Position numbers and translations under genes: made by a program. A DNA stretch of 64,000 bases from Brachybacterium sp. YJGR34. GTDB lineage: Bacteria; Actinomycetota; Actinomycetes; Actinomycetales; Dermabacteraceae. Location: positions 248,001 to 312,000 of the forward strand of contig NZ_PNFB01000001.1 of assembly GCF_003347015.1 (NCBI RefSeq), written 5' to 3'. Positions 1-64,000 of the stretch are shown piece after piece (within the stretch, counting starts at the first letter, position 1; every line of letters begins with the position of its first letter). The notes beneath the pieces are model-generated. The model made no database searches and was not told the DNA's origin. It saw only the letters and a program-made list of their open reading frames with translations.

Positions 1-359
1 CCGTGCAGCTGGTGCTGCAGGCCGCGGTCGTGGGCCGCAGCGGCACGGCGATGGTGCTGGACATGGGGGAGCCCGTGCCCATCGCCCAGCTGGCCCGGCA
101 GCTCATCGAGGCCTCGGGCCGCACGGTCGAGATCGTCTACACGGGGCTGCGGCCCGGCGAGAAGCTCCACGAGGTGCTCTTCGCCCCCGGCGAGGACAGC
201 GCCGCCACGGGGCATCCGCTGATCTCCGGGGTCCCGGTGGCGCCGGTGGACCTCCGGGACGTCCCGGCGCCCGTCGCGCCTCGCCGCGCCTCGGAGTACC
301 TGACGGCGATGTCCCGCGTCTGCGACGCGATGGACCTCCCCGTGGCCGTGGGGCTCTGA
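1..359 (+). CDS. C-terminal end of a CapD/WbpM-type nucleotide-sugar epimerase/dehydratase (partial)
   Basis: Only the last ~119 codons are present; the gene enters from the left edge and ends at the TGA at 357. The residues MVLDMGEPVPIAQLA, followed by YTGLRPGEKLHE, are the hallmark C-terminal segment of membrane-linked UDP-sugar 4,6-dehydratases/epimerases (CapD, FlaA1, WbpM group) that make deoxy- or amino-sugars for surface polysaccharides. The missing N-terminus would hold the membrane helices and the NAD(P)-binding fold. It stops three bases before the DegT aminotransferase, and a 4,6-dehydratase followed by an aminotransferase is the classic route to a 4-amino-deoxy sugar, so the two probably act in sequence. 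The exact sugar cannot be told. Confidence 0.88.
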   Translation, partial: VQLVLQAAVVGRSGTAMVLDMGEPVPIAQLARQLIEASGRTVEIVYTGLRPGEKLHEVLFAPGEDSAATGHPLISGVPVAPVDLRDVPAPVAPRRASEYLTAMSRVCDAMDLPVAVGL

Positions 360-362
360 GCC

Positions 363-1544
363 ATGGCATCGATCCTCCTGTCCGGACCCGACGTGACCGC
401 GCTCGAGCGCTCGGCGATCTCCGAGGCCTTCGACTCCGGCTGGATCGCGCCTCTCGGCCCTGCCGTGGACGCCTTCGAGCAGGAGATGGCCGCGCGCCTG
501 GGCCGGCGGCGCGCGGTCGCCCTCAGCTCGGGGACCGCGGCGCTCCACCTGGGCCTGCTGGCCTGGGGCGTCGGTCCCGGGGACGTCGTCCCCACCGCGA
601 CCATGACCTTCGCGGCGACCGCCAATGCGATCACCTACACCGGGGCCACCCCGTACTTCGTCGACGTCGACCCGGCCACCGGCCAGATGGACCCGGCGCT
701 GCTCGAGGAGGTCCTCCTCGAGCTCGCGGACGCGGGCCGCTCCGTCCCGGCGATCGTGCCCGTGGACCTGCTGGGGCGCTGCTCCGACCACGGACGCCTG
801 CGGGAGCTCGCCCGCCACGCCGGGGCCCGTGTGCTCGTCGATTCCGCCGAGTCGCTCGGCGCGCACCATCGCGGCGTCCCGGCCGGGAAGCTGGGCGACG
901 CCGCGATCCTCTCCTTCAACGGCAACAAGGTGATGACGACCTCCGGGGGCGGCATGTACCTGACCGACGACGAGGCCGCCGCGGACCGCGTGCGCTTCCT
1001 CGCCACCCAGGCCCGCGAGAGCGTCGCCCACTACGAGCATCGCGAGGTCGGGTACAACTACCGGCTCTCGAACCTGCTGGCGGCCGTCGGCCGGGCGCAG
1101 CTCTCGCGGCTGGACGGGATGCTCGAGCGGCGCCGTGCGCGCCGCACCGCCTACGCCGCGATCGTGGCGCCCGTGCCGGGGATCGAGGTGTTCCAGCGCG
1201 CCGGGGACGAGCAGGACAACTGCTGGCTCACGGCCGTCGTCGTCGACGCGCCCATGGCGGGCTTCACCGCCGCGGAGCTCGGCGCCGCCCTGACCGGCGC
1301 CGGCATCGAGTGCCGGCCGCTGTGGAAGCCGATGCATCTCCAGCCCGCCTTCTCCGGCGTCCCGGCACGCGTCACGGGCGCGGCCGAGCAGCTCTTCGCG
1401 ACCGGTCTCGCGCTGCCCAGCGGCTCGGTGCTGACCGCGGAGGAGTGCGCTCGGGTGGATGCGACGCTGGCCGATGCGCTCGAGCGCCTCGGCGGCAGGG
1501 GCGCGGGCGCGGGTCCCGTCCCCTCACGACGGGATCAGCGATGA
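363..1544 (+). CDS. DegT/DnrJ/EryC1/StrS family PLP-dependent sugar aminotransferase
   Basis: This 393-residue protein has the length and motifs of nucleotide-sugar aminotransferases. The N-terminal segment SSGTAALHLGLLA binds the cofactor phosphate. The mid-region AESLGAHH, followed by LSFNGNKVMTTSGGGM, contains the Lys that forms the Schiff base with PLP, and the C-terminal half has the GYNYRLSNLLAAVGRAQL signature. It would transfer an amino group to a keto-sugar nucleotide in the cytoplasm. It sits three bases after the dehydratase gene and overlaps the next gene by ATGA, so the three genes are one transcription unit. The substrate sugar is not determinable from sequence. Confidence 0.93.
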   Translation: MASILLSGPDVTALERSAISEAFDSGWIAPLGPAVDAFEQEMAARLGRRRAVALSSGTAALHLGLLAWGVGPGDVVPTATMTFAATANAITYTGATPYFVDVDPATGQMDPALLEEVLLELADAGRSVPAIVPVDLLGRCSDHGRLRELARHAGARVLVDSAESLGAHHRGVPAGKLGDAAILSFNGNKVMTTSGGGMYLTDDEAAADRVRFLATQARESVAHYEHREVGYNYRLSNLLAAVGRAQLSRLDGMLERRRARRTAYAAIVAPVPGIEVFQRAGDEQDNCWLTAVVVDAPMAGFTAAELGAALTGAGIECRPLWKPMHLQPAFSGVPARVTGAAEQLFATGLALPSGSVLTAEECARVDATLADALERLGGRGAGAGPVPSRRDQR

Positions 1545-2158
1545 GCGGGGCGTGCCCGGTGCAGATCGCCCGCGCCTGGATCGAGGACTATCTGACGCGG
1601 GAGCATCCGAGCATGCCGCGACCGGGAGCCGTCTGCCCCTTCGTGCGACCCGCTCTGGCCGCGGACGCGATCGAGGTGCGCGCCGTGCCCGTCGTCGGCA
1701 CCGATCCGGTGGCGGAGGTGCTCGAGGTGGCGCGGCAGGGACTGGCCGACTTCGCCGCGAGCACCACCACCTCGCGGGCGGACTCCCTGCGTGCGCTGGT
1801 CCTCGTCATCCCCTCGGCGACGGGCCGGGTCATCGACGATGCGCACGCGCTGGTGAAGTCCGAGGCGGTGGACGCGGGCCTGATGATCGGCCAGTTCCAC
1901 GAGATGTGCGAGGAGGCCTCGGCGCGCAACGAGGGATTCCCGGTCAACCGTTCGCCGGTGCCGCTGCTGGCCATCCGGCGGATGACCGTCCACGACATCC
2001 TCTTCCTCCACGGAGACGACACCTGGTTCCGTGCCTACGCGGAGCGCTTCGGGCACCTCTACGAGTGCCGCCGCCGGATCGATCCCGCGTTCCGGGAGCT
2101 GTACGCCGCCGCCATCGCACGCCGGCACCCCGTCGTGCCGCTCGGCGCCGGCTCCTGA
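1541..2158 (+). CDS. DUF6875-like protein of unknown function
   Basis: A 205-residue soluble protein starting at the ATG that overlaps the aminotransferase stop codon (ATGA). It contains CPFVRPAL near the N-terminus, a central LVLVIPSATG strand, GQFHEM, and a C-terminal segment RMTVHDILFLHGDDTWFRAY. This layout resembles DUF6875 proteins, which occur beside biosynthetic genes in actinobacteria; the assignment rests on motif memory, not a search. No enzymatic signature is certain, although the single N-terminal Cys and the spaced His residues could be functional. Translational coupling to a DegT enzyme suggests a role in amino-sugar or decoration chemistry of the surface glycan. Confidence 0.7.
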   Translation: MSGACPVQIARAWIEDYLTREHPSMPRPGAVCPFVRPALAADAIEVRAVPVVGTDPVAEVLEVARQGLADFAASTTTSRADSLRALVLVIPSATGRVIDDAHALVKSEAVDAGLMIGQFHEMCEEASARNEGFPVNRSPVPLLAIRRMTVHDILFLHGDDTWFRAYAERFGHLYECRRRIDPAFRELYAAAIARRHPVVPLGAGS

Positions 2159-2166
2159 GGGCGTCC

Positions 2167-3483
2167 TCAGCGGCCGGGAGCGCGCAGCAGGGCGTCCGGG
2201 TCGGGGATCTCATTGAGGAAGAAGCGAGCCTTCCCCGACTGGGAGAGGGGCACCTCGGGGACGAACTCGACCTGGCAACGGCGGATGTCTCCGATCTCCT
2301 CGGCGAGGAGGCGCCGGACAGAGGCTTCGATCTCTGCCGTGGGCTGCGCGTTGAGCACCCAGGTGAACTCGCCGATCGCGTGCTGGCGCAGCTGGAACTG
2401 CCGGATGCCCTCGAGGCGGTCCACCTGCATGAACAGGCGGTAGCACGAGGCGCGCACCGGCGCCTCGGGAGTTCCGCCCAGGGGGATGTCGCTGCGCCGG
2501 CCCACGAGCTCGGCCAGCACGTTCGGCACGGCGCTCCCGGACGCGTCCCGCGCCAGGCGCCCGAGGTCGCCGGTGTCGTAGCGGAGGAAGGGCATGGCGC
2601 GGTTGTGCAGGTCCGTGACCACGATCCGGCCCACGGCGCCGGGGGCGGCGGGCGCATCGGAGTCCGTCTCCAGGATCTCCACGTGATAGGTGCTGGTGTC
2701 CAGGTGATAGTGCTCGTCGGCGCCGCGAGCCAGGCCCATGATCCCCAGCTCCATGCTCGAGTAGCGCCGCGAGAGGGGGACCCCGGTGGCGCGCGGAGCT
2801 CGGTGCAGGAGGTAGCGGGACGCGGGCTCCCCGACGCCGAGCACCGCGCCGACAGACCCGTCGGGAATCTCGATCTCCTCCTCCTCGAGGGCGCGCAGGA
2901 GGATCTCGACGAACGAGGAGAGGCCGACGACGAGCGCGCCGCGCGCGCGGGAGAGGCGACGGACCAGCCGGCGCAGCGTCGCCTCCTCCCGCTCTCCGGC
3001 ATAGAGGATCTGGCCGCGCAGGGAGGAGGAGAGCCTCTGGCTCCGGGTGGCGTGGATCCAGGGGCGGCAGTGGACGACCGGCCCGAACGGATCGATGCCG
3101 AGGTGGCGGTACCCACCCACCAGCTGCGACCGGTGCCGTGCCAGGCGATCGGGATCGAGGTAGGAGGTGAAGGGGATTCCCGAGCTCCCCGAGGACATCC
3201 GGGACGGAAGGCGGCCGGGACGGGCGCCGGTGGCGAGGAAGTCCTCGGGGCTGCGGACCATCATCGTCTTGTCCACGACGGGCAGCTCGAGCAGCGGCCG
3301 GTTCCCGAGGCGACGATAGAAGGGGACGGTGGCCGCGGCGCCGTCGATGATGCCCTCGATCCGGGCGGGTTCGGCGGACGCTCGGGAGGCGGCGAAAGCT
3401 CCCCGCACCTCGGCGGAGGTCGTCTCGGAGACGCCATGGGGCATGGCGCGGGCGGCGAGTCGTCGAGCGGTGCTGAGAGTCAT
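2167..3483 (-). CDS. CapK/PaaK-like adenylate-forming enzyme, copy 1
   Basis: A 438-residue member of the phenylacetate-CoA ligase/CapK branch of adenylate-forming enzymes. Visible motifs: the phosphate loop MSSGSSGIPF, the aromatic-Glu motif YSSMELGIMG, the ribose-binding RYDTGDLG, and a C-terminal QSGKARFFLNEI with the expected Lys. It therefore looks able to adenylate a carboxylic acid. It begins inside the stop codon of the second copy (ATGA overlap at 3480-3483) and has the same length, so the pair arose by tandem duplication. No CoA ligase partner domain or carrier protein is nearby. Surface-polysaccharide clusters often carry such genes (for example capK of staphylococci), with poorly known roles. 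Confidence 0.85.
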   Translation of the reverse strand: MTLSTARRLAARAMPHGVSETTSAEVRGAFAASRASAEPARIEGIIDGAAATVPFYRRLGNRPLLELPVVDKTMMVRSPEDFLATGARPGRLPSRMSSGSSGIPFTSYLDPDRLARHRSQLVGGYRHLGIDPFGPVVHCRPWIHATRSQRLSSSLRGQILYAGEREEATLRRLVRRLSRARGALVVGLSSFVEILLRALEEEEIEIPDGSVGAVLGVGEPASRYLLHRAPRATGVPLSRRYSSMELGIMGLARGADEHYHLDTSTYHVEILETDSDAPAAPGAVGRIVVTDLHNRAMPFLRYDTGDLGRLARDASGSAVPNVLAELVGRRSDIPLGGTPEAPVRASCYRLFMQVDRLEGIRQFQLRQHAIGEFTWVLNAQPTAEIEASVRRLLAEEIGDIRRCQVEFVPEVPLSQSGKARFFLNEIPDPDALLRAPGR

Positions 3484-4796
3484 GACCGGTCGGCCGTCGC
3501 CAGCAGCTGCTCCACATCCGGCATCTCGTTGACGAAGGTCTGCCGCTTGCCGGCACCGGAGTGGAGCTCCCCGTCGGTGTACACGACGTCGCAGCGGACG
3601 ATGTCGCCGATCTCCTCGTCGAGGATCCTGCGCAGGCGGGCTTCGAGGCCGTTGGATCGGGGTGCGGTGAGGATCCAGCTGAACTCCCCGAGAGCGTGCT
3701 GACGCAGCTGGAACTGGGTGATCTCACGGATCTGCTCGACCGGCTCGAGGATCGTGAAATGCGTGGCCCGACGGGGGGATGCCGCGGTGCCGGCGAGCGG
3801 GAAGTCCCGGACCCTGCCGGCGAGCTCGCCGAGGGTCCCGGGCAGGACCCGGCCCGCCCCGTCGAGCGCGAAGCGGCCGAGGTCGCCCGTGTCGTAGCGC
3901 AGGAACGGCATCGCGCGGTTGTGCAGGTCGGTCACCACGATCCGTCCGAGCGCGCCGGGCGCCGCCGGCCGATCGGCATCCTGATCGAGGATCTCGATGT
4001 GGAAGGCGCTGGTGTTGAGGGAGTACGTCGTCGAGCCGGCGCGCGTGAAGCCCAGCAGGCCGTTCTCGGTGTTCGAGTAGCGCATGCTCAGATCGACCCC
4101 GAGCTGGCGGCGGCTCGCCGTCCGGAGGGCCTCGGTGGCGGGTTCTCCCACGCCGAGGACCACCGAGACGGTGCCGACGGGAACGGTGATGCCGAGGTCA
4201 TCGAATCGCGCCAGCAGCGTCTCCAGGTAGGAGCACAGGCCGATGAGGACGGTTCCGCGGCGACGGCGCAGCCAGGCCGCCGTGCGGCGGATGGTGGGCT
4301 CGTCGACCGCGGCGGCGTAGAGGCGCTGCCCGCGCAGGGCATGAGCGGCGCGGTCGCGGCGGGTGACCTGGAACCACTCCCGGCAGTGCAGGTAGGTGCC
4401 GAAGGGGTCGGCGCCCAGGTAGCGGTAGGCGCCGACGAGCTCTGCGCGATGACGGGAGATCCGGCGCCGGTCGAAGGTGGAGCGGAAGACGATCCCGGAG
4501 GTCCCCGAGGAGAGCCGAGAGGGGAGACGGTCCACGTCGGCGCCGTCGGCCAGGAAGTCGGCGAGGGACCGGACCATCATCGGCTTCGAGACCACGGGCA
4601 GGTCCTCGTGCTCGAGAGGGCCGCGGCGGCGGTAGAAGGGGACGGTGCGCGCCGCGTGCTCGACGATCCGCTCGAGATCCCGGGGGGAGGCCGGATCGGA
4701 GGCGGACTCCAGTGACCGCTGGACATCGGCGGCGAGGCGCAGAGAGGCCCCGTCGGGCAGGGTGCGGGCGGCGATGCTGCGGAGGGTCGAGAGCAT
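3480..4796 (-). CDS. CapK/PaaK-like adenylate-forming enzyme, copy 2
   Basis: First gene of the minus-strand pair, 438 residues, clearly paralogous to its downstream neighbour. It keeps the loop LSSGTSGIVF (the usual Pro is Val), the aromatic-Glu motif YSNTENGLLG, RYDTGDLG and a C-terminal GAGKRQTFVNEM with Lys. Both copies share the stretch IVVTDLHNRAMPFLRYDTGDLG. The different residues around the acyl pocket suggest the copies activate different acids or act as a heterodimer, which is inference. The start at 4796 has a weak ribosome site; the upstream sequence carries a good promoter (GCGACA, 17 bases, TATAGT). It is divergent from the sugar transferase. Confidence 0.85.
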   Translation of the reverse strand: MLSTLRSIAARTLPDGASLRLAADVQRSLESASDPASPRDLERIVEHAARTVPFYRRRGPLEHEDLPVVSKPMMVRSLADFLADGADVDRLPSRLSSGTSGIVFRSTFDRRRISRHRAELVGAYRYLGADPFGTYLHCREWFQVTRRDRAAHALRGQRLYAAAVDEPTIRRTAAWLRRRRGTVLIGLCSYLETLLARFDDLGITVPVGTVSVVLGVGEPATEALRTASRRQLGVDLSMRYSNTENGLLGFTRAGSTTYSLNTSAFHIEILDQDADRPAAPGALGRIVVTDLHNRAMPFLRYDTGDLGRFALDGAGRVLPGTLGELAGRVRDFPLAGTAASPRRATHFTILEPVEQIREITQFQLRQHALGEFSWILTAPRSNGLEARLRRILDEEIGDIVRCDVVYTDGELHSGAGKRQTFVNEMPDVEQLLATADRS

Positions 4797-4835
4797 GGCG
4801 GGTCACTCGTCTCGTCGTCGGGGCGGTTGGGATGT

Positions 4836-4864
4836 ACTATATGTCCGAAATGACCGCATGTCGC
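4836..4864 (-). promoter_or_regulatory. Promoter of the capK-like gene pair with overlapping CGGACA box
   Basis: Read on the minus strand: -35 GCGACA (4864-4859), a 17-base spacer, and -10 TATAGT (4841-4836), about 40 bases before the start at 4796. The six bases before the -10 are CGGACA. The same CGGACA-then-minus-10 arrangement occurs before the BY-kinase gene. Confidence 0.55.
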
Positions 4865-4915
4865 GACTCGGGGTCACCGAGATCGCGCGGACGGTCCGGG
4901 GCGAAGGGGTGGAGC

Positions 4916-5902
4916 ATGGTGCGGAGGCACGCGGGGGCCCGGCAGGGCTACCTGATCGTCAAGCGGATCGGTGACGTCGTGGTCACCGGGGCCGCGCTCG
5001 TCCTGCTCTCCCCGGTGCTGCTCGCGACCGCCCTGGTGGTGCGCGTCGGCCTGGGCAGCCCGGTGCTCTTCCGCCAGGAGCGGCCGGGGCGGGGCGGGGA
5101 GACCTTCGTCCTGCTCAAGTTCCGCACCCTGCGTGACGTGGATCCGGCGCGCGGGCTGGTCAGCGACGAGCAGCGGATCACGCCGCTCGGAGCCCGGCTG
5201 CGTGCCAGCAGCCTCGACGAGCTCCCCAGCCTCCTCAACGTGCTCCGTGGGGAGATGAGCCTGGTCGGCCCACGGCCGCTGCGCACGCGCTATCTCGAGC
5301 GCTACTCGGCGGAGCAGGCCCGTCGCCACGACGTGCGACCGGGCCTGACGGGAGCGGCGCAGGTGGCGGGGCGCAATGCCCTCTCGTGGGACGACCGCTT
5401 CGCGCTGGACCTCGAGTACGTGCGCACCTGCGGCGTCGCGACGGACCTGAGGATCCTGCTGGCCACCGTGCCGAAGGTCCTGGGGCGGGAGGGGATCGCC
5501 GAGGAGGGGCGGGTCACGATGAGCGACTTCTTCGGTCCACGGCGGATCGGCGGGGACGTGATCCGGGAGGCGGGCGGGGGCCCCGAGGGCGCCGCCTGGT
5601 GGGTCGTCGGTCGAGAGGGAGGCGAGCTCCGCGCCCGAGCCCACCTCGCGCTGGACGGCGAGGGAGTCGCCGGGATCGACCTCGAGGTCGAGGCGGGGGT
5701 CGAGGAGCCGGCGCGGGTACGGGCACGCGGTGTCGAGATGCTGCTCGGGATCGCGCGGGAGCAGGGCGCCCGCCGTGTCCGCCTCCCGTCCCGGCCCGGT
5801 GACGAGGTGCTCGCGGCGCGCCTCGGCCTCCGTCGCGAGCCGGTGCCGGCCGGTGGCCCCGGGAGCGTCCTCGTGCGCGACCTGCCGGAGGTCCGCGGAT
5901 GA
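4916..5902 (+). CDS. Initiating sugar transferase (polyprenyl-phosphate type) with extra C-terminal GNAT-like domain
   Basis: Residues about 12-200 are a complete short bacterial sugar transferase: one N-terminal hydrophobic hairpin (GDVVVTGAALVLLSPVLLA), FRQERPGRGGETFVLLKFRTL, and the signature SLDELPSLLNVLRGEMSLVGPRPL. Such enzymes move a sugar-1-phosphate onto undecaprenyl phosphate at the inner membrane face, the first step of repeat-unit synthesis. Residues about 202-328 are not part of that family. They include GVEMLLGIAREQGARRVRLP then AARLGLRREP, which resembles the second half of a GNAT acyltransferase. An internal ATG at 5519 with a GAGGAGG stretch upstream could also start the tail as a separate product. 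The start at 4916 is chosen because homology begins there. The stop overlaps the ATP-grasp gene. Confidence 0.88.
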   Translation: MVRRHAGARQGYLIVKRIGDVVVTGAALVLLSPVLLATALVVRVGLGSPVLFRQERPGRGGETFVLLKFRTLRDVDPARGLVSDEQRITPLGARLRASSLDELPSLLNVLRGEMSLVGPRPLRTRYLERYSAEQARRHDVRPGLTGAAQVAGRNALSWDDRFALDLEYVRTCGVATDLRILLATVPKVLGREGIAEEGRVTMSDFFGPRRIGGDVIREAGGGPEGAAWWVVGREGGELRARAHLALDGEGVAGIDLEVEAGVEEPARVRARGVEMLLGIAREQGARRVRLPSRPGDEVLAARLGLRREPVPAGGPGSVLVRDLPEVRG

Positions 5903-6939
5903 CCGACGCGGCGACCATCGTGATCGGCTCCGCGGGCCGGCGTCTGTATCTCGTCGACTGGTTCCGCGACGCGCTCGCCGCGCTCGGCCTCGAGGGACGG
6001 ATCGTGGTCACCGAGAACGACCCCACCAGCGCCGCCGCGTCCTACGGCGATCTCGCGCGTGCGATGCCGCGGTACGGCGACCCCGCCTACGGCGAGGCGC
6101 TGATCGCCCTGGTCGAGGAGCTGAGGCCGTGTCTGTTCCTCACGGTCAACGACTACGAGCTGACCCACCTCCACGTCGAGACCGATCTGGCGGAGCAGCT
6201 GCGGGCGCGGGGCGTCCTGGTCCCCGGCGTCTCGCGGGCCTGGCAGCACGGGTGCGCCGACAAGCTCCGGATGGCCCGCCTGCTGGACTCGCTCGGCGTG
6301 CCCACGCCTGCCACGGTCCTCGGCGACGACGCCGAGGGGATCGCTGCACTGGCCGGATGCGCCGAAGAGCTCGTCGTCAAGCACCGCCTCGGCAGCGGAT
6401 CCTCGGGACTGGCGATCGTCGCCCCGGAGGCCGCCGTCGCTGCTGTCGCGGCAGCCGCCGAGAGCGCGCCGGGACGCCGGAGCGGAGCACCGACGCGCCG
6501 GGACGTGGTGGTCCAGCCGCGCCTGCCCGGCATCGAGCACGGCGTGGACATCGTCGGCGACCTCGTGCGGCCCGGGCGCTTGAGCGCCGTCCTCGCCCGG
6601 CGCAAGGTACGGATGCGCGCCGGCGAGACCGACCAGGCCGTCACGGTCGACGCCTCGCCGTTCCGGCACAGCGCCCAGCTCATCGCCGACGCCGCGGAGC
6701 TCACCGGTCTGATCGATGTCGACATGTTCCTCGACGAGCACGGGGAGGCCTCCGTCCTCGACATCAATCCCCGGTTCGGCGGCGGGTACCCGTTCGCGCA
6801 CCTCGCCGGCGCCGATGTCCCGCGGTTCTACGTGGCGCGGGCCCTCGGGATCGAGATCGCCGAGGACTGGGGCGACTACGCCACCGGAGTCACCGCGGCC
6901 AAGTACGAGAGCGTGCGGGTCACCGCGCGGGGGTCGTGA
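5899..6939 (+). CDS. ATP-grasp protein, carbamoyl-phosphate-synthase-like
   Basis: A 346-residue protein beginning with a Rossmann-like IVIGSAGRRLYLVDWF segment, a middle part with DKLRMARLLDSLGVPTPATV, the ATP-binding strand ELVVKHRLGSGSSGL, and the C-terminal metal/ATP signature VDMFLDEHGEASVLDINPRFGGGYPF. These are ATP-grasp features of the CarB-like group that occurs in capsule loci. ATP-grasp enzymes join a carboxylate to an amine through an acyl phosphate, so it could attach an amino acid to a sugar; that substrate is inference. It is translationally coupled (ATGA) to the sugar transferase and its last 20 bases overlap the convergent flippase gene. Confidence 0.88.
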   Translation: MTDAATIVIGSAGRRLYLVDWFRDALAALGLEGRIVVTENDPTSAAASYGDLARAMPRYGDPAYGEALIALVEELRPCLFLTVNDYELTHLHVETDLAEQLRARGVLVPGVSRAWQHGCADKLRMARLLDSLGVPTPATVLGDDAEGIAALAGCAEELVVKHRLGSGSSGLAIVAPEAAVAAVAAAAESAPGRRSGAPTRRDVVVQPRLPGIEHGVDIVGDLVRPGRLSAVLARRKVRMRAGETDQAVTVDASPFRHSAQLIADAAELTGLIDVDMFLDEHGEASVLDINPRFGGGYPFAHLAGADVPRFYVARALGIEIAEDWGDYATGVTAAKYESVRVTARGS

Positions 6940-8125
6940 GGCGCGAGGGCGTCGCCGTCACCGGCGCAGCGGTCGCGTCGGCGCCGCTCCGGGTGACCCA
7001 CAGCAGCGCCGCGAGCGCCTCCGCGACCGCTGCGGACCAGATCACCGCGCCCGGCCCGAGGACGAGCACCCCGGAGGCGGTGACCCCGAGCACCACGGCG
7101 GTGTTCGCGATCCGTCGGCCGAGGAGCCGCCGTCCGCTGAGGCTCCCGCGCCCGACGAACTGCAGGAAGGACGAGACCGCCATGGTGGACAGCCAGGCGC
7201 CGACGGCGACGGCATGCGGGGAGAGGGCCTCCACGATCGTCCCGTCCACCATCGGTGTCCAGGCGGTGAGGAGTCGGAGTCCCGTCGCCACCGCCGCGCC
7301 GGCGAGCAGTCCGATCGCCCCGATCGCGAGCACCTGTCGCACGCCGCCACCGATCGCGCCGCTGATGATGCGCGAGCGGAGCACCTCGACGGCGAGACGG
7401 ACCGGGTAGGTCAGCGAGGAGGCCGCGCGGTGCAGGGCGAGCGGCAGCGCGCCGCTGACCGCGCCCACGAGGAACGGCGTGCCCACGGTCTCGAGCGTCT
7501 TGATGGCCGCCTCCGCCGAGAGCAGGCCGATGTCGCGGCGGTGGTCGCGGAACCAGGCGGCCGCGGCGCGCGGGCTCACGACCACGCCGATCCCTGCGGC
7601 GAGCGCCGCGCACAGGGCGCCGAGGCTCCAGCTCATCAGGGCTGCCGAGGTGGTGAAGCCACCCGTGGCCAGGAAGGCGGCGGCTGCTGAGCCGGCGACC
7701 GCCGCCCCCAGCAGCTCCGACACCCCGGCCCGCCGGATCCGGCCGGAGGCGACCAGGCGATAGGTGAGCCCCGAGCGATACATGGCCAGGGTCGTGGCAG
7801 CTCCCCCGGTGAGCCCGAGGAGCGCGTGGCCGGAGATCGCCAGGACGAGGAGGCCGACCACCGTCCCGCCACCGAGGGCCAGGGCCGTGAGCGCCGCCTG
7901 GAAGGAGTGGAGGTGCTCGCCGGGGACCTCGGAGCGGCGCAGCATCCGCGCCCAGACGTCGCACACGGTCGCGTACTGGAGCGCGAGGAGCGCGGCGAAA
8001 GCCAGGTAGACGACCGCATAGACCGCGTAGTCGCGCACCGGGAGCGCGACCATGGGGATCACCTGGATGGCGAGGGTCGAGGCGATCTGGCCGACGGCGA
8101 CCCAGAGGTACTCCGTGGATCTCAT
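6920..8125 (-). CDS. Polysaccharide flippase-like integral membrane protein
   Basis: A 401-residue protein made almost wholly of hydrophobic helices (about 10-12 membrane spans), with short charged loops and no N-terminal signal. Overall organisation and genomic position fit the MOP superfamily of oligosaccharide flippases that move lipid-linked repeat units across the membrane. Sequence motifs for this family are weak, so the call leans on context. It starts inside the stop codon of the glycosyltransferase (ATGA at 8122-8125), making it the last gene of a three-gene minus-strand operon: polymerase, glycosyltransferase, flippase. Its end overlaps the ATP-grasp gene by 20 bases. Confidence 0.75.
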   Translation of the reverse strand: MRSTEYLWVAVGQIASTLAIQVIPMVALPVRDYAVYAVVYLAFAALLALQYATVCDVWARMLRRSEVPGEHLHSFQAALTALALGGGTVVGLLVLAISGHALLGLTGGAATTLAMYRSGLTYRLVASGRIRRAGVSELLGAAVAGSAAAAFLATGGFTTSAALMSWSLGALCAALAAGIGVVVSPRAAAAWFRDHRRDIGLLSAEAAIKTLETVGTPFLVGAVSGALPLALHRAASSLTYPVRLAVEVLRSRIISGAIGGGVRQVLAIGAIGLLAGAAVATGLRLLTAWTPMVDGTIVEALSPHAVAVGAWLSTMAVSSFLQFVGRGSLSGRRLLGRRIANTAVVLGVTASGVLVLGPGAVIWSAAVAEALAALLWVTRSGADATAAPVTATPSRLTTPAR

Positions 8126-9321
8126 GAGGCCCTCGCCACGCCCGGATCCGGCAGAGAGACGGCGGGGAGATCGATGCCCCGCTGTGCGGCGGCGTCCTGG
8201 TAGAAGGCGAGGTGGAGAGCGCGGACGACGGATCGGTCGAACTCCCGTAGCGCCCTCTGACGCCCGGCCTCGCCCATCGCGGCCAGGCGCAGCGGATCGG
8301 AGAGCAGCTCGATGAGGCCGTTCGCGAGCGCCCGGTCGTCGTGAAGAGGGACGAGCGCCCCGGTGACCCCGTCCACCACGGCGTCGCGCACGCCGGGGAC
8401 GTCGCTGCCCACGACCGGCACCCGCATCGCCGATCCCTCGAGGAGCGTCTGGGGGAAGCCCTCGCGCGCCGAGGGCAGGACCAGCACCGAGAAGGCGGCG
8501 TAGCAGGCGCGGATGTCGCCGCGGAAGCCCAGGAGGTGGACCCGGGGGTCCTGCTCGAGCTGGGACATGGCCCCGGGGTCCACCGGATCGTTCTCCTCGG
8601 TGGAGCCGACCAGGACCAGGTGCGCGTCCGGGCGGGCGGTGCGGACCCGGGCCCAGGCGCGCGCCAGGTCGGCGACTCCCTTGTCCGCGGCGAGCCGGCC
8701 CACGAAGCCGATGACGGGAGCGCCGGGCGCGATGCCCAGCTCGGCGCGCAGGGCGCGGCCCTTCTCGCCGAAGGCCGCGGGATCGAAGGCCTCCAGGTCC
8801 ACGCCGTTGATCGTGCCCGAGCCCAGCACCGCGCCCTTCCCGCGGGCGATGACGTGCTCCTCCTCGGCCAGGGCCAGCACCGAGGGGCTCACGCACAGCA
8901 CGCGGTGCGCGCTCGCCGTCGAGACCCGCTCCGTGAGCTTGAGGATCCGGCGCTGAAGGCCGTGCGTGGTGAGGAAGCGCAGGCCGTGGATCTGATAGAT
9001 GCACAGCGGCACCCCGGCGAGGCGGCCGGCGAGCGTGACCAGAAGGCCCGCCTTCGGCGTGTGGGCGTGGAGGATGTCCGGGCGCTCCCGGCGCAGGATC
9101 GTGACCAGGCGCCGCAGCGTGGCGAGGTCGGCCCTCACGGAGAAGCCCCGGTGCATCGGCACCGCGATCGCCCGGACCTCCTCCGTGGCCGCGAAGCGCT
9201 CGAGCTCCTCGCCGGGGGAGGAGAGCACCACCACCTCGATGCCGTGCGCCGCGAGATGGGCGGGCTGGGTGCGCAGGAAGTTCAGGGTCGACGGGACGGT
9301 GGTGGCATGCAGGAGCTTCAT
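8122..9321 (-). CDS. GT4 family glycosyltransferase
   Basis: 399 residues with two Rossmann-like halves. The N-terminal half has MKLLHATTVPSTLNFL, DILHAHTPKAGLL and IYQIHGLRF. The C-terminal half has the nucleotide-sugar-binding IGFVGRLAADKGV, VHLLGFRGDI and the EX7E motif in REGFPQTLLEGSAM. This is a typical retaining glycosyltransferase B-fold enzyme acting on the cytoplasmic face to extend the lipid-linked repeat unit. It overlaps the polymerase stop codon and the flippase start codon (ATGA at both ends), so the three proteins are made together. The donor sugar is unknown. Confidence 0.93.
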   Translation of the reverse strand: MKLLHATTVPSTLNFLRTQPAHLAAHGIEVVVLSSPGEELERFAATEEVRAIAVPMHRGFSVRADLATLRRLVTILRRERPDILHAHTPKAGLLVTLAGRLAGVPLCIYQIHGLRFLTTHGLQRRILKLTERVSTASAHRVLCVSPSVLALAEEEHVIARGKGAVLGSGTINGVDLEAFDPAAFGEKGRALRAELGIAPGAPVIGFVGRLAADKGVADLARAWARVRTARPDAHLVLVGSTEENDPVDPGAMSQLEQDPRVHLLGFRGDIRACYAAFSVLVLPSAREGFPQTLLEGSAMRVPVVGSDVPGVRDAVVDGVTGALVPLHDDRALANGLIELLSDPLRLAAMGEAGRQRALREFDRSVVRALHLAFYQDAAAQRGIDLPAVSLPDPGVARAS

Positions 9322-10658
9322 GACGGGCCTCCTCGGCGCGTGGTGGACAGCAGATGGGCGGCGGCCGTCATCCCCAGGAGGATCCAGAGCAGACGCGAGT
9401 TGTTCAGCGACAGGCCCATCGAGCCCACCAGCATCACGAGCAGGGCCGTCGAGGCGGCGGCCCACAGGGGGCGCAGCGCAGGGTTCTCGGGACGGCGCAT
9501 CGTCACCCGCGCGGTCCAGACGAGGAACACGAGGGCGAGCGGGAGCCCCCACTCCGCCATCACCTGCAGATACGTGTTGTGCGCGAGCACGGGCACCCCC
9601 GTGATCTCCACGGCGACGTCGAGGTACGTGCCCACCCCCACGCCGAGGATCGGGGAGAACCAGATCAGGGAGAGCGCCGTGGCCCAGGCGCTCTCCCGCT
9701 CCGAGCCGCTGCCGGCGATCGCCGTGTCGAAGCTCGTCAGCAGCGTCGAGGTCCGCTCGAGGGCCGGGAAGCGGGCCACGAGCTCGGACAGGGTGCCGCC
9801 GACCCCCGTCGCCGGCGCGATCAGCAGGACCAGGGCGGAGAGAGCCAGGACGCAGGTCACCGCCAGCAGGTGACGCCCGCGCGAGGACTCCTCCTCGCCG
9901 TGGGGAGAGCGCAGGCCGAACCCGCGCCAGATCACGAGCAGCAGCAGGGCGATCGCCCCGGTCTTGGAGGCTGAGAGCAGGATGCCGATGATCAGGAGGG
10001 TGGAGGCGGCGATCCGCAGCGGAGGGCGGGCCCCTCGGTCGTACCACAGCGCCGCGAGCGCGGCGACGGAGAGGACGGCGAAGTTGTTCGGATCGTTCGT
10101 CAGCCCCTGGAAGCGGAAGCCGCCCAGGAACAGCGTCCCGGCGCCGTGCAGTGCCGGGACCACGATCGAGAGCGCGCCGATCGCGCTGACCACCACCGCG
10201 CCGGCGACAAAGGCCCGCAGCAGCAGCTCGGCACGGCCCAGGCGCACCACCTGCACCCCGAGCAGGAAGCAGAGGAAGGAGACCACCAGCTTGGCGTACT
10301 CCTGTCCCGTCCCGGCCACGGGGAGGGGGACGGACGTCCAGGTGGGCACGAGCAGCGTGGTCACGGCCAGCAGCTGCACGGACAGCAGCAGGAAGAACAC
10401 CAGCGCGCCGACGGGGATCCACAGCCGTCCCCGCACCAGCAGGACGATGATGAGCACCGCCACCACCGGGTCCGCGAGGGAGAGGTTCAGCCCCAGGATC
10501 ACGCTGGAGTGGTTCAGGGCCAGGCCCAGCAGCACCAGCAGCACCAGCGTCAGGAGCTCCGGCAGCTCGATCACGGGGACGGGGCGCCCGGCCGAGAGCT
10601 GATACGTGCCCTGCGGCCGGAGGGCCGCGGCCCGCGGGGCGGGGGGCGCTGCACTCAT
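9318..10658 (-). CDS. Wzy/O-antigen ligase-like polysaccharide polymerase
   Basis: A 446-residue multi-spanning membrane protein. The Wzy_C-type region is recognisable: GGFRFQGLTNDPNNFA, then a long loop with GSGSERESAWATAL, SPILGVGVGTYL and AHNTYLQVMAEWGLPLALV, the His-containing segment typical of O-antigen polymerases and ligases. It probably polymerises or transfers exported repeat units outside the membrane. The start at 10658 is preferred over longer in-frame options because GGAG lies about 10 bases upstream and homology starts there. It is the first gene of the polymerase-glycosyltransferase-flippase operon, divergent from the BY-kinase. Confidence 0.88.
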   Translation of the reverse strand: MSAAPPAPRAAALRPQGTYQLSAGRPVPVIELPELLTLVLLVLLGLALNHSSVILGLNLSLADPVVAVLIIVLLVRGRLWIPVGALVFFLLLSVQLLAVTTLLVPTWTSVPLPVAGTGQEYAKLVVSFLCFLLGVQVVRLGRAELLLRAFVAGAVVVSAIGALSIVVPALHGAGTLFLGGFRFQGLTNDPNNFAVLSVAALAALWYDRGARPPLRIAASTLLIIGILLSASKTGAIALLLLVIWRGFGLRSPHGEEESSRGRHLLAVTCVLALSALVLLIAPATGVGGTLSELVARFPALERTSTLLTSFDTAIAGSGSERESAWATALSLIWFSPILGVGVGTYLDVAVEITGVPVLAHNTYLQVMAEWGLPLALVFLVWTARVTMRRPENPALRPLWAAASTALLVMLVGSMGLSLNNSRLLWILLGMTAAAHLLSTTRRGGPS

Positions 10659-10744
10659 GGAGGTCTCCGTTCGTGGTCCGGGCCCCGGAGCGGGGTCGGG
10701 CGGGCGGTGGACCACCGCCGCGACGCGAGACCGAGTCGACGAAG

Positions 10745-10774
10745 CCGACAGAAAGGGCGAATCGGACATAGACT
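10745..10774 (+). promoter_or_regulatory. Candidate promoter of the BY-kinase operon with CGGACA box; inverted copy at 10819-10824
   Basis: CCGACA (10745-10750), an 18-base spacer and TAGACT (10769-10774). CGGACA directly precedes the -10, as in the capK-like promoter. An inverted copy, TGTCCG, lies at 10819-10824 and is followed 17 bases later by TACGGT (10842-10847), an alternative closer promoter. The divergent polymerase operon starts from the same 232-base gap. Confidence 0.4.
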
Positions 10775-10890
10775 ATCGGTCGGAACGGGATCACGGAACC
10801 ACCGTCGCCGGTCCGAGATGTCCGTTTTGAGTAGTTCGGTGTACGGTGGGCTTCCACCGCGGACGTCCCGCCGAACCGGATCGAGGTCTC

Positions 10891-12402
10891 GTGGATCTTC
10901 AGCACATCCTTCACAGCCTGCGCGAGCGCTGGCGCTCCGGGCTCCTGTCCGCCCTGCTCGTGCTGGGCACCGTCGCGGCTCTCGCCCTGACGCAGACACC
11001 CGACTATCGCGCGACCAGTCAGGTCTACGTCCAGGTGCGCACGGGCGAGGGCATCGCCGATCTCAACAGCGGTGCCAGCTTCGCCAGCCAGCAGATCTCC
11101 AGCTATGCGGAACTGGCCACAACCCCCTTCGTCCTCGACGAGGTCATCGAGGAGCTCGGACTCGAGGCGACGGCCTCGGAGCTCGCACGCGACCTCACCG
11201 TGACAGCGGAGGAGGGCTCCTTCCTCCTCGAGATCACCGCGACGTCCCCGGACCCTGAGGGCGCCGCGGCCGTCGCCGATGCCACCGCCATCCACCTGCA
11301 GGAAGCCGTCGCCTCGCTGGACGGCGGCACCGGGGCCTCGAGCGTGGAGCTCCGGGTCGTCACGCCCGCCGCGGTGCCGGCGGAGCCGTACTCCCCCGAC
11401 CACGTGCGCATCGGAGTCCTCGGTCTCCTGCTGGCGCTGCTCGCGGGGGTCGCCACGGCGCTGATCCGTGCGCTGCTGAACACCCGCGTGCGCGGCGTCG
11501 ACGATCTCCGGACGGGGGAGGGCCGGATCGTGCTGGGCACGATCCCCGCCGTCCGCGGCGCGGAGAGCGCCGCGCGGGTGCTGCTGGAGCATCCCCACGG
11601 CGCCGCGGCGGAGGCCTATCGGGAGCTGCGCACCAACCTGCAGTTCGTCGAGCTCGTCGAAGGGCGGCGGAGCATCCTGGTGACCTCGTCCCTCATGGGT
11701 GAGGGCAAGTCCACCTGCACGGTGAACCTCGCCCACGCGCTGGCGAGCTCCGGCTCGCGCGTCCTGCTGATCGACGCCGATCTGCGATCCCCCTCCGTGC
11801 ACGAGCTGCTCGGGATCGAGGGCGAGGTGGGGCTGACCACGCTGCTCATCGGCCGCGCCGCACTGGCCGAGGTCACCCAGCCCGGAAGCACCGGCGGGCT
11901 CGACGTCATCACCTCCGGGACCATCCCTCCCAATCCCTCCGAGCTCCTCGGCAGCGCGGCGATGGAGAAGCTGCTGCATGAGGCGTATCGGCGTTACGAC
12001 GTCGTCCTGATCGACGTGCCGCCGGTGCTCCCGGTGGCCGATGCGGCCGTCCTCTCCCGGATCGTCGGCGGTGTCCTCGTCGTCGCGCAGAACGAGCGCG
12101 TGCGCCGCGCGGAGCTCGAGAGGGCGATGGCGAAGCTGCAGGCCGTCGACGCGCCCGTGGTCGGCATGATCCTCAACCGGGTGCGCGGCGCCGGGCAGGG
12201 CGCGTACGCGGCCTACGGGAGCTACGGGGCCCCTGGGGCCGAGGCGGGAGCCGAGCTGCCCGCTGGGGAGGGCGACACCCTCGGCGCGCCCTGGGCGGTG
12301 ACGCCTCGGCAGGAGCCGCCCGAGACGGCGACCGAGGGCGAGAGCGCCCGTGACCGGGATCGCGGGCTCGCCCGGGCCGGCTCCCGCCGCGGCCACCGGT
12401 GA
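10891..12402 (+). CDS. Wzz-type chain-length regulator fused to a bacterial tyrosine kinase (BY-kinase)
   Basis: A 503-residue single-chain protein. N-terminal Wzz part: membrane helix SGLLSALLVLGTVAALALT, an external coiled region, then a second helix near residues 175-197 after the Pro-containing VPAEPYSPDHV. C-terminal cytoplasmic kinase: Walker A SSLMGEGKST (Lys about residue 273), Walker A' LLIDADLR and Walker B VVLIDVPPVLPVADA. The tail holds a small tyrosine group (GAYAAYGSYG) for autophosphorylation. The kinase cycles phosphorylation to set polysaccharide chain length and export. The GTG at 10891 is chosen because homology (VDLQHILHSLRERW) starts there. The stop overlaps the phosphatase start (GTGA). 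Confidence 0.92.
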   Translation: MDLQHILHSLRERWRSGLLSALLVLGTVAALALTQTPDYRATSQVYVQVRTGEGIADLNSGASFASQQISSYAELATTPFVLDEVIEELGLEATASELARDLTVTAEEGSFLLEITATSPDPEGAAAVADATAIHLQEAVASLDGGTGASSVELRVVTPAAVPAEPYSPDHVRIGVLGLLLALLAGVATALIRALLNTRVRGVDDLRTGEGRIVLGTIPAVRGAESAARVLLEHPHGAAAEAYRELRTNLQFVELVEGRRSILVTSSLMGEGKSTCTVNLAHALASSGSRVLLIDADLRSPSVHELLGIEGEVGLTTLLIGRAALAEVTQPGSTGGLDVITSGTIPPNPSELLGSAAMEKLLHEAYRRYDVVLIDVPPVLPVADAAVLSRIVGGVLVVAQNERVRRAELERAMAKLQAVDAPVVGMILNRVRGAGQGAYAAYGSYGAPGAEAGAELPAGEGDTLGAPWAVTPRQEPPETATEGESARDRDRGLARAGSRRGHR

Positions 12403-13007
12403 GCGGGCGCCCCGCCCCGACGCCGGATCGGGCAGCGAGGATCCTGGTGGTCTGCACCGCGAACATCTGCCGCTCACCGGTCGCCGCCGCGCTTCTCGGG
12501 GACGCCCTGACCGGCTCGGGCCTGACCGTCACGAGTGCCGGCACGAGGGCGCTGGCCGGCGCCCCCACCGTGCCCGAGGCGCTCGAGTACGTGGCCCGCC
12601 GCACCGATGTCGCACCCTCGCTCCGCGCGACCCCGCTCACGGCCGCCCGCACCCTGGGCGTCGGCCTGGTGCTGACCATGACCGGTGCGCAGCGGGCCGA
12701 GGTGGTGCGGACCGCCCCGGCGATGCTGCGGCGGGTCCTCACCCTGCGCCAGCTCGTCCGCGTCGCGCCGCATCTCCCGTCCGACGCCCGCTTCGGGTCG
12801 GTGCAGGAGTGCGCCGAGGCGCTGGCGCGCTGCCGGCCCCTGGCCCCGCCCGCGGCCCCCGGCGAGGACGACATCGCCGATCCCTTCGGAGGGCCGCCCG
12901 CCGGCTATGCGCAGAGCTTCGACCTCATCGCGCGGTCCTGCTCGCTCGCGGCGGAGGTCCTGCTCAGCACGGTCTCGGCGGGGACCCATGGGTCCGGCCG
13001 CGGCTAG
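12399..13007 (+). CDS. Low-molecular-weight protein tyrosine phosphatase
   Basis: 202 residues; starts at a GTG that overlaps the kinase stop codon. The P-loop VVCTANICRSP gives the catalytic Cys19 and Arg25 (CX5R plus Ser), and the general-acid Asp lies in DDIADPFGG. The family is usually about 150 residues; the extra length is an insert before the acid loop (residues about 115-150). It should remove phosphate from the tyrosine tail of the adjacent BY-kinase, as in Wzb/Wzc pairs. Translational coupling to the kinase supports this. Cytoplasmic. Confidence 0.93.
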   Translation: MSGRPAPTPDRAARILVVCTANICRSPVAAALLGDALTGSGLTVTSAGTRALAGAPTVPEALEYVARRTDVAPSLRATPLTAARTLGVGLVLTMTGAQRAEVVRTAPAMLRRVLTLRQLVRVAPHLPSDARFGSVQECAEALARCRPLAPPAAPGEDDIADPFGGPPAGYAQSFDLIARSCSLAAEVLLSTVSAGTHGSGRG

Positions 13008-14076
13008 CCGGCGCAGGACCATGCGGGGGGACGGAGGCGGGGACCGATCCACGCGCACCCCGTGGGGGAGCGCGTGGGGAGATCGTGCGCTGCTGGTCGT
13101 GCTCGGGCTCTGGATGCTCTGGGTCGCGCTCGCCGCGGTGCGGCACGGCCATCTGGACCCCGCGGGAGGGCACTACCTCCTGATGCCGGCGGTCCTCCTG
13201 CTGGGCGTCCTCCTCGGTCGGCGCGGCGGGGGCGGGATCACGGTGGTGGCCTCGGCCGGTGCGCTCGGAACGATCCTGCTCGTCCTCGACCCGATCTACG
13301 CCAACGCCCAGGCGGCCTGCGGGGTGCAGATGGTGGCGCTCGCCGGGCTGCTCCTCGTCCAGGACGCGGACGAGGAGCGTGTGTCCCGGAGCAGGACCGT
13401 CGTCGCCGTCGTGACCGGCGCGCTCGGCCTGCTGCTCGCCGCCGGCGCGCAGGCGGCGTCCGTTCTCGCCCTCGTCGTCGCCGCCGCGGTCGCCCTCGCG
13501 GTCACGGCAGCCCCCGCGCGGCCCGTCGTCGCGCGCCCGGTCGTCCTCGTCGTCGGCCTGGCGAGCATCGGCACGGCCCTGCTCGCCGTGCTCGTGCTCG
13601 CGGCCCTCCCGACGTGGCCGGAGGCGCTCAGCAGCCCCGAGAGCCTCAGCGGGGCGCGCCACGACCTGTGGCGCGACGCCGGTGAGCTCTGGCGCCGCCA
13701 CCCGATCGCGGGTGGAGGGCCGGGGTCCTTCCTCGAGGCCTCGGGCACGGCCCGCTCGGCCCCTCACCTCTATGCGGCGCACTCCTCGATCCTGCAGGTC
13801 GCCTCCGAGCTCGGCACCGTCGGGGCGCTGCTCCTCGCAGGCCTCCTCGCCGCCGGCGCCCTCGCCGCGCACCGGGCGGGTTCCTCGCGCGGCCTGATCG
13901 GAGTCACCGCGTGGTGCGCGCTCGCCGTGCACTCGATGATCGACCACCTCTACGAGTTCCCGGCCGTCGTGCTCCTCGCAGGAGCAGTGATCGGAAGCGC
14001 CGGGGTGGCAGGGCGCGGCCGTGCTCCGGCGGAAGGACGGGGTGTCCCGGCGCCCTCGCCGCATGACCCCCTGTGA
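12988..14076 (+). CDS. Second O-antigen ligase/polymerase-like membrane protein
   Basis: About 362 residues, mostly membrane helices. The diagnostic part is near the C-terminus: ARHDLWRDAGELWRRHPIAGGGPGSF, HLYAAHSSILQVASELGTVGALLL and HSMIDHLYEF, which matches the Wzy_C/O-antigen ligase pattern (R..W, GxGxGxF, AH, E.G). The ATG at 12988 overlaps the phosphatase end by 20 bases and has GGCGGGGA upstream; an ATG at 13021 is an alternative. With the polymerase at 9318-10658 the locus has two such proteins, so one may polymerise and one may ligate the polymer to a cell-envelope acceptor. That division of labour is inference. Confidence 0.82.
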   Translation: MGPAAASRRRTMRGDGGGDRSTRTPWGSAWGDRALLVVLGLWMLWVALAAVRHGHLDPAGGHYLLMPAVLLLGVLLGRRGGGGITVVASAGALGTILLVLDPIYANAQAACGVQMVALAGLLLVQDADEERVSRSRTVVAVVTGALGLLLAAGAQAASVLALVVAAAVALAVTAAPARPVVARPVVLVVGLASIGTALLAVLVLAALPTWPEALSSPESLSGARHDLWRDAGELWRRHPIAGGGPGSFLEASGTARSAPHLYAAHSSILQVASELGTVGALLLAGLLAAGALAAHRAGSSRGLIGVTAWCALAVHSMIDHLYEFPAVVLLAGAVIGSAGVAGRGRAPAEGRGVPAPSPHDPL

Positions 14077-14158
14077 ACCCCCGCGACCCCGCCCCGGTCT
14101 CCCCGTCGCACGGGTTCATCCACGAACACGATCCTTCCGCCGGGCGCGGCCCGGTGCG

Positions 14159-14164
14159 TAGCTT
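14159..14164 (+). promoter_or_regulatory. -10 element TAGCTT for leaderless metF
   Basis: TAGCTT ends seven bases before the metF ATG at 14172, so the transcript should begin at or next to the start codon. No ribosome site precedes that ATG, and no B12 or SAM riboswitch fits in the 95-base gap. Confidence 0.5.
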
Positions 14165-14171
14165 GCGGGCC

Positions 14172-15113
14172 ATGTCCACCACCACGACGCTGCCCGAGCT
14201 CGAGCGCTCCGCGCCGGTCCGTCATCGTCCCGCGCTCAGCTACGAGCTCTTCCCGGCGCGCTCGGACGTCTCCTTCGACCGGCTGCGGGAGACGGTCCGG
14301 CACCTCGAGGCGACCGGCCCCGACTACGTCTCGGTGACCAGCCGCACCGGGCACGGGAACCTGGACCGCGTCCTCGAGCTCACCGAGCACGTGCTCGCCG
14401 AGACGAGCCTGCGCCCTCTGGTGCACCTGACCTCCGTGGGCTCCACCCGCGCCCAGCTGGTCACGATCATCCACGCGCTCCTGGACCGTGGCGTGCGCGG
14501 CCTGCTCGCGCTGCGCGGCGACCTGCCCGAGGGGCACCGGCTCGAGGACGACGAGATCCCCTTCGCGCGTCCGCTCGTGGAGCTCATCCGGGACATCGAG
14601 CGCGAGCGCACCGCCACCCTCGCCGGCGGCCGCGTCAGCATCGGGGTGGCCGCCTACCCGCATCGCCACCCCGAGTCCCCCACCACCAGCCACGACACCG
14701 AGGTGCTGGTCGCCAAGGAGCGCGCGGGAGCGGACTTCGCGATCACCCAGGTGTTCTTCGACGCCCCCGTCTACTGCGGCCTGCTCGAGCGGGCCCGCGC
14801 CGCCGGGGTGCGCCTGCCGCTGGTGCCCGGCTTCGTGCCCGCCACCAACCCGCGCCGCCTCGCGCGTCTGGCCGCCCTGAGCGGCGTCGCCCCGCCGCGC
14901 GATCTGCTCCACCGTCTCGAGATCGCCGCGGACGACGTCGAACGGCGCCGGATCGGTGTGCGCTTCACCGTGGACCTCGCCACCCGCGTCCTCGACGCCG
15001 GCGCCCCCGGACTGCACCTGTTCACCTTCAACTCGCACGCCGAGGCCCTCGACGTGCTCGACCACCTCGACCTGGACCGCTGGTCCACCGCCTCCCAAGG
15101 AGAGACCCGATGA
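14172..15113 (+). CDS. metF: 5,10-methylenetetrahydrofolate reductase
   Basis: 313 residues with the MTHFR TIM-barrel pattern: SYELFPARSD (catalytic Glu region), GPDYVSVTSRTGHGN, HLTSVGSTRAQL, LALRGDLPEG, GVAAYPHRHPES and KERAGADFAITQVFFD. It uses FAD and NAD(P)H to make 5-methyl-THF, the methyl donor for methionine synthesis. The ATG at 14172 follows a -10-like TAGCTT at leaderless spacing and matches where homology starts. Its stop overlaps the metE start (ATGA), so donor production and use are coupled in one operon. Confidence 0.95.
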   Translation: MSTTTTLPELERSAPVRHRPALSYELFPARSDVSFDRLRETVRHLEATGPDYVSVTSRTGHGNLDRVLELTEHVLAETSLRPLVHLTSVGSTRAQLVTIIHALLDRGVRGLLALRGDLPEGHRLEDDEIPFARPLVELIRDIERERTATLAGGRVSIGVAAYPHRHPESPTTSHDTEVLVAKERAGADFAITQVFFDAPVYCGLLERARAAGVRLPLVPGFVPATNPRRLARLAALSGVAPPRDLLHRLEIAADDVERRRIGVRFTVDLATRVLDAGAPGLHLFTFNSHAEALDVLDHLDLDRWSTASQGETR

Positions 15114-17458
15114 CCACGCAGACCACCCCGCACGCGCTCGCCTCCCTCCCGGCCGCGACGCCCGTCGGCTATCCCCGCATCGGGCCGGCGCGCGAGCTGA
15201 AGAAGGCGGAGGAGGCCTACTGGGCCGGCCGCATCGACCACGAGGAGTTCGCCTCCCGCACCCGCGCCCTGCGCCGCGCCACGCGGCAGCGCCTCGCCGC
15301 GCTGGGCCTCGACGCCGCGGCCGCCGCGCCGGAGTCCTTCTCCCTCTACGACCAGGTGCTCGACGCGGCGCTCGCCACCGGCATCATCCCCGACCGCTTC
15401 GCCGGCGTGCTGGACCAGGACGGCACGGTCGACGACGACGGCCTGTTCGCCCTCGCCCGCGGCACCGCCGAGCAGCCCCCGCTCGAGATGACCAAGTGGT
15501 TCGACACCAACTACCACTACCTGGTGCCAGAGATCGGCCCGGGGACGGACCTCCACCTCGCCTCGCGTCGCGTCATCGAGCTCTACACCGAATCCCTCGA
15601 GGACGGCGCGGGCACCCGTCCCGTGCTCGTCGGCCCCCTGACCCTGCTGCTGCTCGCCAAGGCGCAGGACGGCGCCCCGGAGGGCTTCGACCCCCTGGAC
15701 CGCCTCGACGAGCTCGTGGACGTCTACGCCCAGCTGCTGGCCGAGCTCGCCGCCGCGGGCGCTCCCTGGGTGCAGCTGGACGAGCCCGCGCTCGCCGCGG
15801 ACCAGCGCGTGGACGCCGCCGCGCTCACCAGCGCCCTGGACCGCTCCCTCGGCGTGCTCGCCGCCCGGACGGACCGTCCGCGGATCCTCGTCACCACCCC
15901 TTACGGCGGGATCGGCGACCTGCTCCCGGCCCTGCTGGCCACCGGCGCGGAGGCCGTCCACCTCGATCTCACGCGCGGCGAGCTGCCCACCATCGAGCAG
16001 CTCGCGGGCATCGGCACCACCCAGGTCGTGGCGGGCCTCGTGGAGGGCCGCTCCGTGTGGCGCACCGCGCTGCCCACCGCCGCGGCCCGCCTGGCGGTGC
16101 TGCGCGACCGCGTGGCCGCCGCCGGCGGGGACGCGGACTCCGTGGTCGTCTCCACCTCCGTCTCCCTCCAGCACGTGCCCCACACCCTGGAGCTCGAGAC
16201 CTCCCTGCCCGCCGCGCTCGTGGCCACCCTCGCCTTCGCGGACGAGAAGATCGCCGAGCTCGTGGAGCTCGCGAGCGGGAGCATCACCCCCGGTGCGGCC
16301 GACGGGCCGCGCTCGGTGCCCCGCGACTTCGCCGGCGTCCGCGACCAGGCGGTGCGCTCCCGCGCCGCCGCGACCACGCCCGCCGACGCGCAGCGCTCCG
16401 ACTACGCGACCCGCGCCGCGGCGCAGCGGGCGGCGCTGGGCCTTCCGGACCTGCCCACCACCACCATCGGCTCCTTCCCGCAGGTCCCCGAGGTGCGCGC
16501 GGCCCGCGCCGCCCACCGCCGCGGTGCGCTGGACGACGCCGGCTACGAGCAGGCGATGAAGGACGAGATCGCCCGTGTCATCGCCCTCCAGGAGGAGCTG
16601 GGCCTGGACGTGCTGGTCCACGGCGAGCCCGAGCGCAACGACATGGTCCAGTACTTCGCGGAGAACCTCGACGGCTTCGCGACCACCGAGCACGGCTGGG
16701 TCCAGTCCTACGGCTCCCGCTGCACCCGCCCCTCGATCCTCTTCGGCGACGTCTCCCGTCCCGCCCCGATCACCGTGGGCTGGGCGACCCACGCCCAGTC
16801 GCTGACGCCCCACCCGGTCAAGGGCATGCTCACCGGTCCGGTCACCATCCTGGCCTGGTCCTTCGTGCGCGACGACCAGCCCCTCGGCGAGACCGCCGCT
16901 CAGGTGGGCCTGGCCCTGCGCGACGAGGTCGCCGACCTCGAGGCCGCCGGGATCCGCATCGTCCAGGTTGACGAGCCGGCCCTGCGGGAGCTGCTGCCGC
17001 TGCGCGAGGCCGACCACGAGGACTACCTCGACTGGTCCGTGCGCTCCTTCCGCCTGGCCACCAGCGGGGTCGAGGACGCCACCCAGATCCACACCCACCT
17101 CTGCTACAGCGAGTTCAACGTGGTCGTGGGCGCGATCGACGCCCTGGACGCGGACGTCACCTCGATCGAGTCCGCCCGCTCCCGCGGCGAGATCCTCGAG
17201 GCGATCGACCCGGACGCCTTCCCCCGCGGCATCGGCCCGGGCGTGTGGGACATCCACTCCCCGCGCGTCCCCGCCGGGGAGGAGATCTCCGAGCAGCTGC
17301 GCCGGGCCCGCGCGATCGTGGACCCGCAGCGGCTGTGGGTGAACCCCGACTGCGGGCTGAAGACCCGCGGCTACGCAGAGACCGAGGAGTCCCTGCGCCG
17401 CCTGGTCGCCGCGGCCCGGGAGGTCCGTGCCGAGGCGGAGGTCCCCGCCGGGGCGTGA
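15110..17458 (+). CDS. metE: Cobalamin-independent methionine synthase
   Basis: 782 residues, close to the family's usual 750-780. The N-terminal barrel starts with VGYPRIGPARELKKAEEAYW and has TKWFDTNYHYLVPE. The C-terminal catalytic barrel has TTTIGSFPQ, HGEPERNDMVQYF, the zinc-ligand segments HTHLCYSEFN and NPDCGLKTR, and QVDEPALRE. It transfers the methyl group of 5-methyl-THF (polyglutamate) to homocysteine. It is coupled to metF by ATGA and followed by a strong hairpin at 17472-17515 that should end the operon. No cobalamin riboswitch is seen upstream. Confidence 0.97.
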   Translation: MTTQTTPHALASLPAATPVGYPRIGPARELKKAEEAYWAGRIDHEEFASRTRALRRATRQRLAALGLDAAAAAPESFSLYDQVLDAALATGIIPDRFAGVLDQDGTVDDDGLFALARGTAEQPPLEMTKWFDTNYHYLVPEIGPGTDLHLASRRVIELYTESLEDGAGTRPVLVGPLTLLLLAKAQDGAPEGFDPLDRLDELVDVYAQLLAELAAAGAPWVQLDEPALAADQRVDAAALTSALDRSLGVLAARTDRPRILVTTPYGGIGDLLPALLATGAEAVHLDLTRGELPTIEQLAGIGTTQVVAGLVEGRSVWRTALPTAAARLAVLRDRVAAAGGDADSVVVSTSVSLQHVPHTLELETSLPAALVATLAFADEKIAELVELASGSITPGAADGPRSVPRDFAGVRDQAVRSRAAATTPADAQRSDYATRAAAQRAALGLPDLPTTTIGSFPQVPEVRAARAAHRRGALDDAGYEQAMKDEIARVIALQEELGLDVLVHGEPERNDMVQYFAENLDGFATTEHGWVQSYGSRCTRPSILFGDVSRPAPITVGWATHAQSLTPHPVKGMLTGPVTILAWSFVRDDQPLGETAAQVGLALRDEVADLEAAGIRIVQVDEPALRELLPLREADHEDYLDWSVRSFRLATSGVEDATQIHTHLCYSEFNVVVGAIDALDADVTSIESARSRGEILEAIDPDAFPRGIGPGVWDIHSPRVPAGEEISEQLRRARAIVDPQRLWVNPDCGLKTRGYAETEESLRRLVAAAREVRAEAEVPAGA

Positions 17459-17471
17459 GCCACCGGCCGCG

Positions 17472-17515
17472 GCGCCCGGCCCGGCACCCTGCAGCAAGGG
17501 CGCCGGGCCGGGCGC
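17472..17515 (+). terminator. Strong hairpin terminator after metE
   Basis: A perfect 14-bp inverted repeat (left arm 17472-17485, GCGCCCGGCCCGGC; right arm 17502-17515), with a further CCCT/AGGG pairing in the loop. It lies 14 bases after the metE stop. There is no T-run, as is common in GC-rich actinobacteria. The rest of the gap to tdh (17516-17715) shows no other clear structure. Confidence 0.8.
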
Positions 17516-17715
17516 TTCGCGGTCTGGACGGTGGTGTCCTCCACGCCGCGCCCGCCCACCCGCGCTGCAGGCACCTCTGCCGGGATGCTCCACCCCGGTG
17601 ACACGGCGGCGACGCCTGCCCCGCCCGCACTCCGCCGAGAACGGGAGCGGGAGGTGCTCCCCTGTGTAAGGCTAGGCTCTGAACAAATCCCTGACACGGT
17701 GGACGAGGAGCTGAG

Positions 17716-18780
17716 ATGCGCGCACTGCGCAAGGTCGCGCCCCGCGCGGGCCTGGAGTGGACCACCGTCCCCGAGCCCGACTGCGGTCCGTTCGAGGTGA
17801 AGATCCGGGTGCTGCGCACGGGGCTGTGCGGCACCGACCTGCACCTGCACGCCTGGGACGCCGCGGCGCGCGCCATGACCGACGCCGTCCCCTTCACCCC
17901 CGGCCACGAGTTCTACGGCGAGGTCGTAGAGGTCGGGGCGGAGGTCAGCGACGTCCGGGTGGCCGACCGCGTCTCCGGGGAGGGGCACGTGGTGTGCGGG
18001 ACCTGCCGTAACTGCCGCGCCGGCCGGCGCCAGATGTGCATCCGCACCCGCTCCGTGGGCGTCCAGCGCGACGGCGCCTTCGCCGAGTACGTGACCCTCC
18101 CGCACGAGAACGTCTGGGTGCACGAGCACGACGGCGCCACGGCGCTGATCAGCCCCGAGCTCGGCGCCGTCTTCGACCCGCTGGGCAATGCCGTGCACAC
18201 GGCGCTGAGGTTCCCGCTGGTGGGTGAGGACGTGCTGATCACCGGCGCGGGCCCGATCGGCCAGATGGCCGCCGCGGTGGCCCGCCATGCCGGCGCCCGG
18301 TACATCACCATCACCGACATCTCCCCGCAGCGCCTGGAGATGGCGGAGGGCTCCGGGGCCGACGTCGTGCTGGACGTCTCGAACCAGAGGGTGCGCGAGG
18401 CTCAGCAGCAGCTGGAGATGCGCGAGGGCTTCGACGTGGGACTGGAGATCTCCGGCCAGGCCCGCGCCCTGCAGGAGATGATCGAGAACATGAACCACGG
18501 CGGGAAGATCGCGCTGCTGGGCCTGCCGGCGGAGTCCTTCGCGATCGACTGGACCGCGGTCGTCACCCACATGCTCACCCTGCAGGGCATCTACGGCCGC
18601 GAGATGTACGAGACCTGGAACGCGATGTCCTCGATGCTCAGCACCTCCGAGGTGCTGCGCGCGGCGATCGCCCGCACCATCACCGACGTGCTCCCCGCGA
18701 CCGAGTGGGAGCAGGGCTTCGCCCGCGCCGCGGCCGGCGCCGCCGGCAAGGTGGTGCTGGACTGGAGCGTGGTGGAATGA
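17716..18780 (+). CDS. tdh: L-threonine 3-dehydrogenase
   Basis: 354 residues of the zinc-dependent medium-chain dehydrogenase family. The catalytic zinc ligands lie in [12 protein letters not shown] and PGHEFYGEV. The structural zinc uses four Cys in [15 protein letters not shown]. The NAD fold has [21 protein letters not shown] and the closing region [18 protein letters not shown] are typical of threonine dehydrogenase rather than sorbitol dehydrogenase. It oxidises threonine to 2-amino-3-ketobutyrate. GAGGAG precedes the ATG. The stop overlaps the kbl start, and that enzyme uses its unstable product. Confidence 0.95.
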
Positions 18781-20000
18781 CCCCCATGGACACCGCCCTG
18801 AGGACCCAGCTGACCGCCGAGCTCGCCGCGATCGAGGAGGCCGGCACCTTCAAGCGCGAGCGCGTCATCTCCACCGCGCAGAGCAGCCGCATCACCGCCG
18901 GCCCCGTCGGACGCGAGGGCGCCGAGGTGCTGAACTTCTGCGCCAACAACTACCTGGGCCTGGCCGACCACCCCGAGCTCGTCGCCGCCGCGAAGGACGC
19001 CCTGGACCAGCGCGGGTTCGGGATGGCCTCGGTGCGCTTCATCTGCGGCACCCAGGACCTCCACCTCGAGCTCGAGCGCGCGCTGTCCGCCTTCCTGGGC
19101 ACCGAGGACACGATCCTGTTCTCCTCCTGCTTCGACGCCAACGGCGCCGTCTTCGAGCCGCTGTTCGGCCCGGAGGACGCGATCATCTCCGACGCGCTGA
19201 ACCACGCCTCCCTCATCGACGGCATCCGCCTGTCCAAGGCCGCCCGCTTCCGCTACCGCAATGCGGACCTGGACGACCTGCGCACCCAGCTGGAGGCGGC
19301 CGCGGCGCTGCGCGAGGGGCGCGGGGCGCGCCGCATCATCATCGTCACCGACGGCGTGTTCTCCATGGACGGCTATCTCGCCCCGCTGCCGGGCATCTGC
19401 GACCTCGCCGAGGAGTTCGGGGCGCTGGTGCTGGTGGACGACTCCCACGCCGTGGGCTTCCTGGGGGAGAGCGGGGCCGGCACCCCGGAGCACTTCGGGG
19501 TCGCGGACCGGGTGGACCTGTACACGGGCACCTTCGGCAAGGCGCTCGGCGGCGCGAGCGGCGGCTACGTCTCCGGCCGTGGCGAGATCGTCGCGCTGCT
19601 GCGACAGAAGGGCCGCCCCTACCTGTTCTCCAACTCGCTGGCCCCCTCGATCGCCGCAGCCACCCTGCGGGCGCTCGAGCTGGTCGCCGGCAGCGGGGAG
19701 CTGCGCGCTGCGCTGCAGCGCAATGCGGCGCTGTTCCGCCGGCGCATGGGAGAGGAGGGCTTCGACCTGCTCCCGGGCGAGCACCCGATCGTGCCCGTCA
19801 TGCTCGGCGACGCCGCGCTCGCGGGGCGGATGGCCGATGCCATGCTCGAGCGCGGCGTGTTCGTGACCGCCTTCTCCTACCCGGTGGTCCCGCGGGGGAA
19901 GGCGCGGATCCGCGTCCAGCTCTCCGCCGCTCACTCCGAGGCCGATGTCGAGGCTGCGGTACAGGCCTTCGTCGGCGCCCGCGCCGCCGTCGGCGACTGA
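18777..20000 (+). CDS. kbl: Glycine C-acetyltransferase (2-amino-3-ketobutyrate CoA ligase)
   Basis: 407 residues of the alpha-oxoamine synthase group. Motifs: [63 protein letters not shown], and [14 protein letters not shown] with the PLP-binding Lys. It splits aminoketobutyrate with CoA into glycine and acetyl-CoA. The ATG at 18777 overlaps the tdh stop (ATGA), giving the standard tdh-kbl operon. A 19-base hairpin follows directly. Confidence 0.95.
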
Positions 20001-20001
20001 A

Positions 20002-20020
20002 CGGCTGAGCGGCTCAGCCG
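20002..20020. terminator. Bidirectional hairpin between kbl and the MATE gene
   Basis: CGGCTGAG, a three-base loop, then CTCAGCCG: a perfect 8-bp stem right after the kbl stop. It also covers the stop codon of the convergent MATE gene, so it can serve both. Confidence 0.65.
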
Positions 20021-21363
20021 CCGAGGCGCATCCAGGCGTCGATCCGCACCCGCAGCCCCAGGCTGACCGCGCGCAGCACCATGAACCAGAAGGTGCAGGC
20101 CAGCCACAGCAGCGCGAGCCCCAGCGGCCCCGGCGGCGCCGTCCACGCGACGAGCGCCGCACCGGGGAGCACGGCGAGCGCGACGATCACGCCCGCCTTC
20201 GCGAGGTACGGGGCGTCGCCGGCCCCCATGAGCACGCCGTCGAGCACGAAGACGTATCCGGCGATCGGCTGGGTGACCACGAGCGCCCAGAGCGCCGCGC
20301 GCAGGCTCTCCTGCACGGCGACATCGGGCGTGAACAGCTCCGGCACCACGTAGCTCGCCCCCAGCAGGGCGAGGGCGACGACCGTGCCGCCGCCCACGCC
20401 CCAGACCATCAGCCGCCGCGTCACCGCCCGCACCGTGGTGGGGTCCGAGGCGCCGAGGTAGCGGCCGGTCAGCGCCTGGCCGGCGATCGCGAGCGAGTCC
20501 AGTGCGAGCGCGAGGACGCTGAAGACGGTGGTCGCGAGCTGGTGCGCGGCCAGCTGCACCTCGCCGAGCTGCGTGGCCACCACGGTCCCGGTGATCACCA
20601 CCGCCCGCAGGCTCAGGGTGCGCACGAACATCGGCACCGCGTCCCGTCCCACCGCCACCAGGTTCCGCGGCGTCAGGGCGAGGGCGATCCGCTCCCGCCG
20701 GGCGCGGCGCACGATGACGCCCAGCAGCACCAGGGCCATCGCCCACTGACACACCACCGTCCCGATCGCGCTGCCGGCGATCCCCAGGTCCATCCCGAAG
20801 ATCAGCACCGCGTTGAGGGGGATGTTCGTGAGCGCCCCGCCGGCGGCCACCGCGAGCGGCAGCGTCGCGTTCTGCATCCCGCGCACCAGCCCGGTCGCCG
20901 CCTGCACGGCGAGCATCGCCGGCAGACCCAGGGCGCTGAGTCGCAGGTAAGTGGTCGCCTCGGCGAGCACCTCCTCCGAGGGACCGAAGGCGGCCAGCAG
21001 CGGTTCTCCGGCGACCACCAGCACGGCCGTCGCGAGCGCCCCCACCACCAGCGCGAGCCAGCAGGCGTCGACCCCGCGGGAGATCGCCTCGCGGGTGCGG
21101 CCGGCGCCGAAGGACCTCGCGACCGCGGCGGTGGTCGAGTAGGCGAGGAACACCGAAAGGCCGACGACGGTGGTGAGCACCGTCGAGGCGAGGCCCAGGC
21201 CGGCCAGCGAGGTGGTCGAGACGCGGGCGATGAAGCCGGAGTCGACCAGGACGAACACCGGCTCGGCGATGAGCGCCCCCAGGCTGGGGATCGCCAGGCG
21301 CAGGATGTCGCGGTCGACGGTGCGCCGGGCGCGCTCCTCGCGCGGACCCTCGGCGGCGCTCAT
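20014..21363 (-). CDS. MATE family efflux transporter (DinF-like)
   Basis: 449 residues with about 12 membrane helices in two homologous halves. The N-terminal repeat begins RDILRLAIPSLGALIAEPVFVLVDSGFIARV, where an Asp in helix 1 is typical of the DinF/NorM group. Other features are VRGMQNATLPL, GMDLGIAGSAIGTVVCQW, and in the second half QLAAHQLATTVFSVLALALDSLAIAGQAL. It probably exports cationic compounds or drugs using a Na+ or H+ gradient. The start at 21363 is where homology begins. It is transcribed alone and convergent with kbl. The substrate is unknown. Confidence 0.9.
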   Translation of the reverse strand: MSAAEGPREERARRTVDRDILRLAIPSLGALIAEPVFVLVDSGFIARVSTTSLAGLGLASTVLTTVVGLSVFLAYSTTAAVARSFGAGRTREAISRGVDACWLALVVGALATAVLVVAGEPLLAAFGPSEEVLAEATTYLRLSALGLPAMLAVQAATGLVRGMQNATLPLAVAAGGALTNIPLNAVLIFGMDLGIAGSAIGTVVCQWAMALVLLGVIVRRARRERIALALTPRNLVAVGRDAVPMFVRTLSLRAVVITGTVVATQLGEVQLAAHQLATTVFSVLALALDSLAIAGQALTGRYLGASDPTTVRAVTRRLMVWGVGGGTVVALALLGASYVVPELFTPDVAVQESLRAALWALVVTQPIAGYVFVLDGVLMGAGDAPYLAKAGVIVALAVLPGAALVAWTAPPGPLGLALLWLACTFWFMVLRAVSLGLRVRIDAWMRLGG

Positions 21364-21571
21364 CGAGGGACGCGCGCGGTGAGCGGGGTCACGGGGCGCG
21401 GGGAGAAGGGGTCGTGCACTCCTCCATTGTGCGGTGGGGCCCTCGACCTTTGTCGGGTCCGTCCGCGCAGCTTCGCGTGAGAGAGTTCCCGCGGGGCAAG
21501 CGCGGACGCGGCCTCCCGGCTCGGCGGGCGTCCGTGCCGGAACCCGTCGGACCGTCTTCCCGAGGAGCACG

Positions 21572-24500
21572 ATGCATCGCCTCGCCACCCTGAGCCTGAA
21601 CAACCGCTCCTTCATCGCGCTGGTCTGCATCGCGGTGTCGATCATCGGCGTGTTCACGATGACGACCATGCGTCAGGAGCTCATCCCCTCGGTCTCGCTG
21701 CCGCAGATCCAGGTGGTGACCTCCTCCCCGGGCTCCTCCTCCGAGCAGGTGCGCGAGCGGATCACCGCCCCGGTCGAGCAGTCCCTCAGCGGGCTCGAGA
21801 ACGTCGAGGGCACCTCCTCCAGCACCTCGGCGGGGCTCTCGATGGTCACCGTCGAGCTCGACTACGGCACCGACGTGGCCCGCGCCTCGAACCAGGTGGA
21901 CGCCGCGCTCACCCGCATCGAGGACCAGCTGCCCGAGGACGCGGACCCGCAGGTCATCTCCGGTGGCACGAGCGACCTGCCCGCCGTCGTGCTCTCCGTC
22001 TCCTCCGATCTCGAGCCCTCCGAGCTCGCCGCCCGGCTCGAGGCCTCGGTGACCCCCGAGCTCGAGCGCGTCGACGGCGTCTCCTCCGTCGCGGTGATCG
22101 GCGCCCCCGAGGAGATCGTGCAGATCACCCCCGACGAGGACGCCCTGGCCGAGAACGGCCTCACCGACGCCGACATCACCACCGCCCTGGACGCGAGCGG
22201 ACTCTCCCTGCCCGGCGGCTCCGTCACCGACGACGACCGCACCCTGGACGTGGTGCTGGGCCAGAGCATCGACAGCATCGAGAGCCTCGAGTCGATGATG
22301 CTCCTGCCCTCCGAGGAGGACGCGGGCGCCGAGGAGGGTCAGCAGGCCGCGCCGCCCGCCACCCCCGTGGCCCTCTCCGAGGTCGCGACCGTCGAGCGCA
22401 CCACCGAGGAGCCCACCTCGATCTCCCGCACCGACGGGCGCGAGTCGCTGGTCGTCATGGTCACCGCGACCGTCGACGGCAACGTCGTGGACATCTCCGA
22501 GGACGTCGAGAGCGTGCTCGCCGACGCCCTGCCCGGCGTCGGCGGCGGTGCCGAGAGCGCCGTCGTCTTCGACCAGGCGCCCTTCATCGAGGAGTCGATC
22601 CTCGCGCTCGCCGAGGAGGGCCTGCTGGGTCTGCTCTTCGCCGTCGGCGTCATCCTGCTGTTCCTGCGCCGGGTGCGGCCGACGGTCGTCACCGCGATCT
22701 CGATCCCCACCTCGCTGCTCATCGCCTTCATCGGCATGTACGTCACCGGGTACACGCTGAACATGCTGACCCTGGCCGCGCTGACGATCTCCATCGGCCG
22801 CGTGGTCGACGACTCGATCGTGGTCATCGAGAACATCACCCGCCACATGGCCTACGGGAAGACCAAGCGGCGCGCGATCCTCGACGGCGTCCGCGAGGTG
22901 GCCGGCGCCATCACCGCCTCGACCCTGGCGACCGTGGTCGTGTTCCTGCCCATCGCCGTGGTGGCGGGCATGGCCGGGGAGCTGTTCCGGCCCTTCGCGC
23001 TGACCGTCGGCATCGCGATGCTGAGCTCCCTGCTGGTCGCGCTGACGATCGTCCCGGTGCTCGCCTACTGGTTCCTCAAGCCCCCGAAGGGCCAGGAGGA
23101 GGTGGACCCCGACGACGTCGCCCAGGTCCAGCAGATCCGCGAGGCCGCCGAGGAGAAGGAGGAGCGCGGCTGGATGCACCGCGTCTACGCGCCGCTGCTC
23201 CACGCCGCGCTGGACACCCTGCCGCGCCGCCTGATCACCGTGGGCGCCTCGGTGCTCGTCCTGGTGGGCACGGTCTTCCTCATCCCGCTGGTGAACATCA
23301 GCTTCCTGGGCGACACCGGACAGAACATCGCCTCGCTCAGCCAGTCCCTCCCCGCGGGCACCAGCCTCCAGCAGTCCTCCGAGAAGGCGGCCGCCTCCGA
23401 GGAGGCGCTGATGGAGATCGAGGGCGTCCAGACCGTCCAGACCACCATCGGCGGCGACCAGTTCGGCGCCGGCGGCGGGGAGAACGAGGTCAGCTACTCG
23501 ATCACCACCGACCCCGACGCCGATCAGGAGGCGCTGACCGAGGAGATGGTCGCCGCACTCGAGGAGCTGCCGGAGCCGGGCACCGTCGAGGCCGCGGACA
23601 TCGCCTCGCCCACGGGGTCCAGCTCCGTGGACGTCCTCCTCACCGGCCCCACCGCCGAGGACCGTCAGGCCGCCAACGACGCGCTGCTGGCCGAGCTGGA
23701 CCCGCTGCCCGAGGGCGTCTCCGAGGTCACCAGCGATCTGCAGGCGGACCAGCCCACCGCGGTGGTCACGGTCGATCGCGAGGACGCCGCCGCGCTGGGG
23801 CTGACCGAGGAGGCCGTGATCGGCATGGTCGCGCAGCAGCTGTACCCCGGTGCCATCGGCACCGTCACGCTCGAGGACGACGAGCTCGACATCTACGTCG
23901 AGACCGGCGAGAGCATCGGGACCCTCGAGGAGCTGCAGGACATCACCCTGATGGGCGGCATCCCGCTGCAGGACGTGGCCACCGTCTCCGAGGAGCTCTC
24001 GCGCCCCTCGATCGCCACCCGGGACGGCCTCGAGACCGTCACCGTCTCCCTCACCCCGGCGGGCGAGGACGTCTCCGTGGCCACCCGCGCCGCGAACGAC
24101 GCGATCGAGGCGGCGGACCTGCCCGAGGGCGTCCAGGCGACCGTGGGCGGCACCGCCGCGGACATCGACGAGACCTTCGGCCAGCTCGGCATCGCCATGC
24201 TCGCCGCGATCCTGCTGGTGTACGTGCTGCTGGTGTGGATCTTCAAGTCCCTGATCCAGCCGCTGATCCTGCTGGTCTCGATCCCCTTCGCCGCGGTCGG
24301 CGCACTGGGCCTGCTGATCATCACCCGGGTCCCGCTGGGCCTGCCCTCGATGATCGGTCTGCTCATGCTGGTGGGCATCGTGGTCACCAACGCGATCGTG
24401 CTCATCGACCTGGTCAACCAGTACCGGCGTCAGGGCATGGCGCTCGAGGAGGCACTGCACGAGGGCGCCGCCAAGCGTCTGCGACCCATCGTCATGACCG

Positions 24501-25009
24501 CCGCCGCGACCATCTTCGCGCTGTTCCCGATGGCGCTGGGCATCACCGGCAACGGCGGCTTCATCGCGCAGCCGCTGGCCGTGGTGGTCATCGGCGGCCT
24601 CGTCTCCTCGACCCTGCTGACCCTGGTCATCGTCCCGGTGCTGTACCGCATCGCGGAGGGCCCGGGGGAGCGGCGCCGGCTGCGCGAGGAGGCCCGCGTG
24701 GCCGAGCAGCGCGAGGCCCGCGAGAGGGCGCTCGCCGAGCAGCGGGAGCAGGAGGCGGCCGAGCGGCGCCGCCAGGAGGCCGTGGAGCGCGAGCGGGAGC
24801 TCGCCGCGCAGCGCGAGATGGAGCTGCGGCGCGAGCAGGAGCTCGCCGCGCAGCGCGAGACGGTGCGGCGGTCGGCGCAGGACGCCGCGGGCCGGGCCGT
24901 CGCGGAGCACCCCGAGGCCCCGTCCGTGCCGGACCACGGGAGCCGTCGCTCCCTCAGGGAGCGCGGCGGCATCGTGGGCATGATCCGGCGTCGCCTCGGC
25001 CGGGACTGA
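21572..25009 (+). CDS. RND family efflux permease (AcrB/HAE1-like) with cytoplasmic coiled-coil tail
   Basis: 1145 residues. Two repeats of a membrane helix, a large extracytoplasmic domain and a helix bundle. The proton-relay motif in helix 4 is GRVVDDSIVVIENI (paired Asp), and the second bundle contains PLGLPSMIGLLMLVGIVVTNAIVLIDLVNQYR. GAGGAG precedes the ATG. The last ~120 residues are a highly charged Glu/Arg/Gln heptad-like region (EQREARERALAEQREQEAAE) ending in a basic patch, absent from most RND pumps and presumably a cytoplasmic coiled coil. No membrane-fusion or outer-channel gene is adjacent, as expected in a Gram-positive envelope. Substrate unknown; lipid or peptide export are options. 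Confidence 0.9.
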   Translation: MHRLATLSLNNRSFIALVCIAVSIIGVFTMTTMRQELIPSVSLPQIQVVTSSPGSSSEQVRERITAPVEQSLSGLENVEGTSSSTSAGLSMVTVELDYGTDVARASNQVDAALTRIEDQLPEDADPQVISGGTSDLPAVVLSVSSDLEPSELAARLEASVTPELERVDGVSSVAVIGAPEEIVQITPDEDALAENGLTDADITTALDASGLSLPGGSVTDDDRTLDVVLGQSIDSIESLESMMLLPSEEDAGAEEGQQAAPPATPVALSEVATVERTTEEPTSISRTDGRESLVVMVTATVDGNVVDISEDVESVLADALPGVGGGAESAVVFDQAPFIEESILALAEEGLLGLLFAVGVILLFLRRVRPTVVTAISIPTSLLIAFIGMYVTGYTLNMLTLAALTISIGRVVDDSIVVIENITRHMAYGKTKRRAILDGVREVAGAITASTLATVVVFLPIAVVAGMAGELFRPFALTVGIAMLSSLLVALTIVPVLAYWFLKPPKGQEEVDPDDVAQVQQIREAAEEKEERGWMHRVYAPLLHAALDTLPRRLITVGASVLVLVGTVFLIPLVNISFLGDTGQNIASLSQSLPAGTSLQQSSEKAAASEEALMEIEGVQTVQTTIGGDQFGAGGGENEVSYSITTDPDADQEALTEEMVAALEELPEPGTVEAADIASPTGSSSVDVLLTGPTAEDRQAANDALLAELDPLPEGVSEVTSDLQADQPTAVVTVDREDAAALGLTEEAVIGMVAQQLYPGAIGTVTLEDDELDIYVETGESIGTLEELQDITLMGGIPLQDVATVSEELSRPSIATRDGLETVTVSLTPAGEDVSVATRAANDAIEAADLPEGVQATVGGTAADIDETFGQLGIAMLAAILLVYVLLVWIFKSLIQPLILLVSIPFAAVGALGLLIITRVPLGLPSMIGLLMLVGIVVTNAIVLIDLVNQYRRQGMALEEALHEGAAKRLRPIVMTAAATIFALFPMALGITGNGGFIAQPLAVVVIGGLVSSTLLTLVIVPVLYRIAEGPGERRRLREEARVAEQREARERALAEQREQEAAERRRQEAVERERELAAQREMELRREQELAAQRETVRRSAQDAAGRAVAEHPEAPSVPDHGSRRSLRERGGIVGMIRRRLGRD

Positions 25010-25093
25010 CGCGCGCCCGGTCCGGCGCCATCGGGCTCGAGGGTGCCCCCGGGGTCCGCGGCTGCGCGGGGCGCCCTCAGCGGGCGGGGCGTC

Positions 25094-26230
25094 TCACGAC
25101 GGCGGGGCGCCGCAGGCCCGGGCGATGGCCGCGTGGAACCGGTCCGGGTCGTGCCGGCGCCGGGCGCGGTCACGGCTCGCCGGCAGCTCCGCGATGATCT
25201 CGGGCCAGTGCTCGAGGAGATGCTCGAGCGCGCGCGCGATCTCCGCGGCGTCGTCGGGCCGCACCAGGCGGGCCGTCCGGTGCTCGCCCACCGCCTCGCG
25301 CAGCGCCGCGGTGTCGCTGGCGATCACGGGGCGCAGGGAGAGGACCCCCTCGACGGCGGCGAGGTCCTCCTCCCCGTGCCGGGTGGGGACCAGCAGCACA
25401 TCGGCCCGGGCCAGGTGGTCCCAGCGCTCGCGCGCCGCCTCGGCCCCCGCGTCGAGGAGCTCGACCTCCACCTCGGCCTCGGCGGCCTGGTCGCGGAGCT
25501 GCTCCGCGAACCATCCCTGGTCGGTGCCGATCCTGCCCACCAGCGTGACCTGCGCGCGCCTCCCGCCGCGGCACAGCAGGGCGGCCGCCTCGATCGTGAG
25601 ATCGGCGCCGCGCCGCGGGGTGATGGGCCCCAGATAGAGGATCCGCAGGGCGCCCTCGAGCGGTTCGCGGGGCGGGAGCGGGCTCGGCGGGGAGGGCACG
25701 GCCGCGGGGACGATCTCGGCGCGGCGCGCCAGGGCCGGGAGCATGTCGCGGAGCAACTCCAGATCGGCCCCGCCGCCGACCAGCGTGTGCCGGGAGGCGA
25801 GGTGCGCCCGCAGGGTCAGCCGTCCGACCATCCGGCTCGCCGTCGGCTGCGGAGCGCGCAGATGACTGACGGTGGGGATCCGGCGCAGCCGGGCGACGAG
25901 GGGCCACTGGGGGATCGCCGCGGTGGAGACGTACACGGTGTCCGGCCGCACCCGGGTCACGGTCCGCCAGGCGCCGACGAAGCCCCAGGGCGCTCCGCCC
26001 ACGAGCGCCGACCAGCGCAGCTCCCGGCGCAGCAGGACCATGGGCACGATCAGCACCTCGGCGCCGGTCCGGCGCAACCCCGCCACCAGCGGGCCCGCCG
26101 ACGGGAGGGCGACGACCACGCGGCAGCGCGCCGCGCGCAGGGCGAGGACGCTGTGGAGGAGCCCGGCGGCGAGGTCGCCGAGCTCGGCGTCGGGGTGCGC
26201 CACCAGCACCGTCCGCACGGGGATCGTCAT
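25094..26230 (-). CDS. GT4 family glycosyltransferase, isolated
   Basis: 378 residues of GT-B architecture. N-terminal half: TVLVAHPDAELGDLAAGLL, then TVYVSTAAIPQWPLVARL and PTVSHLRAPQPTASRMV. C-terminal half: LRILYLGPITPRRGADL, TLVGRIGTDQGW, and an EX7E-like stretch in RHGEEDLAAVEGVLSLRPVIAS. It should transfer a sugar from a nucleotide donor. No other glycan gene is adjacent. Its promoter, read on the minus strand, is TGGACA, 17 bases, CATACT, six bases, ATG, so it is probably leaderless. A partly similar TGGACA sequence occurs twice here. Confidence 0.85.
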   Translation of the reverse strand: MTIPVRTVLVAHPDAELGDLAAGLLHSVLALRAARCRVVVALPSAGPLVAGLRRTGAEVLIVPMVLLRRELRWSALVGGAPWGFVGAWRTVTRVRPDTVYVSTAAIPQWPLVARLRRIPTVSHLRAPQPTASRMVGRLTLRAHLASRHTLVGGGADLELLRDMLPALARRAEIVPAAVPSPPSPLPPREPLEGALRILYLGPITPRRGADLTIEAAALLCRGGRRAQVTLVGRIGTDQGWFAEQLRDQAAEAEVEVELLDAGAEAARERWDHLARADVLLVPTRHGEEDLAAVEGVLSLRPVIASDTAALREAVGEHRTARLVRPDDAAEIARALEHLLEHWPEIIAELPASRDRARRRHDPDRFHAAIARACGAPPS

Positions 26231-26345
26231 CTGCCCAGTATGTCCAGTTTATACCGCATTGTCCAAAATTTCGCGGCGGGGGATGCCGCGGCCCCGGCCC
26301 GGACCCTCCGCCGCCGCGCCGAGGAGCCGGCGCAGGTCCGTCCCC

Positions 26346-26351
26346 TACGAT
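26346..26351 (+). promoter_or_regulatory. -10 element TACGAT for the leaderless histidine kinase
   Basis: TACGAT ends seven bases before the ATG at 26359, and no ribosome site is present. This spacing favours 26359 over the in-frame ATG at 26350, which overlaps the -10. Confidence 0.5.
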
Positions 26352-26358
26352 GCGCTCC

Positions 26359-27942
26359 ATGAGGACGGCAGAGCGCGGCGAGCGTGCGGGCACCGCGCGG
26401 GGGCGCACCGTCCGCACCCGGATGCTCGCCACGATGCTCGCCTTCATGGCCGTGGGTCTGGCCGTCACCGGGGTGCTCACCTATGCGGTGCAGTTCCGCG
26501 CTCTCGAGCAGCGGGTGGACGCCGAGCTCCTCCAGGAGTACGACGAGCTCGACCTCATCGCCCAGAGCACCGAGGACGACGGCTCCCTCACCCACACCAC
26601 CGTCGACGCCCTGCTGCTGCGGGCCACGGAGTCCGCGGCCCCCTCCGACTACGAGGCCGTGGTCGCGATCATCGACGGCGAGAGGGGGTACAAGCCCACC
26701 CAGCAGGACTTCGAGCTGCTCCCCGAGGGCTCCGCGGAGGCCGAGGCGCTGCTCGAGGAGATCCTCGCGGTCCATCAGCCGGGCGGCACGGTCACCGTCA
26801 CGATGGACGCCTACGGCCGGGAGCTGAGGGTCCTGATCGCTTCCGTCGCCGTCGCCGACGACGACACCGAGGGCATCTTCGTGGTCGCCAACGACATCGG
26901 GGCCCAGAAGCGGGACATCTGGCGCAGCGCCCTCACCTTCGCGGTGCTCTCGATGGTCACGCTGCTGGTCGCGGGCTGGGTGGGGTACGTGGTCACGGGG
27001 CGACTGCTGCGCCCGCTCGAGGACCTCCGCGTCGCGACCGCGCAGATCACCGCCGCGGACCTCGAGCGACGGGTGCCGGTCCCCGCCGGGAAGGACGACA
27101 TCGCGGCGCTGGCCCAGAACTTCAACCGCATGCTGGCCCGGATCCAGGAGGGCTTCGCGGAGCAGCGCCGCTTCATGAGCGACGTCGGCCACGAGCTGCG
27201 CACCCCGCTGACCATCGTGCGCGGCACCCTGGAGACCACCGATGTCGAGGACCCCGAGGACGTGCGGGAGTCCCGGGACATCGCGGTCGACGAGCTGGAC
27301 CGGATGGGGCGCGTCGTCGGCGACCTCTCCGAGCTCGCCGCGTCCACCCGCCCCGACTACGTGCGCCGCCGGCCGCTGGAGCTCGAGGAGTTCGCGCGCT
27401 CGGCCTTCGCGCGCCTGACCCACATCGCCGAGCGCGAGTGGATCCTGGACCGCACGGTGGACGCCGTCGCCGACGCCGACGAGCAGCGCCTCACGCAGGC
27501 CGTGGTCCAGCTCGCGGCGAACGCCGTGCGCTACAGCGACGAGGGCAGCGTCATCCGCATGGGCGTGGACCGGGTCTCCGGCCCCGACGGTCCGGAGATC
27601 CACGTGAGCGTCCAGGACGAGGGGGTGGGCATCGCGATCGAGGACCAGCGCCGCATCTTCGAGCGCTTCACCCGCGTCGACGGGGACCGCGGCTCCGGCT
27701 CGGGGCTGGGCCTGCCCATCGTGCTCGCGATCGCCGAGGGCCACGGCGGCGTGGTCCGCGTGCTCTCGGCGCCGGGGCGCGGCTCCACCTTCACGATCGT
27801 GTTCCCGCAGTCCAGCACCGCGTCGTCGGCCGACGACGAGGCCAGCGACGCTGCGGACGATGCCTCCGGGCGCGGCACGGCAGGACATACTGGAGGGGGT
27901 CGGGACGGACACGGCACCAGGACGGGGAGAGGCGACGGATGA
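26359..27942 (+). CDS. Two-component sensor histidine kinase
   Basis: 527 residues. A first membrane helix (MLAFMAVGLAVTGVLTYA), an extracytoplasmic sensor of about 130 residues rich in Asp/Glu, a second helix (AVLSMVTLLVAGWVGYVV), then HAMP, dimerisation, and ATPase domains. The phosphoacceptor is His278 in SDVGHELRTPL. The N-box is QLAANAVRYSD, with G1 DEGVGI, and F/G2 regions FERFTRVDG and GSGLGLPIV. The extracytoplasmic domain matches no sensor family I can name. It overlaps the response-regulator start (ATGA). A secreted acidic protein gene lies just downstream, so the sensed signal may concern the envelope or cations; that is inference. Confidence 0.92.
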   Translation: MRTAERGERAGTARGRTVRTRMLATMLAFMAVGLAVTGVLTYAVQFRALEQRVDAELLQEYDELDLIAQSTEDDGSLTHTTVDALLLRATESAAPSDYEAVVAIIDGERGYKPTQQDFELLPEGSAEAEALLEEILAVHQPGGTVTVTMDAYGRELRVLIASVAVADDDTEGIFVVANDIGAQKRDIWRSALTFAVLSMVTLLVAGWVGYVVTGRLLRPLEDLRVATAQITAADLERRVPVPAGKDDIAALAQNFNRMLARIQEGFAEQRRFMSDVGHELRTPLTIVRGTLETTDVEDPEDVRESRDIAVDELDRMGRVVGDLSELAASTRPDYVRRRPLELEEFARSAFARLTHIAEREWILDRTVDAVADADEQRLTQAVVQLAANAVRYSDEGSVIRMGVDRVSGPDGPEIHVSVQDEGVGIAIEDQRRIFERFTRVDGDRGSGSGLGLPIVLAIAEGHGGVVRVLSAPGRGSTFTIVFPQSSTASSADDEASDAADDASGRGTAGHTGGGRDGHGTRTGRGDG

Positions 27943-28628
27943 GGATCCTCATCGCGGAGGACGAGGCGCGGATCGCGCGGTTCATGGAGCGGGGGCTCAA
28001 GGCCCATGGGTACGCGTCGACCGTCGTCGAGGACGGCATCGGGGCCCTCGACCTGGCCTCGAGCGGCGAGTTCGATCTGCTGATCCTCGACGTGGGGCTG
28101 CCCCGCATGGACGGCTTCCAGGTGCTCCGGACCCTGCGGTCGATGGATGTCCAGATCCCGATCCTCATGGTCACCGCCCGCACGGGCGTGGAGGACACCG
28201 TGCAGGGGCTCGAGGGCGGCGCCAACGACTACATCGCCAAGCCCTTCCGCTTCGAGGAGCTGCTGGCCCGGGTCAAGCTGCGCGCCCGCGAGGCCTCCTC
28301 CGGCGCCGGCACCGTGAGCAGCGACGTGCTCGAGCTGGGCGATCTCTCCCTGGACCTGCGCACCCGCGTGGCGACCTGCACGGGGGAGGAGCAGGAGCGC
28401 CAGGTGGAGCTCTCGGGCCGAGAGTTCACCATGGCCCGCGTGTTCCTGGAGAACCCCGGGCAGATCCTCACCCGGGACCTGCTGCTGTCCAAGGTGTGGG
28501 GCTACGACTACGACGGCGCCTCGAACGTGGTCGACGTCTACGTGGGCTACCTCCGCTCCAAGCTCGGCGCGGCCCGCATCGTCACCGTCCGCGGGGCGGG
28601 CTACAAGATGGTCGATCCGGCCTCCTGA
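27939..28628 (+). CDS. OmpR/PhoB family response regulator
   Basis: 229 residues. Receiver domain: acidic pocket AEDE near residues 6-9, phosphoacceptor Asp51 in LILDVGLPRMDG, Thr in MVTAR, and Lys in IAKPFRF. C-terminal winged helix: LSGREFTMARVFLENPGQILTRD and NVVDVYVGYLRSKLG, then TVRGAGYKM. It is translationally coupled to the kinase. A perfect 22-bp palindrome 25 bases after its stop, upstream of the secreted protein gene, is a plausible binding site. Confidence 0.95.
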   Translation: MRILIAEDEARIARFMERGLKAHGYASTVVEDGIGALDLASSGEFDLLILDVGLPRMDGFQVLRTLRSMDVQIPILMVTARTGVEDTVQGLEGGANDYIAKPFRFEELLARVKLRAREASSGAGTVSSDVLELGDLSLDLRTRVATCTGEEQERQVELSGREFTMARVFLENPGQILTRDLLLSKVWGYDYDGASNVVDVYVGYLRSKLGAARIVTVRGAGYKMVDPAS

Positions 28629-28652
28629 GTGGCATCTGCACAGGTCGCGGCG

Positions 28653-28674
28653 TTCATGAGAGGCCTCTCATGAA
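28653..28674. promoter_or_regulatory. Perfect 22-bp palindrome between the response regulator and the secreted-protein gene
   Basis: Two 11-base arms (TTCATGAGAGG and its exact complement) meet with no loop. The absence of a loop argues for a protein-binding site over an RNA terminator. It sits 43 bases before the start at 28717. Confidence 0.6.
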
Positions 28675-28716
28675 TGGTTCACCGGCATCTCATCGCCCCC
28701 GTCGAGGATGCCCGGC

Positions 28717-29358
<642 letters not shown>

Positions 29359-29463
29359 GGCGGCCAGCCGTCGCTGAGTCGGCCCCCGACGCCCCGCGCC
29401 CCCCCCGCCACGAGTGTGCTCACCTCGGGGTGGGCCCCGCGCACCCCGCCCGCTCTGTCTCGA

Positions 29464-29745
29464 GGCGCTGAGGTCAGGTGTGTCGGTATGGGGCCTGATA
29501 GCGGCACGGGTGACGTCCGTGGTTTTGTCCTTGGCCTGCCCGGTGTTGCTCCGGTGGGGCGCTGAGGTCAGGTGTGTCGGTATGAGCCCGGATATCGGCA
29601 CAGGTGACGTCCGTGGTTCTGCCCTTGGCCTGCCCGGTGTTGCTCCGGTGGGGCGCTGATGTCAGGCGTGTCGGTATGAGCTCGGATAGCGGCGCGGGTG
29701 ACGCCCGAGGCTCTGCCCGCGGCCAGCCCAGCGCCGCCCCGGTGG
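29464..29745. repeat. Three 94-bp tandem repeats, with a decayed fourth
   Basis: Units start at 29464, 29558 and 29652, each with GGCGCTGAKGTCAGG near the left end and CCGGTGG at the right end. Units 1 and 2 differ at about seven positions; unit 3 is more diverged. A partial fourth copy with a one-base shift starts near 29746 and fades by about 29790. The unit length is not a multiple of three, so it is not a protein repeat. The repeats fill the 476-base gap between the secreted-protein gene and the ABC gene. Confidence 0.85.
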
Positions 29746-29834
29746 GGATGCGGAGGTCAGGTGTGCCGCGGAGACGTGCCTGCGCGATCCGGGGAGATGC
29801 AGCGGTTCGATGCCTGCCGCGTTCCCGGACCGGG

Positions 29835-31592
29835 TCACTCGTCGTCGGCGTCCTCGCGGACCCGCGCACTGCGACGGGCCAGGGCGCCGGAGCCGACCGT
29901 CACGGACAGGTCCTGGGCGTCCTCCGCGGACGGGGCGGGGAGCACGTGCTCGCGGGCACCGATCCGGGCGGCGAGATCGGCGGAGCCCACCATGACGACC
30001 ACTCCGGGATACGTGTCCAGCACCCGCTCGAGCATCCGTCGGCCCCCGTCGTCGAGGTCTCCCTCGAGGCCGTCCAGGAGCAGCAGCGGTGGGGTGCCGT
30101 ACAGCGCGCGAGCCAGGGCCAGGCGCGCCCGCTCCGAACGGCTCAGCGGATCGCCGCCCCGGCGGAGGGTGGTGCGCGCACCGCGCGGCAGCGTCGTGAG
30201 GTCCAGGCCCACCAGATCCAGGATCTCCTGGTCGTGCGCGGCGTCGAGGTCAGGTCGCCGGTAGTGGAGCGCGCGGGCGACGGTGCCTCGCTCGAAGACG
30301 GTCCCGGCGCTCGCGGAGCCCACCAGCACCCGGCCGCGCTTGGAGGAGACGGCCCGCAGGTTCTCCCCGGCGATCCACAGCGCATCGGGCTCCCGGACGG
30401 ACGGGCCCGGGGAGAGCTCCAGCACGCGCCGCAGCAGCTCCTGGGGGGCCAGCGGATCATCGCAGCTCACGCGCACGCGCTCCCGGGGACGCAGACGCAG
30501 TGGTGCGGCGGGATCGGTGAGCCCGGGAAGGGCCAGATGCACGGCCACGGATCCGTCGGCCACCTCGCGCGGGGCCGGCGCCGCGGCGGAGAGACGGCGA
30601 CGCTCCTTCGCCTCGCGGCGGCGCTGCTGGGCGCCCGCGATCGCGGGGCCCAGCACCATCCGGGCGGAGCGGTAGGTCTGGCGGTACTCGACGATCCGGC
30701 CGATCTCCAGCACCGGGGTGGAGGCGATCCCGGCCACGGCCATCGCGGCCATGATCAGACCCGCATCGAGCCCCAGATAGGTGCCGGTGGCGGCGACCAG
30801 GAGGGTGGTCAGAGTGGAGGCGACGATGCCGCCGGCGCGGATGGTGCCCACGGTCTCGGCGCGGTCCACGGCGATCTCCACCAGGGAGTCGGAGGCCTCG
30901 GCGATGTTGCGCAGCTCGCGCTTGGTGCCGCCGGAGGCGAGGATGCCGTCCGAGGCGGTGACGGTGTCCGCGATGCGGGAGGCGAGCTTGCCGCGGGTGC
31001 GGCGCATCCGGCGCGTCTTGATCAGCGCGGTGCGCGCCCAGAACAGCAGGCACAGCCCCAGCACCAGCAGCGGCAGCGCCATCGCGAGGGCCAGGAAGGG
31101 GCTGAGCACCGCGAGGGTGACCAGGCTGCCGCCGATCAGCGGCACCGCGACGGTCAGCGGGGCGATGCCCTGGGAGACCCAGTTGCGCACCCCGGAGAGG
31201 TCGTTGGTGGTGCGGGCGACGGTCACCCCCAGCGAGGTGGAGTGCCCGGGCGTGAGCGCATCGCCCAGCAGCGTCAGACGCAGCTGGTGGACGTAGTCCT
31301 GGCCCAGCTTCTCGGCGATCACCCGCTCGTGGATCTTCAGCGCCCCGATCGCGAGCGCGGCGAGGACCAGCAGCAGCAGGGCGCGCAGCAGGAGCTCGGA
31401 GGCACCGGCCGGCGCGGCGCGCAGCTGGACCAGGGCCCAGGCGGAGAGCGCGCCCAGGCCGGCCTGTCCGAGGCCCAGCAGGACCAGCAGTCCCAGCCAG
31501 ACCCGCCGCTTCCCGCGCAGCAGCGGGGGGAGCGGCGGGGCGTTCTTCAGCAGACCGTTGGCCAGCTGGACCGGCTCGCGATCACGCGGCAT
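29835..31592 (-). CDS. ABC exporter-type protein with degenerate nucleotide-binding domain
   Basis: 585 residues. Residues about 30-330 are a type I ABC exporter membrane domain: helices such as VWLGLLVLLGLGQAGLGALSAWAL and coupling-helix-like ARTTNDLSGVRNWVSQGIAPL. The C-terminal third has the size and order of an ABC ATPase but lacks its catalytic parts. Where Walker A belongs (residues about 372-380) the sequence is VRVSCDDPL. The signature region is DPLSRSERARLALARAL. Walker B is LLLLDGLEGDLDD, with Gly in place of the catalytic Glu, and the H-loop His is missing (VVVMVGSADLAARI). It therefore probably cannot hydrolyse ATP alone. It overlaps the P-loop gene by 11 bases, suggesting joint production. 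Role unknown. Confidence 0.82.
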   Translation of the reverse strand: MPRDREPVQLANGLLKNAPPLPPLLRGKRRVWLGLLVLLGLGQAGLGALSAWALVQLRAAPAGASELLLRALLLLVLAALAIGALKIHERVIAEKLGQDYVHQLRLTLLGDALTPGHSTSLGVTVARTTNDLSGVRNWVSQGIAPLTVAVPLIGGSLVTLAVLSPFLALAMALPLLVLGLCLLFWARTALIKTRRMRRTRGKLASRIADTVTASDGILASGGTKRELRNIAEASDSLVEIAVDRAETVGTIRAGGIVASTLTTLLVAATGTYLGLDAGLIMAAMAVAGIASTPVLEIGRIVEYRQTYRSARMVLGPAIAGAQQRRREAKERRRLSAAAPAPREVADGSVAVHLALPGLTDPAAPLRLRPRERVRVSCDDPLAPQELLRRVLELSPGPSVREPDALWIAGENLRAVSSKRGRVLVGSASAGTVFERGTVARALHYRRPDLDAAHDQEILDLVGLDLTTLPRGARTTLRRGGDPLSRSERARLALARALYGTPPLLLLDGLEGDLDDGGRRMLERVLDTYPGVVVMVGSADLAARIGAREHVLPAPSAEDAQDLSVTVGSGALARRSARVREDADDE

Positions 31593-32742
31593 CGGTCACC
31601 GACCTCTCCAGCAGAGCGGTCACCAGCTCCCGGGCCACCTCGGCGGTGCCGAGCTCGTCGGTCGGCACGACGGGCACCTCGAGGGCACGGCGGGCCTCGG
31701 CAGTGGCCAGCGGCGAGCTGGTGAGCACCCCGGAGACCGCGGCGGGCTCCCGGCCCAGCGCGCCCAGGGCGCCCACGCCCCCGACGGCCCCGAGGGCGTC
31801 GCCCGCGGCGAACAGGATGCCGTCCACCACGCGGCCGAACTCCGCCTCGCCGAGCAGACGGGAGGTCTCGCCCTGGTAGAGGCCGTCGGCGACCTCGAGC
31901 AGGACCACGTCGGGCCGCTCCGCACCGCCGGCGAGCTCATCGGCCATCGAGAGGAACAGGTCGCGCACCTCCTCGAACCCGACCTGGAAGGTCGAGGAGT
32001 AGCCGAAGTCGGTGAAGTCCAGCACGCGGTGCGCGCCGGCGTCGAGGAAGAGGTTGTAGTCATTGCCCGCGCCGGTGCCGGTGGCCTTGCCGGCGGCCAC
32101 GCGCAGCCCTGCCGCGGCCAGGCCGTGGGCGAGGTGCGCGAGGACCGTGGACTTGCCGGAGTTCATGGAGGTGCCGAGCACGGCGATCACGGGGACCTCG
32201 TGCGCGGGGCGGTGCGCTCGGGCGGTGATCCCGGTGACCACGGGGTGCGCGGCGGCGCGGGCGAGGGTCACGGGGCCCTGCTCGTCGCGGAGCACCCCGA
32301 TCACCTCGAGGGCGGTGGGGGAGGAGACCGCGGCGTGCTGGTCGACCACCCGGGAGGCGAGGCCGCCGGCGGCCGCGAGGTGGAGAGGGCCGAGGTCCTC
32401 GGGGATCATCGCGAGGAACTGGTCGGCGGCGTAGCGGCTGCCGTAGGCGACGACGATCTCGTCGCCCTCGAAGAGGATCTGCCGGCGCGAGACGGGGCTC
32501 TCGAGCCGCTTGTGCTGGCCGATCGAGGTGACCCGCGCCAGCAGCACCTCGCCGGGCTGCGGGGTGTGGTCCTCGGTGATGAGGTCCACGCCCTCGGCGC
32601 GGCGCAGGAAGGCGCCGACGGTGCGGGTCGAGAAGGCGTGCTTGGCCCGCTCGAGGCGGGAGCGGACCTCGCGGCTGCGGGCCGCATCGACGGCGGGGGC
32701 GGGGGCGGCGACGGCGGCGGGTTCGCGGTTCACGATCGTCAT
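31582..32742 (-). CDS. P-loop NTPase resembling DUF1611-type proteins
   Basis: 386 residues. The N-terminal ~170 residues are a domain with GEVLLARVTSIGQHKRLE, GDEIVVAYGSRYAADQF and PEDLGPLHLAAAGGLASRVV. The C-terminal half is a P-loop domain: VIAVLGTSMNSGKSTVLAHLA (Walker A Lys about residue 197), RVAAGKATGTGAGNDYNLFLDAGA, then VVLLEVADGLYQGET. This resembles the ATPase half of DUF1611 proteins and, more distantly, BioD/MobB. DUF1611 includes DgcN, an N-acetyltransferase-type enzyme, but that activity is not implied here. GAGGAG precedes the ATG. It may supply nucleotide binding missing from the overlapping ABC protein; this is inference. Confidence 0.72.
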   Translation of the reverse strand: MTIVNREPAAVAAPAPAVDAARSREVRSRLERAKHAFSTRTVGAFLRRAEGVDLITEDHTPQPGEVLLARVTSIGQHKRLESPVSRRQILFEGDEIVVAYGSRYAADQFLAMIPEDLGPLHLAAAGGLASRVVDQHAAVSSPTALEVIGVLRDEQGPVTLARAAAHPVVTGITARAHRPAHEVPVIAVLGTSMNSGKSTVLAHLAHGLAAAGLRVAAGKATGTGAGNDYNLFLDAGAHRVLDFTDFGYSSTFQVGFEEVRDLFLSMADELAGGAERPDVVLLEVADGLYQGETSRLLGEAEFGRVVDGILFAAGDALGAVGGVGALGALGREPAAVSGVLTSSPLATAEARRALEVPVVPTDELGTAEVARELVTALLERSVTDAA

Positions 32743-32771
32743 CGGGGGACTCCTCGGGAGTGTCTGTCTCG

Positions 32772-32795
32772 GGCAGGACCGGGGCGGTCCGTGCC
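32772..32795. other. Hairpin in the gap between the ferritin-like and P-loop genes
   Basis: GGACC, a five-base loop, and GGTCC, extended by GGCA/TGCC across a one-base bulge. It lies in the only sizeable gap (145 bases) of this minus-strand gene set, and may attenuate or process the transcript between its two halves. Confidence 0.4.
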
Positions 32796-32887
32796 GTACG
32801 AGAAGCAGTGAACTCCGTGGGGATGAAGTCGCGATGAGCCGTCGATGAGGGGATTCTCAGAGAGGTGAACCCCAGGTCAGGGAGGCG

Positions 32888-33676
32888 TCAGGCGGGCACC
32901 CCGAGGCGGGCGAAGGCATTGCGGAAGATGGTCAGGCCGTCCAGCCCGGGCAGCTTCTGGACCCGCTTGTCGAGCTTGTCCAGCTCCCCGGCCTTCCCGG
33001 CGAAGAGGTGGCTCATGACGTGGAGGACCTCGGACTCCTCCATCATCCCGCTGCCCACGGGCTTCCACACCCGGGACATGACCAGCCGCACGATCTTCTG
33101 GGCGGCCTCGGAGGCCTCGAGCCGCTCGCGGCCCTGGGTGGTGTAGAAGGCGACGTGCCGGGTCTCCTGCTGGGCGATGCGCCGCAGCAGCGGCGAGAGC
33201 ACCGGGTGATCGGTCATCGCGGAGAGCCGACGGTAGGCCGCGACCGCGGAGAGCTCGTTGGCGGCGCCCCACACCATGTGCACGGCCACGAAGTCCTTGC
33301 CGGCGAGGTTGGAGAGCACGGACTGCTTGAGCGGGCCGAGCGCCCCCACCCAGCCCAGCTTGAGGCGCTTGGCCTTGATCTCGTCGTAGTCGACGATGAT
33401 CCCGTGCCGGGCCAGCACGGCCGCGAGCGCCTCGCCGTGCCAGAACTCCTCGCGGTTCCACATGGTCATGAACCCGCCGGCGCTCTCCTCGCGATGGGAG
33501 GGGGTGACCAGCAGGTCCCGCAGGAAGCAGGAGGTGTGGTACTCGACGTCGCACATGTAGCGCAGCGAGCGCAGGGTCTGGGCGTCCAGCGGCTGGGACT
33601 CGAAGACGTCGAAGTCGAGGTCCTCGTACTGGACGGGGACCGAGGTCTGCGCGAACTGGTCGAGGTCGAAGGCCAT
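32888..33676 (-). CDS. Ferritin-like di-iron protein, acyl-ACP-desaturase type
   Basis: 262 residues, all alpha. It shows the complete di-iron ligand set in a four-helix bundle: Glu45 (DVEYHTSC), Glu77/His80 (REEFWHGEAL), Glu141 (AANELSAV), and Glu171/His174 (QQETRHVAFY). The E-x-x-H spacing and the WHGE motif resemble acyl-ACP desaturases and related oxygenases more than iron-storage ferritins. It should bind two irons and activate oxygen on an unknown substrate. CAGGAG precedes the ATG. It starts one base after the stop codon of a related protein that lacks the ligands. Confidence 0.8.
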   Translation of the reverse strand: MAFDLDQFAQTSVPVQYEDLDFDVFESQPLDAQTLRSLRYMCDVEYHTSCFLRDLLVTPSHREESAGGFMTMWNREEFWHGEALAAVLARHGIIVDYDEIKAKRLKLGWVGALGPLKQSVLSNLAGKDFVAVHMVWGAANELSAVAAYRRLSAMTDHPVLSPLLRRIAQQETRHVAFYTTQGRERLEASEAAQKIVRLVMSRVWKPVGSGMMEESEVLHVMSHLFAGKAGELDKLDKRVQKLPGLDGLTIFRNAFARLGVPA

Positions 33677-33677
33677 G

Positions 33678-34610
33678 TCACACTCCTGGGCCGGGAAGGG
33701 CGAGCAGGTACGGGTCCGGGAGATCGGGGCCGGGCAGCAGCCTCGTGATCTCGTACCGGGCCCGCCGGAGCGCCGCGCGGTCGCGGACGTCGGCGCCGAG
33801 GACCGCGAGCGCGGGGCGCAGGTCGGCGTCGACGATGCCGCCGCCGTCCAGCGGCGAGTCCAGCGAGAGCAGGAGGCGGGCGGTGGCGGCCTCCCGCCGC
33901 GAGCGCGTGATGCGACCGATCGCCTCGGCGGTGAAGAACCGGGTCGCGGCGTCGTGGCGGGCGACGACGCGGTGCACGGCGTGCGCGGCCTCCCCGTCCA
34001 GCCGGCGGGCGAGGGCGCGGAGCATGATCTGCAGGGAGGCCTCCTGGATCGCCATGCGGGCCATGTGGCCCGCCGCGACGGCCTCGCCGGCCAGACCGAT
34101 CCACAGCGGGGTCACCAGCGGCTGGACGCGATCCACGTGGATCCGGCGCAAGGTGCCCAGGGGGCCGACGCGATGGCGGGGGAGCGGGCGGGACTCGGGG
34201 TGGTCGCCGGTGAGCACGTCCCGCAGGGCGCGGGCCTGCCAGTAGCGGTCCACCATCCAGGTCGCGAGGAAGGCGGTGATGCGGGCCTCGTTGCCGGTGG
34301 GGGTGGCGAGCATCGCCCGCGACTCCGCGAGGGCCGAGGACTCCAGGCGCTGCAGCACGCCGAGGGCGAGGAGCACGTCCTCGGCCGGTTGCTCCTGGGC
34401 GGCCAGGCGCGCGGTGTCCACGGCCAGGCGCGAGCTGCCGCGGCGCACGTAGGCGGCGACGTCGACCTCGGTGCGCAGCACCGGCGTGATCGTCGCGTCG
34501 AGGTGGAGGTGCCCGGCGAAGCGCTCACCGGCCGGGCTCGGGGTCCCGGCGTCCCCGGGTGCGGGGTCGCGAACAGCGGAGCAGTGGCTCCCTGCCAGGT
34601 CCGCGGTCAC
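33678..34610 (-). CDS. Ligand-depleted ferritin-like paralogue
   Basis: 310 residues, GTG start with AGAGGTGAG upstream. It has no obvious family by itself, but its helices align with the next gene product. TWMVDRYWQARALRDVL lines up with MWNREEFWHGEALAAVL, replacing ExxH by DxxQ or similar. RVVARHDAATRFFTAEAIGRI lines up with RIAQQETRHVAFYTTQGRERL, losing Glu and His. AIQEASLQIML keeps the third-helix Glu. It also keeps LESSALAE in helix 1. It therefore looks like a pseudo-enzyme partner that could form a heterodimer with the active di-iron protein. First gene of the minus-strand set. The alignment is by eye. Confidence 0.6.
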   Translation of the reverse strand: MTADLAGSHCSAVRDPAPGDAGTPSPAGERFAGHLHLDATITPVLRTEVDVAAYVRRGSSRLAVDTARLAAQEQPAEDVLLALGVLQRLESSALAESRAMLATPTGNEARITAFLATWMVDRYWQARALRDVLTGDHPESRPLPRHRVGPLGTLRRIHVDRVQPLVTPLWIGLAGEAVAAGHMARMAIQEASLQIMLRALARRLDGEAAHAVHRVVARHDAATRFFTAEAIGRITRSRREAATARLLLSLDSPLDGGGIVDADLRPALAVLGADVRDRAALRRARYEITRLLPGPDLPDPYLLALPGPGV

Positions 34611-34747
34611 CTCTCACCTCTTCTTCCGGGATCGTCGTCCGGTCCGGGGCCGTGCGGCCGGGAGGGGCGCCGTTCGTGCGCCGCCCGGGCGGGCCCTCGC
34701 CATTGTACGGAGCCACGGCGGTCGTGAGGTGCTCAGGCGGCGCTTGA

Positions 34748-34753
34748 TACGTT
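34748..34753 (+). promoter_or_regulatory. -10 element TACGTT for a leaderless gene
   Basis: TACGTT ends seven bases before the GTG at 34761, with no ribosome site. The surrounding GATACGTTCTCGC closely resembles GATACGCTCTCGC before the WYL regulator. Confidence 0.5.
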
Positions 34754-34760
34754 CTCGCGT

Positions 34761-36512
34761 GTGATCTTCTCCGGCGCCGCCTCGCTCCCGGAGGCTCGGG
34801 GCGCTGCCGACGGGGCCGATCTGCCGGATCTCGACCGGCTCCGCGTGGTGCTGCGCCCGGCGGAGCTGCCCCTTCGCCGCCCCCGCGACGTGCGCGAGGC
34901 CGCCGGCAGGGTGAGGGATCTCGTGCACTCCGGGCGGCACCGCGAGGCGCGAGCGCTCGCCGAGGCGTTCCGCACGCTGCCCGCGGACCCGCCTGATCGC
35001 CTCGCCCTGCTGCGCGCCGCCCTGCACGGCGCGCTCCTGCTCGCCGAGGAGGACGGGGTCCGGCACGACGCGGCGGACATCGTCTCCCTGCTCCGCCGCA
35101 GCGGCCGCCCCGAGCAGGCGGCCGCCGTCGTCGAGGTGCTCCTGGCCGATCGTCCGCCCGCGGGCGGACCGTCGGCGGAGGCGGCGCAGGGACGACGCCG
35201 GGGCCGCGCCCCGCAGGCCGGTCCCGAGATGCTCCTGGTGACCCGTGCCCTCGAGCAGATCTGGCTGCTGGGGAGCGAGGGGAGCGGGCAGGCCGCGACG
35301 GATCTGCGCGGCGTCGTGGCCCGCCTGCGGGCCGCGCTGGCCGCCCTGCCCGCCGTGCGTGGGGCCCTGCTGGTGGACCCGGAGGCGGAGCTGCTGCTGC
35401 GCCTCGCCCAGTCGCTCGAGGGCCTCGGCGACGGCACGGGGGCCACCACGGCGGCCCTGGACGCCCTCGAGCGGATCGAGCAGCAGGGGGCGGAGGCCGG
35501 CGCACCCGGCGAGGACCCGGCCCGGATCGAGCTCGCCGCCCATGCGGTGCTGGCCCGCGCCCTGGGCGCCGAGCATCCGCACCAGGCCGTCCAGCACGCC
35601 CTCGCGGCGCTCGACGCCCTGCCCGGGATCGAGGACCCGCCGCTGAGGGTCGGCCTGATCACCGCGCTGCTGCAGGCCCTGGTGACGGCCGGTGCTCATG
35701 AGCAGGCCAGGTACACCGCGGACCGCCTCGCGTCCCTCCAGCGCACGGTGGAGAGGGACGATCTGCGCACGGCGCCGCTGCTGGCCGTCGCCGCGCAGCG
35801 TGTCCACGCCGGACGCGTCGAGGCCGCGCAGGGCCCGCTCGAGCAGGCTCGCGCGCTCGCGCGTGCCCAGCGCGACCACCGGGCGCTGATGGAGGCCGCA
35901 CGGCTGGGGGCGGGACTGCACGAGCGCACCGGGGACCGCGCCGCCGCGCTCGTGGAGCTGCGGCGCCTGGCCGCGGAGGCTCGGCATCTCGTGGACGACC
36001 TCGCGACCCCCGCCGCCGCGCTGGGACCGCTCATGCGGACCGAGCTGGAGGCGAACGCGCTGGCGATGCGCCGCGCCCTGGACCTGGGCCGGCTGGACAC
36101 CGTGGCGGCGTCCGTGCGGGCGATCGAGCGCCGGACCCGGCGGGACGTCGGCCGCCCCCGCCTGCCCGTGGAGTTCCTCTGGGATCACCGGGTCGATGCC
36201 CGGGTGGGGCTGTTCATCGCCACGGGGGACGCGCTGCTCCGGGGTGTCGAGGGGGTGGACGAGGCGCTGTGGGAGGCGCGTCGCCGGTCCGCGCAGCAGG
36301 CCGTGGAGGAGAGCCCGCCCGGTCACGCGGCGCGGGCCCGCTACTGGACCGCCTATCTCGAGGACCGTCATGCCCATCAGCTCGCCGAGCACGGGCTGGT
36401 CGAGGAGGCGCGGGCGGCCGCGCTGCGGGCCCGCGAGGGGTGGCGGGGCCTGGGGCGCGGAGACGACCTCGCGCGCACTGAGGCCCTGCTGCGGCGTCTC
36501 GCGGCCGGCTGA
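34761..36512 (+). CDS. Alpha-helical (TPR-like) repeat protein of unknown function
   Basis: 583 residues, Ala/Leu/Arg/Glu-rich, predicted almost fully helical, with no signal peptide or membrane helix. Helix pairs repeat at about 35-40 residues, for example RIELAAHAVLARALGAEHPHQAVQHALAAL, then LRVGLITALLQALVTAGAHEQARYTADRL, as in tetratricopeptide proteins. A Pro/Gly/Arg-rich hinge lies near residues 135-155. No catalytic motif was seen. It probably serves as a scaffold or regulator. The GTG start fits leaderless spacing. It is divergent from the ferritin-like gene set and shares its 150-base promoter region. Function unknown. Confidence 0.75.
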   Translation: MIFSGAASLPEARGAADGADLPDLDRLRVVLRPAELPLRRPRDVREAAGRVRDLVHSGRHREARALAEAFRTLPADPPDRLALLRAALHGALLLAEEDGVRHDAADIVSLLRRSGRPEQAAAVVEVLLADRPPAGGPSAEAAQGRRRGRAPQAGPEMLLVTRALEQIWLLGSEGSGQAATDLRGVVARLRAALAALPAVRGALLVDPEAELLLRLAQSLEGLGDGTGATTAALDALERIEQQGAEAGAPGEDPARIELAAHAVLARALGAEHPHQAVQHALAALDALPGIEDPPLRVGLITALLQALVTAGAHEQARYTADRLASLQRTVERDDLRTAPLLAVAAQRVHAGRVEAAQGPLEQARALARAQRDHRALMEAARLGAGLHERTGDRAAALVELRRLAAEARHLVDDLATPAAALGPLMRTELEANALAMRRALDLGRLDTVAASVRAIERRTRRDVGRPRLPVEFLWDHRVDARVGLFIATGDALLRGVEGVDEALWEARRRSAQQAVEESPPGHAARARYWTAYLEDRHAHQLAEHGLVEEARAAALRAREGWRGLGRGDDLARTEALLRRLAAG

Positions 36513-36545
36513 CGGCACCTGCGCCGGGTCCTGACAGGGGTGCCG
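36513..36545 (+). terminator. Hairpin after the helical-repeat gene
   Basis: CGGCACC (36513-36519) pairs with GGTGCCG (36539-36545), directly after the stop codon. The loop of 19 bases weakens it. TACGGT just downstream (36554-36559) may be the -10 for the next gene. Confidence 0.45.
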
Positions 36546-36588
36546 GGGCTGCCGTACGGTGGCTCCAGCGGCCGGAAGGAGCCCCGGG

Positions 36589-36915
36589 ATGTCCCCCGAC
36601 GTCGACGAGCACGTGCACGGCCCCGAGGAGCGGATCGCCGTCCGGGACAACACGGTCGCCGGACGCTACGAGGCCGTCCGGTCCGGGCAGGTCGTCGGCA
36701 TCGTGATCTACGAGCGCGGCCGTCGGCGGATCGAGCTCGTCCACACGGTCACCGATCCCGAGCATCGCGGCGAGGGCGTCGCCTCGGTGCTGGTGCGCAC
36801 CGTGCTCGCCGAGGCCCGTGCGGCCTCTCTGCAGGTGCTCGTGATCTGCCCCTTCGTCGAGAGCTGGCTCCAGCGCCACCCCGAGCAGGCCGAGGGCGTG
36901 ATCATCGACGACTGA
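36589..36915 (+). CDS. Small GNAT-type N-acetyltransferase (YjdJ-like)
   Basis: 108 residues, the size of the compact Gcn5-related group. It has RRIELVHTVTDPEHRGEGVASVLVRTVLAEARAASLQVLVICPFVESWLQRHPE. The segment around RGEGVASVLV is the acetyl-CoA pyrophosphate loop, and the CPFVESWLQRHPE end is diagnostic of this small family. The substrate is unknown. GGAAGGAG precedes the ATG at 36589. Confidence 0.88.
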   Translation: MSPDVDEHVHGPEERIAVRDNTVAGRYEAVRSGQVVGIVIYERGRRRIELVHTVTDPEHRGEGVASVLVRTVLAEARAASLQVLVICPFVESWLQRHPEQAEGVIIDD

Positions 36916-36920
36916 GCGGG

Positions 36921-36926
36921 TAGCGT
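36921..36926 (+). promoter_or_regulatory. -10 element TAGCGT for a leaderless DinB-family gene
   Basis: TAGCGT ends seven bases before the ATG at 36934 and lies directly after the GNAT stop codon. Confidence 0.45.
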
Positions 36927-36933
36927 CGGCCGC

Positions 36934-37443
36934 ATGGATGCTCCTGATCTGCTCCTCGACCTCGCCTCCCGCCCTCGCGACGCGGCCGCGCGGCTGCGCG
37001 GCCGGCTCGATCCCGCGACCCTCCGGGCTCATCCCGGCGGCCACGACAACTCCCCGGCCTGGCTGCTCTGGCACACCGGGCGGGAGGTCGACGTCCAGCT
37101 CGCCGCGCTGAGCGACGCCGAGGAGGTGTGGACCGCACAGGGCCACCGCGACCTCCTCGCGCTCGGGGAGGCGGGGGACGAGGTGGGCTACGGCCACACT
37201 TCCGCCCAGGCACGCCGCCTCGTCGTGGAGGACGGCGACGCCCTGCTGGACTACGTCGACGCCGCGCTGGCGGCCCTCGAGGACTACCTGGGCACCCTCA
37301 CCGCGGCCGATCTCGCCGAGGTCGTCGACTCCCAGTGGGACCCGCCGGTCACCCGCGGCGTGCGCCTGGTGAGCATCGTCGACGACGCCGTCCAGCACCT
37401 CGCCCAGGCCGCCTACGTGCTCGGGATGCCGCAGCCGGTCTGA
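36934..37443 (+). CDS. DinB/mycothiol-dependent-transferase-like protein
   Basis: 169 residues of the DinB four-helix fold. Candidate metal ligands are His in GGHDNSPAWLLWHTGREVD and the paired segment VSIVDDAVQHLAQAAYVLGM near the end. In actinobacteria this fold includes mycothiol S-transferases and maleylpyruvate isomerase relatives. The exact reaction is not predictable. An 18-base gap separates it from the GNAT gene, but the -10-like TAGCGT suggests its own start. Confidence 0.8.
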   Translation: MDAPDLLLDLASRPRDAAARLRGRLDPATLRAHPGGHDNSPAWLLWHTGREVDVQLAALSDAEEVWTAQGHRDLLALGEAGDEVGYGHTSAQARRLVVEDGDALLDYVDAALAALEDYLGTLTAADLAEVVDSQWDPPVTRGVRLVSIVDDAVQHLAQAAYVLGMPQPV

Positions 37444-37458
37444 CCCGGCTGCCGGCGC

Positions 37459-37908
37459 TCAGCTCGTCGCGGCGCGGCGGCCGGCGGACCTCCGGCCGAA
37501 GAGGGCGCGGTCCACCGACCAGCTCCCGGCGCCGACGGCGGCCAGGGCGAGCGCGCCCGCGCCGAGGGCGCCCACCAGCTCCCAGCCGCCGGCGTCGATG
37601 AACAGGCCCTGCGGCAGGTGGACGAGGAGCGCCGCACCGAACATGTCGATCGCCAGCGCGATCCCGACGATCGCGGTGAACGCCCCGAGGATCAGCAGGA
37701 TCCCGCCCACCAGCTCGAGATAGGCCACGACGGGGGCGACGATCTCCGGCGCGGGCACGCCCATGCCGCGGAAGCTCTCGGTGACACCGTCGAGGCCGAA
37801 CTGGACCACCTTCTGATAGCCGTGGGCCGTGAAGATCACGCCGAGCACGACGCGGGCGATGAGCAGTCCGAGGTCTCGGACGGGTCCGGTGGAGCGCGCG
37901 GGGGCCAT
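37459..37908 (-). CDS. DoxX family membrane protein
   Basis: 149 residues with four membrane helices. Family features are LGLLIARVVLGVIFTAHGYQKV at the start, FRGMGVPAPEIVAPVVAYLELVGGILLILG and FIDAGGWE. Members are small quinol- or redox-linked membrane proteins. The ATG at 37908 has GGAAGGA upstream. It is convergent with the DinB-family gene and divergent from dnaB. Confidence 0.9.
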   Translation of the reverse strand: MAPARSTGPVRDLGLLIARVVLGVIFTAHGYQKVVQFGLDGVTESFRGMGVPAPEIVAPVVAYLELVGGILLILGAFTAIVGIALAIDMFGAALLVHLPQGLFIDAGGWELVGALGAGALALAAVGAGSWSVDRALFGRRSAGRRAATS

Positions 37909-38008
37909 GATGGTCCTTCCGACAGGGGAACGGTGCCGCCACGGTAGGTGAAACGTCAATCAGCATGCAAGGGCGGGGCATCACGTCGCGACCGTCAGGT
38001 GCGGTTCC

Positions 38009-38014
38009 TACACT
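38009..38014 (+). promoter_or_regulatory. -10 element TACACT for leaderless dnaB
   Basis: TACACT ends six bases before the GTG at 38021; no ribosome site is present. Confidence 0.5.
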
Positions 38015-38020
38015 GGTTCG

Positions 38021-39397
38021 GTGACATCCACCGAAGCCTACGAAGCCGGACCCGACCGCGGCCTGGAGCGCACCCCTCCCCAGGACCTCGCCGCCGAGCG
38101 CGGCGCGCTGGGCGGCATGATGCTGTCCAAGGACGCCATCGCCGATGTCGTCGAGACCCTCCAGGGCAACGACTTCTATCGCCCCGCGCACGAGATGATC
38201 TTCGAGGCGATCATCGACCTCTACGGCCGCGGTGAGCCCGCTGACCTGGTCACGGTCTCCGACGAGCTCTCCAAGCGCGGCGAGCTGGCCCGGGTGGGCG
38301 GCGGCGCCTATCTCGCGGACCTCATCGACATGGTCCCCACCGCCGCCAACGCCGGCTTCTACGCCGAGATCGTGGTCGAGCGCGCCCAGCTGCGCCGCCT
38401 GGTCGAGGCCGGCACCCGCATCGTCCAGCTCGGCTACGCGGCCGACGGCGGCGAGGTCGACGAGGTCATCAACGAGGCGCAGGCACAGGTCTACGCGGTC
38501 ACCGAGCGCGGCGCGAGCGAGGACTTCGTCCCGCTGGGGGAGGTCATCGACGAGACCCTCAACACCATCGAGGCCACCCAGAACCGTGGCGGCCAGGTCA
38601 CCGGCGTCCCCACCGGCTTCGCCGAGTTCGACGACCTCACCCAGGGACTCCACGGCGGCCAGATGATCATCTTCGCCGGCCGCCCCGCCATGGGCAAGAC
38701 GACCCTGGGCATGGACGTGCTGCGCTCCGCCTCGATCCACAACGGCATGGCCAGCGTCATCTTCTCTCTGGAGATGGACAAGACCGAGATCACCATGCGC
38801 CTGCTCTCCGCGGAGTCGCAGGTGCCGATGAACCGCATGCGCGACGGCTCGATGGACGATCGCGACTGGCAGGCGATGGCGCGCGCCATGAGCCGCATCG
38901 CGGATGCGCCGCTGTTCATGGACGACAGCGCCAACATGTCCCTGATGGAGATCCGGGCGAAGTGCCGCCGCCTCAAGCAGAAGCACGACCTCAAGCTCGT
39001 GGTGATCGACTACCTGCAGCTGATGAGCTCGGGCAAGAAGGTCGAGTCCCGCCAGCAGGAGGTCTCGGAGTTCTCGCGCGCGCTGAAGCTGCTGGCCAAG
39101 GAGATCGAGGTGCCGGTGATCGCGATCTCGCAGCTGAACCGTGGCAGCGAGCAGCGCACCGACAAGACGCCGATGATGAGCGACCTGCGCGAGTCCGGCT
39201 CGATCGAGCAGGACGCGGACCTCATCCTCCTCATCCACCGCGAGGACTACTACGAGAAGGAGTCCGCCCGTGCCGGCGAGGCGGACCTGATCATCGCCAA
39301 GCACCGCAACGGCGCCACCAAGACGATCCCGGTCGCCTTCGAGGGGCACTACTCGCGGTTCAAGGACATGGCCGGCTCCGGAGGGTTCAGCGGCTGA
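38021..39397 (+). CDS. dnaB: Replicative DNA helicase
   Basis: 458 residues, the normal length, with no intein. N-terminal domain: ERTPPQDLAAERGALGGMML. C-terminal RecA-like motor: Walker A FAGRPAMGKTTLGMD, VIFSLEMDKTEI, Walker B KLVVIDYLQLMSS, QLNRGSEQRTDK and MMSDLRESGSIEQDADLI. A hexamer unwinds DNA at the replication fork. The GTG start fits a leaderless transcript. The usual rpsF-ssb-rpsR-rplI genes are not adjacent here. Confidence 0.97.
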   Translation: MTSTEAYEAGPDRGLERTPPQDLAAERGALGGMMLSKDAIADVVETLQGNDFYRPAHEMIFEAIIDLYGRGEPADLVTVSDELSKRGELARVGGGAYLADLIDMVPTAANAGFYAEIVVERAQLRRLVEAGTRIVQLGYAADGGEVDEVINEAQAQVYAVTERGASEDFVPLGEVIDETLNTIEATQNRGGQVTGVPTGFAEFDDLTQGLHGGQMIIFAGRPAMGKTTLGMDVLRSASIHNGMASVIFSLEMDKTEITMRLLSAESQVPMNRMRDGSMDDRDWQAMARAMSRIADAPLFMDDSANMSLMEIRAKCRRLKQKHDLKLVVIDYLQLMSSGKKVESRQQEVSEFSRALKLLAKEIEVPVIAISQLNRGSEQRTDKTPMMSDLRESGSIEQDADLILLIHREDYYEKESARAGEADLIIAKHRNGATKTIPVAFEGHYSRFKDMAGSGGFSG

Positions 39398-39418
39398 GCG
39401 GTCGGCGGCGGCCGGGGC

Positions 39419-40366
39419 TCACCGGTACTCCGTGACGTCGAGCTCCGCGGCCGGGGTGGTCTCCATCGCCGTGATGAAGCTCCAGGCATCGGGGCGGGAT
39501 CCGTCGAGGTCCGTGACGTCGTAGTGCTCGGCCAGCTCGAAGGAGCTGGTCGATCGTGTGTTCCAGCGCGATCGCTCCGGATCCGCCGCGAGCGCGACGA
39601 GGCCGCGGGCGAGCATCGTCGGCGTCTCGGAGATCACGAACTCGTAGGGCGGCATCGCATCGGCCGTCCCGCGGTTCGCGGCGGCGGCCTCGCGCCAGGT
39701 CTCCTCGGAGACGCCGAAGGCATCCAGCATCATCTCCGAGCGCAGCCACCCGGGGGAGACCGAGAGCGCCGTCCCGCCGTGGGGTGCGAGCTCATGGCCC
39801 TGGGCGTAGGCGAGTCGGTCCACGGCCGTCTTCGTGAGATCGAGGAAGACCGTCTCGCGGTAGTGAGTGCGGTTGTACTCCCGGGTCCCGTCGGTCACCT
39901 CGATCACGAGGCCGCCGGGGCGGCGGATCAGCAGAGGCAGCGCGCTGTGGCTGGTGTGCAGGTGAGTGGTGAACCCGGTGTCGAAGAGCTTCGCACCCTC
40001 GGCGAGGTCGTACTCCCACAGGGGGATCCCGAAGCGGACGTAGGCCTCCCCGCCGATGTCGTTGACGAGGATGTCGAGCGCCCCCTGCTCGCGGTCGATC
40101 CGCTCGACCAGGGCGCGGACGGCACCGACGTCGAGGTGGTCCACGACCACCGCATGGGCGCGTCCGCCGGCGTCCGCGATGAGCCGGGCCGTCTCCTCGA
40201 CCGTCTCGCGGCGGTCGTAGTCCGAGGGGGAGTCGTCGGTCGAGCGTCCGGTGCAGTACACCTCGGCGCCGGCACCGGCGAGCTCGCGGGCGATCGCCCG
40301 GCCCGCGCCGCGCGTGGCTCCGGTGACCAGGGCGATCCTGCCCTCCAGCGGCTGTTCGTGCGACAT
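39419..40366 (-). CDS. Short-chain dehydrogenase/reductase-fold protein lacking the catalytic Tyr
   Basis: 315 residues. The NAD(P)-binding motif is ALVTGATRGAGRAIARELA and the strand NDIGGE follows. In the active-site helix the usual YxxxK is replaced: the sequence is TVFLDLTKTAVDRLA, with Leu four residues before the conserved Lys. The close subfamily normally has FYDL at this point. Reductase activity is therefore doubtful, unless a nearby Tyr (HYRET) substitutes. The start at 40366 has GGAGGAG upstream. It is divergent from the WYL regulator, with an operator-like repeat between. Confidence 0.85.
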   Translation of the reverse strand: MSHEQPLEGRIALVTGATRGAGRAIARELAGAGAEVYCTGRSTDDSPSDYDRRETVEETARLIADAGGRAHAVVVDHLDVGAVRALVERIDREQGALDILVNDIGGEAYVRFGIPLWEYDLAEGAKLFDTGFTTHLHTSHSALPLLIRRPGGLVIEVTDGTREYNRTHYRETVFLDLTKTAVDRLAYAQGHELAPHGGTALSVSPGWLRSEMMLDAFGVSEETWREAAAANRGTADAMPPYEFVISETPTMLARGLVALAADPERSRWNTRSTSSFELAEHYDVTDLDGSRPDAWSFITAMETTPAAELDVTEYR

Positions 40367-40421
40367 GCGTGCTCCTCCTGCGGGTGCGGCGTGATGATCG
40401 ATGACCCCGAGCCTCCCAGGG

Positions 40422-40446
40422 ATCGGCGACAGATCATGTCGCCGAT
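40422..40446. promoter_or_regulatory. Operator-like perfect inverted repeat between the SDR and WYL genes
   Basis: ATCGGCGACA, five bases, TGTCGCCGAT. The left arm contains GCGACA, a plausible -35 for the regulator, whose -10 TACGCT is at 40451-40456. A bound dimer would block this promoter and sit about 56 bases upstream of the SDR start, which fits autoregulation and control of both genes. Confidence 0.65.
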
Positions 40447-40462
40447 TCGATACGCTCTCGCT

Positions 40463-41446
40463 GTGCGCACCTCGCGGATGCTGATGCTCCTCATGGAGCT
40501 CGGCCGTGCCCCGCGCACCAGCGTGGCCGCGCTGGCGGAGCGGCACGGTGTCACCGCCCGCACGATCCAGCGAGACATCGCCGCACTGCACGAGATGGGA
40601 GTGCCGGTCTGGACGCGCTCGGGCCCCGGCGGGGGCGTGGGGCTGGTCGACGGCTGGAGGTCCCCGATCACCGGCATGACCGCCACCGAGCTCCAGGCGC
40701 TGCTGCTCGGCGAGACCGGCGCCCACGGCATGGGCCTGCTCACGGAGTACGAGACCGCGCGCCTGAAGATGCTCAGCGTGCCCACCGCCGATCGGGCCGG
40801 GACGGATCTCCTCCACGAGCGGTTCGTCCTGGACAACGAACGGTGGTTCAGCGATCCGGAGCGTCCGGCGGCGCTCCCCGACGTGGCTCGTGCGGTGCGA
40901 TCGGGACGTCGCCTCGCGATCCGGTATGCACGCTCGGATCTCGAGCGTCCTCCCCGCCGGCGACTCGTCGATCCCCTCGGACTCGTGCTGAAGACCGACA
41001 CCTGGTATCTGGTCGCCGCCCACCGCGGGCGTCCGCGCACCTACCGTCTCTCCCGCATCGTCGGGGCCCAGGTGCTTGAGGAGCAGGCCCACCGCCCTGC
41101 GGAGTTCTCCCTCCGGGAGCACTGGCATCGCTCCCGCGCGGAGTTCGAGTCCTCGGTGAGGACGCTGCCGGTGCGCCTGTCGATCCCGGAGGGCTCCCTC
41201 GCTCCGCTGAGGGCCGCTCTTCCCGGGGTCGATGTCCAGGGCGCGCTCGAGACCGCGGCCCGCCGTGGGCAGCGCCTGGAGCTCGCACTGCGCGCGGAGA
41301 ACCTGGAGATCACCGCCGCACAGCTGCTCGCGGTCGACGGCGTGGAGGTGATCGAGCCTCCGGAGCTGCGCCGGAGGCTCCACGAGCGAGGCCGGGATCT
41401 CGCCGCCCGCCATGCGCCGCGGCAGGATCCCACCGTGGCCCCCTGA
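40463..41446 (+). CDS. DeoR-type HTH and WYL-domain transcriptional regulator
   Basis: 327 residues. The N-terminal winged HTH is LAERHGVTARTIQRDIAALHEMGVPV, followed by GGGVGLVDGW. The middle WYL domain has RLAIRYARSD, RRRLVDPLGLVLKTDTWYLVAAHRGRPRTYRLSRI and a C-terminal WCX extension. WYL regulators sense ligands or nucleic acids. The GTG at 40463 fits leaderless spacing from TACGCT. It most likely regulates the divergent SDR gene and itself through the repeat at 40422-40446. Confidence 0.92.
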   Translation: MRTSRMLMLLMELGRAPRTSVAALAERHGVTARTIQRDIAALHEMGVPVWTRSGPGGGVGLVDGWRSPITGMTATELQALLLGETGAHGMGLLTEYETARLKMLSVPTADRAGTDLLHERFVLDNERWFSDPERPAALPDVARAVRSGRRLAIRYARSDLERPPRRRLVDPLGLVLKTDTWYLVAAHRGRPRTYRLSRIVGAQVLEEQAHRPAEFSLREHWHRSRAEFESSVRTLPVRLSIPEGSLAPLRAALPGVDVQGALETAARRGQRLELALRAENLEITAAQLLAVDGVEVIEPPELRRRLHERGRDLAARHAPRQDPTVAP

Positions 41447-41585
41447 GGCCCTCCGTCGCGACGCGCCGACAGGAGGCCACGGCTCCCGGAATCGCCCGTA
41501 TGGCCGCCGTCACTCCTGCTACCGTCGGCGGAGTCCCGGGGCCACCCTTCCCGGGTCGACAGGCCAGAACGAAGGAGTTGTGCCC

Positions 41586-41960
41586 GTGACCTCCCCTCCT
41601 CAGGGAGCGCCCGGACCCGCGCCGGATGCCGTCCCCACCCACCGCGAACCCACCCCCGAGCAGTTCCTCGCCGTCCAGCGGTCCGAGGAGTTCCAGGGCC
41701 TGCGCCGCGCCTTCCGCGGCTTCGCGATCCCCATGACCGTCGCCTTCCTGGTCTGGTACCTCGCCTACGTGCTGCTGTCGACCTTCGCCGAGGGCTTCAT
41801 GTCCATCCCCGTCATCGGCTATCTGAACGTCGGGATCCTCCTCGGTCTCAGCCAGTTCCTCATGACCTTCCTCATCACCTGGGCGTACATCCGCCACGCG
41901 AACCGGTCCCTGGACCCGATCGCGGAGAAGCTCCGCCACGACCTGGAGGGTGATCTCTGA
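41586..41960 (+). CDS. DUF485 family membrane protein
   Basis: 124 residues with two membrane helices (FAIPMTVAFLVWYLAYVLLSTFA and IGYLNVGILLGLSQFLMTFLITW) and a short basic tail, the standard YjcH layout. YjcH-like proteins are co-encoded with acetate permease ActP and may help its assembly or function. The GTG start has GAAGGAG eight bases upstream. Its stop overlaps the transporter ATG by one base. Confidence 0.92.
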   Translation: MTSPPQGAPGPAPDAVPTHREPTPEQFLAVQRSEEFQGLRRAFRGFAIPMTVAFLVWYLAYVLLSTFAEGFMSIPVIGYLNVGILLGLSQFLMTFLITWAYIRHANRSLDPIAEKLRHDLEGDL

Positions 41961-43546
41961 TGGAGTTCGGCAACCCGGTCCTGAACATCGCGATCTTCCT
42001 CGCCTTCGTCATCGTCACCCTCGTGGTGGTGATCCGCGTGTCGCGCACCACCACCAGCGCGAGCGACTTCTACCACGGCGGGCGCGTCTTCTCCGGGCGC
42101 CAGAACGGCATCGCCATCGCCGGCGACTACCTCTCCGCCGCCTCGTTCCTCGGCATCGTCGGCGCGGTCGCGCTGTACGGCTACGACGGGCTGCTGTACT
42201 CCGTCGGCTTCCTCGTGGCCTGGCTGGTGGCGCTGCTGCTGGTCGCCGAGCCGCTGCGCAACACCGGCAAGTACACGATGGCCGACGTCCTGAGCTTCCG
42301 CATGCGCCAGCGCCCCGTGCGCACCGCCGCCGCGACCTCCACGCTCGCGGTCACCTTCTTCTACCTGCTCGCCCAGATGGCCGGCGCCGGGGCCCTGGTC
42401 TCCCTGCTGATCGGGATCGAGGGCCGTGTCAGCCAGTCGATCGTCATCGCGGTGGTGGGCGTGGTGATGATCGCCTACGTCATGATCGGCGGGATGAAGG
42501 GCACCACCTGGGTGCAGATCATCAAGGCGGTCCTGCTGATCACCGCCGTGGGCGTCACCACGATCTGGATCCTCGCCCTGAACGGCTTCAGCGTCTCCGC
42601 GGTGCTCGGCCAGGCGGTCGCCTCCCACCCGGAGGGCGAGGCCATCCTCGAGCCGATGCTCCAGTACGGCACCTCCGGCGCCACCAAGCTGGGCTTCGTC
42701 TCCCTTGCGATCGCGCTCGTCTTCGGCGCGGCGGGGCTGCCGCACGTGCTGATGCGCTTCTACACGGTGCCCACCGCGAAGGAGGCGCGCCGCTCGGTGG
42801 TCTGGGCGATCGCCCTGATCGGCTTCTTCTACCTGTGCACCCTGGTGCTCGGCTTCGGCGCCGCATACCTGGTGGGGGTGGACACCATCGCGACCCTGCC
42901 GGGCGGCTCGAACTCGGCGGCGCCCGCGCTCGCCTACGCCGTCGGCGGCACCGTGCTGATGGGCATCATCTCCGCGGTCGCCTTCGCGACCATCCTCGCG
43001 GTGGTCGCGGGGCTGACCATCACCGCCTCCGCCTCCTTCGCCCACGACATCTACAATGGCGTCATCAAGCGTGGCGAGGCGGATCCGAAGAAGGAGGTCG
43101 CCGTCGCGCGGCGCACCGCGCTCGTGATCGGCGGCGTCTCGATCGTCGGCGGCATCCTCGCCGCGGAGCAGAACGTGGCCTTCCTCGTCTCGCTCGCCTT
43201 CGCGATCGCGGCCAGCGCCAACCTGCCCTCGATCCTGTACTCCCTGTACTGGAAGCGGTTCAACACCCGCGGCTCCGTGTGGAGCATCTACGGCGGCCTG
43301 GCCAGCGCCCTGATCCTCATCACCTTCTCCCCGGTGGTCTCCGGCTCCGAGACCGCGATGATCCCCGGCGCGGACTTCGCCTGGTTCCCGCTGACCAACC
43401 CCGCGATCATCTCGGTGCCGCTGGGCTTCTTCCTCGGCTGGCTCGGCTCGGTGACCTCCTCGGAGCACGATGAGCTCAAACAGGCGGAGATGGAGGTGCG
43501 CTCGATGACGGGAGCCGGGTCCGAGAAGTCGACCGTCGCACACTGA
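41960..43546 (+). CDS. actP: Sodium:solute symporter, acetate permease ActP-like
   Basis: 528 residues and about 13 membrane helices of the SSF family. Motifs: SDFYHGGRVFSGRQNGIAIAGDYLSAASFLG, GYDGLLYSVGFLVAW, FRMRQRPVRTAAA, AAGLPHVLMRFYTVPTAKEARRSV and AHDIYNGVIKRGEADPKKE. Close pairing with DUF485 marks the acetate/short-chain carboxylate branch. It would import acetate or similar monocarboxylates with Na+ or H+. Coupled to the upstream gene by a one-base overlap. Confidence 0.93.
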   Translation: MEFGNPVLNIAIFLAFVIVTLVVVIRVSRTTTSASDFYHGGRVFSGRQNGIAIAGDYLSAASFLGIVGAVALYGYDGLLYSVGFLVAWLVALLLVAEPLRNTGKYTMADVLSFRMRQRPVRTAAATSTLAVTFFYLLAQMAGAGALVSLLIGIEGRVSQSIVIAVVGVVMIAYVMIGGMKGTTWVQIIKAVLLITAVGVTTIWILALNGFSVSAVLGQAVASHPEGEAILEPMLQYGTSGATKLGFVSLAIALVFGAAGLPHVLMRFYTVPTAKEARRSVVWAIALIGFFYLCTLVLGFGAAYLVGVDTIATLPGGSNSAAPALAYAVGGTVLMGIISAVAFATILAVVAGLTITASASFAHDIYNGVIKRGEADPKKEVAVARRTALVIGGVSIVGGILAAEQNVAFLVSLAFAIAASANLPSILYSLYWKRFNTRGSVWSIYGGLASALILITFSPVVSGSETAMIPGADFAWFPLTNPAIISVPLGFFLGWLGSVTSSEHDELKQAEMEVRSMTGAGSEKSTVAH

Positions 43547-43592
43547 GAGACCGCACCGACGGCCGGCGACCGGCCTGCGAGAGACTGGAGCC

Positions 43593-44153
43593 ATGACCTT
43601 CTGGGAGGAACTGTGGTGGCAGATCGGGATCTCGTGGGCCGGAGTGCTCGGCGTGCTGATCTCCTGCGTGGTGCTCTACCTGCTGTTCACCGTCATCCTG
43701 CGGGTCGCCGGGCCACGCCTCAGCGGCAGCCCGTCGGTGCTCAGCGTCGCGGTGATGGCGCTGCTGGCGGCGCTCATCGCCCGGTCGATCCTCGGCAACT
43801 CGCCCACCCTCCTGGGCGGACTGGTCGCGATCGGCACCCTGATGGTCCTCGAGCACACGCTGGGTGGCCGCCACATCACCGCCGCCCGCCGCGTCCTGCG
43901 GGGCCCGCGGCCGACGGTCGTGATGGTCCACGGCCACGTGCTCGCCTGGCAGCTGCGGCACCTGGGGATGCACGAGGAGCTGCTGCTCACGCAGCTGCGA
44001 CGCGAGGGCGTGCACCACGTGGTCGACGCGGACCTGGTGATCCTCGAGGCCCGCGGCGGGCTGACGATCGTGCGGCGGGGTGAGCGGATCGACCGGCGCC
44101 TGGTGGGGGACGTCCGGGGTGCCGGGATGATCCCGGACTCGGTGCTCCTCTGA
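43593..44153 (+). CDS. DUF421/YetF-like membrane protein
   Basis: 186 residues: three N-terminal membrane helices, then a cytoplasmic domain with RRVLRGPRPTVVMVHGHVLAWQLRHLGMHEELLLTQLRREGVHHVVDADLVILEARGGLTIV. This is the arrangement of YetF/DUF421 proteins, whose molecular role is not settled. ACTGGAG precedes the ATG. It follows the ActP gene by 46 bases and may be cotranscribed. Confidence 0.88.
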   Translation: MTFWEELWWQIGISWAGVLGVLISCVVLYLLFTVILRVAGPRLSGSPSVLSVAVMALLAALIARSILGNSPTLLGGLVAIGTLMVLEHTLGGRHITAARRVLRGPRPTVVMVHGHVLAWQLRHLGMHEELLLTQLRREGVHHVVDADLVILEARGGLTIVRRGERIDRRLVGDVRGAGMIPDSVLL

Positions 44154-44164
44154 CCCGCCTCAGC

Positions 44165-46102
44165 TCACTGCAGGGACTCGAACTTCCGCGCCCAGGCGGA
44201 GCCGACCGGGTTGGCGTCGGCCACCATGATCCCGAAGCGGTCGCCCGCGATCTCCACCACCTCGCCGAGCGCCACGCGGCGCTCCTGCGCGACGGAGTGG
44301 TCCAGGCGCCGCACCCCGTCCTCGATGATCTGCCGGAACGAGTCGGTGCGGCCCAGGAAGGCGACGAAGGGGAGGCCGAACCGCTCGGCGTAGCGCGCCG
44401 AGAGCTCCCGGATCTCCTCGACGTCCCCGTCGGTGAGGTTCTCCAGGGCGAAGGAGCCCACGTCCTGGCTGATCGCGCCGGCCTGCGCCTCGTCGGCGGT
44501 GAGCAGCGTGGCCATGTCGGGGTAGGCGGCCACCAGCGCATCCTGTGCGGTGGGCTCGGCCGCGAGCACCGCGTCCTCGATCGCGGCGCGGAGCGCGGGG
44601 GCGTCGGCGAAGGGGCGGGACTCCCAGGCGTGATCGAGCGGCCAGCTCGCCCCGTTGAACAGCGAGCCGAAGGTGGTCACGAAGGTCTCCCGGTCCATCG
44701 CGTTCACCTCCTCGATGCCGATCCGCTCGCCGGCGGTGGTGGTGGCGACCTTCGCCCCGTGCTGGCGGCCGATGTGGAAGAACACGAGGTTCAGCACGAT
44801 CGCGGTGATCGCGCCGACGGTCACGCCCGAGGAGACGAAGACCTGCGCCCAGGAGGGGAAGACCGCGGCGATGTCCGGCTTGAAGCTCACCAGCATCGCC
44901 AGCCCCAGCGAGGTGCCGACGATGACCGAGTTGCGGTTGTCGGTGAGGTCCACCCGGGAGAGGGTCTGGATGCCCACCAGGGCGACCGAGGCGAACAGCG
45001 CCAGGGACGCACCGCCCAGCACCGGGGCCGGGATCGCGGCGACCACGGCGCCCGCCTTGGGCAGCAGCCCCAGCACGATCATCAGCGCACCGGCGCCGGC
45101 GACCACCCAGCGGGACTGCACGCGGGTCAGCCGCACCAGGCCGATGTTCTGCGCGAAGCAGGTGTAGGGGAAGGAGTTGAGGACCCCGCCCAGCAGGGTC
45201 GAGAGGCCGTCGGCCCGGATCGCCTCGGAGATGTTCCTCCGCCGGATCCGCTTGCCGACGATCTCGCCGGCGGCGAAGACGTCTCCGGTGGTCTCGACCA
45301 TCGTGATCAGCATGACGATGATCATCGAGAGGCAGGCGGTGAGGGAGAAGGTGGGGATGCCGAAGTAGAAGGGCGTGGTCACGCCGATCGCGGAGGCCTC
45401 GGAGACGCCGGAGAAGGAGGTGTCGCCCAGCAGCACGGCGACCCCGGTGCCGACCACGAGGCCCAGCAGCACGGCGATGGTGCCGAGGAATCCGCGGAAG
45501 AAGCGCTGGACCACCACGATGATGCCGAGGGTGCCCAGCGCGTAGGCGATGTCGCGGGTCGCGGGGGCGCCCTCGGCGTAGTTCGTGATGTCCCCGGCGG
45601 AGACCCCGAGCAGCGTGATGCCCATGGTGGTCAGCACCGTCCCGATCACGACCGGCGGGAAGAACCGCAGGAACCTCGCGAAATAGGGGGCGACCAGGAA
45701 GGTGAACAGGCCGGCGACGATCACCGATCCGTAGATCATCGGCAGGCCCTCGCGCCCGCCCTCGCCGCCGGTCGCGGCCAGGCCGATCGCGATGATCGGG
45801 CTCACCGCCGTGGTGGTCACGCCCTGGATGATCGGCAGGCGCACGCCCACCTTCCAGAAGCCGACGGACTGGATCAGCGTGGCGATGCCGCAGGTGAACA
45901 GATCCGCGTTGATGAGGTGGATGGTGTCCTCGGCGGACAGCCCCAGCCCCGAGGCGATGAGCAGCGGGACGATCACCGCACCGGCGTAGAAGGCCAGGAC
46001 GTGCTGGACCGAGAGCACCGTGAGACGGCCGGGTGGGGGAACCTGGTCGACGGGATGCGTCCGGGGGGCGGGCGCGTCGAGCGCCGGGGCGGCGGAGGTC
46101 AT
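44165..46102 (-). CDS. NCS2 xanthine/urate permease fused to an OHCU-decarboxylase (UraD)-like domain
   Basis: 645 residues. Residues about 25-475 are a nucleobase:cation symporter-2: QHVLAFYAGAVIVPLLIASGLG, TCGIATLIQSVGFWKVGVRLPIIQG, MVETTGDVFAAGEIVG and NSFPYTCFAQNIGLVRLT. Residues about 485-645 resemble 2-oxo-4-hydroxy-4-carboxy-5-ureidoimidazoline decarboxylase of urate breakdown: ETFVTTFGSLFNGASWPLDHAW and LSARYAERFGLPFVAFLGRT. The conserved His-Pro of the active site appears as Tyr-Pro (LVAAYPDMA), so activity is uncertain. The fusion would join urate uptake to its metabolism. GAAGGA precedes the ATG. No other urate genes are adjacent. Confidence 0.88.
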   Translation of the reverse strand: MTSAAPALDAPAPRTHPVDQVPPPGRLTVLSVQHVLAFYAGAVIVPLLIASGLGLSAEDTIHLINADLFTCGIATLIQSVGFWKVGVRLPIIQGVTTTAVSPIIAIGLAATGGEGGREGLPMIYGSVIVAGLFTFLVAPYFARFLRFFPPVVIGTVLTTMGITLLGVSAGDITNYAEGAPATRDIAYALGTLGIIVVVQRFFRGFLGTIAVLLGLVVGTGVAVLLGDTSFSGVSEASAIGVTTPFYFGIPTFSLTACLSMIIVMLITMVETTGDVFAAGEIVGKRIRRRNISEAIRADGLSTLLGGVLNSFPYTCFAQNIGLVRLTRVQSRWVVAGAGALMIVLGLLPKAGAVVAAIPAPVLGGASLALFASVALVGIQTLSRVDLTDNRNSVIVGTSLGLAMLVSFKPDIAAVFPSWAQVFVSSGVTVGAITAIVLNLVFFHIGRQHGAKVATTTAGERIGIEEVNAMDRETFVTTFGSLFNGASWPLDHAWESRPFADAPALRAAIEDAVLAAEPTAQDALVAAYPDMATLLTADEAQAGAISQDVGSFALENLTDGDVEEIRELSARYAERFGLPFVAFLGRTDSFRQIIEDGVRRLDHSVAQERRVALGEVVEIAGDRFGIMVADANPVGSAWARKFESLQ

Positions 46103-46289
46103 GGTCGTCCTTCGTGGATCCGTCGTGGTCAGGGGGGGCACGGGCCGCGACAAGAGTAGGCCCCCGGACGGAGGCGCGGGACGCCCGCCGCGGCGCCCGG
46201 GGCGACCCACCACCCCGCGGCCTGCACGGGAGCGTGAGATCCCCGGCATGGGCTGGCGAACATCACACGGCGAGGAGTAGAAGGGAGAG

Positions 46290-47543
46290 GTGAGCGCCTC
46301 CTCCTCCCCGGGCACCGCCGTGCCCGCCACCGATCCCACTGCCGGCCCGGCTCGTCCCGCTGCGGTCGGCGGGGTCCTCGCGCTGATCGCGATCGCGGCG
46401 GTCGCCCTGAACCTCCGCCCCGGTGCCACCAGCCTGGGCCCCGTCATGGAGCCCCTGGTGGACTCCTACGGCCAGGGCGCGATCGCCTCCGGTCTGCTCA
46501 CCGCGCTGCCGTGCCTGGCCTTCGGCGTGCTGGGCCTGCTCGCGGTCCCGATCTCCCGGCGCCTGGGCCTGACCGGCACCGTGGTGGCCTCCTTCGTGCT
46601 GGTCGTCGCCGGGCTGCTGCTGCGCCCGATGACCGGGTCGTTCGGGATGTTCCTGGCGCTGTCGGTGCTGGCCCTCATCGGCCCGGCCCTGGGCAACGTG
46701 GTGGTGCCGGCCTGGATCAAGCAGCACGGGGGCGTGCGGACCGTCGGCCTGATGACGCTGTACAGCGTGACCCTGGCGATCGGCGGTTCCCTCGGCTCGG
46801 CGCTCGCGGTGCCGCTCTCCGGCTCCGGGGCCGACGGGTGGCGGGACTCCCTGCAGTTCTGGGGCATGGTCGCCGTGGTCCCGGTGATCGTCTGGGCGGT
46901 GGTGCTGACCCGCACCGGCCACGACTTCCCGCCGGCGCCGCCCGCGGGACGCCTGCGCGGCTCCCTGCTCCGCTCGCCCACTGCGATCGCCCTGACCATC
47001 GCCTTCGCCCTGCAGTCCCTGAACGCCTACACGCAGTTCGGGATGCTCCCGCAGATCCTCACCGACGCCGGCGTCCCGCCGGCCCGGGCCGGCCTGCTGG
47101 TCGCCGTGATCGCCGGCTGGGGCATGGTGGGCGGCCTGATCATGCCCACCGTCATCGCCCGGGCGCCGCGCCTGCCGTGGATCGTCGGCGGCTTCGGCGT
47201 GCTGACCACCATCGGCTATCTGGGACTCCTCCTCGCCCCCGGCGCGAGTCCCGTGCTCTGGGCCTGCGTCCTGGGCATCGGCGGCTTCGCCTTCCCGACC
47301 GCGGTGGCGCTGATCCCGGCGCGGAGCCGCTCGCCGCTGATCACCGCCCGGCTCTCGGGGATGGCGCAGCCCGTCGGCTACCTGCTGGCGGCGATCGGCC
47401 CCGTGGTCGCCGGTGCGCTGCTGGGCGTGACCGGCTCGGCGACGACGGTGCTGTGGTTCCTCGCGCTGACGGGTCTGGGGCTCGCGGTCGCGGGGTTCCG
47501 GGCCGCGCTCCCGCGGATGGTCGACGACGAGATCTCCGACTGA
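46290..47543 (+). CDS. MFS transporter, CynX/NimT-like
   Basis: 417 residues, 12 membrane helices. The start of the first helix, AVALNLRPGATSLGPVMEPLV, is typical of the CynX/NimT (cyanate/2-nitroimidazole) subfamily, as are GNVVVPAWIKQHGG in the middle and PARSRSPLITARLSGMAQPVGYLLAAIGP near the end. The substrate is unknown. The GTG start follows AAGGGAGAG. It is divergent from the urate-type permease across a 187-base gap. Confidence 0.9.
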   Translation: MSASSSPGTAVPATDPTAGPARPAAVGGVLALIAIAAVALNLRPGATSLGPVMEPLVDSYGQGAIASGLLTALPCLAFGVLGLLAVPISRRLGLTGTVVASFVLVVAGLLLRPMTGSFGMFLALSVLALIGPALGNVVVPAWIKQHGGVRTVGLMTLYSVTLAIGGSLGSALAVPLSGSGADGWRDSLQFWGMVAVVPVIVWAVVLTRTGHDFPPAPPAGRLRGSLLRSPTAIALTIAFALQSLNAYTQFGMLPQILTDAGVPPARAGLLVAVIAGWGMVGGLIMPTVIARAPRLPWIVGGFGVLTTIGYLGLLLAPGASPVLWACVLGIGGFAFPTAVALIPARSRSPLITARLSGMAQPVGYLLAAIGPVVAGALLGVTGSATTVLWFLALTGLGLAVAGFRAALPRMVDDEISD

Positions 47544-47606
47544 CCTCCGTCCCCGCCGGAGCGAGGACCCCTCGGACGGGGAGGGGATCCGTGGGAAGAT
47601 GCCCCC

Positions 47607-48449
47607 ATGAGCATCGTCCGCACGCTGCGCATCCTGGCCTCCCAGCGCCCGTCCCGTCCTCCGAGCTCCCTCGCCGCCCCGGCCCGCGTGGCCCGGCACC
47701 GGCACGGCCAGGTTCCTGTGACCTGGATCGACGAGGAGCTCGCCCGTGAGGCGACGATCGTGCACCTGCACGGCGGCGCCTACGTCGCCGGGGAGTCCCG
47801 CGCCCACTGGAACTGGCTCGAGGAGGTCGCGCGGCGCTCCGGCGCGGCGGGCGCGATGGTCCACTACCGGCTCGCACCCCGCCATCGCTTCCCGGTCGCG
47901 GTGGACGACGTCCTGCACGCCGTCGACGCACTCGTCACCGGGGCGGTCGTCCGCCCCGGGCGCTGGGTGCTCTCGGGGGACAGCGCCGGCGGAGGGCTCG
48001 CCCTGGCCGTCGCGCAGATGCTCGCCGGGAGCGGTGCCGGCTCCCCGGCCGCGCTGCTGCTGGAGTCCCCGTGGACGGACCTGCGGCGGCGGGACGGCGC
48101 CGTGCGCGCGACGGATCACGACGAGCACGGTCTGAGGATCGCTGCCGAGCTCTACGCCGGGGCGTTCCCGCGCGAGGACCCGCGACTGAGCCCGATCCTC
48201 GGGGACCTCGCCGCTCTGCCGCCCGTGCATCTGGTCAACGGGTCGCAGGACGTGCTGGTCGAGGGCTCCCGAGCCCTGGCGGCGGCACTGGAGGCGGCGG
48301 GCACCGAGCACGAGTACCTCGAGGTCCCCGACGCCGGTCACGACGTCGCGGTCGCCGGCGAGGGGCCCGCGGCCCAGGAGGCGCGTCGCAGCCAGATCGT
48401 CGCGATCCGGAGGGCCACGGGCAGGGACCGGACCCCACTCAACCGGTAA
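47607..48449 (+). CDS. Alpha/beta-hydrolase, hormone-sensitive-lipase family
   Basis: 280 residues. The oxyanion motif is HLHGGAYVAG; the nucleophile elbow is LSGDSAGGGLAL; catalytic Asp and His lie in NGSQDVLVEG and PDAGHDVAV. VHYRLAPRHRFPVAVDDVLHAVDAL is typical of this group. It probably hydrolyses short-chain esters. No signal peptide was seen, so it should be cytoplasmic. It ends with a TAA, rare here. Confidence 0.92.
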   Translation: MSIVRTLRILASQRPSRPPSSLAAPARVARHRHGQVPVTWIDEELAREATIVHLHGGAYVAGESRAHWNWLEEVARRSGAAGAMVHYRLAPRHRFPVAVDDVLHAVDALVTGAVVRPGRWVLSGDSAGGGLALAVAQMLAGSGAGSPAALLLESPWTDLRRRDGAVRATDHDEHGLRIAAELYAGAFPREDPRLSPILGDLAALPPVHLVNGSQDVLVEGSRALAAALEAAGTEHEYLEVPDAGHDVAVAGEGPAAQEARRSQIVAIRRATGRDRTPLNR

Positions 48450-48520
48450 ACGTTGTACAGGTCTCAATCGGACTTCTTCGACAGGCGTCAGACGGCCTGC
48501 ATAGGGTTACTCTATGCCGC

Positions 48521-49099
48521 ATGACCAGTTGTGACCGATCGGTCGACATGCCCGTGACCTGGACCGGCAGTCCCCGAACCGTCCAGGCCATCCGCGATCT
48601 GCTCATCGTGCACGCCTCCCCGGGAGTGCTGCGGCTGGTGCTCCAGCAGCTGACCCTGCGCGAGGACGGACGGGCGGTGGGGCGTCACGAGATCATCGAC
48701 GCGGTCTCCGACGTCGGCGGGAACCTGGTCTCGATCCCGATCGTGGCCGCCGTGCGCGCGGACCCGACGGCCTCGTCGCAGCTCGATGCCGCCCTCGCCG
48801 CGCTCCGCGCCGACATCGCCGCGCAGATCGGCTCCGAGGTCGACTCCCTCGAGGTGATCACGACCGCGGACGGCCGCCGCGAGGCGCGCTTCACCGCCTG
48901 CGTGGAGGTCAGCCCCGAGGACCTCGAGCGGCGCCCCGCGCACCCGGCCCTCCACGGCGGGCCCCACCAGATCACCCACCAGGCCCCCGAGCTCGACGCG
49001 CTGCGCGACCTCCTCGCCGAGCCGGAGCACGGCCGACTGCGGCGGACGTGGGACGGGACGTGCGAGCGCGTCCGGCGCCTGCTGTTCCCGGGTGACTGA
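48521..49099 (+). CDS. Unrecognised protein
   Basis: 192 residues with no family I can name. Predicted mixed alpha/beta, soluble. Visible stretches: SPRTVQAIRDLLIVHASPGVLRLVLQQLTL, DAVSDVGGNLVSIPIVAAVRAD, and LRADIAAQIGSEVDSLEVITTADGRREARFTACVEV. No signal peptide, membrane helix or catalytic motif. Third-position G/C bias supports a real gene. The ATG at 48521 lies seven bases after TACTCT, so a leaderless start fits; an ATG at 48548 is an alternative. It is convergent with the phosphatase-superfamily gene. Confidence 0.65.
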   Translation: MTSCDRSVDMPVTWTGSPRTVQAIRDLLIVHASPGVLRLVLQQLTLREDGRAVGRHEIIDAVSDVGGNLVSIPIVAAVRADPTASSQLDAALAALRADIAAQIGSEVDSLEVITTADGRREARFTACVEVSPEDLERRPAHPALHGGPHQITHQAPELDALRDLLAEPEHGRLRRTWDGTCERVRRLLFPGD

Positions 49100-49102
49100 C
49101 CC

Positions 49103-50347
49103 TCAGGCGCGCCCGAGGGGCGCTGCGCGGTGCATGCCCTGCGCCGTCGCGCCGGACAGCTCGAGGTCCAGGGCATGGGCGAGGGTGACCCCGAGATCGG
49201 CCCAGGACCCCTCGACCGGTGAGGACGGCAGGCCGGGTCCCCGCACCAGAGCCGCGGCGGGGGCGGACGGGTCGCTGACCGCGCGAGGGCCCGCATAGTA
49301 CGGATCATCGCCGTCGACCAGCGGGCGATGGGTGGGGGAGAGGCCGACGACGGTGCCCGGCGTGCCCTCGAGCACGGCGATCACGTCGGTCGCCTCCGTC
49401 GCGCCGACCCCGTCGTCCACCGTGCGCAGCTGCAGCCGGGAGTGCGCGGCGATCTCGGCGAGAGCCTCCAGGGCCGCCGTCCTCAGGGCGTCCCCCTCCT
49501 CCCGCCGCACGTGAAGCACCCCGCGCGGGCCATCGGGCCAGACCAGGGCGCGGAAGCCGTCCAGGCGCGTGCCGTCGGTGCGGAGCAGGCCGGCCGCGGC
49601 GAGCGCGGCATTGGGGTGGACCAGCAGCGCGGCGGGGACCAGGCGGCGGCCCGGGACCAGCAGCACCCGATCCTCCGCATCGGGGGCGAAGGCGCACTGG
49701 ATCTGCCGCAGGGCGTCGGCCGTGTCGAGCAGGGCGCGCTCGGCGGCGGCGCCCGGACCGGACTCGCGCCGCACGATCCCCAGTCCCGTCAGGCGCGCGG
49801 CGAGGAGCTGGACGGGGCCGCGGATGAGGGCCTCGGCGGCGATCTCGGCGACCAGGTCGTCGGAAGGGACCTGCGAGAGCTGCACCCCGGCCTCGCGGCG
49901 GGGGACGAGGTGCTCGGCGACCATGCGCGGCGAGCTGGTCCGCTCGGCCATGTCCCAGCGAGTGCGATAGCGGCGCAGGTCCTCGACCAGCGGCAGGCAC
50001 AGATCGATCTCGGCGCCGGCGGTCGCCGGCCAGTGCAGGGCCGCGGTGGTCAGCCCGCGCTCCCGCGCCGCCTCGAACAGGGTGGGGGCGGTCACCGAGG
50101 AGGCGTACCAGGTCGAGCGGCTGTCCGGGAGGTCGGGGCGGAAGGGGACCTGGGTGGCGACCCCGGTGTGGGCGACGGAGGCTCCCGTGACCAGGCTCGC
50201 GAGCGCCGGGGCGGGCTCCGAAGGACCTCCGGCCCGGATCTGCAGCGCGGTCAGGTCTCCGCTCAGCGCTCCCTCCCGTCGGAGCGTGGCGAGGTCCTGC
50301 TCGTCCAGTCCGTCGACGGCGAGGAGCAGGGTGCGGCCGATGGTCAT
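49103..50347 (-). CDS. Alkaline-phosphatase-superfamily (type I phosphodiesterase-like) protein
   Basis: 414 residues. The metal-binding start TLLLAVDGLDEQDLATL, the nucleophile region PAPALASLVTGASVAHTGV, and YASSVTAPTLFEAARERGLTTAALHWPAT follow the order of nucleotide pyrophosphatase/phosphodiesterases. The C-terminal ligands are less clear: LSPTHRPLVDGDDPYYAG, then GSWADLGVTLAHAL. No signal peptide, so probably cytoplasmic. Substrate unknown. The ATG at 50347 is chosen over an upstream start because homology begins there. Confidence 0.72.
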   Translation of the reverse strand: MTIGRTLLLAVDGLDEQDLATLRREGALSGDLTALQIRAGGPSEPAPALASLVTGASVAHTGVATQVPFRPDLPDSRSTWYASSVTAPTLFEAARERGLTTAALHWPATAGAEIDLCLPLVEDLRRYRTRWDMAERTSSPRMVAEHLVPRREAGVQLSQVPSDDLVAEIAAEALIRGPVQLLAARLTGLGIVRRESGPGAAAERALLDTADALRQIQCAFAPDAEDRVLLVPGRRLVPAALLVHPNAALAAAGLLRTDGTRLDGFRALVWPDGPRGVLHVRREEGDALRTAALEALAEIAAHSRLQLRTVDDGVGATEATDVIAVLEGTPGTVVGLSPTHRPLVDGDDPYYAGPRAVSDPSAPAAALVRGPGLPSSPVEGSWADLGVTLAHALDLELSGATAQGMHRAAPLGRA

Positions 50348-50473
50348 GGGGTCCCCTCCTCCGTGCACGGTGTCCCGGCACCCTAGGGGCACCGTCTGGC
50401 CGGGGGGCGAGGCGAGGGTGAGCGGAGAGCTTCCGCGAGGTGAACAGGGTGTGCGCGGCGGTCCTGACCGCCG

Positions 50474-50761
50474 TCAGCGGAGCTCGGGCTCGGAGGGGTC
50501 GGCCCGGCCGGCATCGGCCTCCAGGCGCCGGCGGACCGTGTCCGCCCGGCGGCGGTCCCGGCCCGTGGCCCGCTCCACGAGGGCGCGGGAGCGGGAGCCG
50601 GTCTCGGGCTCGTCGGGCTGGACGACCAGCCACACCACCACGGCGATCGTCAGCAGGGCGCACACCGCCAGCAGGATCAGCGCGACGGGCCAGGAGAAGG
50701 GGATCGGGTTCCAGAACGCGCTGTCCTCGAAGGGGGCGGCGCTCCCCGCGACGATGCCCAT
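50474..50761 (-). CDS. Small single-pass membrane protein
   Basis: 95 residues. One membrane helix (WPVALILLAVCALLTIAVVVWLVVQP), a short outer part and a basic cytoplasmic tail (RSRALVERATGRDRRRADTVRRRLEAD). GGAGGGGAG precedes the ATG. It is divergent from the Ser/Thr kinase, with only 77 bases between them. No family recognised. Confidence 0.72.
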   Translation of the reverse strand: MGIVAGSAAPFEDSAFWNPIPFSWPVALILLAVCALLTIAVVVWLVVQPDEPETGSRSRALVERATGRDRRRADTVRRRLEADAGRADPSEPELR

Positions 50762-50838
50762 CGGCTCCCCTCCCTCGAGGCTCTCGGATGGCGCCCAGCA
50801 TAACGCTGTACCGGCCGCCCCCGTATGCTGGGAGAATC

Positions 50839-52119
50839 ATGGCAGACGTACTAGTGGGACGCTTCGCGCTCATCGACCTGATCGCCAAGGGCGGCTCCGG
50901 GTCCGTGTGGCGCGCCTGGGACTCCAAGACCAAGGAGCTCTGTGCCGCGAAGGTCCTGCGCCAGCGCGATTCCGCGGATCTCATGCGCTTCGTGCGGGAG
51001 AAGGGCGTCAGCTTCGATCATCCGCATCTGCTGACCCCCTACGGCTGGGGCGCGGAGGACGAGCACGTCGTCATCGCGATGCCGCTGGCCTCCGGCGGCA
51101 CCCTGGAATCGGTCGTCAAGACGCGGGGGAAGCTCGCCGAGCCCGCCGCGGTGGTGATCCTCGACCAGCTGCTGGACGGACTCGCGCACGTCCATGCCGA
51201 GGGCTGGATCCACCGCGACGTGAAGCCGGCGAACATCATGTTCGAGCCGCGGGGTCGGGCCTTCCCGGTCTCCCGGCTCGCCGATTTCGGCATCGCGGTC
51301 CATGAATCCGACGTCCGCTTCACGCATGTCGGGATGGTCAACGGGACCCCCGGCTACATGGCCCCGGAGCTGTTCGCCATGGCCGAGCCGGCGCCCTCCC
51401 ACGACCTCTACGCCGCCGGGGTGGTCGCGCTGGTGGCGCTCAACGGGAAGATCGCCCTGCACGACGGCGCCTTCCGGCCCGATGAGCTCAGCCAGCACCT
51501 GCGCGGTGTCACCCCCAAGCTCTCCGCCGTGATCCGCAAGCTGGTCGCCCCGCAGCCCGAGGACCGCTACCAGAGCGCGGAGGAGGTGCGGCGCGACCTG
51601 CCGCGCGTCCCGCAGGGCTACCCGCTGACGCATGCCGACGGCGCCCCGCTGGACTTCCAGGACACCCTGGATCCGCTGCCGCCGGACGCCCCCGGGGCGG
51701 AGCGGCCGGAGCGCCCGGCGCCGCAGGTGGCCTCCGCCTCGATGGAGGCGATCCGGGCCGGCCAGGTGCAGCAGGGCTACACCGCCGGGTCCCCGTCCCC
51801 GCACACGGGACCGCAGTGGGCCGGACAGACCACGCCGGGCTCGCCGCCGCCGCAGTACACGCCCTCGACCTATCCCGTCACCACGACCCAGTCCGGTCCG
51901 GGCGGCCCGGGGCCCGGCGGCGGGGGGCGGGGCTCCAGCGGCACCCTCATCGCCGTGGGGCTCGGGATCGGCGCCGCCGTGGTGCTCGGAGCGATCGTCG
52001 CGATCGTGCTGGTGATCGTGTTCAACCAGAACCCCGCCTCCGCGAGCGACCTCGGCGCGACGCTCACCGCCCTCGAGGCGGCACCGCCCGGCGCGCCGCC
52101 GGCCGACGCCGCCCCCTGA
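50839..52119 (+). CDS. Membrane-anchored Ser/Thr protein kinase (PknB-like, no PASTA domains)
   Basis: 426 residues. Hanks-type kinase domain: Gly-loop AKGGSGSVWRA, Lys38, catalytic HRDVKPAN (Asp127), DFGIA, and GTPGYMAPE. A Pro/Gly/Ser-rich linker follows. One membrane helix (LIAVGLGIGAAVVLGAIVAIV) near residues 372-395 leaves only about 30 residues outside. No PASTA domains are present, so it does not bind peptidoglycan in the usual PknB manner. A PP2C phosphatase that could reverse it is at 59182. -10 TATGCT and GGGAG precede the ATG. Confidence 0.95.
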   Translation: MADVLVGRFALIDLIAKGGSGSVWRAWDSKTKELCAAKVLRQRDSADLMRFVREKGVSFDHPHLLTPYGWGAEDEHVVIAMPLASGGTLESVVKTRGKLAEPAAVVILDQLLDGLAHVHAEGWIHRDVKPANIMFEPRGRAFPVSRLADFGIAVHESDVRFTHVGMVNGTPGYMAPELFAMAEPAPSHDLYAAGVVALVALNGKIALHDGAFRPDELSQHLRGVTPKLSAVIRKLVAPQPEDRYQSAEEVRRDLPRVPQGYPLTHADGAPLDFQDTLDPLPPDAPGAERPERPAPQVASASMEAIRAGQVQQGYTAGSPSPHTGPQWAGQTTPGSPPPQYTPSTYPVTTTQSGPGGPGPGGGGRGSSGTLIAVGLGIGAAVVLGAIVAIVLVIVFNQNPASASDLGATLTALEAAPPGAPPADAAP

Positions 52120-52134
52120 CGACCCGTCGCCGGA

Positions 52135-53688
52135 TCAGGCCCGCCGGGCGACCGCCGTGGTCTCGAGCGCCTGGATCCGGGCCGTGCGGCGCGGATCCAT
52201 GAGCAGGTCGATCCGCAGCGCCGGGGCGCCGTCCCCGTCCCCCGGCACCGTCCAGCGCAGCTGCGCCGGTGAGAGCACCTGCGCGTCCTCGGGCCGCAGG
52301 GCGTCCAGCGCTCCGGCGGGCAGGCCCGTCGCGGCGAGCGCCGCCTCCAGCCGGCGCCGTCGCTCCGATCGCGGGGTGTCAGGATCCATGTTGCCGGCGA
52401 ACCATGCCGTCTCGGGGGATTCCTCCGGAGCCCCGGCACGCAGCCAGGCCAGCGCCGCTCCGGCCGCCTCGAGGGTGCGCGGGGCCGCGGCGGGGGCGCG
52501 CCGGGCCAGCAGCTCGGGCCGCTCGCTGCGCAGGATCCGCAGCGCCTGCATCGACAGGGCGGTGGCGGGGGCGTACTTCGAGTTCGCGAGCGCCACCACC
52601 CCCACGCCGGAGTCGCGGTGCCAGACCATGAAGGAGCCGTAGCCGGGGTAGCCGCCGGAGTGGGAGACGACCTCGCCGAGGTCCGGGAACTGCTCGACGA
52701 CCAGGCCCAGGCCGTAGCCGCGCACGCGGTCGAAGCCGGGGGAGCGTCCGTCCTCGCCGGCGGGCAGGGCAGGCATCGGGTGGTGGCGGTGCAGCTGCTG
52801 CATCTCGCGACGGGAGGCGGTGGACAGCCCGCCCACCTCGCGCTGCGCGGCGTCGGGGGCATCGGCCGCGGCGAGGAAGCGCACCCAGGCGGCCACGTCC
52901 TCGACCGTCGAGAACAGCCCGGCCATCGCGCCGTACACGCCCGGGGCGTCCAGCGGCACGGCCTCGAAGCGGGTGGCGTCGGCGCGGTCGGCCAGCCGGT
53001 GCCCGGTCGCCAGGCGCGAGGCGTCGATCTCCTCGATGCGGAAGCCCGTCGACGCAAGACCCAGCGGGGTGAGGAAGCGGCGGCGGATCTCCTCGGGGTA
53101 GCTGCTGCCGGTGACCTCGTCGATGACCCGGCCCAGCAGCGCGTAGCCGGTGTTGGAGTACTCGAAGCCGGACCCGGGACGGTGCACGCGGCCGAGGCCG
53201 CCGCGCAGGACCTGCGCGAACTGCTCGCGGGTCAGGGACTCCTGGCGATCGCCCCAGGGGTTGTCGGTCACCAGGCCGCCGCTCATCGTGAGCAGGCTGC
53301 GCAGGGTGGGCTCGCGGTCGTCGGCCTCGAGCGCGAAGGCGCCGGCGGCCTCGGGGACGTGGACGGAGACCGAGTCGTCCAGGCGCAGCCGGCCCTCGTC
53401 GCGCAGGGCCAGGATCGTGGCGGCCGTGAAGGACTTCGTCATCGAGGCGATGCGCGAGACGGTGCCGCGGTCCATGGGGGCGGAGCCGGGGACCGGCCGG
53501 CCCTCCTGGAGAGCGCGGTGCCCGGCGGCGCCGTGGGCGAGGATCGCCTGCTCCTGCGCATGACCGCCGATGACCGCCCAGGTCACGCCGGCGGTCCGGT
53601 GGGCGGTGACGGCGTCCTCGAAGAGCGCGGTCAGCGCGGCGGCGGTGGAGGTCTCGGACAGGGGAGCGAGTGTGCTGGTGGTGGGCAT
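52135..53688 (-). CDS. Serine hydrolase of the class C beta-lactamase/D-aminopeptidase family
   Basis: 517 residues. Active-site SxxK is SMTK; the Tyr motif is YSNTGYALLG; the third motif is HSGGYPGYG. A C-terminal domain of about 130 residues follows the catalytic part. No signal peptide was seen, so the protein may act inside the cell on an ester or amide. The ATG at 53688 fits TAGAGT seven bases upstream (53701-53696), and it is preferred over an upstream GTG. Substrate unknown. Confidence 0.9.
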   Translation of the reverse strand: MPTTSTLAPLSETSTAAALTALFEDAVTAHRTAGVTWAVIGGHAQEQAILAHGAAGHRALQEGRPVPGSAPMDRGTVSRIASMTKSFTAATILALRDEGRLRLDDSVSVHVPEAAGAFALEADDREPTLRSLLTMSGGLVTDNPWGDRQESLTREQFAQVLRGGLGRVHRPGSGFEYSNTGYALLGRVIDEVTGSSYPEEIRRRFLTPLGLASTGFRIEEIDASRLATGHRLADRADATRFEAVPLDAPGVYGAMAGLFSTVEDVAAWVRFLAAADAPDAAQREVGGLSTASRREMQQLHRHHPMPALPAGEDGRSPGFDRVRGYGLGLVVEQFPDLGEVVSHSGGYPGYGSFMVWHRDSGVGVVALANSKYAPATALSMQALRILRSERPELLARRAPAAAPRTLEAAGAALAWLRAGAPEESPETAWFAGNMDPDTPRSERRRRLEAALAATGLPAGALDALRPEDAQVLSPAQLRWTVPGDGDGAPALRIDLLMDPRRTARIQALETTAVARRA

Positions 53689-53743
53689 GATCCTCACTCT
53701 AGGACGTCCTCGGGCCGGGTCCCGCCCGCACGGCGCGCGCCCG

Positions 53744-54439
53744 TCACTGCGGCGTCGGCGGCTCCGGCGTCCCCGTCGGAGCGCCCCGCGAGCCGTAGAA
53801 GCTCGCGATGATCCCCGCCGGGCCGTCGCCGATCACCTCGGCGAGCAGGTCCGGGTTCGTCAGGGTCGCGTCAAAGGCCTCGGAGCGCGGGGCGGCGTCC
53901 TCGGTCTCCGCCGGAGGGGCCACGAGGTCCTCGAGGGCCAGCCCGCGCAGCTGCAGCAGCAGCACCGGCTCCGCGTCCACGGCCTCCACCAGGACGTAGA
54001 CGAGTGCGGCGACATGGCGGCAGGGCCCCGGCCAGTCCAGGCACGAGCAGTCGTGGGTGAGCTCGGAGGCCTCGCGCGGCAGCAGGGAGAGCGCGGAGCG
54101 GGCCAGCTCTGTCTCGACGTCCCGCGGGTACTCCCCGCTCGCCAGGCGAGCGGGCAGCTCCGGATGCGCATGGGCGACGCGCAGCAGGTCGCGGCGCTCG
54201 TCGGCGCGCAGGACGGGCAGCTCGAGGCGCGCGTGGTACAGCGCGCCGTCGGCATCCAGGACGTCCCCGCGCGCGAGACCGGCGGCGACGTCGAGCCACT
54301 GCACGCGGCCGGCGCGGGCGTCGGCCCTGCCTCCGCCGGCGCGTCCGGTCCCCAGCAGGGCCTCGGCCGCCTCCCGCAGCGCGACGGCGTGCCAGGCCAC
54401 CCCGATCGGCCCTCGGCGCGAGCGCAACGTGATGCTCAT
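53744..54439 (-). CDS. SWIM zinc-finger protein
   Basis: 231 residues. The SWIM motif is HDCSCLDWPGPCRHVAAL (CxCx6CxH), a zinc site used for DNA or protein contact. The rest is helical without recognisable domains. It starts inside the helicase stop codon (ATGA), so the pair is coexpressed. SWIM proteins coupled to SNF2 helicases are common in Gram-positive bacteria; the complex is thought to act on DNA, but its exact role is not established. Confidence 0.9.
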   Translation of the reverse strand: MSITLRSRRGPIGVAWHAVALREAAEALLGTGRAGGGRADARAGRVQWLDVAAGLARGDVLDADGALYHARLELPVLRADERRDLLRVAHAHPELPARLASGEYPRDVETELARSALSLLPREASELTHDCSCLDWPGPCRHVAALVYVLVEAVDAEPVLLLQLRGLALEDLVAPPAETEDAAPRSEAFDATLTNPDLLAEVIGDGPAGIIASFYGSRGAPTGTPEPPTPQ

Positions 54440-57400
54440 GCGCGCTCCCCTCCGTCCTCGTCGAGCGTGAGCAGGTTCAGCAGGTCGTCGTCCTCGAGAG
54501 TGGCCAGCCAGTCCTCGCCGGGGCCCACGGCGAGGTCCGCGAGCGCCTGCTTGTCCCCGAGCACGGTGTCGATCTTCTCCTCGACGCTCCCGGCGCTGAC
54601 CAGCTTGTTCACGAGGACGTCGCGGCGCTGGCCGATGCGGAAGGCGCGGTCGGTGGCCTGGTTCTCGACCGCCGGGTTCCACCAGCGGTCGAGGTGGACG
54701 ACGTGGTTGGCCGCGGTGAGGGTGAGGCCGGTGCCGCCCGCGCGCAGGCTCAGCAGCATCAGTCCGGGCCGGTCGCGGTGCTCCTGGAACTCGGCGACCA
54801 TCTGGTCGCGGTCGTGCTTGGAGACGCCGCCGTGCAGGAAGGGGACGCTGAGCCCCAGGGAGGCGAACTTCTCCTCCCAGTAAGGCACCAGCAGGCGCCC
54901 GAACGCCGTGAACTGGGTGAACAGCAGCGCCTTCTGTCCCTCTGCGAAGGCGGTCTCCAGCAGGTCGTCGACCAGCTCGAGCTTCCCGGAGCGGTGCTGC
55001 CCCTCGCGCACCAGGGGCGAGCCGTCGCCCAGATAGTGCGCGGGGTGGTTGCACACCTGCTTCAGGCGCGTGATGGCCGAGACCACCAGGGTGCGGCGGG
55101 CGCTGCGGTCCGCCTCGGCGAGCTGGCCCTTCAGCTCCTCGACGATCGCCTCGTACAGCCCCGCCTGCTCCGGGGTCAGGTTCACCACGCGGGTGAGCTC
55201 GATCTTCTCCGGCAGGTCCGCGATGATCGAGCGGTCCGTCTTCAGCCGTCGCAGGATGAAGGGCGAGGTGACGAGCTTGAGACGGCGGAGCGCGGTCTCG
55301 TCGCCCGCGTCCTCGATGGGCGATGCCACCCGGTCCTCGAAGGTCGTGGCGCTGCCCAGCAGCCCGGGATTGACCACCTCCATGAGGGAGTGCAGGTCCG
55401 CCAGGCGGTTCTCCACCGGGGTGCCGGTCAGGGCCAGCTGGTGCGGGGCGTGGAGGGAGCGGGCGGCACCGGTGACCTGGGTGCCGGGGGTCTTCACGTG
55501 CTGCGCCTCGTCGAAGACCAGGCGGTGCCAGGGCACGGCGGAGAGCACTCCGAGGTCCCGCGAGAGCAGCGAGTAGGTGGTGATCACGAGGTCGAGGTCG
55601 GCGGCGCCGGCCACGAAGGACTCGTCCCGCAGCCGGCTGCCGCCGTGGTGGACGTGCACGGCGAGGTGCGGGGCGAAGGTCGCGGCCTCGCGCTGCCAGG
55701 CGCCCACCACGGACATCGGGCAGACCAGCAGGGTCGGGCCGACCCCGCCGTCCTGCTCCCGCTCACGGCACAGCAGGGCGAGCACCTGCATGGTCTTGCC
55801 GAGCCCCATGTCGTCGGCGAGGATCCCGCCGAGGTTCTGCCGGTCCAGCGCCCACAGCCAGCTCAGGCCCTCGAGCTGGTAGGGGCGGAGGGTGGCCTGC
55901 AGGGTGCTGGGCGACGGCAGCGGGTCCGGGCCCTCGGCGCCGGGCAGCAGCCGCGCCAGGCCGTTGCGCCCTCCGGCGGTCAGGGCGGCGACCCCGAAGT
56001 CCACGTCGGCGGCCTCGGGGGAGAGGATGAGGGAGAACATCTCCAGCCAGGGCGCCCGTCCCGTGACCTCGACCGGCAGCGGTGCGGGCTCGAGCGGCGC
56101 CGGGCCGGGCCGGGGGAGAGGACGGGCCGGCGGGCGCGCGCCGGGCTGCTCCCGGGTCCGGCGGCCGAAGGCGTCGAGGAACTTCTCGGCGGCGCGCAGG
56201 GTGGTCGCATCCAGCCGGACCCATTGCCCGCGCAGCTGCACCAGCTCGGACTGGGCCTCGCGGATCTGCTCCATCTCCTCCTCGGTGAGCTCGGTCTCGC
56301 CCACGGCGACGCGCCAGCGGAAGGAGACCATCGCCCCGAGCCCCACCGCGGAGCCCGTGCGCTCCGCGGAGGGATCCTCCTCGACCTCCTGGGGGCGCAG
56401 GGTGGTCCGCTGCTTCGTCCAGTCGCGGGGGAGCAGGACGGTGACCCCGGCCTCCTCGAGCGCGGGGGTGTCATGGCTGAGGAAGGCGGAGGCCTCGGCC
56501 GTGCTCAGCAGCCAGTCGGTGCCGGTGTCGTCCACGGCCGCGCCGCGCACGGTGGGGGCCAGGCGGAGCACCGCGGCGGAGGCCTCGGCGGCGCCGGCGG
56601 CGGTGAGGTCGCCGACGGCCCGCAGGTCGGCGACCGGATGGACCGCCCCGTCGGCCTCCCGCAGGCAGGTCTGGAGCGGCCAGGCGGTGCCCAGCGGGGG
56701 CTCGAACAGTCGCACCACCAGCTCGGAGCGCGTGGAGGTGAGCTGCACTCCGGGCCGGCCGGAGTCCACGAAGGCGTCGAAGGCGGCGGTGAGGCGGCGG
56801 CGGACGGGCAGCTCGGCATGGAGCTCGCCCTCGTCGGCCAGCGCCCACAGCACCCCGAGCCTGTCCTCGGCCGGCGGGTCCGCCTGGCGCAGGTGCGCGG
56901 CGAAGGCGGCCCGGGCATGCGCATCGACCAGGGCGTGCAGCAGCTCCGGGGCGTCCCGCTGCGGGGCGCGCCACTGCATCACCGGACGGCCGTACCGCTC
57001 GCCGGCCCGGGCGCGCAGGTGCCGCTGCTCGACGAGCTCGAGGGCCCTCAGATCCAGCACGGTCGCGGCCACGAGGTCCGGCATGGCGATGAGGTCCTCG
57101 TCCAGGCGTGCGGCGGCGCCCTCGCCGATCAAGGTCGTGACCTGCTCGGCGAAGGCGTCGCCGAAACGCTCCTGGAGGCGGTCGGTCACCGCTCCCACCA
57201 GCGCGGTCAGGGCCGTGCCCTCGAGCGGCAGGGCGGGGACGCGCCGGGTGCCCTCGCGGCCGGGGACGCGCACACGGTGCCGGAGACGATCCGGTGCCTC
57301 CTCCAGGGCACGGGCGAGGCCCGGCGGGGCCGCGCGGCGCAGGTCAGCAAGCTCCTCGAGCGCGCGCGAGCGGCCGGGAGCGGTCTGCTCCCGGACCCAC

Positions 57401-57453
57401 AGCGCGGGGCCCAGGTCCTCGTCGAGGACGAGGTGGAGACGGCGTGCGGGCAT
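54436..57453 (-). CDS. SNF2 family DEAD-like helicase/translocase
   Basis: 1005 residues. The N-terminal half is a family-specific region with no catalytic motifs. The C-terminal half has motif I ILADDMGLGKTMQVLALL, motif II VFDEAQHVK, motif III ALTGTPVENRLADL, motif V LSLRAGGTGLTLTAANHV, and motif VI DRAFRIGQRRDV. It is a double-stranded DNA translocase, likely a heteromer with the SWIM protein next to it. The ATG at 57453 lies seven bases after TAGTCT (57466-57461), so the transcript is probably leaderless. Confidence 0.95.
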   Translation of the reverse strand: MPARRLHLVLDEDLGPALWVREQTAPGRSRALEELADLRRAAPPGLARALEEAPDRLRHRVRVPGREGTRRVPALPLEGTALTALVGAVTDRLQERFGDAFAEQVTTLIGEGAAARLDEDLIAMPDLVAATVLDLRALELVEQRHLRARAGERYGRPVMQWRAPQRDAPELLHALVDAHARAAFAAHLRQADPPAEDRLGVLWALADEGELHAELPVRRRLTAAFDAFVDSGRPGVQLTSTRSELVVRLFEPPLGTAWPLQTCLREADGAVHPVADLRAVGDLTAAGAAEASAAVLRLAPTVRGAAVDDTGTDWLLSTAEASAFLSHDTPALEEAGVTVLLPRDWTKQRTTLRPQEVEEDPSAERTGSAVGLGAMVSFRWRVAVGETELTEEEMEQIREAQSELVQLRGQWVRLDATTLRAAEKFLDAFGRRTREQPGARPPARPLPRPGPAPLEPAPLPVEVTGRAPWLEMFSLILSPEAADVDFGVAALTAGGRNGLARLLPGAEGPDPLPSPSTLQATLRPYQLEGLSWLWALDRQNLGGILADDMGLGKTMQVLALLCREREQDGGVGPTLLVCPMSVVGAWQREAATFAPHLAVHVHHGGSRLRDESFVAGAADLDLVITTYSLLSRDLGVLSAVPWHRLVFDEAQHVKTPGTQVTGAARSLHAPHQLALTGTPVENRLADLHSLMEVVNPGLLGSATTFEDRVASPIEDAGDETALRRLKLVTSPFILRRLKTDRSIIADLPEKIELTRVVNLTPEQAGLYEAIVEELKGQLAEADRSARRTLVVSAITRLKQVCNHPAHYLGDGSPLVREGQHRSGKLELVDDLLETAFAEGQKALLFTQFTAFGRLLVPYWEEKFASLGLSVPFLHGGVSKHDRDQMVAEFQEHRDRPGLMLLSLRAGGTGLTLTAANHVVHLDRWWNPAVENQATDRAFRIGQRRDVLVNKLVSAGSVEEKIDTVLGDKQALADLAVGPGEDWLATLEDDDLLNLLTLDEDGGERA

Positions 57454-57525
57454 GGGCCCCAGACTAGGCCCCGGCGCCGACATCCGCCCGGGAGGGGCCG
57501 GGCCTGTGGACGGCCGGGCGGGGGC

Positions 57526-59073
57526 TCAGAGCCCGTCGACGATCAGCGCCGTCGCGTCGAGCCAGGCCTCCTTGGTGGCCGGGGAGACGCGCGACCAGTC
57601 CAGGTGGGAGCCGTCGACGAACTGGGGCTCGTAGGGCACCTCGGTGACCGCCCGGGTGTGCGCGCCGAAGTGGGCGAGCAGGCGGCTGCGCAGGGACTCG
57701 TCGAACCTGCCCTTCGCACCGTGCGACAGGATCGTCACCGCGTGCTCGACCTGATCTGCCAGACCCGTCGCCCGCAGCTCGTCGATCATCCAGGCCGCGG
57801 CGTTGAAGGTGTCCTCCCGGACGGTGGAGACGATCACGAGCTGGTCCGCGCTCCGCACGGCCGCCAGCCAGTTCGAGGCGCGCACGTTGTTGCCGGTGTC
57901 GATGACCTTGATTCGGTAGAAGCGCGAGAGCGCGTCGTCGAGGCCCGCGAAGGCCTCGCCGTCGATCGAGGCGGCGGAGCCCGGGTCCTCGTCGGAGGCG
58001 AGGATGTCGAAGCGCATCTCGCCCTGCGGGCGCACGTACGGGTCGAGGTCAGCGCTGCTGGCCTCCGGGGCGCGCAGACGGTCGATGTCGTGCAGCAGGT
58101 CCACCGCGGTGCGATGGTGATCGGTGGGGATGCCCCGCCATCCGAGCGTTCCCCGTGTCTCGTTGTTGTCCCAGGCCAGCACGTTGCCGCCGCGGGTCAC
58201 GCCGAGTGTGGCGCCGACCATCAGCGAGGCCGTGGTCTTGTGGGCGCCGCCCTTGAGGTTCACCACGGCGATGTTCCGCGGGCCGTCCAGCGGCCGACGG
58301 ATCCGCTCCAGGCGCTCCGTGTCCGAGCGCTCCTTGCGGCCCGGCGGCGGGGAGATCAGGCCGCGCGTGAGGCGGGTGAGGACTCCCTGCCATCCGCGGG
58401 TGGCCCGCACCGACGTCGGACGCGCGGTGGACCTCTGCAGGTCCTGCAGGGTGGGCCGGCCGTCGTCGGCGGCGGCGGGCGCGGTGCGCGCGGGCAGCGG
58501 GCGCTTCGGCGGAGCCGCGTCGCTCTCGGCCTCCTCGGCCGGGGCCGGGGAGGCGGACGATGCCGACGGCGCCGAGGACGCCGAGGGTCCCGAGGGGGCC
58601 GACCGCGCGGACCCGGAGGAGGCGGCGGCCCAGGCGCTCCCGGAGACGGGGGCGGGAGCGTCGGTGCTGCCTGCACCCCCGGGATCCGGCATCGCGGCCG
58701 CCCGTCGGCGGTGGGTGCGGGCGGGGCGCAGCCCCGTGATCTCCCCGGTGGCGGTCCCGATCGCCTCCTGCTCCGCGGTGCTGTCGGCGGAGGCGGGCGA
58801 GAGCGGGTCCTCGAGCGCCGGGCCGAAGGGCGGGCGGTCGTCGCCGGTGCGGCCCGTGATCCGACCGGAGGGCTCGACGCGCAGGTGGTGGTGGACGTCG
58901 GGCTCCACGATCACCACGTCGATGGCGTGCTCGACCTCTTTCGCGGAGGCGATGAACGCCTGCTTCACCTGATCCCGGATCTCCGCCAGATCGGCCCCGG
59001 TGATCTCGAGGGTCTCGTCGGCGAGGTGCACTGCGGCCGTGGTGTCGGAGGTGATCCGCGCCTGGGCGATCAT
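57526..59073 (-). CDS. MinD/ParA-like ATPase with long disordered N-terminal part
   Basis: 515 residues. Residues 1-90 form a small structured region; residues about 90-230 are Ala/Ser/Pro-rich and probably disordered; the C-terminal half is the ATPase. Its deviant Walker A reads NLKGGAHKTTASLM, with His where MinD and ParA have Gly. Later motifs are VLAWDNNETRGTLGW, KVIDTGNN and VSTVREDTFNAA. The layout resembles EspI and other MinD-like proteins of actinobacteria that accompany type VII secretion, but no WXG100 gene is adjacent. GGAAGGGA precedes the ATG. Divergent from the PP2C gene. Confidence 0.82.
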   Translation of the reverse strand: MIAQARITSDTTAAVHLADETLEITGADLAEIRDQVKQAFIASAKEVEHAIDVVIVEPDVHHHLRVEPSGRITGRTGDDRPPFGPALEDPLSPASADSTAEQEAIGTATGEITGLRPARTHRRRAAAMPDPGGAGSTDAPAPVSGSAWAAASSGSARSAPSGPSASSAPSASSASPAPAEEAESDAAPPKRPLPARTAPAAADDGRPTLQDLQRSTARPTSVRATRGWQGVLTRLTRGLISPPPGRKERSDTERLERIRRPLDGPRNIAVVNLKGGAHKTTASLMVGATLGVTRGGNVLAWDNNETRGTLGWRGIPTDHHRTAVDLLHDIDRLRAPEASSADLDPYVRPQGEMRFDILASDEDPGSAASIDGEAFAGLDDALSRFYRIKVIDTGNNVRASNWLAAVRSADQLVIVSTVREDTFNAAAWMIDELRATGLADQVEHAVTILSHGAKGRFDESLRSRLLAHFGAHTRAVTEVPYEPQFVDGSHLDWSRVSPATKEAWLDATALIVDGL

Positions 59074-59181
59074 CGGTGGTGTCCCTTCCGCATCCTGAGC
59101 GCCGCCGACGTCCGGGGAGGCCGACGGCAAGGTCGGCCCCACTCTACGGGGAGCTCGGCGCCGTCTGCGTACAGTGGCGCC

Positions 59182-59937
59182 GTGCACACCACCCTGCTGA
59201 GCGACCCTGCGATCCCCGGCGCCGACGAGGACGCCGGCGGCGTCCTGGGAGAGGTCGCCGTGGTGCTCGACGGCGCGGGCGTGCCCCGGCGATACCGCGC
59301 CGGCTGCCATCACTCGGTGGCCTGGTTCTCCCACACCCTGGCCGCGCATCTGCTGGCCGGGGCCCAGGACCCGCAGACCCCCCTCGCCACGGCGCTCGCC
59401 GGGGCGATCACGACGGTGCGCGCGCTGCACGCGGGGGAGTGCGATCTCGAGGCCGGCGGGCCCTCGGCGACGGTCGTGGCGGTGCGGCGTCGGGAGGACC
59501 GCCTCGAGCATCTCGTGCTGTGCGACTCCTCGCTGCTGCTCGAGCGGCGCGACGGTGGCGTCGTGCGGCTCACCGATCCTCGGGTCGAGCAGGTGGTGCG
59601 CTCCGAGCGCAGGGCCGAGGCGATCGAGGCCCGGCGCAACGTCCCGGGCGGCTTCTGGGTGGCGCGGCACGAGCCGGAGGCGGCCCAGCAGGCGATCGTC
59701 GGTCACACCCCGCTCGCGGAGCTCGCCCGTGCGCACCTCGTCTCCGACGGCGTCACCCGGGCCGTCGATCTGCTCGGGATCACCGACGAGGAGGGGCTGG
59801 TCGCGGCGCTGGCCACGGACCCGTGCGCGCTGCTGAACACGCTGCGCGCGGCCGAGCGGGCGCTGCCCGAGGACCGGCGCCCGAGGAAGCCGCACGACGA
59901 TGCGACGGTGCTCACACTTTCGCCGACCGTTCCCTGA
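59182..59937 (+). CDS. PP2C-type protein phosphatase
   Basis: 251 residues. Metal-binding Asp positions are visible in GADEDAGG, VVLDGAG, LVSDGVTR and HDDATVL, with the central strands GPSATVVAVRR and LVLCDSSLLL. This is a compact PP2C domain without a sensor. It could counter the Ser/Thr kinase at 50839 or act on the divergent MinD-like protein; both are inference. The GTG start follows TACAGT (59170-59175) by six bases, which fits a leaderless transcript. Confidence 0.82.
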   Translation: MHTTLLSDPAIPGADEDAGGVLGEVAVVLDGAGVPRRYRAGCHHSVAWFSHTLAAHLLAGAQDPQTPLATALAGAITTVRALHAGECDLEAGGPSATVVAVRRREDRLEHLVLCDSSLLLERRDGGVVRLTDPRVEQVVRSERRAEAIEARRNVPGGFWVARHEPEAAQQAIVGHTPLAELARAHLVSDGVTRAVDLLGITDEEGLVAALATDPCALLNTLRAAERALPEDRRPRKPHDDATVLTLSPTVP

Positions 59938-60252
59938 CGGGGCGGTCCGACGCTGGGAGACGCCTGCACGGCGGCGCGGCGGGATGAGGGTGCGACGGCC
60001 GTCGCGGGCCCGATGGGGAAGCGGTTGTCTCCTCGTGTTTTGGTGTGCGGATGACGAAGCCTTGGGGCCGCGACAACCGAGTGCCTCCTCCCAGAACCCT
60101 GCATGTCACCTGCGAGAACACGCCAACGGCCTCGTTTACAGAGGGACGGGGAGGGCCTAGACTCGACCGCATCAGGACGTGCTCCCGACGGGGTCCGATT
60201 CTGGTGATAGTCTCCGAGCAGTCGGAGAACGTTGAAAACTTTATAGATGTGT
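59938..60252. other. Non-coding stretch before the 6C RNA candidate
   Basis: No gene with the local codon bias. Lower GC than its surroundings toward the right. A small hairpin, TCTCCGA-gcag-TCGGAGA, is at 60211-60228, and an AT-rich segment containing TATAGA (60242-60247) could be the -10 of the RNA that follows. Confidence 0.4.
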
Positions 60253-60327
60253 CGCTTCCCAAGACCCCCCTCCTGGGGAGCGGCCAGACGGGCACAACGC
60301 CAGGTTCCCCCACCTATGGCAGCCCGT
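60253..60327 (+). ncRNA. 6C RNA candidate
   Basis: Two consecutive hairpins with C-rich loops. Hairpin 1: CGCTTCCCA (60253-60261) pairs with TGGGGAGCG (60274-60282) in nine pairs including one G-T, with loop AGACCCCCCTCC. Hairpin 2: ACGGGC (60288-60293) pairs with GCCCGT (60322-60327), then GCCA with TGGC, with loop GGTTCCCCCACCTA. This matches the defining feature of actinobacterial 6C RNA, an sRNA with two stem-loops holding runs of about six C. Known 6C RNAs are thought to act as regulatory RNAs. The length of the transcript is not defined here. Confidence 0.72.
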
Positions 60328-60370
60328 CCCGCCTGCTCGCCCGCACCCACCCCTGACGGACGACAGGCCT

Positions 60371-60425
60371 GATGAGCGGTCCGTGAGCCCCCGACACCGT
60401 CGAGGAGAGCTCCGGGCCGCTCATC
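60371..60425. terminator. Extended hairpin downstream of the 6C RNA candidate
   Basis: GATGAGCGG (60371-60379) pairs perfectly with CCGCTCATC (60417-60425); the interior contains a second small stem, CGAC-acc-GTCG. It is followed by CGCTTTCCC. It may end the 6C transcript or be a separate structured element. Confidence 0.45.
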
Positions 60426-60486
60426 GCTTTCCCTGCCCCCTTCGCGCCGCACGCCGACGCGCGGGGAGAGCGCGTCCGTCCACGGT

Positions 60487-60538
60487 GCAGGCACCTTCAC
60501 CGTGGAATCCGGCGGTATTCCACGGTGAAGGTGCCTGC
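60487..60538. repeat. Perfect inverted repeat with 22-bp arms
   Basis: Arms at 60487-60508 (begins GCAGGCACCTTCACC) and 60517-60538 are exact complements around an eight-base loop. It lies about 80 bases after the stop of no gene in particular and 78 bases before the end of the convergent regulator gene. A bidirectional terminator is likely; a small repeat element is possible. Confidence 0.75.
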
Positions 60539-60581
60539 GCGCGCCGCGAGGTCCTCGCAGCTCAGGCGGTGTTCTCTGGCT

Positions 60582-60619
60582 GATCTCCTGCCGCTCGTTC
60601 CTCGCAGCTCGTCGATCAG
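60582..60619. repeat. 38-bp repeat, copy 1 (overlaps the 3' end of the winged-helix gene)
   Basis: GATCTCCTGCCGCTCG, then a variable part, and CGTCGATCAG. It matches 34 of 38 bases with the copy at 61842-61879, which lies just beyond the 3' end of upp. This copy includes the regulator stop codon. Confidence 0.7.
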
Positions 60620-61380
60620 CCGAGGATCGCGACGTCGCTGCCCGGGTCCAGGCGGTAGCCGGCGCCGCGGACGGTCGAGATGAGGCGGCGGTAGCGGCCC
60701 AGCTTGGTCCGCACCCGGCGCACGTGCACGTCGACGGTGCGCTCGCCGGTGTCCTCGGGCGCCTCGGCCCACACCGTCTCCATGAGATCCGTGCGCGAGA
60801 GGGTGCGACGCGAGTTGCCGGCCAGCTGGGCGAGCAGCTCGAACTCCTTGTAGGTGAAGTCCACATCCTGTCCGTCGATGCGCACGCGGCGCCCGAACAG
60901 GTCGATCACCAGGCTGTCCTCCGGGGCGGAGGAGGGGCTGGAGGGGCTGACCGCGGTCGCCTGGAGGGCGCGGCGGCGAGCCGCCTCGGCGTCCCGGCGC
61001 GCCGGCGAGTTCGGGGAGACGACTCCGCCCCGGCGCGGGCGCAGCGGGCTCACCGCGGCGGCGCCCTGGGTGCGCGGGGGCAGCGTGCGGGACCCCGGGC
61101 GGGCGGTGCTCGCGAAGGCGCTGGGGCTGTTGACCGAGACGGTCGTGCGCCCGTCGCGGGCGGCGACCAGGCGGGTGGCGTGGGTGCGCAGCTCGTCGGC
61201 GACCAAGGCGGCCTCGACGTCCCCGGTGCCGGCGGGGAGGGTGACGGACACGGTGACGGTGACGGCGTCGTCCGCGACCCGGGGGCGGGGTCGGGGCGCA
61301 GCGCCTCCCACCCGGTACAGCGGGCGGGCGGGGGTGTGATCGGCGTGGGGGGCGGTGGGGCGATCCAGGGCGATGGTCAT
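60616..61380 (-). CDS. Orphan winged-helix (OmpR/PhoB-type) DNA-binding protein
   Basis: 254 residues. The C-terminal ~100 residues are a Trans_reg_C domain: IDGQDVDFTYKEFELLAQLAGNSRRTLSRTDLMETVW and RTVDVHVRRVRTKLGRYRRLISTVRGAGYRL. There is no receiver domain. The N-terminal part has a predicted beta-rich stretch (TVTVSVTLPAGTGDVEAALVADEL) and a Pro/Arg/Ser-rich linker. It may be controlled by partner binding or abundance, not phosphorylation. No histidine kinase is adjacent. Ends within a 38-bp repeat. Confidence 0.85.
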   Translation of the reverse strand: MTIALDRPTAPHADHTPARPLYRVGGAAPRPRPRVADDAVTVTVSVTLPAGTGDVEAALVADELRTHATRLVAARDGRTTVSVNSPSAFASTARPGSRTLPPRTQGAAAVSPLRPRRGGVVSPNSPARRDAEAARRRALQATAVSPSSPSSAPEDSLVIDLFGRRVRIDGQDVDFTYKEFELLAQLAGNSRRTLSRTDLMETVWAEAPEDTGERTVDVHVRRVRTKLGRYRRLISTVRGAGYRLDPGSDVAILG

Positions 61381-61521
61381 GATGCGAGTTCTCCGAGGGG
61401 CGGCGCGTTCTGCGCGGCGGCTGGTGGACCCGGGATCCCTGGGAGATCGACGCCGTGCGGCGGATCGTTCAGGGGTGTGCTCCCGGTAGCACCTGGAGCC
61501 CGCGCCTTCCGGCCGGCTCCT

Positions 61522-61568
61522 GTCAGCCGACCTCGGTGGAGTCGTGAGCGCTCAGAGGCTCGGCTGAC
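61522..61568 (+). other. Hairpin upstream of the small ORF
   Basis: GTCAGCCGA (61522-61530) pairs with TCGGCTGAC (61560-61568) around a 29-base interior. It lies 24 bases before the ATG at 61592. The rest of 61381-61591 shows nothing else I can support. Confidence 0.35.
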
Positions 61569-61591
61569 GATGCATCATCGGCATCATCATC

Positions 61592-61720
61592 ATGGACATC
61601 ATCGAGCACATCACGGAGCGGAGCACCCGGCGGGTGCTCTGGCTGCGCGTGGCGATCGACGTCATGGCCGAGATCCTGCCCTGCCGCGCCCCGCGGGACA
61701 AGAGCGGGTTCGCATTCTGA
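61592..61720 (+). CDS. Candidate 42-residue small protein
   Basis: Reads MDIIEHITERSTRRVLWLRV, then AIDVMAEILPCRAPRDKSGFAF. Nearly every codon ends in G or C, like the real genes here, while the competing His-rich frame over the same bases uses T/A-ending codons and is unlikely. It is probably an amphipathic helix with a basic middle. No ribosome site is visible, and the start could be elsewhere. Function unknown. Confidence 0.4.
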   Translation: MDIIEHITERSTRRVLWLRVAIDVMAEILPCRAPRDKSGFAF

Positions 61721-61841
61721 GACGTGCGGGGCTGTCCGTGCAGGTCACAGCGATCCGGCAGGGGTTCGAGCCACATCGTGCCCGTCATCCGGCGCGGTGA
61801 GCGCCATCTCGTCGGCCCGACCGGGTGATGCCGTCCTGCCC

Positions 61842-61879
61842 GATCTCCTGCCGCTCGCGCCCCGCAGCGCGTCGATCAG
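61842..61879. repeat. 38-bp repeat, copy 2 (adjacent to the 3' end of upp)
   Basis: The partner of 60582-60619 with four mismatches. It lies five bases from the upp stop codon. Each copy marks the 3' end of a minus-strand gene. Confidence 0.7.
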
Positions 61880-61883
61880 ATGA

Positions 61884-62522
61884 TCAGTCGACGACGCCGA
61901 AGAGCCGATCGCCGGCGTCTCCGAGGCCCGGAACGATGTAGCCCTTCTCGTTGAGCTTCTCGTCGACCGCGGCGGTGACGACGGTGAGGTCGATCGCCGC
62001 GTCGATCTGCTCCTCCAGGGCCTTCAGGCCCTCGGGTGCGCACAGCAGCGTCACGCAGGTGATGTCCCGGGCGCCGCGCTCGTGCAGGTACTCGACGGAG
62101 GCGATGAGGGTGTGCCCGGTGGCCAGCATCGGGTCCAGCACGAAGCACTGGCGGCCCGAGAGGTCGTCGGGCAGGCGGTTGGCGTAGGTGGTGACCTCGA
62201 GGGTCTCGTCGTTGCGGACCATGCCCAGGAAGCCCACCTCGGCGGTGGGCAGCAGCCGGGTGAGCCCGTCGAGCATCCCGAGACCGGCGCGCAGGATCGG
62301 CACCACGAGCGGCGCGGGCTTGGTCAGGCGCGTGCCGGTCATCGTGGTCACCGGGGTGTCGATCTGCACCGGGGCGACGGCGACGTTGCGGGTGGCCTCG
62401 TAGGCCAGGAGGGTCACCAGCTCGTCGGCGAGCTGGCGGAACACCGAGGAATGGGTGGCGCTGTTGCGCAGCACCGTCAGCTTGTGGGCCACGAGGGGGT
62501 GATCGATCTCCAGGACGCGCAT
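61884..62522 (-). CDS. upp: Uracil phosphoribosyltransferase
   Basis: 212 residues, the normal size. Motifs: [13 protein letters not shown] at the start, [15 protein letters not shown], the PRPP loop [15 protein letters not shown], and the uracil-binding end [18 protein letters not shown]. It makes UMP from uracil and PRPP in the salvage pathway. On the minus strand TAGATT (62534-62529) ends six bases before the ATG, so the transcript is probably leaderless. Divergent from tadA, a common actinobacterial pairing. Confidence 0.97.
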
Positions 62523-62697
62523 GGGGCGAATCTACCGGACGCCACCGGTGCGCCCGGTCGCGCAGGGGGTGCCCGGTCCCGTGAGTTCCGTGAGATCGAG
62601 CAAGATCCGTCCAGAGCGCCCTGCCCGGAGGTGCCGACGGCGGCCTGCTCGAGGCGCGTCGCGCCGTGCTCGGCGAGAGGCTCCGAGCGGAGCGGGC

Positions 62698-62703
62698 GAG
62701 AAT
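62698..62703 (+). promoter_or_regulatory. -10 element GAGAAT for leaderless tadA
   Basis: GAGAAT ends six bases before the ATG at 62710. No ribosome site is seen. Confidence 0.4.
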
Positions 62704-62709
62704 GGGCCC

Positions 62710-63183
62710 ATGACCCACCCCCTCACCGACGACGCGCTGATGGGCCTCGCGCTCGAGCAGGCCCGCGCCGCCGCGGACCGCGATCCCGCCGACGTCCCGA
62801 TCGGCGCCGTGGTCCTCGCCGCCGACGGACAGGTGCTGGCCGCGGCCGGGAACCGCCGGGAGGTCGACGAGGACCCCACCGCCCACGCCGAGATCCTCGC
62901 CCTGCGCGAGGCCGCCCGCGTCACCGGCCGGTGGAACCTCTCGGGCGTGACGCTCGCGGTCACGCTCGAGCCGTGCACCATGTGCGCCGGGGCGATCGTC
63001 CTGGCCCGGGTGCAGCGGCTGGTCGTCGGCGCCGCCGACCCCAAGGCCGGCGCCGCCGGCTCCCTCTACGACCTGGTCCGCGAGCCGCGGCTGAACCATC
63101 GCGTGCAGCTCACCACCGGGGTGCGCGCCCCGGAGTGCGGTGACCTCCTGCGGGAGTTCTTCCGCGCCCGCCGGCGGCGCTGA
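62710..63183 (+). CDS. tadA: tRNA-specific adenosine deaminase
   Basis: 157 residues. Zinc deaminase motifs TAHAEILALREAA and LEPCTMCAGAIVLARV are present, with the C-terminal VQLTTGVRAPECGDLLREFF. It converts A34 to inosine in tRNA-Arg(ACG). The ATG at 62710 fits a leaderless start and family length. Confidence 0.95.
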   Translation: MTHPLTDDALMGLALEQARAAADRDPADVPIGAVVLAADGQVLAAAGNRREVDEDPTAHAEILALREAARVTGRWNLSGVTLAVTLEPCTMCAGAIVLARVQRLVVGAADPKAGAAGSLYDLVREPRLNHRVQLTTGVRAPECGDLLREFFRARRRR

Positions 63184-63267
63184 GGCCGTCCGCTCCGCGG
63201 GCGCGGCCGGTGGTGCGGTGCCGCTCTGCCTACAGTGGTGGGTCTGCCCGAACCCGAGGAGTTGCCC

Positions 63268-64000
63268 ATGAACGCCGCTGCGCCCCCTCCGGCGCCCGCC
63301 GAGCAGGCGGCCGTCGTCGCCGAGGACGTCTCGAAGGTCTTCTTCGCCGGGGGCGAGGCCGTCTGGGCCCTCGAGGACTTCTCGCTGACCCTCGAGCCGG
63401 GCTCCTTCACCTGCATCGTGGGCCCCTCGGGCTGCGGGAAGTCCACCTTCCTGCGGATCCTCGGGGGGCTCGAGGAGCGCACCGTGGGCACCGTCTCCCT
63501 CACCGACGACGGGCAGCGGATCCCCGCCGCCTTCGTCTTCCAGGAGCACGGGGTCTTCCCCTGGATGACCGTGCTGGACAACGTCGCCTTCGGGCTGCGG
63601 ATGAGCGGCGCCGGGAAGGCCGAGCGCGAGGCCACCGCGCGCGACTGGCTGGCCCGCGTGCGCCTGACCGATTTCGCGGGCTCCTACCCCCATCAGCTCT
63701 CCGGCGGCATGCGCCAGCGCGTCGCGATCGCCCGCGCCTTCGCGACCGGCTCGCCGGTGCTGCTCATGGACGAGCCGCTGGGGGCGCTGGACGCCCAGAC
63801 CCGCATGCTCATGCAGGAGGAGCTCATCGCCCTGTGGGAGCAGGAGCGCAAGACGGTCCTCATGGTCACCCACGACATCGACGAGGCGATCCTGCTCAGC
63901 GACCGGGTGATCGTCATGTCCGGCCGGCCCGGCACCCTGCGGGAGGACATCACCGTCCCCTTCGAGCGCCCCCGCTCCTTCGACATCGAGCGCAGCCCCG
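63268..64000 (+). CDS. ABC transporter ATP-binding protein, nitrate/sulfonate/taurine type (partial)
   Basis: 244 codons are present and the gene runs off the right edge. Walker A GPSGCGKSTFLRILGG, Q-loop VFQEHGVFPWMTVLDNVAFGL, signature LSGGMRQRVAIARAF, Walker B VLLMDEPLGALDAQTR and H-loop MVTHDIDEA are all intact. FQEHGVFPWMTV and the C-terminal segment with ERPRSFDIERSP are typical of the NitT/TauT (SsuB, TauB) group. Permease and binding-protein genes should follow. GAGGAG precedes the ATG; a -10-like TACAGT is at 63231-63236. Confidence 0.93.
   Translation, partial: MNAAAPPPAPAEQAAVVAEDVSKVFFAGGEAVWALEDFSLTLEPGSFTCIVGPSGCGKSTFLRILGGLEERTVGTVSLTDDGQRIPAAFVFQEHGVFPWMTVLDNVAFGLRMSGAGKAEREATARDWLARVRLTDFAGSYPHQLSGGMRQRVAIARAFATGSPVLLMDEPLGALDAQTRMLMQEELIALWEQERKTVLMVTHDIDEAILLSDRVIVMSGRPGTLREDITVPFERPRSFDIERSP

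Follow-up and report, generated by a model that had tools for sequence, protein, structure and literature searches.

Aerobic synthesis of ether lipids and plasmalogens in animals and Myxococcus employs a fatty acyl-CoA reductase (FAR), a GNPAT/AGPAT-type acyltransferase, AGPS, an alkyl-DHAP reductase and the desaturase CarF/PEDS1. The cyanobacterial alkane pathway combines FAR with a ferritin-like di-iron protein, and in bacterial multicomponent monooxygenases a catalytic alpha subunit is accompanied by a ligand-less beta paralogue. We compared with these and other systems a locus of Brachybacterium sp. YJGR34 that lies in a window of 64 kb (the whole stretch of DNA that was analysed). Four minus-strand ORFs were confirmed, and their coordinates agree with the tight packing that the original prediction had described, namely a gap of 1 base, a gap of 145 bases and an 11-base overlap. 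The features of the locus are as follows.

33678..34610, minus strand: twin, a ligand-poor di-iron paralogue of 310 aa; first gene of pair 1; no Pfam match
32888..33676, minus strand: di-iron ferritin-like protein of 262 aa and candidate ether-lipid oxygenase/desaturase; second gene of pair 1
32743..32887, minus strand: spacer of 145 bases between pair 1 and pair 2 (112-481 bases in 12 relatives)
31582..32742, minus strand: P-loop protein of 386 aa; first gene of pair 2; strand-rich N-terminal part and SIMIBI/BioD-like part
29835..31592, minus strand: half-subunit (585 aa) of a type I ABC exporter, its NBD degenerate; second gene of pair 2; overlaps the P-loop gene by 11 bases
28708..29358, plus strand: Ser/Gly-rich protein with a hydrophobic N-terminus and a poly-Asp tail, between the regulator and ABC genes; no family match
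27939..28628, plus strand: OmpR-type response regulator; best match in the genome to the Chlorogloeopsis regulator adjoining P-loop and ABC genes (56%, next 43%)
26350..27942, plus strand: sensor histidine kinase (Pfam HAMP, HisKA, HATPase_c); best match in the genome to the Chlorogloeopsis kinase adjoining P-loop and ABC genes

Arrangement of the four genes in relatives

The four genes had been predicted to form one pathway, and the comparison with relatives does not bear this out. The twin and the di-iron gene were adjacent in all 34 fetched loci, and the P-loop and ABC genes were together in 13 of 14; each pair was also found alone, the second without the di-iron gene in loci L089 and L090 and the first without the P-loop gene in 20 Brachybacterium genomes. 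Pairs of P-loop and ABC genes without di-iron genes occur in Actinomycetota, Cyanobacteria and Pseudomonadota. Gene calls in the compared loci were made with a simple codon-bias script, by which some ORFs were mis-called (e.g. in L110, L146 and L163). Among 38 Brachybacterium genomes, 33 contain the di-iron gene and 14 the P-loop gene (13 both, 1 the P-loop gene only, 20 the di-iron gene only and 4 neither), and the two genes occur together no more often than expected by chance (p 0.38, kinship ignored). In 396 sampled Actinomycetota the two were found together only in the window's own genome, with 0.87 such genomes expected. The co-occurrence check proposed with the original prediction thus found the homologues to be scattered. 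Because each pair stays together in relatives without the other pair, and there is no excess co-occurrence, the four genes appear to be two separate pairs side by side, split at the 145-base gap. We consider it fairly probable, taking the whole reading together, that the pairs are independent, that pair 1 oxidises an (ether-)lipid and that pair 2 forms a nucleotide-switched membrane module that is not self-powered.

It is very improbable, in our judgement, that the four genes form one system in which the product of the di-iron protein and its twin is exported by the dead ABC subunit with the P-loop protein as its engine. The 13 Brachybacterium genomes with both genes have them adjacent, on one strand and in one order, and a simple consensus scan of the 145-base spacer found no promoter- or terminator-like site, both of which would fit such a system. 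However, this adjacency represents one shared locus and not repeated assembly, the gap varies in length, and the separate occurrence of the pairs and the lack of excess co-occurrence in genus and phylum also count against it. One of the 13 genomes, G033, has a broken P-loop gene. No description of either gene pair was found in the open-licence literature among the matches listed.

The di-iron protein, its twin and ether-lipid genes

The prediction of a desaturase-type di-iron protein with complete ligands was upheld: E45, E77, H80, E141, E171 and H174 do not vary among the 21 family members aligned, and the same set is invariant in the 17 sequences of a second alignment of di-iron proteins. 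These four Glu and two His follow the ferritin-like di-iron oxygenase/desaturase pattern E...EExxH...E...ExxH. Acyl-ACP desaturases (DesA2, 1za0) and R2-like ligand-binding oxidases share the four-helix ligand set EExxH...E...ExxH; the di-iron profile matches DesA2 at E 1.3e-6, and DesA2 and R2lox are the nearest natural solved chains. The protein differs from these enzymes in its ligand-poor paralogue as partner, its lipid cluster context and its score below the Pfam cut-off (FA_desaturase_2, E 6e-4, 19.2 bits against 22.7), and FA_desaturase_2 matches 19 of the 21 family members at E up to 0.1. There was no Pfam match of the di-iron protein to Lipid_desat (PF10520, CarF/PEDS1) or to the bacterial multicomponent monooxygenase family; Lipid_desat had no match in any of the 38 Brachybacterium genomes, but control genomes gave none either. 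The AlphaFold2 model of the protein, built from 6 close sequences, is poor (pLDDT 46).

The neighbouring gene does encode a ligand-poor twin of this protein, as had been proposed. The two are paralogues, the profile of each family matching the other, and E77, H80, E171 and H174 are lost in all 18 aligned Brachybacterium twins; the E141 column is alignment-dependent, with Glu in one alignment and His in another. Catalytic and non-catalytic di-iron paralogues are also adjacent in bacterial multicomponent monooxygenases, from which pair 1 differs in that it has no reductase or effector gene. By analogy with the dead-paralogue second subunits of heteromeric di-iron enzymes, the twin would be a structural partner in a putative heteromer, in which the di-iron protein would bind two irons, activate O2 and oxidise a lipid chain.

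An association with ether-lipid genes was found both in gene clusters and across genomes. The paralogue, FAR and the di-iron gene occur together in 8 of 20 fetched loci related to pair 1, for which genomes with two matches were picked first, and on one Streptomyces plasmid. An SDR gene is present in 9/9 of these loci, and acyltransferase and AGPS genes are each present in 8/9. The ninth locus, L285, lies near a contig end. For the AGPS of the clusters, the match to AGPS of known structure has E 8e-104, and FAR and HAD domains were found in the two proteins scanned. Across genomes, FAR is present in 35 of 41 with the di-iron gene versus 75 of 394 overall (p 5e-23, kinship ignored), and by genus in 13 of 15 with the di-iron gene versus 27 of 137 (p 3e-9, kinship ignored). 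All 38 Brachybacterium genomes have FAR, and the five examined, including the window's own, have FAR, SDR, acyltransferase and AGPS together, which is the gene set of the aerobic ether-lipid pathway; in Brachybacterium these genes do not adjoin pair 1. The Brachybacterium FAR matches carry one TGA flag. In the window's own genome the match covers 7285-9537 of L304 and the ORF 7291-9582; since the match overruns the stop of the ORF by two codons, the flagged TGA is taken as a normal stop.

Several observations count against such an association. FAR is absent from 6 of the 41 di-iron genomes, of which G271, G314 and G770 hold the paralogue/di-iron pair, 40 of the 75 FAR genomes have no di-iron gene, and 12 of the 20 fetched loci have no nearby FAR. 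Neither FAR nor AGPS was found in the stretches fetched for the 20 phylum-sample loci L146-L165, and beside the solo di-iron genes of loci L148-L165 no neighbour naming a function was seen among those listed.

Pair 1 is best read as an ether-lipid-tailoring enzyme, in which an O2-dependent di-iron protein acts together with a non-catalytic partner and may be a plasmalogen desaturase of a non-CarF type, so that the O2-dependent lipid modification first proposed for the whole locus would now belong to this pair. The substrate would most likely be either an ether lipid or one of the intermediates in its synthesis, coming from the FAR/acyltransferase/AGPS/SDR set elsewhere in the same genome (contig C39), and the likeliest reaction would be a desaturation, which might be of the vinyl-ether (plasmalogen) type. 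As in the aerobic pathway of animals and Myxococcus, FAR, acyltransferase, AGPS and SDR are found together in Actinomycetota and show an association with an O2-type metal enzyme; in contrast to that pathway, this enzyme is not CarF but belongs to the ferritin-like di-iron proteins and has a dead paralogue. True CarF homologues are reported to be confined to Leptospira and, among myxobacteria, to a single suborder (PMC9131029). The narrower proposal that the pair is a CarF-independent plasmalogen desaturase of aerobic Actinomycetota is an unlikely one that we put forward tentatively. Some Actinobacteria make plasmalogens by the anaerobic plsAR route (PMC9702350), and plasmalogens alone would therefore be no proof of a di-iron enzyme. 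If pair 1 does tailor ether lipids, aerobic Actinomycetota would have an O2-dependent ether-lipid step of their own, and the search for a product becomes concrete.

It is possible, if somewhat unlikely, that the target of pair 1 is a fatty aldehyde or acyl chain and not the ether bond, the enzyme being of the aldehyde-deformylating or acyl-desaturase type and fed by FAR. The proximity to DesA2 and R2lox and the widespread FA_desaturase_2 matches are consistent with this, as is the resemblance of FAR and a ferritin-like di-iron protein to the cyanobacterial alkane pathway. However, the di-iron protein is below every family cut-off, and FAR clusters with AGPS, acyltransferase and SDR, so that its alcohol would most simply be used for ether lipids.

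The P-loop protein and the degenerate ABC subunit

The P-loop protein has the BioD-type loop GTSMNSGKST, in agreement with the original prediction. Its AlphaFold2 model (mean pLDDT 93) matches SRP GTPases, BioD, HypB and MinD in Foldseek, and the loop together with this modelled fold points to the SIMIBI class. The loop GTxxxxGK[ST] and the fold of the P-loop half are shared with DUF1611, MobB and BioD; the differences are an N-terminal half unmatched by these models, scores below the curated cut-offs (20.3 bits against a Pfam cut-off of 25 for DUF1611) and a recurrent ABC partner. The loop is intact in 81 of 82 P-loop ORFs, the exception being L220. Of 80 P-loop loci, 73 have an adjoining ABC profile match, and only 2 of the other 7 lie at the end of a contig or close to it; in the phylum sample, the distant P-loop relatives L112-L118 had no ABC match. 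The proposed link between the P-loop and ABC genes is thus a recurrent partnership, while the pathway they were thought to share with the di-iron pair was not supported.

The ABC subunit matches ABC_membrane above the cut-off (E 1.9e-10) and ABC_tran below it only. Like type I ABC exporters it has a transmembrane domain and an NBD remnant, with CydC, CydD and MsbA models matching below cut-off; it differs from them in its SIMIBI P-loop partner and in the loss of Walker A and nearly all other motifs. When it was aligned to intact relatives, Walker A, the signature Gly, the catalytic Glu and the H-loop His were absent, as expected for the predicted subunit without a working ATP site, and the Walker B Asp was retained. 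Walker A and nearly all other ATP motifs are lost in 61 of 76 ABC subunits. A second loss is seen in Rhodobacterales, in which Sulfitobacter has an intact P-loop/ABC pair and Paracoccus and Tritonibacter have dead ones; branch support of the actinobacterial dead-ABC clade is weak to moderate (0.28-0.86). In ten comparisons of the window with relatives, omega was 0.30-0.44 for the degenerate NBD and 0.18-0.57 for other parts, which argues that the NBD is not in recent decay.

Pair 2 is best read as an old pairing of a SIMIBI-class P-loop protein with an ABC exporter half-subunit, which in this lineage would not hydrolyse ATP at its own site. Since the membrane domain, the NBD remnant and the P-loop partner are all conserved, the P-loop protein probably serves as the nucleotide-dependent switch or partner of a membrane module that has ceased to be a self-powered exporter. 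Read from its sequences, the pair would be a membrane module separate from pair 1 and probably nucleotide-switched. If the two proteins do work together, the question is how a transporter fold functions in the absence of its motor, for which the intact Sulfitobacter and dead Paracoccus and Tritonibacter pairs are the natural comparison. A further step, that at least twice an ABC exporter gave up its ATPase yet retained a dedicated SIMIBI P-loop protein as its genetic partner, and its membrane domain came to be driven or gated in trans by an SRP/BioD-type NTPase, is highly speculative and seems to us improbable; we know of no case of an ABC fold energised in this way.

Two other explanations of pair 2 were considered. 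It is rather doubtful that the dead subunit belongs to a heterodimeric exporter for which the active half, or the ATPase, is encoded elsewhere. Type I exporters with a degenerate site are known (PMC7756269), and in 14 Micrococcaceae-type loci an ABC-ATPase-like gene, identified by eye, lies about 3 kb downstream on the other strand. However, nearly every motif is lost here and not one composite site, no second half-exporter recurs beside the pair, and the intact relatives are single genes too. Slightly more plausible, though still on the unlikely side, is that the P-loop protein is a BioD/CobQ-like ligase or kinase, whose small-molecule product was exported by the ancestral intact ABC subunit, which in dead lineages would persist as a scaffold only. 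The fold is nearest to SRP-type and BioD-type P-loop proteins, one record annotates a relative as dethiobiotin synthase, and in Pseudomonadota the pair repeatedly has an alpha/beta hydrolase gene next to it (5 of 80 loci; L246, L247 and L253). A distant relative, with 26-30% identity to other members of the P-loop family and not found with the window protein as query, is encoded on a Priestia plasmid, where its operon also contains ATP-grasp, TPP-enzyme and PEP-mutase-family genes. Nevertheless, among the clusters listed no other biosynthetic gene is repeatedly found outside related genera, and the strict pairing fits a protein partner equally well or better.

A role in anti-phage defence was rejected, since PADLOC matched the ABC subunit weakly to one model, mad3 (24.5 bits over 65 residues), and gave nothing for the other three proteins. 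Export of RiPPs or other peptides, for which there were weak family matches only, was rejected as well.

The neighbouring two-component system

An orthologous two-component system sometimes adjoins P-loop and ABC genes that have no di-iron genes beside them, for example in Chlorogloeopsis, and pair 2 probably once adjoined an OmpR-type system of this kind. The kinase gene remains in Brachybacterium loci without the P-loop and ABC genes, and the orthologous system is absent beside most dead-ABC loci, so the link may be historical. Because the pairs are separate and the older neighbour of the P-loop and ABC genes is a two-component system, the predicted export of a modified lipid by the ABC subunit is without comparative support. 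A two-component system near the pair in Micrococcaceae was judged to be a different one, with 36-39% identity to the window regulator. In locus L247 a regulator and a kinase gene lie next to the pair. The Ser/Gly-rich poly-Asp protein may belong to the neighbourhood of pair 2.

Two gene pairs at one locus

All four minus-strand genes were confirmed at the originally predicted positions in this 3.99 Mb genome, as was their spacing of, in order, a 1-base gap, a 145-base gap and an 11-base overlap.

33678-34610, minus strand: twin, a ligand-poor paralogue of the di-iron protein (pair 1); Pfam, none
32888-33676, minus strand: di-iron ferritin-like protein (pair 1); Pfam FA_desaturase_2, sub-threshold
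31582-32742, minus strand: SIMIBI/BioD-like P-loop protein (pair 2); Pfam CbiA and DUF1611, both sub-threshold
29835-31592, minus strand: ABC exporter half-subunit with a degenerate NBD (pair 2); ABC_membrane above cut-off, ABC_tran below

The original prediction that these genes form a single system was not borne out, as each pair occurs alone and their co-occurrence is not above chance. Of the family's 47 genomes, 15 carry the P-loop gene (14 of 38 Brachybacterium and one Helcobacillus, G039) and 33 the di-iron gene, these 33 all being Brachybacterium. When the four genes were mapped on 36 fetched stretches around the P-loop and di-iron genes of these genomes, twin and di-iron genes were found together at 34/34 loci, with a 1-base gap in 22, and P-loop and ABC genes at 13 of the 14 loci with a P-loop gene, with an 11-base overlap in 8. 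The exception is B. squillarum, whose P-loop gene is broken and where the ABC match is absent; L085, by contrast, shows an ABC match but lacks a P-loop gene. The spacer between the pairs varies from 112 to 481 bases in 12 relatives. Two loci (L089 and L090) carry the P-loop/ABC pair without twin and di-iron genes, and 20 Brachybacterium genomes carry twin and di-iron genes without a P-loop gene. Within the genus, 13 genomes have both P-loop and di-iron genes, 1 the P-loop gene only, 20 the di-iron gene only and 4 neither (p 0.38). Of 396 sampled Actinomycetota genomes, 15 match the P-loop profile at E 1e-8 (7, including the window's own genome, over most of the protein and the others mainly over the P-loop half) and 23 match the di-iron profile at E 1e-5; the only overlap is the window's own genome, with 0.87 expected. 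Since the pairs occur separately and do not co-occur above chance, their adjacency looks like the inheritance of a single locus rather than a partnership that formed repeatedly. Compared with the first reading, pair 1 is now more definite and pair 2 stranger.

The di-iron pair and ether-lipid genes

The six di-iron ligands (E45, E77, H80, E141, E171 and H174) are invariant over 21 diverse members of the family, which is found in 41 of 394 sampled genomes of the class. The top match of the di-iron profile among solved proteins is a designed helix bundle, and the nearest natural ones are DesA2 (E 1.3e-6) and R2lox (0.0024). Second paralogue copies of the di-iron gene at 12 loci have lost H80 and E171 in every case and E77 in 11, while H174 is kept in 9; the Brachybacterium twins have lost E77, H80, E171 and H174 in 18/18. 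Judged by these residues, the twin appears to be the same paralogue that is found in clusters of di-iron and fatty acyl-CoA reductase (FAR) genes, diverged further. One more gene adjoins the twin in many Brachybacterium loci.

34761-36512, plus strand: divergent 583-aa protein; Pfam, none

A Streptomyces plasmid locus contains the diverged paralogue, a FAR with a HAD domain and the di-iron gene, with an SDR, a PlsC-type acyltransferase and AGPS nearby. Twenty further di-iron loci were fetched non-randomly from the 394-genome sample, nine two-match genomes first. The set of paralogue, FAR and di-iron gene is present in 8 of these, with FAR between the paralogues in 7 and beside them in L292, and is accompanied by SDR in 8/8, acyltransferase in 7/8 and AGPS in 7/8; a FAR match is absent from the other 12 loci. 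The AGPS assignment is firm, with matches to solved enzymes at E 8e-104 and 6e-79. FAR, SDR, acyltransferase and AGPS are given as enzymes of the aerobic ether-lipid pathway in PMC9131029. FAR (E 1e-80) is found in 35/41 di-iron genomes versus 75/394 overall (p 5e-23) and in 13/15 di-iron genera versus 27/137 (p 3e-9), in tests that ignore phylogeny and take the samples as identical because both searches listed the same genome handles.

Several observations stand against an ether-lipid role. There are 6 di-iron genomes without FAR, three of them with the paralogue pair, and 40 FAR genomes without the di-iron gene. Neither FAR nor AGPS was found at 20 phylum-sample loci (L146-L165) within the fetched stretches, several of them short. 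A CarF-type desaturase gave no match in 38 Brachybacterium genomes, but control genomes gave none either. An anaerobic plsAR route is present in some Actinobacteria, according to PMC9702350.

In favour of such a role, FAR itself occurs in 38/38 Brachybacterium genomes and adjoins SDR, acyltransferase and AGPS in 5/5 examined, with no di-iron gene at those loci.

L304 (G000:C39:239000-256000): FAR, SDR, acyltransferase and AGPS, the ether-lipid set of the window's genome

The five Brachybacterium genomes without the di-iron gene keep FAR, so a di-iron step would be a tailoring one. We infer an ether-lipid reaction for the di-iron pair, in which the di-iron protein would tailor ether lipids.

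The P-loop/ABC pair and its ATP motifs

The P-loop protein is widespread, with at least 465 confirmed relatives, of which the best 80, those most similar to the window protein, were used for locus analysis. These 80 come from Actinomycetota, Cyanobacteria (Chlorogloeopsis, Nostoc) and Pseudomonadota, and in 73 of them an ABC exporter profile match adjoins the P-loop gene; among the other 7, 2 sit at or near a contig end. The predicted structure of the P-loop protein is confident (pLDDT 93), and Foldseek matched it to SRP GTPases, BioD, HypB and MinD (E about 1e-5); none of the 50 matches listed has a TM-score to the query above 0.36, so the matches cover only part of the protein. The P-loop motif is retained in 81/82 ORFs, also in the Rhodobacterales plasmid loci. 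On a Priestia megaterium plasmid (L250, NZ_CP085446.1), a distant relative shares an operon with ATP-grasp, TPP-dependent, M20, LLM-oxidoreductase and PEP-mutase-family genes; this operon resembles a natural-product cluster of the phosphonate type.

ATP motifs are nearly bimodal over 76 alignable ABC subunits (68 of the 73, the window's own, and L059, L077, L089, L107, L108, L109 and L111). Walker A and the signature are kept in 15, and 13 of these retain the H-loop His and the catalytic Glu as well; in L109 and L111, Gln replaces the catalytic Glu and the H-loop His is missing. Walker A is absent in the other 61; the 61-to-15 ratio is not a natural frequency, since the 80 loci were taken for their similarity to the window protein. 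Among these dead subunits, remnants persist as LSSGQ (L196) and TH (L205), and the Glu after the Walker B position survives in L181, L184, L185 and L203; the L225 subunit is split between frames. The 61 form one clade in all four trees made (support 0.28-0.86). On Rhodobacterales plasmids, Paracoccus albus, P. liaowanqingii and Tritonibacter have a dead subunit and their sister Sulfitobacter an intact one (clade support 1.0 in both trees), making this a second loss. Omega for the dead NBD in Brachybacterium is 0.30-0.44 (10 comparisons, simple Nei-Gojobori). On these trees, the transporter fold has lost its motor twice while keeping a dedicated P-loop partner.

Three actinobacterial loci with intact Walker A (L107, L109, L111) share a downstream gene, with an HTTM domain in L109, the one scanned; L107 and L111 share a second small gene. 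In the L180-L210 region, 14 Micrococcaceae-type loci carry a gene that by eye resembles an ABC ATPase some 3 kb downstream of the ABC gene, and a large membrane-protein gene is found in 16 loci.

Neighbours of the P-loop/ABC pair

In the window, a two-component system (26350-28628) is convergent with the ABC gene, and its close relatives adjoin P-loop/ABC genes in Chlorogloeopsis, two Nostoc, Kineococcus, Helcobacillus and one other actinomycete, with regulator identities of 54-69%. For the Chlorogloeopsis regulator and kinase, the best matches anywhere in the window's genome are those of the window (56% versus 43% for the next regulator; E 1e-71 versus 1e-36 for the next kinase). The link is not universal, being absent from most dead-ABC loci within the stretch covered, and the kinase gene is retained in Brachybacterium loci without P-loop/ABC. 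The gene that separates the response regulator from the ABC gene encodes a product that is probably secreted or anchored.

28708-29358, plus strand: Ser/Gly-rich protein ending in CEWDDDGWECDDDDDDDDDGDDDDDD

By a strict scan, poly-Asp stretches occur in 19/36 fetched family loci and also in the P-loop/ABC-holding loci L108, L227, L246, L247 and L253. Paracoccus P-loop/ABC loci have an alpha/beta hydrolase and an S8 peptidase as extra neighbours. Two S8 peptidases near P-loop/ABC on Rhodobacterales plasmids have an Asp-rich N-terminal part, and their nearest NCBIfam is mycosin, below cut-off.

L247, 2110-3633: S8 peptidase
L253, 12962-14437: S8 peptidase
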